Source of the DNA: Ectocarpus siliculosus
Lineage: Eukaryota > Sar > Phaeophyceae > Ectocarpales > Ectocarpaceae
DNA length: 21,418 bases
Assembly (NCBI GenBank): GCA_000310025.1
Contig: FN648446.1
Coordinates: 87,905-109,322, forward strand
Direction of reading: 5' to 3'
Shown: positions 1-21,418 of the stretch, piece by piece
How positions within the stretch are numbered: the first letter of the stretch is position 1
Layout: each line of letters begins with the position of its first letter
Notes under the pieces: model-generated
Seen by the model: the letters and a program-made list of their open reading frames with translations, nothing else
What the model was told of the DNA's origin: nothing
Databases searched by the model: none
Made by a program: the position numbers and the translations under genes

Positions 1-288
1 GGGGGGGGGGGTGCCCTCTCAAGCGCGGAGCGGAGTGCAGATCAGTGTGCGTAGGGACAAACGTACTCACAAACGAAATTGATGTGGCATGGATGGCATT
101 GATCGAGTGCGCGAGGGGGGGGGCACACGCCTAGAGGAAAAAACGGTCATGGTTGGTATTTAGTGCCGCCCGTGAAGAAAGTGCACTGAACGAAAACACC
201 GCCAAATGCTCCTATTTACTACAACAACGAAACGACACGACACGACACGACATCAACAGCAACAACAAATAACGAACCATACGCATAC
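1..288. other. Non-coding flank of the myosin exon; contig-end G run
   Basis: Positions 1-11 are a G homopolymer at the very edge of the window. The rest lies just downstream (minus sense) of the myosin exon and should be intron. The next expected myosin exon would start with a motif close to GVLEAVR, and I could not find it. Near 150 there is an acceptor-like TTTTTTCCTCTAG on the minus strand, but what follows does not read as myosin. Positions 236-266 are a short CGACA/CAA-rich stretch. Confidence 0.5.
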
Positions 289-442
289 CTCCGTTCGCCA
301 GCTGCGCCGTGATCCTGCCGAGATCGAACTGCGACCGCACGTTCTCGTCGTTCGGCTTGAGGCAGCGAACGTAGTGGGGGTGAGTCTCCCCGATGGCCCC
401 CAGCAGGCTGTTGAGCTGGTTCTTGAACTGAGCCCCGACAGA
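289..442 (-). CDS. Myosin motor domain, single internal exon (partial gene)
   Basis: Myosins are actin-based ATP-driven motors. The 154-nt exon encodes about 51 residues, starting SVGAQFKNQLNSLL, then THPHYVRCLKPN, and ending ITAQLANGG. These match the conserved late part of the myosin head: the SH1/SH2-proximal region with the PH(Y/F)(V/I)RC(L/I)KPN motif. The exon is bounded on the minus strand by a CAG acceptor at 443-445 (phase 0) and a GTATGC donor at 288-283 (phase 1). The motif is almost invariant, so family identity is safe, but the class (V/VIII/XI-like or other) cannot be told from one exon. No other myosin exon is seen on either side. Upstream of it, where the rest of the head should be, comes a flippase gene instead. 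It is either a misjoined fragment, an exon flanked by very long introns, or a rearranged copy. Confidence 0.88.
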
Positions 443-1358
443 CTGTTTTCGACATCGTTGATATTTGAGTTTGCGCGCAACAAGGAAACGAGAAGAAACA
501 AACAAAAAAAACACACACACACACACAAAAGATGACGCCCCTAACGTCGAAGCATCTACGCGAAAATGTAAAGTAACACGTCTCTCTTGATTGGCATATC
601 ATCGTGGAAATGGTTCACGAGTACGTCTCGATAAATGAGTATACACCATTTGGGTCGTCCCTACCACGAAAACAGAGAGGGGGTGTCTACCATCGACGTG
701 AATGCATATCGCCGACGAGCAACAACACAACTTTGGCACAACAAAACAAACATAACATTTGACGTTCTAGCCAATCCAAGCGATTCCACCTGAGAAACGT
801 AGCCGCTTCGCGCACGACTCCGCCAGAAGCGTGTTCAAATTAAACACCACCAACACAAGTACCCAAGCGATTTGGTGTACCTCTGATGTCCGTCTTTGGG
901 CTTCCACGCGTCACGTGCTTGGTACCAAACTCCAGACCCAGCCAAACGGCACCTAGCCGAACCAACCCGGTCCAGCTCACAGCCTATTTTACTGCTATTA
1001 CCTCCCAGCCTGGCTCACGTGAACCGTACCTGCCAGAACAACACAACCCCAGCCCCAACAAAGCCCAATGCCAACCACAAAAACAAACCACAAAACCAAG
1101 CCGAGCCGAGAACGCTAGAGAGCCACTATCTTTACCTTCCCGATTGTTGCAGAACTACGGTAGAAAAAGGGAGTCGACAAACGTTGGGGGGATGTTGTAC
1201 CCTTGATGAAAGGGATCTCCACACCAATAATTGCCATACCAGCACCGCCATTTGCACGTCACACACCTGGGAAACGATGCCGCTTTGCCGGGCACCCCCT
1301 GCCCCCCTCCGCGCCGCCGAGCTAGCCCCCCCCCCGCCTCCGCCTTCCGCGCGAATAC

Positions 1359-1360
<2 letters not shown>

Positions 1361-1415
<55 letters not shown>
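1361..1415. repeat. (GA)27 dinucleotide microsatellite
   Basis: An uninterrupted GA repeat of about 55 bp on the plus strand. A mirror-sense (CT)n tract occurs at 9193-9256. Confidence 0.97.
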
Positions 1416-1420
<5 letters not shown>

Positions 1421-1497
1421 CGACCAACCGCACAAGCAAAGACGCGATACAGGCAGTGATTGTGCACGCATCGAACCGAAAACAGGGAGAAAAAAGA

Positions 1498-1499
<2 letters not shown>

Positions 1500-1534
<35 letters not shown>
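1500..1534. repeat. 35-nt G homopolymer
   Basis: An unbroken G run. Similar but shorter runs occur at both window ends (1-11 and 21399-21418), suggesting that G homopolymers are where the assembly breaks or is forced to join. Confidence 0.97.
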
Positions 1535-1535
<1 letters not shown>

Positions 1536-1615
1536 AGCCGCCCAATCCCTGTTTTCACTCCCCTTGACTCTTTACTCTTGACTCTTGACTCTTCTGTTCA
1601 GTCTTCAGCCGTCAC

Positions 1616-1744
1616 CTGCATGCCCTCCTGGCCGCTGATCCCGACACCGATGTGAGCCGCCTGGATCATCGCCACGTCGTTGGCGCCGTCACCGATCGCC
1701 AGAGTCCGCGCTTCGGGCCTCCGCTCGCGAACCAGAGCAACCAC
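1616..1744 (-). CDS. Flippase exon 20: P-domain hinge (GDGANDV)
   Basis: 43 codons, phase 0 at both ends (CTTCAG acceptor, CAG|GTGACG donor). It reads [17 protein letters not shown] then [13 protein letters not shown], the Mg-binding signature of the phosphorylation domain and near-identical to P4-ATPases in general. A functional flippase needs the next exon to start with the region just before TM5. No such exon occurs in 1-1615, so this is the last exon of the gene that can be seen. Confidence 0.97.
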
Positions 1745-3447
1745 CTGAAGCACCGGAGTGGGCGGGGGGCGCAAGGAAAGGGCGTGGTATGTTCTTGTCT
1801 GTGGACGTCCCGCAGTTGTTGTTGTTGATGCCGCGGTGCATCCCACAAGACAGCGAGCGGCCCATCGCAAGAGTGTATCTTGGTTGAGCTCTATTTACAA
1901 GTACAACAAGGCCGAGGGTGAACCCGTTCAGACGAAAGGGTTTCCTTATTACGCATCACGTCCGTTTGGGGGGGGGGGGTCGAGTCAAGTCCTACATAGG
2001 ACGTAGGTCGAGAGCCAAAGACAAAAACATGAAAATCGTCAAGGATCAGGAAGGCACGGATGTTCAGCATAACACTCCTCCCCGAAACGCCAACGTGCCA
2101 ATCCCGCCATCCCCTGCGCATCCCCCCCCTCCCCCCCCTCGACAACCGCGGGGCACGCCGCATGATACCCAAAAAAACACGTTCCTCTCCCGCAAACAAC
2201 AACGACAGTAGTACCAACGACAACATACCGCTCGCTTTTGGTCCGGCGACACCCTGCAGCACACCACGGCCTCGCACTCCATGGCCAGCTCGGCGAAGTA
2301 CTTGCTGCAGGCTGGGTCCATCGCGAGCGACAGCGCCTGCCCGTCGATAATCAGCGCCCGCTGACGGCCTCCCTTGCGGGGCACCCCCCCACCATCCTCG
2401 CCGGTGCCGCCATCGCCGGTGCCCCCGCTGCCCTTGCCGCGAGACTTGTGAAACGGGTCTTCGTCCTGGAGGGATGGGCACGATCGAGTGGGAGCCGGCC
2501 GGCGAGGGGGTTACGTCGGTGGCGATGGTGGTGGTGGTGGTGGTGGCGGCGGTAGTGCTGTGTGCTTGATCGAATGTGTTGGTAAATGGGGTGCGATTTG
2601 GTCCCACGGTGTGATTGCTGCTGCTGCTGGTGGTGGTGTTTGTTGGTGGTGTGCACGTGGTTGATGGTGTTGTTGTTGGTAGTGGTGATGGTCTGCGAAA
2701 TTTCTTCGGTGGTGGTGGTGGTGGTGGTGGTGGTGGTAAGCGGCGGTGCCACGTGGGGTGGAGTTGGCCTGGGGTGACCGGGGCGTGTTGGAGACAGAGC
2801 CCTGATAAGGCCATGGCCATCAACTAGAAAAAAAAAAGGTAAAAGTAGTACTTGTACTTCCTTCACGGACGAGGATATCCATGCAACACGCTCTTCTCAC
2901 TATTCGACCCAACAAGCCATGGTCAAATTCGTCACGAGCATATTTTCACAGCCTTGCTTTCCGTTGTACCCAGGGAAGAATCGGGACGGGACTACTCCCG
3001 TAGACTACAGCAGTAGAACCTTTCTACGAGAGTAATTGCCGAACGCCATGAGTCACTACATCCCCTCACCGAAATCCGGTTGAGTTCGTCCTCCAGTCGG
3101 TCCTTGACTTCTTCCACGTCCTGGCAGCCAGTCTGCTCCAACACGACGACACCGACGTTAGGAGGGGAGGGGAGGGACGCGGGACATCGTCGGGGTGGGG
3201 GAAAGGTCGCGTGTCGAGCACAGCCGCAGTGTTTGAGGAGGCTTAGCCTGACATCTGACGACGACGACGACAACAACAACAACGGGGGGAGGTTGATTCT
3301 ACCGCGGGAAGTTAAGACGCGGAGAGGGGAGAAGCTCCTGTGCTAGCACTGCAGCACCGGCACCGGCACCAGCACCAGCGGCAACACTGCCATCACCGCC
3401 AACACCGACGAAGAACAGCAGCAGTTACACACGCCACCACCACCACC

Positions 3448-3494
<47 letters not shown>

Positions 3495-6400
3495 CCACAG
3501 GAAAAGACCAACGACGATTTCCCAACGCCCGTTGTATACACGAACGGACCTGTGGGTCCATGTTGACGATGATCCTCTCCATCTGCTCCTCCGGACCAAG
3601 CAGCTGGCAGGCCACGCCTATATTGATGGCCGTCTCCTCCTTGTCACCCGTAAGCATCCACACTTTTACCCTTGCGCGCTGGAGGGCGTCAACGCAGGTG
3701 CCGACTCCGTCTTGCAGTTTGTCCTCGATAGCGGTGCACCCCAGCAGCCGCAAGTTTTTCTCGACCTTCAAGAAAAACAAACACAACAGAGGTGAAAAAA
3801 AAATATGCATTTATCAGTAACTGGGAAAAGGGACGAAGAATTTTACTGTTCATTCAAGTACTCGAGAACATTGTTTCGCCTTATTGTTTGAAGTCAATCA
3901 TTTATCGGTAATTGGGAAAAGGAACAAAGAATTTTACTGTTCGTTCAAGTACTCCAGAACATTGTTTCGCCTTATTGTTTGAAGTCAATCATTTATCGGT
4001 AATTGGGAAAAGGAACAAAGAATTTTACTGTTCGTTCAAGTACTTAAAAGAACATTGCGGTTTCGCCCTTATTGTTTTGGTCATTGAGATACCACCGTCG
4101 GATAAATCTTCTACAACACATCAACACAATAGCCGCGAAAAAAAATAGAAGGGAAACATGCAGTACTGTACGTGCGGTGCCCCCGTGTTCTCTCCACGCG
4201 ACGGGCGGCGTCGATGTCAACGAGGAAGAAGGCACTTTTTTTTTCTTCTTTTAGACGCTTATTGGGACAGTGAAAAAAGCAATCCAGCAAGAATGTTCTC
4301 TTTTAAAAACGATCTTTCGTGGGGGGGGGCGTTCGTTTCCCCAGCTCTTGAGAAAGCTCGTGTTGCCCTCGCTCGGGGCGCAACACACTTCAAGAGCAGT
4401 GAACGTTTAACAAGGTAACCTGCATGCGTCAAGAGGAGCAACAACAACACCATAAAACAAAACAAAAAGCCCTAACCAGCCACGGCAACGGGCAACAGCG
4501 GTAGTGTATCGATGGCCAGCCTTGCCTCGTTCATGAGCCTGTCAATTTCATTCTCGAGGCCTTGTTTCTTCTTCTCCACCTCGGACAGGTCGGTGCTCGC
4601 GGTCTCAAACCTTTCGACAGTTTCGCACGGGAGTCGGACGAGGATCACACGCAACCACAACAAGGGAGGAGAGGGAGAAGGGGGTCGTGTTTGGAGCCGA
4701 TGCGTGTGGCTTGATGCTTACGGGTTTCAAGCGAAGTGCTTGTACTGCCTGCGGAAACAGCAACCCATCTCTTCCCAACACACACACTCTCCGCCCTCTC
4801 CCGAGAAAAAAAGAGAAAGAAAACGTGTCGGTTTGGTTCTGCAACAACAGTAACAACAACGGCAACAGCAGCAGCAACGGCAACAGCAGCCACAACAGCC
4901 ACAACAATAACGACAACGAAACCGCACCTCTTGTCCCACGCACGGAACCAGTCCCCGTCGAGGTCCGCGCAGGTCACGAGCAGCGTGCGCAGCCCCTCCC
5001 TGGCGTAGGTCTCCATGTGCTTCAGCGTGCGCTCTTCGCTCCTCTCCCCCCCAGGGCGATTGTCCTGTCGTGTGTGTTGGTGACCCCCCCACCGACGAAG
5101 TAGCAAAAAAAGAGAAAAAAAAGACATGGAAAAAATAAATAGGTCGTACTACAAGCGCGCGAGTCGTTGACATGGAAGCAGTGTTTTCCTGAGAGGCCGT
5201 ATGGCCAAAAAAAAAAAAAAAAAATGAAACACACAAAAAATAAAAGACTCGCCGAAAAATAAATTAAAACGTCAAAAAAAGGACATGGGGTCTTATGCAT
5301 ACAAGAATGAAGTAGTGCGAGTCGTCGACATGGAAGCGGTGTTTCCCGAAGGGGCAGTATGTCCAAAAACAAACAAAACGAACAAAACACACACACACAC
5401 AAAACATCTCCCTCGTCACCCCGTCCGTCACCTCGCTGCTCGTACTCCAATTTCCAGCCAGCCCACCCCCTCCACCACCGCACTCCTCCGCGACCACATC
5501 AGCAAGCGGCAACCGCACCGCGGCGGCGGCGTTGACGGCGGCGTCGGATGCCGGCGACACAGCTTGGGCGGCTCCTTCTTGCGGAGAGGCCGCCGGTAAT
5601 GTCTTACCGCCCGGAGCGGGGGCGGGGGCGACGGTCGTAGGGGCAGGAATAGCGGTGGCGGCGGGGCCAAAGGCGGCGCCGAAGGGTAACGGGTTGCTGG
5701 CGTCCAGGTGGTGGTGGTGGTCATCCGGCACGCTGTCCCCCGCCGAGGAGTCGGAGGCTGAAGAGTTCCTCGCGAGCCTGGGGATCATGACGGAGTCGGC
5801 GCCCTTGCACAGGATGCGAACCCTTCTGCTCGGGAAAGGATGAGGAGGAAGAAGATCGAGCAGCGAGAAAAGAGCCTGTAAAATGTGGTGGTTTCAATGT
5901 TTCAATCGAATCTCGCGCGCGAGCACCCGCAAAACATTTGCACGAAAAAGGGAGCGGGGGGGAGGGGGGGGGGTACGTCAACCACGAAGCCCCTGATTCA
6001 CATCGACGGTACTACTACTGCCGTCGGACGAGGCAGATTATGGCCTTGTACGGGGGCACGTGAAAAAGACAAGGTCGCGGTGTGTGTACAACGAGAAGGT
6101 TTTTGTGGTGCACTGCGATGCACGCTTTAGCAGCAGCAGCAGCAGCAGCAGGAGCAGCAGCAGCAGGAGCAGCAGAACAAAAAAATACAGCGCCACCACC
6201 AACAAGACCAAGCACAAGAAACAAGAAGAAAAAGGGAGAAGACAAAAAAAACACACAACAGAGCAAAGGACACGAATCTATCTCATCAGGCGTTCCCCGA
6301 GAGCACACCCAAGCCGCCCAAGCCGCGTCACCCACGCAGGCGCCCGCGCCGCCAGCAGGGTATAATAGGAGGAGGGGGAAGATGCACCGCCGTGTCACAT

Positions 6401-8942
6401 GTCTCACCCGTCAGGGGCGCGGACGATTACGCTCATGCGTTTCCTCGCGCTCGTGAAGTCCAGGATTCGCAGCACCTCGTACTTCTCGTCCACGAATCGG
6501 TCCCCGCCCGGCCTGAAGGGCAGGTCAAAGACACAACACATATATAAGACAGGCAGGCAGGCAGGCAGGCATCGTTACGACTGCTTCTCGAGAAATAAAA
6601 GAAACACACAGAAACAGAACGAAGCTCACGACACCCAACAAGCGTCAGAAAGAGGCCCGTCGCGAAAAAAAACGTCGTTGACACAAGGACGCAAGAAAGA
6701 TAGGCAGCGTGTGCAGAGCTAGAGCTTCTCTCGACAAACAAACAAAAAGCACACACACGGGAACAAAACGACCCTTTAGACAACGAGGAGGTGGGACAGC
6801 ACGGCTGGGACCGACCACCGCCCCCTCAACCGAAGGTCACCCACCGCTTGTTCTAAGCACCTGGGTAGACCCTAAACACACACAAACAGACACCTCGCCT
6901 GCGGCTCTCGCATCCGTCTCGATGGCAGCTATGACACAAACCAAAGCACCAAGAGAAAAATACAACATCCACCACGTTCACCTTGACCCTTGCTCCGCCA
7001 CCTGCGGCCACCCGCCCTCGCCACCGGTGGCGAAACCTCGGCCGTCACGCCCTTCTTCCCCTTTGGGCTTCTCCCCGGGAGCGGGGGGGCTCCGCAGTGG
7101 GTGTTGCTGGTGGTGCTGCTGCTGTCCCCGAAGGAAGGGGCCCGATCGCCTGACACACGCTTTGTTGTCGAGGCGATCTCGAAACTCCATCCCGAAGTGC
7201 CTGGCCCCAAGGACCTGAACGAAAATCGGCGTTCCACCGGGGGCGTCGTTACAGCGGTACTGCTGTGCTTCGGGTTGATGCTGTTGTCCTTGCTGCTACT
7301 GCTACTGCTAGTATTGCCGGTGCTGGTGCTGTTGCTGCTTTTGACATATGCTGATGTACGTCCCGAGCGCAAAGCGGCCATGAACCGAGAAATATCGTCA
7401 ACGACCTTAACCACTGGGAGGAGGCTCAGTCGTTGACAAGGGACCCGGGAACAAAACCCAAAATTTAAGCCACACACGCGCACAGCGAAAGGAAACGACG
7501 ACGACGACGGCGAACAATACCACCACAGGTGGCAGGGCACAGCACCGGATACACACCCACCTACCCCCCACCCCCTGCGGGGTGGCGTGACGCTGCACCC
7601 CGAAACCCAAGCCCACTCAGTCCAACCATGTAACACACCAAAGGCCCTCCTGTGGAACACCATGCTGGGTGGTAAATTCGTATATCTCGACGACCGCCCA
7701 AACGTCTTTTCCAAAGGCAGAGCAGGTCGAAGAGTAAAACCATACGATAGTTCGCGCGCAACCGCAGACCACCGCCAAACACGCCAGATCTCTCAAATCT
7801 CACCAACGCCTCGTCGTCGGGGCTCGAAGCAGACAGCTTCGCCGGCCCTTCCTCTTCCTGCTCCTCTTGTTCACGCTGCTCTGCCACAACCTCCTCCTCC
7901 TCCTCCTCCTCTCCGTCTTGGACGAAGTCCCCCGTCCTCGCCCCGCTGCTGTAGCGAGTCTGCCGGCTTTGCTCCCTCCCCACCGGCTGCTGCTGCTGCT
8001 GCTGCCGCTCCCGCCGCCGCCGCTGCTGCTGCTCCAAGTCCAAAAACTCATCAGCCTTCCTGTCGTCGCCGTCACACCCTCCTCCGCCGCCACCGCCATT
8101 GCTATCAAAGTAGCAGCTGTTAGCGCCGCCGCCGCCGTTGCTGTCGAAGTAGCTGCTATCGACGCCGCTGCAGTCGACGCCGCCCGTGCTTGCGTCCAAA
8201 CCAACCTTGTTGGTGCGCCTACGCTCGCGACTCCTGCTCCGATGCGGATGCCGGCTGCCGCCGCCAGGGCCGCGGCAGCGCCTACGCCGGCCAGATCTCG
8301 ACGACAGCCCGCGCTCGGGGATGACCGTGTGGCACACGGCTAGCGCCAGGAAGAAGTCGAGAAGCAGGGCACGTTGCTCTTCGCCTGGGAGGGGTGAGTG
8401 GCAAGCGTGGTGGTGTGACGCGATTGGGAAAGCAGTAGACCAGCAAGGGTGGACAGAAACAGGGGGACCGCGACGATCAAGGAGGGCCAAAAGCCAAGGG
8501 CAATCAACCAGGCCGTCCCCTCCAAAAAATTTTCTTACCATTTTACACCGCATCGCATGAAACGGTGCGGCATATTTTCCCGCGCGCTTCCCTTTGGGAT
8601 GGGGCCTTGGAGGTCTTCCTTCAAATCTTACTGTGAAACCCCCGTGCCGCCCCCGCCCCCCCCGCCCCATCAAATCTGCCCTTTGCCACCGCATCGCATA
8701 AAACGGCACAGCATTTTTTTTTTGTGCGCTAACCTGTGGAGCTTTGGAGGTCTTCAAGCAGGCGAGGGTCATAAAACCGCACGTGCGGTACGGGGGGTTG
8801 TTTGGCGATCACCGCCTCGGCTTCCTGTTTTATTAACGAGGACGGACGGCAACGGGTGGGGGTCGAAATAGCGGCAGGATCAAGCTGTTGTACGGGATGG
8901 GTGTGCAGAAGGAAAGGAACCCACGTCAAGGGTAGGTAGACC

Positions 8943-8975
<33 letters not shown>

Positions 8976-9192
8976 GTGTGTGTGTTCCCACATAGCAGCG
9001 GCAGCGTACTCGGACGCGACAATCGGCAGCAGCACCACCACCAACACCAACATGAACAGCAGCACCCTCAACAACACCACCACCGAACAGCAGTACCGCC
9101 GGCAACACCGATTCGTCTGTTGCTGCCTGCGCGAACGAAATCTTTCTTACCAAGACAGAAAAAGACAGAAGAAACAACCACAAGAAAATATT

Positions 9193-9258
<66 letters not shown>

Positions 9259-10121
9259 CCTCTCTCTTTGTGTCGGTGTGTTTGCCTGCCTGCCTGCCTG
9301 CCTGTTTCTCTCCCTCTCGTTTTGTCTCACCAGATCCTCCTGGGGAATTTCGTGACCCAGTTCCGCCGCCACCGCCCTCGCGATCGTTGTGACGCCCCTC
9401 CCGTACGACACGCCTCCCACGCTGAACTTGCGGAAATCCATCACGTTCTGGGTTAGAGTCCCCGTCTTGTCGCTAAACACGTGTGACACCTGTAGTTTCG
9501 ATTTTTCGGCACCGAGAGAGAGGGGACGCGTGTGCGAAGCAGCAGTGGTTGTTATCATTACTAATATCACCAAGACATGAAAAACAAATAATTAACTAAA
9601 TGAACACACCCCATATATATATAATTTTTACTCTTTGGGTCCAGGTCCGATGAAAACATGATCCACCATCCACACTGCGTGGATCTGGATCTAATCTGAA
9701 CAACTATATGGGCCGCCAAACCCTCACGCCTTTCTCTGGAGTGGACCCTGAAATGCTGCACGCACAGCATGATGGCCTTATGCATGTATATATTGTGATA
9801 CGGGCATATATTGTGATATGGGGTGTTTATTTTTATTAATTATTTTTCAGGTTTGGGGAGTACATATATGCGCAAGACAGCAGCTACATCGAGGTTTGAG
9901 TAGCACACAAGAAATGCGGGAGAGAAACATTTTTTTTCTCGGCGCCGACTCGAGTTCGTACAGGCTTCACACATGAACCTAAAAACCACGAACCTGTATA
10001 TGTCCTCCAAAAAAATAACGAAATACACGAAGTATGCACACAGCAGCGCCGTTTGTGCCCTTTGCCACACATCGTCGCTGCTATCATACGAGGTGGGTGA
10101 CAATAGGGGTTGACAAAATGG

Positions 10122-10154
<33 letters not shown>

Positions 10155-13100
10155 CACAACAACAAAACAAAAACACGCCACAGCAGCAACGACAGCCAAC
10201 AACAACAACAACAACAACAGCAACACGCCGCTCACCTGCCCCAGCTCCTCGTTCAGCGCCATGGTCCGCACCAGCGCCGGCGTGTCCGTGTCCTCGTGGT
10301 ACATGTCCAGGTCCTTCGCCCACACAGGCACGAAACGCACCCGAAAACAGAGTACCACAAGAGAGTTACCGTCACGGAGTTGCAAAGGCAGAAACGTTTT
10401 AGGTGTATAGGCGACGGATTTGATTTGCCACAACAACAACAACAACAACAACAACAAAATCATCACGTCACCACCGCAACCACGAGCGACATGCCCCCTC
10501 TCTGTCGGGGAAAAAACCCTCCAGGCAGCCCACCTGCTTCATGAAGAACGCCTGGGAAAACTTGACCGTGCCCATGGACACGTACAGCGACACCGGGATG
10601 AAGTTGCCCAGCAGAAGAAAAAGGTACAGGAACTGGATGAACGTGGTCTGCAGAAAAACAACAACAGCACACCAAAGGGTCAGAAGAAGTTGCACAGGAG
10701 CACATGAGTGTTCCGGAACCAGAAGACGATAAAAAACGGTATGCGTACGACTGCTGCAAATAGCCGGTTAGCGCGGTCCATGCCAACCAATGAAAACGCA
10801 CCAACATACACACACGCACGCTTTTCTGTGATTAATCCGGAGAATAACCTAGCCTCCCCCATGCCGCCCCCTCACGGGGTCCCAGTTAGAGGGATTGATG
10901 AGCGTTTTTTGTTTTCAACCGCACTGAGACTGAGGTCTTTTCATTTGGGCAGCCGGTCACCGCGGTCGATGCTAACAATTAAGACACAGACACACACGCA
11001 TGTCTCCGCCGACTTTCGAGTGGACCACGCGCACGTACCTTCATCTGGTTCCCCCAGGAACCCACGTCTATGCGGAGGTACACGTGATCCTCCGCGGAGG
11101 TAGCGTTCCATACCAGAGACCCGACGGCTCCCAGGAAACACACCAGGCAGAGCAGCCGCACGATCCGCCACACCTCCACGTTCGTGCGCTGCTCCAGCCT
11201 CGACGTCTTGTGAGGGGGCTGTTCGAGCAGATGTTTGGTATAACGCGGNNNNNNNNNNNNNNNNNNNNNNNNNNNNNNNNNNNNNNNNNNNNNNNNNNNN
11301 NNNNNNNNTGACGGTGTAGGGGGGTATTCATGCAAACGTGTAAACGCATGCCGTATGCAGTCGTTAGACCACTGACTTTGGGGGGGGGCGGTTAGACCGC
11401 GAGACAAGATCCGTGAATTGTTTTGGTTCAAGCTCCGTTTTCTGCAGGGGGTGACCGCTATCGTTGCACAGACAAAAGCAGTCTTCATGATGGGGGGCCG
11501 GCGGTGGAAGAGGGGAGGGGGGGCGATGAGAGCACACTTGAATGGCGGAACCCCCACGTCTGCGTACAATGTATGCGCCTGTTGCCTTACAAGGGTTTTC
11601 TGAAACGACTGATCGTGGGTGTTTTGGGTATTGGAAAGGAAGCGAGGGTTGAAAAGGGGGGAGGGGGGAAGATGGACGTAGTCTCGCCTTCGGCACCATG
11701 CATGAAGCAAACAACCAACAAACGTCACAATTCGCTTCCCAACACACCAAGCCGACCATTTGCATTGAGAACAACAACGGAAAGCACCAACACCAAAACA
11801 CGCAAAAACGTAAAAATAAAAAAAAAAACAGAAGTTGGTACGTATGCGTCCACGAGTCTCGCGGCGCTTTTCGTTTCTTTGGTGCTCACGAGTGCAAAGA
11901 CGAAGAATGTGGCGGACGTTCGTGGCACACCCAAGGGGGTGACGCAGAATAGTGCCGGGCGCTCGTCGCACACCCTAGAGGGTGACGCAGAATAGTGGCG
12001 GACGCTCGTCGCACACCCTAGGGGATGACGCAAACTGGTGGCGGACGCTCGCGGCACACCTTCGCAGGGAGTGTTGCTTCTCTAATCGCCCCTTACGATT
12101 GATCGAAACACATGTGGCACCTTTTTCGGCGACAAAGATCACGACAGAAAACGTGGACTTCACCGTCTTTTCTACAAGCACACATTTTCTACCAAAAGGA
12201 CACTTGTCAACCCCCCCCCCCCCTCCCTAGAGGACAGGGATAAGATGTGCAAGAAATTTTTATGTAGTTTGTGGCAGAAAAGTAAAGAGCTCCCAAATGT
12301 TGGTGGTGTCTCTAGTAGGGGTAGGAACGGTGCTCCGTCTCGAAAGGGACGCGTGGTCAATGGTCAAATGACTAAGGCAAGCAACAAATGAGTACGCCCC
12401 CCTCCTCCCCTCCCCCCCTCCCCCCCCCCCAGGAGCTCACCTCTAGGGAGCTCATGACGATCTTGGTGTCCGGGCCGGTGTTGAGGACTAGCCCCACCAC
12501 CCACCGAGTGTTCCGCAACACGCAGCCCCGGAGCAGAAGGTTTCGCGTCTGGATCACCTCCCTGCGCGCGCGCGCGTGCGTGCGAACGTGAGTGTCAGAC
12601 TTGTGTTCTCTCATTATTTACCACCGATCGCGTCCAACCGGTCGACCAAATGAAATCACTTCGAGCGTGAAAAGGTGAAGAGAATAAAAGGGTCCCCGGA
12701 AGGGAGGGAGAGGGGACTAAGAATGGACGTTGCCCAGAAAAACTCAAAACAATTAAAGCATGTGTGTGTTCGTGTGACATGGTCAGAGACGACGACGTCG
12801 ACGGGGGGTGGGGGTGGGGGGGGGATCAAAATGCCGCCGTTTCGGCCTCGTTTCCATGGAAACCCCTTGATATGTTGCATGCTGTTCACAGGCTCAACCA
12901 GTGATAAGGTAAGAGGTGTGGGTATCAGGGAGAACAAGTGCGCGTGTTTTTTTTTTGGGAGAGAGAGTAGCGGGTAGTTGGCTGGGCTCTCCTTGAAATA
13001 CAAACAAGATTAGCAGCAGCAGCAACAGCAACCACAACAGCAGCACCAACGAACAAGAGTAACAACAGCAGCAGCACTAACACACAACAACGGCAACAAC

Positions 13101-16100
13101 AACAGCAGCAACAAGAGAAACAACAGCAACAGCAACAATAACAACACCATCATTATCACCACTACCAACACAAAACAATAACACCACCACCACCTCCACC
13201 ACCACTACTACCAACAACAATAGACACCCAAAAAACACACACCTGCAGGACCCGCCGTCATCGCCGGCCCCCTCCACCTCGATGGTCCCCGAGAAGTTAT
13301 CGATCAGCTTGTTCGGGTGCTCCATCACCACGCGCCCCTTGAGCGCCGCGGCGTCGCGCGGCGTCGACACCCGTCCGATCGTGGACCGGATGGCCTGTCG
13401 GATCTTGAGGTTAGTCTCTCCGTCGAGAGACTTGGTCTCGACGTAGCAGATGCCGGCCTTCGCCTGCGGGTTGGGCTCGTGCGCGCCCATCACCTGTGTA
13501 ATTACCGGCAACAACAACGCGGTGGAGGTGGCGGCGGTTGGTAGGGAAGGTCATGAGGTTAGTTGGGCTCACGGTAGGTGTTGGCCGGCAGCGACCGCGT
13601 TGAAACGTGCGTAAGGTGGCGGCGATTGGTGGGGAACGTTGTAAGGTCAGGTGGGCCGCTCGTGACCGGCCCATCACCGAAGTACGGCGGTGTGTGTTTA
13701 CCTTCAACAACAGCGTCGACAAGCGGCGGGGGTTGTATGGTTGCCATGTCGAAAGAGACGGAAGCACATGTGCGCTGGTTTGGCGGCGAGCTCGTGGTGG
13801 CCCTGATGAAAGGGCCCCAAGTCCGGTCAGATCAGGGCACATTTCCGGAATCAGGGTACAATTCTGGAGAAAAAGCAGCCGTGGCAGGGTATACCACCGG
13901 CAAATTGGGACACGGCAGGGTGAATGTGGACGCTGACCAATCAGCTGGGCTCATTTGACGCTGTCAAAAAGTGCGTACCCCGCTGAGTCGTTTTTCGACC
14001 AGGGTATATGCCCTATTGTTTGCCCTCCTCTTCACGGATGCATTCCCTTGCCCGCCCTTACCTTCCCGTCAACAACACCAAACGAAGCCGATGATGTTGC
14101 AATATTCCACGAACAGCAAAGATTCCAGCCGAAAGTATGCCCCGCCCCCCCCCCCCTCGCGAAAGCCTCTTTCCTCACCAGGAGATCCCCGGGTACACTC
14201 TCTCGGTTTTTCACCCAGCAGCAGATCCCCGACCTGTACATCCCTCCACTCCACACGGGGGAACTTTCCCGCCGAACGCTGCAGGTCCACGTCCAGCGCC
14301 CTTGTCGGGGAGGCATTGCCCTTAGGGTTGGCAGGATGTCGCCCCACATCCTGTTGCGGGGGGGGGGGGGCACCGGGGAGAGAGATGCGTGGAGAGGCAC
14401 AGGGGAGGGGTGGGAGAGAAACGCAACAGAGAGATCGAGAGTCACACAAAATGCGCTTGTTGTTTCTGGAAGCCTCGTACCCTACGACACAGTCTCGCCG
14501 TCTCCAATCTATTTCTATTTGATACATGCCTGAGACACCGAGACACATGTTGCAATCCCCCCCCTCCCAATGCAAAATCTTAAAACTCTTTCTCGCTGTA
14601 ACGGGAACGGCAGCATGAACGAAATGTTCTCCCTTTGCTCGTTTGCCTCTTGAGACAGGCAGAGAGAGCGTCCAGTCTGACGACCTACCCCTCCAACGGA
14701 CACGGAACCCCCCCCCCCTGCCACCACAAAACCAAATCGCTCTCTCGCAAGTGGCACCGAACCATCTACACGCGCACCTCGAGAATGGCAAACACCGCGT
14801 CCACGATAACGACCACCGACAGGGGGAGTAGGATGGTCGGCACACGGAACGTATTGGTGATCTCGGGGATGGTCTGGAGGGAAGCCAGCACCAGGAAGTA
14901 GGCGTTCGCCATCTTCCTCCTGGGGTGGAACTCTTCCATCAGGAACCTCGGCAAGAAGTCCCAATGCGTGTACTGTGGACGTGGCACGGGTTGTTTGTGC
15001 CGACGAAAATTGTATCGTGTCCCGGTTTACCGTTTGTTTCGATCGCGGTTCCGTTCCATTCCGGTACCCAGTTCGATTCCGTGGCATATCCCGCGGTTGT
15101 TCCGACGTCGGTTCCGGTTCGGCATGCAGTACCCGGCACGTTCCATCGCCGTTATTGCGTTCCGTGGGGTTCCATGTCGGTTCAACACGGGTTTTCGTGC
15201 CGTTCCATGTTGTTGTTGGCGCCCGCGGTGTCATTGGGGAACAGAAAAAAAGAGCAGGCAGAACGTATGACAAAGACAAGCAAGCAAAAGGCAGAGCATG
15301 AAAAAACGCAGTAGCAGCCGTCAGCGGTCGCAGTAAACAAACACACTGGCACGTTTCGTAAAAAAAAAAATGAGCTCGCCGGACGGGGCTCAGACCACCT
15401 CCTGTCAGTGTATGCATGTGCGATTGTTGTGTGCGGGGTAGAGAGAGGGGTAGAGAGCCGGGGGCACGATTTTGCCGACAATTCTCCGCTTTTTTCTTGT
15501 ACACGTGTATGTACTGTGCTGTACACCTCTGCTTTCGTGGGCTGCACTTCAGCCCGCGACAAAGCTTTTGCACAGCTATTTACTAAAGTACTACTGCACG
15601 TGCGGCTACCGATAGCTTGAGCAGCAGCTCTCACCCCTGCAAATGCGTGGAGATACCTCATATCAAGCATGTCTTTCGGGGTGTTGTGCTCAGCGATCTG
15701 GCAGAAATGTGGGGCAGTGGCATTGTTTGTGCAAACGCGAAATATATGCGGGTTTCGATACGCTCGGGGGCAAAGGGCTCGTCCTCTCATCGTCCGCAAG
15801 CGCTGCTGTGCCGAATGCCCTCGAGCCGAAACCGACCACCCAACCATTTTTCCGCCGACAATGTATGTTTTTTTTTTTTTTTTTGTTCACTTCAAATCAG
15901 CGCTCACAGAATCAGTGCTGTTTACTCCAACCCGTGATCACACAGAAGTGCCCTCTCTACCCTCCCCTCCTGCGGTACATTGCCTTCGATTTTTAATGCG
16001 AGAAGAGTTCAGCACTCTCTTCCCTCTGTGTACACACGAACCAGCGCTATCCACTAGGCTAGGAGCGGAAGCGAGAGAAAAACTCACTTTCCAAGGAAAA

Positions 16101-17586
16101 GCTCGCTTACGCCGGGATTCGAACCCCTGACCTGACCTCTAGAGGAATTCGGGGTTACCAACTAGACCACCGGGGCGATGTATGCAGAGCATACAATCAT
16201 TACAACATGAGCATCTCGCCGTTTGCGCACCGCGCAAGAGCTCGAATACACTACAGACCAGAGAAGGCAATATGCATCTGCTGTGCCGGCAACCTCACCG
16301 GAGTTCCTGATGGGTTAACTGCACACATGTACCCAACCCGACACGTCGCTTGAACTTGAACTTTCTTTTTTTTCTGGCGTACTTTTTTTTTTTTTGCCTG
16401 TGTTATATATATATATATATTTTTTTTTTTTCTCCCATCATTGGACTCTGTCGTCTGCCCCTCTGGCCCCCATCCTCCACTTCTACCAGCTAGACGACCC
16501 AACCGGGGTCACATAGGAGGGGGGGGGTTGGACCCCCCGCCTACGGTTCCTGCCTGAGATATTGTTATCGCGAGAAGGGTACAGCAATCCCTTCCCTCGC
16601 GACGGATGAAGTCGATCTAGTTTACTCACGACGAGCTTTGCAGCGCGTCGCTTCCAACTTAGACCAGGTTTTTGTTAGTGAGAAAAAATATGTGGATGGT
16701 TGACACCCGATCCCATTGTACCCCAATCTGCTGAATCTTGGGGAAGTAACTTGGTTGCACTTTCAAGTCTCCGTATTGTATCCTGGCTCACACGTACCAC
16801 CACCTGCCTTGTTTCAGAAATACGACTATGAACTTGCAACAGGTCCATCACGTTATGTTTCTTTGCTCACAGCAGAAGACTTCTGTATAAGTGTTGCAAT
16901 TTTTTGCTCATGCCGTCAACTCGTCACCCCCCGAGCAACCAATCAATGCGCTACACAGCAGCAGCGTCTATACATACGTACGACCTTGCCTAACGTAGAA
17001 AAATTGTCACGTCCATGCTGCCTCGGGATACGAATCACGGGGCGTTATTGTGGCGTCTCAAGGCCCCTTTCACACAGCGATAGCTCAGCACGTGGGATAG
17101 GGCGTCGCCATCTCTTCGCTTCCGGTCTCCGAGGTGTTCCATGTCGACGGAATCAATTTTCCCCGTCCAAACCTCCGGCATCCGCCCTATACCCCCCGCT
17201 AATTCCCCCGCACTCAGGCAGGGTTCCGTTTATTTATCCAAGAGAAACCAAACCAGGGTCCAAATAATCCAGTGCCGGCATGTACCTCTGTCTGTATCTG
17301 GTCCGCATGGTTGCTATTGTACGCATACGATCTTCGGTAAACAGCAGCCCGCCCGCGTATCTACATGTATCGCCCTTTGGCGTGTTGTGCTGATGCTGTG
17401 CTGACTCGGTCGTACCTTGCTGGTGCGGACGAAGTTGTTGCAGAACCAGTGATGCTGGTCGTCGTTGAGAGAAATTTCTCGATGGCGGCGCCCCTCCAAG
17501 TCCAACGCGGTCGTCCGGTCAGGCCACCCCCTGGGGTTCGAAGGCGGCTTTCCCTCATCGTTCCTCCTTTCCCTCCTGCTGCTCAT
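1616..17586 (-). CDS. P4-type ATPase (phospholipid flippase), 20-exon model, C-terminus missing
   Basis: P4-ATPases use ATP to move aminophospholipids from the outer to the cytosolic leaflet of plasma, Golgi and endosomal membranes, usually with a CDC50 partner. Exons (minus): 17586-17416, 14972-14778, 14350-14179, 13493-13243, 12561-12441, 11218-11039, 10647-10534, 10313-10236, 9489-9331, 8824-8734, 8384-7804, 7214-6982, 6512-6408, 5825-5432, 5064-4928, 4610-4526, 3765-3550, 3120-3070, 2465-2229, 1744-1616. Splice phases agree at every junction once one inserted base is allowed for in exon 3. The model is about 1233 residues. Motifs in order are DGET (13413-13424), PVSL in TM4 (10585-10596), DKTGTLT (catalytic Asp at 9469-9471), KGAD (5795-5806), TGDK (3640-3651) and GDGAND (1676-1693). 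TM1-4 are present. TM5-10 are absent from the window. Family membership is near certain; the subclass is not resolved. Confidence 0.97.
2229..2465 (-). CDS. Flippase exon 19: P-domain ([10 protein letters not shown] ... [11 protein letters not shown])
   Basis: 79 codons, phase 0-0, with acceptor CCCTCCAG and donor GCG|GTATGT. The second half carries [30 protein letters not shown] and DQKR, matching the P4 segment that precedes the GDGAND exon. The first 30 or so residues are a Gly/Thr/Asp-rich linker ([16 protein letters not shown]) that is not conserved in the family. A long overlapping frame at 1891-2823 is only a shadow. Confidence 0.95.
2526..2738. repeat. (TGG)n/(GGT)n trinucleotide tracts
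   Basis: Two GGT-type runs (2526-2552 and 2708-2738) joined by impure TGG/TGT repeats, lying in the intron just upstream (minus sense) of flippase exon 19. They account for the Thr-rich and Val/Gly-rich open frames here. Confidence 0.9.
3070..3120 (-). CDS. Flippase exon 18: short P-domain linker exon
   Basis: 17 codons, [17 protein letters not shown], between a CTGCCAG acceptor and a TCG|GTGAGG donor, phase 0. It sits where P4-ATPases have a variable acidic, helical stretch after the TGDK exon. An alternative upstream acceptor at 3133-3134 would add TGCQ in the same frame. It is short and weakly conserved, so it is supported mainly by phase and splice signals. Confidence 0.75.
3433..3495. 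repeat. (CAC)n(CAA)n microsatellite
   Basis: A CAC run changes into a CAA run, 55 to 117 nt downstream (minus sense) of the exon 17 donor. In the transcript it reads as (GUU)n(GUG)n. Confidence 0.93.
3550..3765 (-). CDS. Flippase exon 17: P-domain with TGDK motif
   Basis: 72 codons, phase 0-0. It starts [20 protein letters not shown] and continues [16 protein letters not shown] and ACQLL, which is textbook P-type ATPase P-domain. The acceptor CTTGAAG joins directly to exon 16 ending LMNE, and the junction matches the family only if the unusual GC donor of the previous intron is used. Confidence 0.97.
3810..4089. repeat. 91-bp tandem repeat, three copies
   Basis: Copies are at 3810-3900, 3901-3991 and about 3992-4089. 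Copies 1 and 2 are exactly 91 bp each and differ at only a few positions. Copy 3 is diverged in its second half with small insertions. The unit starts TTTATCGGTAATTGGGAAAA and includes TTTTACTGTTCGTTCAAGTAC. It is AT-rich compared with its surroundings and lies inside the GC-AG intron of the flippase. Confidence 0.95.
4526..4610 (-). CDS. Flippase exon 16: N-to-P domain connector, GC donor
   Basis: 85 nt, starting with the last base of an Arg codon, then [16 protein letters not shown] and [10 protein letters not shown]. This matches the helical connector before the (I/V)E.(N/D)L.LLG segment. The acceptor is CGAAAG. No GT donor fits the family boundary. GAG|GCAAGG at 4525-4520 does, keeps phase 0, and makes a GC-AG intron of 760 bp. 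Reading on to the next GT would add about 14 non-conserved residues and run toward a stop. Confidence 0.88.
4846..4920. repeat. Imperfect CAA/CAG trinucleotide repeat
   Basis: A CAACAG-type repeat starting about 8 nt after the exon 15 donor (minus sense). It reads as GTT/GCT repeats in the transcript. Confidence 0.9.
4928..5064 (-). CDS. Flippase exon 15: N-domain end (YAREGLRTL)
   Basis: 137 nt, phase 0 to phase 2. After a non-conserved lead ([12 protein letters not shown]) it reads [18 protein letters not shown] and DWFRAWDKR, matching the conserved HLE.YA.EGLRTL segment of P4-ATPases. The acceptor is CACGACAG at 5065-5066 and the donor is AG|GTGCGG. The phase matches exons on both sides. 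Confidence 0.95.
5115..5372. repeat. Direct repeat of about 100 bp, two intronic copies
   Basis: Copies at about 5115-5212 and 5272-5372 share GACATGG near the start, then GCGAGTCGT(T/C)GACATGGAAGC, a TGTTT(T/C)CC block and GTATG(G/T)CCAAAA. They start about 157 bp apart and have diverged by substitutions and small indels. Both lie in the intron between flippase exons 14 and 15. No coding role is visible. Confidence 0.85.
5432..5825 (-). CDS. Flippase exon 14: KGAD motif plus low-complexity insertion
   Basis: 394 nt. It opens [18 protein letters not shown], the KGAD ATP-binding motif of the N-domain. About 110 residues of Ser/Ala/Pro/Gly-rich sequence follow, with a HHHH run and no family similarity, before the gene returns to conserved sequence in exon 15. 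The acceptor is CGAGCAG (phase 2). The preferred donor is GAG|GTGACG at 5431-5430, and a second in-frame donor at 5419-5418 would add four residues. The open frame across the insertion and the phase agreement argue that it is translated. Confidence 0.92.
6129..6178. repeat. (CAG)n trinucleotide repeat
   Basis: An interrupted GCA/AGC repeat with AGGAGC interruptions, in the intron between flippase exons 13 and 14. Confidence 0.9.
6408..6512 (-). CDS. Flippase exon 13: N-domain ([19 protein letters not shown])
   Basis: A 105-nt exon with no internal ATG. It reads [19 protein letters not shown] then [16 protein letters not shown], one of the most conserved P4 N-domain stretches. The acceptor is CCCTTCAG and the donor GG|GTGAGA, phase 2-2, in agreement with exons 12 and 14. 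Confidence 0.97.
6551..6571. repeat. (GGCA)n tetranucleotide repeat
   Basis: Five tandem GGCA units. The complementary-sense CCTG repeat recurs at 9284-9304. Confidence 0.9.
6982..7214 (-). CDS. Flippase exon 12: N-domain ([11 protein letters not shown]) plus linker
   Basis: 233 nt, phase 0 to 2. After the CGTTCAG acceptor it reads [19 protein letters not shown], which continues exon 11's SSPDDEAL as expected (family: DE.ALV.AA..FGF.F..R). The last 55 residues or so are Gln/His/Pro/Gly-rich and unconserved. The donor AAG|GTGAAC splits an Arg codon completed by exon 13. Another frame over the same DNA (6929-7714) is a shadow. Confidence 0.9.
7804..8384 (-). CDS. Flippase exon 11: N-domain with a roughly 150-residue low-complexity insertion
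   Basis: 581 nt, the longest exon, phase 1 to 0. It starts [20 protein letters not shown] then IPE, and ends [11 protein letters not shown], both P4 landmarks that are usually a few dozen residues apart. Between them lies a single open stretch of Arg-rich, Gly/Asn/Tyr-repeat, QQQQQ and EEEEEE sequence. DSNGGGG occurs twice (at about 8088-8108 and 8124-8144). The acceptor is CCTCCCAG and the donor TTG|GTGAGA. The frame stays open across about 450 nt of repeat-rich DNA, which argues for real coding. Confidence 0.93.
8547..8755. repeat. Direct repeat duplicating the end of flippase exon 10
   Basis: Copy 1 (8547-8618) and copy 2 (8688-8755) both start ACCGCATCGCAT, contain AAACGG and a GCGC block, and end TTGGAGGTCTTC. 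Copy 2 includes the last 22 nt of exon 10, its GT donor and the start of the intron. Copy 1 lies wholly in the intron, and where the donor should be it has GGGAAG in place of GGTTAG. Confidence 0.85.
8734..8824 (-). CDS. Flippase exon 10: N-domain start ([13 protein letters not shown])
   Basis: 91 nt, phase 0 to 1. It reads [20 protein letters not shown] then [10 protein letters not shown], matching the family's F.F.D..LL..L motif. The acceptor is TAAAACAG at 8825-8826. An in-frame alternative, GTACAACAG at about 8883, would add 20 residues. The donor is ACAG|GTTAGC. The end of this exon is duplicated in the next intron. Confidence 0.9.
8945..8974. repeat. (CAG)10 repeat
   Basis: A clean GCA/CAG run in the intron between flippase exons 9 and 10. 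Confidence 0.95.
9193..9256. repeat. (CT)n dinucleotide microsatellite
   Basis: About 31 CT units, followed by a (CCTG)5 run at 9284-9304. It lies 75 bp downstream (minus sense) of the exon 9 donor and so reads as (GA)n in the flippase pre-mRNA. Confidence 0.96.
9331..9489 (-). CDS. Flippase exon 9: phosphorylation site DKTGTLT
   Basis: 53 codons, phase 0-0. It reads [20 protein letters not shown] then [10 protein letters not shown]. The Asp at 9469-9471 is the residue phosphorylated by ATP in all P-type ATPases, and the following QN.M.F..C/S..G..YG pattern is P4-specific. The acceptor is ACTACAG and the donor CTG|GTGAGA. Confidence 0.98.
9490..10235. other. Intron between flippase exons 8 and 9
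   Basis: 746 bp. No coding sequence is recognised. The right part carries CAG/CAA repeats (10127-10221). The 9600-9850 part is AT-rich with (AT)n at 9613-9622 and a short direct repeat, ATATTGTGATA, at about 9788 and 9808. Confidence 0.8.
10127..10221. repeat. (CAG)n and (CAA)n repeats next to exon 8 donor
   Basis: (CAG)n at 10127-10155 and (CAA)n at 10198-10221, the latter ending about 15 nt inside the intron from the exon 8 donor. A related (CAA)n lies at 10429-10458 in the preceding intron. Confidence 0.93.
10236..10313 (-). CDS. Flippase exon 8: TM4-to-P-site linker (DLDMY ... NEELGQ)
   Basis: 26 codons, phase 0-0. It reads [20 protein letters not shown] then NEELGQ, the highly conserved P4 stretch just before the phosphorylation site. 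The acceptor is GGCGAAG and the donor CAG|GTGAGC. Confidence 0.97.
10534..10647 (-). CDS. Flippase exon 7: TM4 with the PVSL motif
   Basis: 38 codons, phase 0-0. It reads [20 protein letters not shown] then [18 protein letters not shown]. The P(I/V)SL motif in TM4 replaces the cation-ATPase PEGL and is diagnostic of lipid flippases, where it lines the lipid path. Here the second residue is Val, a conservative change from the common Ile. The acceptor is TTTCTGCAG and the donor CAG|GTGGGC. Confidence 0.97.
11039..11218 (-). CDS. Flippase exon 6: TM3
   Basis: 60 codons, phase 0-0. It reads [20 protein letters not shown] followed by a hydrophobic run ([16 protein letters not shown]), matching the K.S.LE...N basic stretch and TM3 of P4-ATPases. 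A luminal loop follows to GNQMK. The acceptor is CTCGAACAG and the donor AAG|GTACGT. The assembly gap begins 30 nt upstream of this exon. Confidence 0.95.
11249..11308. other. Assembly gap (60 N)
   Basis: A run of exactly 60 undetermined bases. It lies in an intron, so no flippase coding sequence is lost here as far as exon phases show. Confidence 1.
11909..12060. repeat. 43-bp tandem repeat, about 3.5 copies
   Basis: Copies are at 11909-11951, 11952-11994 and 11995-12037, with a partial copy from 12038 to about 12060. The unit starts GTGGCGGACGCTCGTCGCAC and includes CCCTAGAGGGTGACGCAGAATA. The first three copies are exactly 43 bp and differ by scattered substitutions. The period is not a multiple of three. 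Confidence 0.95.
12441..12561 (-). CDS. Flippase exon 5: actuator domain end (LLLRGC.LRNT)
   Basis: 121 nt, phase 2 to 0. It reads [20 protein letters not shown] then [20 protein letters not shown]. The NLLLRGC.LRNT...GLV..TG.DTK string is a P4 hallmark. The acceptor is CGCGCAG and the donor GAG|GTGAGC. Confidence 0.97.
13005..13215. repeat. 200-bp mixed CAA/CAG/CAC trinucleotide array
   Basis: Nearly all bases fall in CAN triplets, starting about 30 nt after the exon 4 donor on the minus strand. In the transcript this reads as a long GUU/GUG/CUG-rich block. Confidence 0.92.
13243..13493 (-). CDS. Flippase exon 4: actuator domain with DGET
   Basis: 251 nt, phase 0 to 2. It reads [20 protein letters not shown], with DGET at 13413-13424 (the loop that drives dephosphorylation, equivalent to TGES of cation pumps). 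It continues with [16 protein letters not shown], matching the family's E.PN..L..F.G.. segment. The acceptor is TTACACAG and the donor AG|GTGTGT. Confidence 0.98.
13528..13657. repeat. Direct repeat of about 43 bp, two copies 86 bp apart
   Basis: Copy 1 (about 13528-13570) and copy 2 (about 13614-13657) share GGTGGCGGCG(G/A)TTGGT, GGGAA, a GGTTA/GGTCA block and GTGGGC-like ends. It is intronic, between flippase exons 3 and 4. No other element is recognised in 13571-14178. Confidence 0.75.
14179..14350 (-). CDS. Flippase exon 3: start of actuator domain, with apparent +1 frameshift
   Basis: The exon starts after GCAACAG. It reads [20 protein letters not shown] and then [17 protein letters not shown] in one frame. 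The next expected motif, [12 protein letters not shown], is present but one frame over. Both ends are phase 0 relative to neighbours, yet the exon is 172 nt rather than 171, which agrees with a single extra base. The likeliest site is the three-base C/G run at 14214-14216. A sequencing error in a homopolymer is the simplest cause; a true inactivating mutation is possible. The donor is CTG|GTGAGG. Confidence 0.9.
14778..14972 (-). CDS. Flippase exon 2: TM1-TM2
   Basis: 65 codons, phase 0-0. It reads [20 protein letters not shown], then TM1 ([18 protein letters not shown]) and TM2 ([19 protein letters not shown]). This matches the P4 N-terminal KYT..TFLPK.L.EQF....N.YFL pattern. The acceptor is CGTCCACAG and the donor GAG|GTGCGC. 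It joins in frame to exon 1, which ends NNFVRTSK. Confidence 0.97.
15041..15212. repeat. Degenerate GGTTCC/GTTCCATT minisatellite
   Basis: GTTCC occurs about ten times at irregular spacing, mixed with GGTTCGG and CCGGTACC variants. It produces a pseudo-periodic minus-strand peptide with repeated NGT and RNRTG strings. No clean unit length can be set by eye. Confidence 0.6.
15861..15867. repeat. Left target-site duplication (ATGTATG)
   Basis: A perfect 7-bp match to 16178-16184, directly abutting the A tail of the retroposon. Confidence 0.65.
15998..16026 (-). repeat. Bulged hairpin, copy a (in the SINE's second tRNA-like block)
   Basis: On the plus strand: outer stem GAG/CTC, inner stem AAGAG/CTCTT, loop of nine (TTCAGCACT) and a CC bulge on the 3' side. 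It occupies the place of the T arm of the second tRNA-like block. Copy b at 16568-16602 has the same architecture with 25 of 29 bases identical. Confidence 0.7.
16111..16177 (-). pseudogene. tRNA-like sequence (SINE head), degenerate
   Basis: The A and B boxes are intact and spaced as in a tRNA, but the acceptor stem pairs over only about four bases and no credible anticodon arm forms. It is best read as the retroposon head rather than a working tRNA. Its D-arm region resembles a GGTGGTCTAGTTGG-type tRNA. Confidence 0.7.
16178..16184. repeat. Right target-site duplication (ATGTATG)
   Basis: It abuts the tRNA-like head. The overlapping GTATGC-AGA-GCATAC palindrome (16180-16194) is probably incidental. 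Confidence 0.65.
16420..16510 (-). mobile_element. Possible second tRNA-like retroposed fragment with A tail
   Basis: On the minus strand it starts GACCCCGG, has an A-box-like GTCTAGCTGGTAGAAG near 16499-16484, and runs about 80 nt into 12 A (16431-16420) followed by (TA)n. It resembles the head of the 15868-16177 element (CCCCGG, TCTAG(T/C)TGGTA). No good B box and no target duplication are visible. Confidence 0.45.
16568..16602. repeat. Bulged hairpin, copy b
   Basis: On the plus strand: TCGCGAG pairs with CTCGCGA (7 bp), AAGGG pairs with CCCTT (5 bp), the loop is TACAGCAAT, and a CC bulge sits on the 3' side. It has the same shape as copy a at 16000-16026, with a compensatory A-T to G-C change in the inner stem. 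Confidence 0.75.
17416..17586 (-). CDS. Flippase exon 1: putative start and N-terminal motif
   Basis: 57 codons from ATG at 17586-17584 to donor AAG|GTACGA. The end reads [20 protein letters not shown] then SK, matching the P4 N-terminal R.I.lN......N.(I/V)RTSK that continues as KYT in exon 2. The start before it ([13 protein letters not shown]) is a basic, variable tail. It is the first ATG in the open frame; an in-frame stop lies at 17716-17718. A (CTG)n run at 17594-17621, read as (CAG)n in the mRNA, ends 8 nt before the start codon. A further 5' exon cannot be excluded. Confidence 0.88.
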
Positions 17587-17590
17587 CCTC

Positions 17591-17621
<31 letters not shown>

Positions 17622-18507
17622 ACCCACCACCCCTCGCAAGCCCGCCCCCCCGGCTATTTGTATGTGAGTTCCGTTCGTGGGTTGCGTTTTGACCTCGAGC
17701 TGTCACACACAGGAGTCACTCTCTTCACCCGCTCTTTTCCCGAGAGAGACAACCCGCGGCGGCAGAGCCGACGACAATATGCGCCAACGGAAACGCGTCC
17801 GCCGCGTCGGAGTGCCCACGCGGTGCTCGAAGGAGGAGCCAGCTCTGGAAGGCAAAACAACCCGGGTCTTTTGACGGCAACGCACACTCAGCAGGCACGA
17901 AACACACACACAAAAAAGGAACCTGCAGCAGCAGCAGTGCCGAGCAGCACAAGTTCAGTGAGCAGGGACGCGCTGCAGCCAAGTTCTTGAAGACACACGC
18001 CAACAAGGGAGCAGCCTCTCCGGTTGTACTTGCAGCAGCCCCCCACTTCCGCATGTACACGACCAGCGCTCACATCTACCAGCGCAAATCAAGTATGTAG
18101 CCCCGACCCCCGCCGTCCTCTTGTCTGCTGCTCTGGGTCTGTGTGTGTGCGTGATGCCGCTGGCGGTCGGCGGTCGGTCGGGTCGTTTCTCATCTGCCCG
18201 CTGAATCCGCGGGGCCCCCGGGGGCACCGTGAAAGTCCTCTTGGAGCGCGGGTGGTCCGCGCCCCCGGGAGAGTGCTGAACAGATCAGAGACCTCGGAGC
18301 AGTGGGCACGCGACAGCTAAGCAAGCTAGATCAGAGGGGACAGGGAGAGAGAGAGAGAGACAGAGGGAGGACAGAGTGTGACGAGAGATCCTCCAACCAA
18401 TGAGATCCTGATGAGCGGCAACAGAGTCAGTCCGATCACCCCCCCTCTGCTGCTGGCTGGACGTTGATCCTTGCTTTGTGCTCTTGCTCTCCTTTTCTAC
18501 GGGCAAA
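17587..18507. promoter_or_regulatory. Divergent intergenic region between flippase and R-SNARE genes
   Basis: 921 bp separate the two head-to-head start codons, so 5' UTRs and both promoters must lie here. I see no clear TATA box. A (CTG)n lies by the flippase start (17594-17621) and a GA-rich block at 18343-18375 lies 133 bp before the SNARE start. The open frames in the region are unconserved. Confidence 0.5.
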
Positions 18508-18732
18508 ATGCTTATCCACACCGCAGTTGCCTCCCTGGCGCCTAGGCAGGCAATGCGGCACAGGAAAGGCAGGCAGAGGAAGGCCGTGTCGCTGACGCCG
18601 CCAAGTGACTTCCTGTCCGGCGGAGACAGAGAGGTGCTGGCCTCCTACACGGCCTTCAGCTACCAGGGCAACTTCTCGGACGTTGTCTGCAGGCTCATGG
18701 ACACTCTGCCTCACCAATCTCCTGCATCGGGG
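18508..18732 (+). CDS. R-SNARE exon 1: longin strand 1, insertion, strand 2 and helix 1
   Basis: 75 codons from the first ATG of the frame to donor GGG|GTGAGT. It reads MLIHTAVASLA (beta 1), then about 35 unconserved basic/polar residues, then DREVLASYTAFSYQGNFSDV and VCRLMDTLP. GNF and the downstream helix are the strongest longin signature. Longins normally go from strand 1 to VLA.Y within about 10 residues, so the insertion is unusual. Confidence 0.75.
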
Positions 18733-21380
18733 GTGAGTGTTGTACCAAGGTACCAATTGCAGCAGCTGGGCACCACGAGCAAACCACGTGTTTTCGCGTG
18801 CAACGAGGTGCCGCCTTTCCCGCAGCGAAAGAACTGCACACAGGTACCCCGCCCCCATCAGCATGCTCTGTTCTTCGGGATACAGCAGTAGTTGTTTCTG
18901 TGTTGCTGCAGTGAAATTTGTTGGAAGCATCAACGAAGGCGAAGTAGGTACAGCAGGAGGGATGGGTAGGGGACCTCAGGGAGAGGAACCCTTCTTGTGT
19001 GACCACGGGTTGGAGTAAACGGCACAAGTGCTGTCAGCTGTCAGTCAGTCAGTGCTGTAAGCGCTGACATCAAGTGAAGAAAAACAACAAAAAACGGCAA
19101 GTCGCAAAGCTACTTAATATGTACTTGCTGTATGCACAGCCCAGCTTCGTGCAGTGATATCCTCGTGTCTGTCTGCTGCTGCTGTGTAGACGCACCCGCA
19201 AGGTGCCAATGATGTGCACTCTCAATTTCCTTTGCCAAACACACACCACGCGCCGCGCGGCGGTCGTGGCACCAAGTTCCCCCAAGAAACTCGCGTGAAA
19301 TATCGGCAGCAGCGCATCTGTTATGTAGGCACATGCACAATAGTACCGAGATCAAAATCATATAAATCGTTTATCTCTCACTCTCACAAAGCGGCGTGTT
19401 TGCCCGTTTTCGCGCCCGAATATGCAATATGCATAGGAGGCGCCACGGAACAAACGTTTCAGTCCAGCACTGCAAAGACTTCCCCACGCATCACTTGGGC
19501 TGTTATTGTGGTATTCTCTCGAACGGGCAGCATAGTCTTTTCAAGTGATATGTAGGAGTACCTATGTGTTAATTTTCTCAAAATTGAACCGCGCCTGGTG
19601 TGTGATTAATGCTTGCCCAGATGGGCCGGAAACGGCTTGGGCGCGACAGAGCAGGAGGAGGGTCGCGGACGGACGGGGGAGGAGGGCTCACGGGGATCGA
19701 AAGGGTCCGCCACCACGACGGAGACCACGTCTTCTATCTCTACGTGACAGCCGAGCTGGGCATCCTTTGCGTCACGGACGGCATTCCGGTCGATCAAGAG
19801 GTACAGCCTCATCGCGACGCACATAGGCGAAAGTTAAAGTACATGATGCGCGTACCAGTATTGGCGAACCAGTATTTTGAGAGTGCGGGGCAGCGGCATG
19901 TGGGCCGCGACATATGCGTCTGGGTCGAGTGTTCCAAATTAGTTTATAGAAAACAAACCTTGCTTGCTAGCATTCGAAGGTTCTCGGACTGCTGCTGTTG
20001 TCTGTGCTCCGCAAGTCCCCAACAGAGAGCAGTTCAAGCGCGCGGACTCAGTCCCTGCGTAACTTTTATAGCCTTACTCTAAGCAGGAGCACCGCTAGCA
20101 CCGACTTAAAACACGTTACAGCATTTCGAAACAATCTCGTAGCTTCTTCGCCCGGCACTTTTGTTGGACGGAAATTTGTAGTCTTGGTTATGGCCTACAA
20201 TTGTACTACAGCACATCACCACAAAAGCCACACAGAGGCTGCTCCACAGGTGACTAGCATCAACACCGCAGGCGAGTCCCCATCCCAGCATGCTGTCGGA
20301 TGTTGTCTATCTTTCTCTCGCTGCTGCTGCTCTCGTAGGCGCGTACATCGATGCCAGTCAGCCTCGTGGACGCTCTTTTGGATTGACTCACAAGCATTGC
20401 CTGCGTGGGTAGACATTCACACACGAAACCCACGAGGGTGTACAATATGCCTCTTGCACTCCTCACCTACCGAGGAGTATTAAAAGGGCTTTGCAGCTCC
20501 CGCGTGCGCGTTGCCGAAAGCGTTATTCATGGAGCAAGAGAGAACCCCAGAAAACAGGACAAAATTTCGGAGGGAACCGTGAGCATATCTTGACAGAGCT
20601 GAAAAAGAGAGGTTAAAGCGGGATTACCCCCACACCAAAGGCACACCAAGCGCGCCAACCACCGGCGCGCACAGCTGCTGGTGACCGTCGCAAGTATCAC
20701 CGGAAGAGACTGGCACTTGGCAGGTAGCGGCCGGATTCCGTTCAGTAGAGAGTGCATCCCTTGCTCGCTGCAAGGTTGGTACCGTCGCCGGTGTTTCTAA
20801 ATAGTCGAATCGTGACACCCGCGGCCCGTTTTCTTCCGCAGTAATGTTCCTTTCTCGGAGGAGGGTGTTATATCGGATCTCTAGGCCCTCGGCCGTACAT
20901 GGTACCCCCGGAAAGCTGATGCAACGGAGCCCCCTGTGTTGAGTGGCAGCATTTTATTGGCCAATCGCTCCGCTGTGTCGACGGTTTCAAGCGTCTGACG
21001 AAAAACGATTATTCCGGGGTGTGCGCACACACCCAAGTATTCGAAAACGGGGTTACAAGACAAGCGACGTCGACGACCGATGCTGGGCGCGCACGCCCCC
21101 TTGTCCCCGCGCCGTATGTAGGTTTACCCACAGCAGCGGCGTTTGTGTGCGTGTTTCGCGTCCCTCCCCCCAAGAGACCGAGGCACGAGACATTCGCGAC
21201 TCTTGCTTGTACCGCCGTAACGCCTGTTTAACGGTCTTGTCGTCCTGTCCTTCAGGTGTTCGCGTACCTCGCGCTCGTGGAGGAGGCCGTTTCGTCCGCG
21301 GTGGCCCCCCTGCGGAGAGCGGCGGACGCGGAGACAGTGCGTAGGGCGGCGTCACTCGCTCTTGTCGAGAGCATGAACAC
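18508..21380 (+). CDS. Longin-domain R-SNARE (VAMP7/synaptobrevin-like), 5' three exons
   Basis: R-SNAREs on vesicles pair with Q-SNAREs on target membranes to drive fusion; the N-terminal longin domain controls activity and sorting. Exons: 18508-18732, 19621-19800, 21256-21380. Phases match (0, 0, then 2). The order of motifs follows the longin fold: MLIHTAV, then VLASYTAFSYQGNFSDVV and RLMDTLP; DGDHVFYLYV and LGILCVTDG; VFAYLALVEEAV and finally ALVESMNT, which aligns with the family's (Y)AMN.EF end of the longin domain. The coiled-coil SNARE motif and transmembrane anchor lie beyond the window. It is identified by pattern rather than high identity; other longin proteins (e.g. SEC22 or YKT6 types) are less likely alternatives. 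Confidence 0.78.
18733..19620. other. R-SNARE intron 1
   Basis: 888 bp from GTGAGT to GCTTGCCCAG, with a TTAAT branch-like motif before the acceptor. A short GTCAGT repeat lies at 19038-19050. No other gene is recognised; frames on both strands are unconserved. Confidence 0.75.
19621..19800 (+). CDS. R-SNARE exon 2: longin central strands
   Basis: 60 codons, phase 0-0, acceptor TTGCCCAG and donor GAG|GTACAG. After a Gly/Arg-rich lead (GRDRAGGGSRTDGGGG) it reads RVRHHDGDHVFYLYVTAELG then ILCVTDGIPVDQE, matching the longin (D)G..F.Y.V.DG..Y.C(V/I)(T/A)D pattern. The opposite-strand frame here is also open but has no matching splice context. Confidence 0.77.
19801..21255. other. R-SNARE intron 2
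   Basis: 1455 bp from GTACAG to TCCTTCAG. Less repeat-rich than the flippase introns. No coding sequence, RNA gene or mobile element is recognised. Confidence 0.7.
21256..21380 (+). CDS. R-SNARE exon 3: longin C-terminal helices
   Basis: 125 nt, phase 0 to 2. It reads VFAYLALVEEAVSSAVAPLR then ADAETVRRAASLALVESMN. VFAYL..VEEAV fits the longin (A)F.FL..(V/I)...F helix, and SMN fits the family AMN.EF. A stop (TGA) is reached at 21382-21384 if the sequence is read straight on. However, AC|GTGAGC at 21381 is a good donor exactly where the longin domain should continue, so the exon is taken to end at 21380. Confidence 0.72.
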
Positions 21381-21398
21381 GTGAGCCGAGTGCTGAGC

Positions 21399-21418
21399 GG
21401 GGGGGGGGGGGGGGGGGG
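21399..21418. repeat. G homopolymer at window end
   Basis: 20 G run to the window edge, 19 nt after the predicted exon 3 donor. Confidence 0.95.

Follow-up and report, generated by a model that had tools for sequence, protein, structure and literature searches.

The window analyzed here, a stretch of 21,418 nucleotides from Ectocarpus siliculosus, carries on its minus strand a set of tRNA-like promoter signals followed by an A tail, and the question that it raises is what these signals belong to: a mobile element built from one tRNA, a mobile element built from two, or ordinary noncoding DNA. A sequence-only reading had taken them for an intact-looking retroposon with two tRNA-like blocks in tandem. 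All of the signals behind that reading (an A box, a B box, a second D-arm-like block, a tail of 17 A's, and a perfect pair of ATGTATG repeats) are present, and the locus is a minus-strand SINE copy that runs from window position 16177 to 15868 and begins with CGCCCCGG. Along that strand come the A box, the B box, a run of four T's (T4), a run of five T's (T5), the D-arm-like block (block 2), the body, and the A17 tail, with ATGTATG directly outside both ends (Table 1). The pattern TRGYNNARNNGG-N32-GGTTCGANNCC, which joins the A box to the B box, is found at 16169-16115 and nowhere else in the window, and it arose in none of 100 dinucleotide shuffles. The D-arm block TAGCCTAGTGGATAGCGC, at 16061-16044, is likewise the sole match in the window at up to one mismatch, with 0.00 expected.

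Table 1. Parts of the SINE copy and its flanking repeats, in window coordinates
Feature	Position	Strand	Basis
Target-site duplication, tail side (ATGTATG)	15861..15867	.	Sequence and family duplication test (window copy = L009, 7 bp)
A17 tail, the 3' end of the element (T17 run on the forward strand)	15868..15884	-	Sequence
SINE body and 3' region	15885..16043	-	Family alignment, tail-pattern count
Second tRNA-like block: seven bases plus D-arm-like TAGCCTAGTGGATAGCGC; consensus 114-138	16044..16068	-	Pattern searches
T5 run, consensus 100-104; second polymerase III terminator-like run, between the tRNA-like blocks	16078..16082	-	Sequence, copies
T4 run, consensus 83-86; starts three bases past the tRNA-gene frame	16097..16100	-	Sequence, copies, tRNA ends
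Head: 73-nt tRNA-gene frame, A box at position 8, B box at 52	16104..16176	-	Pattern and geometry
Last remaining base of the 5' leader; family consensus CCGGTC, usually with G before it	16177..16177	-	Copies
Target-site duplication, head side (ATGTATG)	16178..16184	.	Sequence and family duplication test

The SINE shares its strand with exons of what we take to be a P4-type flippase gene, on the strength of two motifs of 19 and 11 residues; these exons lie at approximately 14760-15030 and 13077-13517, with more towards 1598. Roughly 0.8 kb separates the SINE from the most 5' exon that could be read, and the SINE, being on the upstream side, lies either in an early flippase intron or in front of the gene. 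Window positions 212-526, past the flippase end and also on the minus strand, hold a myosin-motor-like frame with the motif HPHYVRCLKPND.

The possibility that tRNA-like signals had simply come together by chance in intron or intergenic DNA draws on the behavior of the B box, which on its own is expected 0.26 times per window and arose in 22 of 100 shuffled windows, but copy number refutes it. In the 189,456,909-base, 492-contig assembly, a 27-base head pattern had 828 matches (419 + 409) at up to two mismatches and a tail 22-mer (the last consensus bases plus six A's) had 1040 (522 + 518) at the same threshold, while the reversed-pattern control of each gave 0. The block-2 pattern, which carries two differences from the consensus, matched at 132 + 142 places. 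The family thus comprises roughly a thousand copies, as would be expected from the proposal that the source genome holds many of them, and the hundreds of copies, the empty controls, and a 300-bp consensus leave a chance assembly with next to no probability.

We analyzed 90 distinct copies, consisting of the 30 best matches to the window (the window copy included) and 60 of the exact head matches listed. The shared 5' head and 3' tail that had been predicted were found, in that 74 of the 90 copies extend to both; 5' sequence is missing from 13 and 3' sequence from 5, and two copies belong to both of these groups. Neither of the outcomes that had been named as fatal to the retroposon reading, a single-copy element or copies with other end points and no duplications, was seen. 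A consensus built from 73 copies, again including that of the window, is 300 bases long plus the A tail, and it opens with the leader CCGGTC; among the 48 copies with an exact CCGGT, 31 have a G at -1. Divergence from this consensus ranges from 0.3% to 22.5%, with a median of 2.7%; this is likely to be an underestimate, since the copies had been picked for their likeness to the window or for an exact match to a pattern. The exact 27-mer used for sampling spans consensus 56-82 with the B box inside it, T4 (from 83) lying just outside and T5 starting at 100, and so the conservation of the B box among copies (0.996) is not independent evidence. At 7.0%, the window copy ranks in the top five of the 73 for divergence and is old relative to the sampled copies. 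It starts one base before the tRNA-like block, which means that most of the CCGGTC leader is missing; its divergence and its shortened 5' end both correct the description of the element as intact-looking.

Some copies are truncated at the 5' end. Of 100 exact tail places listed, 88 were used, and 38 of these had a listed head or block-2 match nearby and 50 did not; five of 11 places drawn at random from the 50 comprised two strongly 5'-truncated copies and three long, diverged ones. L137 retains the consensus from position 247 onward and L140 from 138 onward. A search of viral contigs with exact 25-base head and 23-base tail patterns gave 0 and 0 matches, in a collection from which the host's own records may have been excluded.

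Consensus positions 7-79 have the geometry of a 73-base tRNA gene, with the A box at 8 and the B box at 52. Five of the eight distinct tRNA sequences that we compared (organellar ones included) are 73 nt long, and the B box falls at 52 in all five and the A box at 8 in four. Past the end of this frame, T4 begins at +3 and T5 at +20. We set these positions beside 24 distinct nuclear tRNA 3' ends (30 loci less four that are mitochondrial or mitochondrial-like and two duplicates), a sample made up of the best-scoring genes and of few isotypes (Lys, Thr, and Met by ARAGORN; Asn by reading). The first run of at least four T's was located at exactly +3 in 12 of the 24 and at +5 or nearer in 19; it was four long in 3, five long in 10, and longer in 11. 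An additional run of at least four T's occurred at +21 to +23 in 6 of the 24. When the body of the element was shuffled 5000 times, a first run at +5 or nearer appeared in 3.2% of the shuffles, and such a run together with another at 6 to 25 appeared in 0.2%.

The runs are also kept by the family. Of the 73 copies, 69 retain a run of at least four T's where T4 stands and 68 do so where T5 stands (T5 itself in 61). Both are present in all of the 20 least diverged copies, the second being a T4 in three of them, and so the T runs of young copies equal in length the runs at which tRNA genes of this genome end; they stand about 200 bases before the tail. Because T4 and T5 sit where the sampled tRNA genes carry their terminators, the element has the appearance of a complete tRNA gene, terminators included, to which the 5' portion of a second tRNA has apparently been added.

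The many dispersed copies, common ends, A tails, and 5' truncations, together with the paralogous empty sites of other copies described below, give good support to a retroposon family with a tRNA-like head. The head gave no tRNA match with Rfam covariance models or ARAGORN. In a nearest-parent comparison with 30 tRNA loci (8 distinct sequences), the head scored at best 14.0, while 50 shuffles reached no more than 12.8, and the score of the head comes from the T-arm side only. We named no tRNA parent for the head. Its A box presumably resembles that of glutamate tRNAs.

At L136, a SINE copy beginning GCCGGTCGCCACGGTGGTCT... starts about 25 bases past the end of a nuclear tRNA gene, directly behind the T runs of that gene. 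A 31,036-base contig, C295, holds a mitochondrial block with large-subunit rRNA, tRNAs, and a frame that we read as ATP9-like, after which the order is trnM-trnL-trnH-trnC-trnN-trnF and a frame that we read as RPS8-like; a table in the Dictyota coriacea paper (PMC12565469) likewise has trnM-trnL-trnH-trnC-trnN-(trnK)-trnF-rps8. The EsV-1-7 domain family, which according to the Ectocarpus transposable-element paper (PMC12477816) has proliferated in brown algae, gave 150 scored matches from 880 candidates in the assembly and none in 14 control genomes; with the mitochondrial gene order, this expansion marks the genome as that of a brown alga. A search of the assembly for Photo_RC (psbA/psbD) gave no match. 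Part of this tRNA cluster is repeated at C17:5797970-5798443 (L119), near the end of a 5.8-Mb contig, and represents either a mitochondrial insertion or a misjoin.

Whether the element contains a second tRNA is a separate question. Consensus 114-138 resembles the first seven bases and the D arm of a tRNA, lies 34 bases after the first frame, and has the same orientation; its D arm resembles, we presume, that of arginine tRNAs. The consensus has no B box at tRNA spacing after block 2, a pattern search for tRNA genes with the D-arm end TGGATAGCGC followed 25-54 bases on by the exact T loop GTTCGANTCC found 0, and the score of block 2 against the eight distinct tRNA sequences (12.5) was no better than that of shuffles (14.8). 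A second D-arm-like block thus exists, as the sequence-only reading had it, but since it lacks a B box and no parent tRNA gene was found for it, a composite of two tRNAs is a plausible reading of the sequence rather than a result.

The same absences, together with the lack of a covariance-model match, speak for a simpler structure with one tRNA head only, in which the D-arm-like stretch would be a chance or decayed resemblance within an unrelated body and the T runs would have nothing to do with terminators; at least two runs of four or more T's do occur somewhere in 18% of shuffled bodies. Against this, the D-arm pattern is 18 bases long with none expected in the window, block 2 has the orientation of the first frame and begins 34 nt after it, and T4 and T5 are placed as in the sampled tRNA genes of this genome. 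We give the single-headed structure a sizable chance of being correct, short of an even one.

We then asked how copies had been inserted. The perfect ATGTATG pair had been read as a target duplication, with the expectation that each copy would have its own. For 73 copies, we measured the longest duplication near both junctions and compared it with 300 shuffled pairings of the flanks. The mean was 3.53 bp, versus 2.80 bp after shuffling (largest shuffle mean, 3.15 bp); duplications of at least 6 bp were found in 10 of the 73 copies versus a shuffled mean of 0.97 (largest, 4), and duplications of at least 7 bp in 8 versus 0.33 (largest, 3). The pair in the window, scored as CATACAT, is among these eight and so belongs to a class that exceeds chance. 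A second test, in which tail bases were left out, was weaker (mean, 4.09 versus 3.76; at least 7 bp in 3 of 74 copies versus 0.95 expected), and duplications or inverted repeats further outward showed no consistent excess. We concluded from the two tests that target duplications are real, though short and confined to part of the family: the expectation of one per copy holds only in part, most copies having no clear duplication.

Among the retrieved loci, a paralogous empty site was found for 4 of 84 copies, with duplications of 6, 2, and 0 bp and one that was unreadable. The empty site of L020 has AACACT once; the filled site has it on both sides of the element, with ten extra bases between the left AACACT and CCGGTC. 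That of L084 shows no duplication, the loss of about one base, and eight extra bases. That of L073, from a paralogue only 72% alike, shows a two-base overlap and two to four extra bases, and in L029 the left flank could not be followed to the junction. A single locus, L143, contains the empty site for both L020 and L084. At the left junctions of L020, L077, and L084, 5-10 nt of extra sequence lie between the edge of the duplication or empty site and the CCGGTC leader. The short duplications, the extra 5' bases, and the truncated copies would fit target-primed reverse transcription with imperfect 5' ends. At L054, a SINE copy lies within an inverted repeat some 20 bases long (ATGACTCTTTA... / ...TAAAGAGTCAT), and its target was perhaps a hairpin element.

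The A tail and the 5'-truncated copies agree with mobilization by a LINE. No LINE partner emerged by co-location. A hand-chosen comparison of the 88 exact tail places with 45 of 150 listed reverse transcriptase (RT) places (the 150 having been scored out of 1041 candidates, and three of the 45 lying on contigs with no listed tail) gave one same-strand pair, with the tail 5,955 bases downstream and none closer; in these partial lists we judged the pair to be a chance one. L137 was rejected as a LINE 3' end, since the 258 bases upstream in it come from another repeat family and what it has in common with the SINE is a 5'-truncated SINE end; L143 was rejected because it has no common tail. The other family, L137 1-258, is 76-84% alike among 39 other places scored and is clustered on several contigs.

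These comparisons bear on a further alternative, that the element is a nonautonomous LINE derivative of the RTEX-N1 kind, transcribed by polymerase II or from a neighbor, in which the tRNA-like boxes are a relic. Nearly all sampled copies contain the T4 and T5 runs, which would be an obstacle to polymerase III, and passages of the Ectocarpus transposable-element paper (PMC12477816) place abundant short LINE-dependent elements whose 5' origin is not known under LINEs. On the other side, the A and B boxes are at tRNA spacing, a short 5' leader is common to the copies, and no LINE with the 3' end of the element was found in the partial lists. We regard a LINE derivative as improbable.

We consider it very probable that the element is a tRNA-headed brown-algal SINE, spread by LINE copying of a polymerase III read-through RNA and founded by tRNA read-through. 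Transcription by RNA polymerase III from the head and reverse transcription by a LINE in trans are established for SINEs. Here, the A and B boxes would direct polymerase III to initiate at the leader (G/CCGGTC), and some polymerases would read through both T4 and T5 to give an RNA of about 300 nt with an A tail; because T4 and T5 would be expected to stop the polymerase before the tail, the full-length RNA is an assumption of this model. A host LINE would then copy the SINE RNA in trans into a nick by target-primed reverse transcription, a process that may often leave short target duplications or none and extra bases at the 5' junction. The founder would have been an RNA that started in a tRNA gene, crossed the terminators of that gene by read-through, and took in the 5' part of a second one, either a tRNA or a tRNA pseudogene. 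A more specific proposal, in our judgment on the doubtful side, is that the family has kept both terminators and that each copy would make two RNAs, a tRNA-like RNA of approximately 80-105 nt terminated at the T runs and, rarely, a full-length product of read-through; the latter would be the sole retrotransposable form and would set the rate of transposition.

A family of about a thousand copies, some of them young, would supply insertion markers for brown algae. Should the internal T runs indeed work as terminators, the family would also offer a testable retroposon whose spread depends on polymerase III read-through, and it would preserve a snapshot of the birth of a SINE from a tRNA transcription unit. 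Passages from brown-algal genome papers put the SINE fraction at 0.0024% in Nemacystus, 0.003% in Undaria, and 0.008-0.009% in Cladosiphon, and the Saccharina genome paper counts SINEs among the major repeat classes, with no family described in the passage concerned. None of the best-matching papers listed in a literature search that covered few subscription journals dealt with a brown-algal SINE family with a polymerase III head. As far as we checked in the literature, the element represents a brown-algal SINE family with a tRNA head that is new but ordinary in kind.

How it compares with known systems depends on which part is considered. Single-tRNA SINEs with poly(A) tails consist of a tRNA head, a body, and an A tail and have a polymerase III promoter. 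The brown-algal element likewise has a tRNA head, a body, an A tail, and a predicted polymerase III promoter, but it differs from them in its second D-arm block and in the T4 and T5 runs that immediately follow its tRNA frame. The Twin SINE of Culex pipiens reportedly has two fairly complete tRNA-related regions and was proposed by Feschotte et al. in 2001 to derive from a dimeric tRNA precursor. It shares with our element the tandem tRNA-related regions and the kind of origin proposed; its host belongs to a very distant lineage, and the second region of the brown-algal element, unlike that of Twin, is a D-arm-like part with no B box, and two internal terminator-like T runs are present.

Dimeric SINEs are called quite widespread in passages of one paper (PMC9191728), where Sbg9 of Blattella germanica is given as two whole SINEs joined. 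Going by that description, Sbg9 resembles the brown-algal SINE in having more than one promoter-related unit per element and differs in that whole SINEs were joined, as opposed to the partial block 2 seen here. From the brown algae themselves comes RTEX-N1_Ec32 of Ectocarpus, described in PMC12477816 as an element of about 600 bp with more than 6000 copies, a 3' end in common with RTE-X LINEs, and a 5' part of undetermined origin. Like the family studied here, it is an abundant short brown-algal element that looks LINE dependent and was suspected of being a SINE; the present family, with its 300-bp length, tRNA-type head, and poly(A) tail, is set apart from it by description only. What is unusual in the brown-algal SINE are its retained internal terminator-like runs of a tRNA gene, an apparent partial second tRNA, and weak target duplications.
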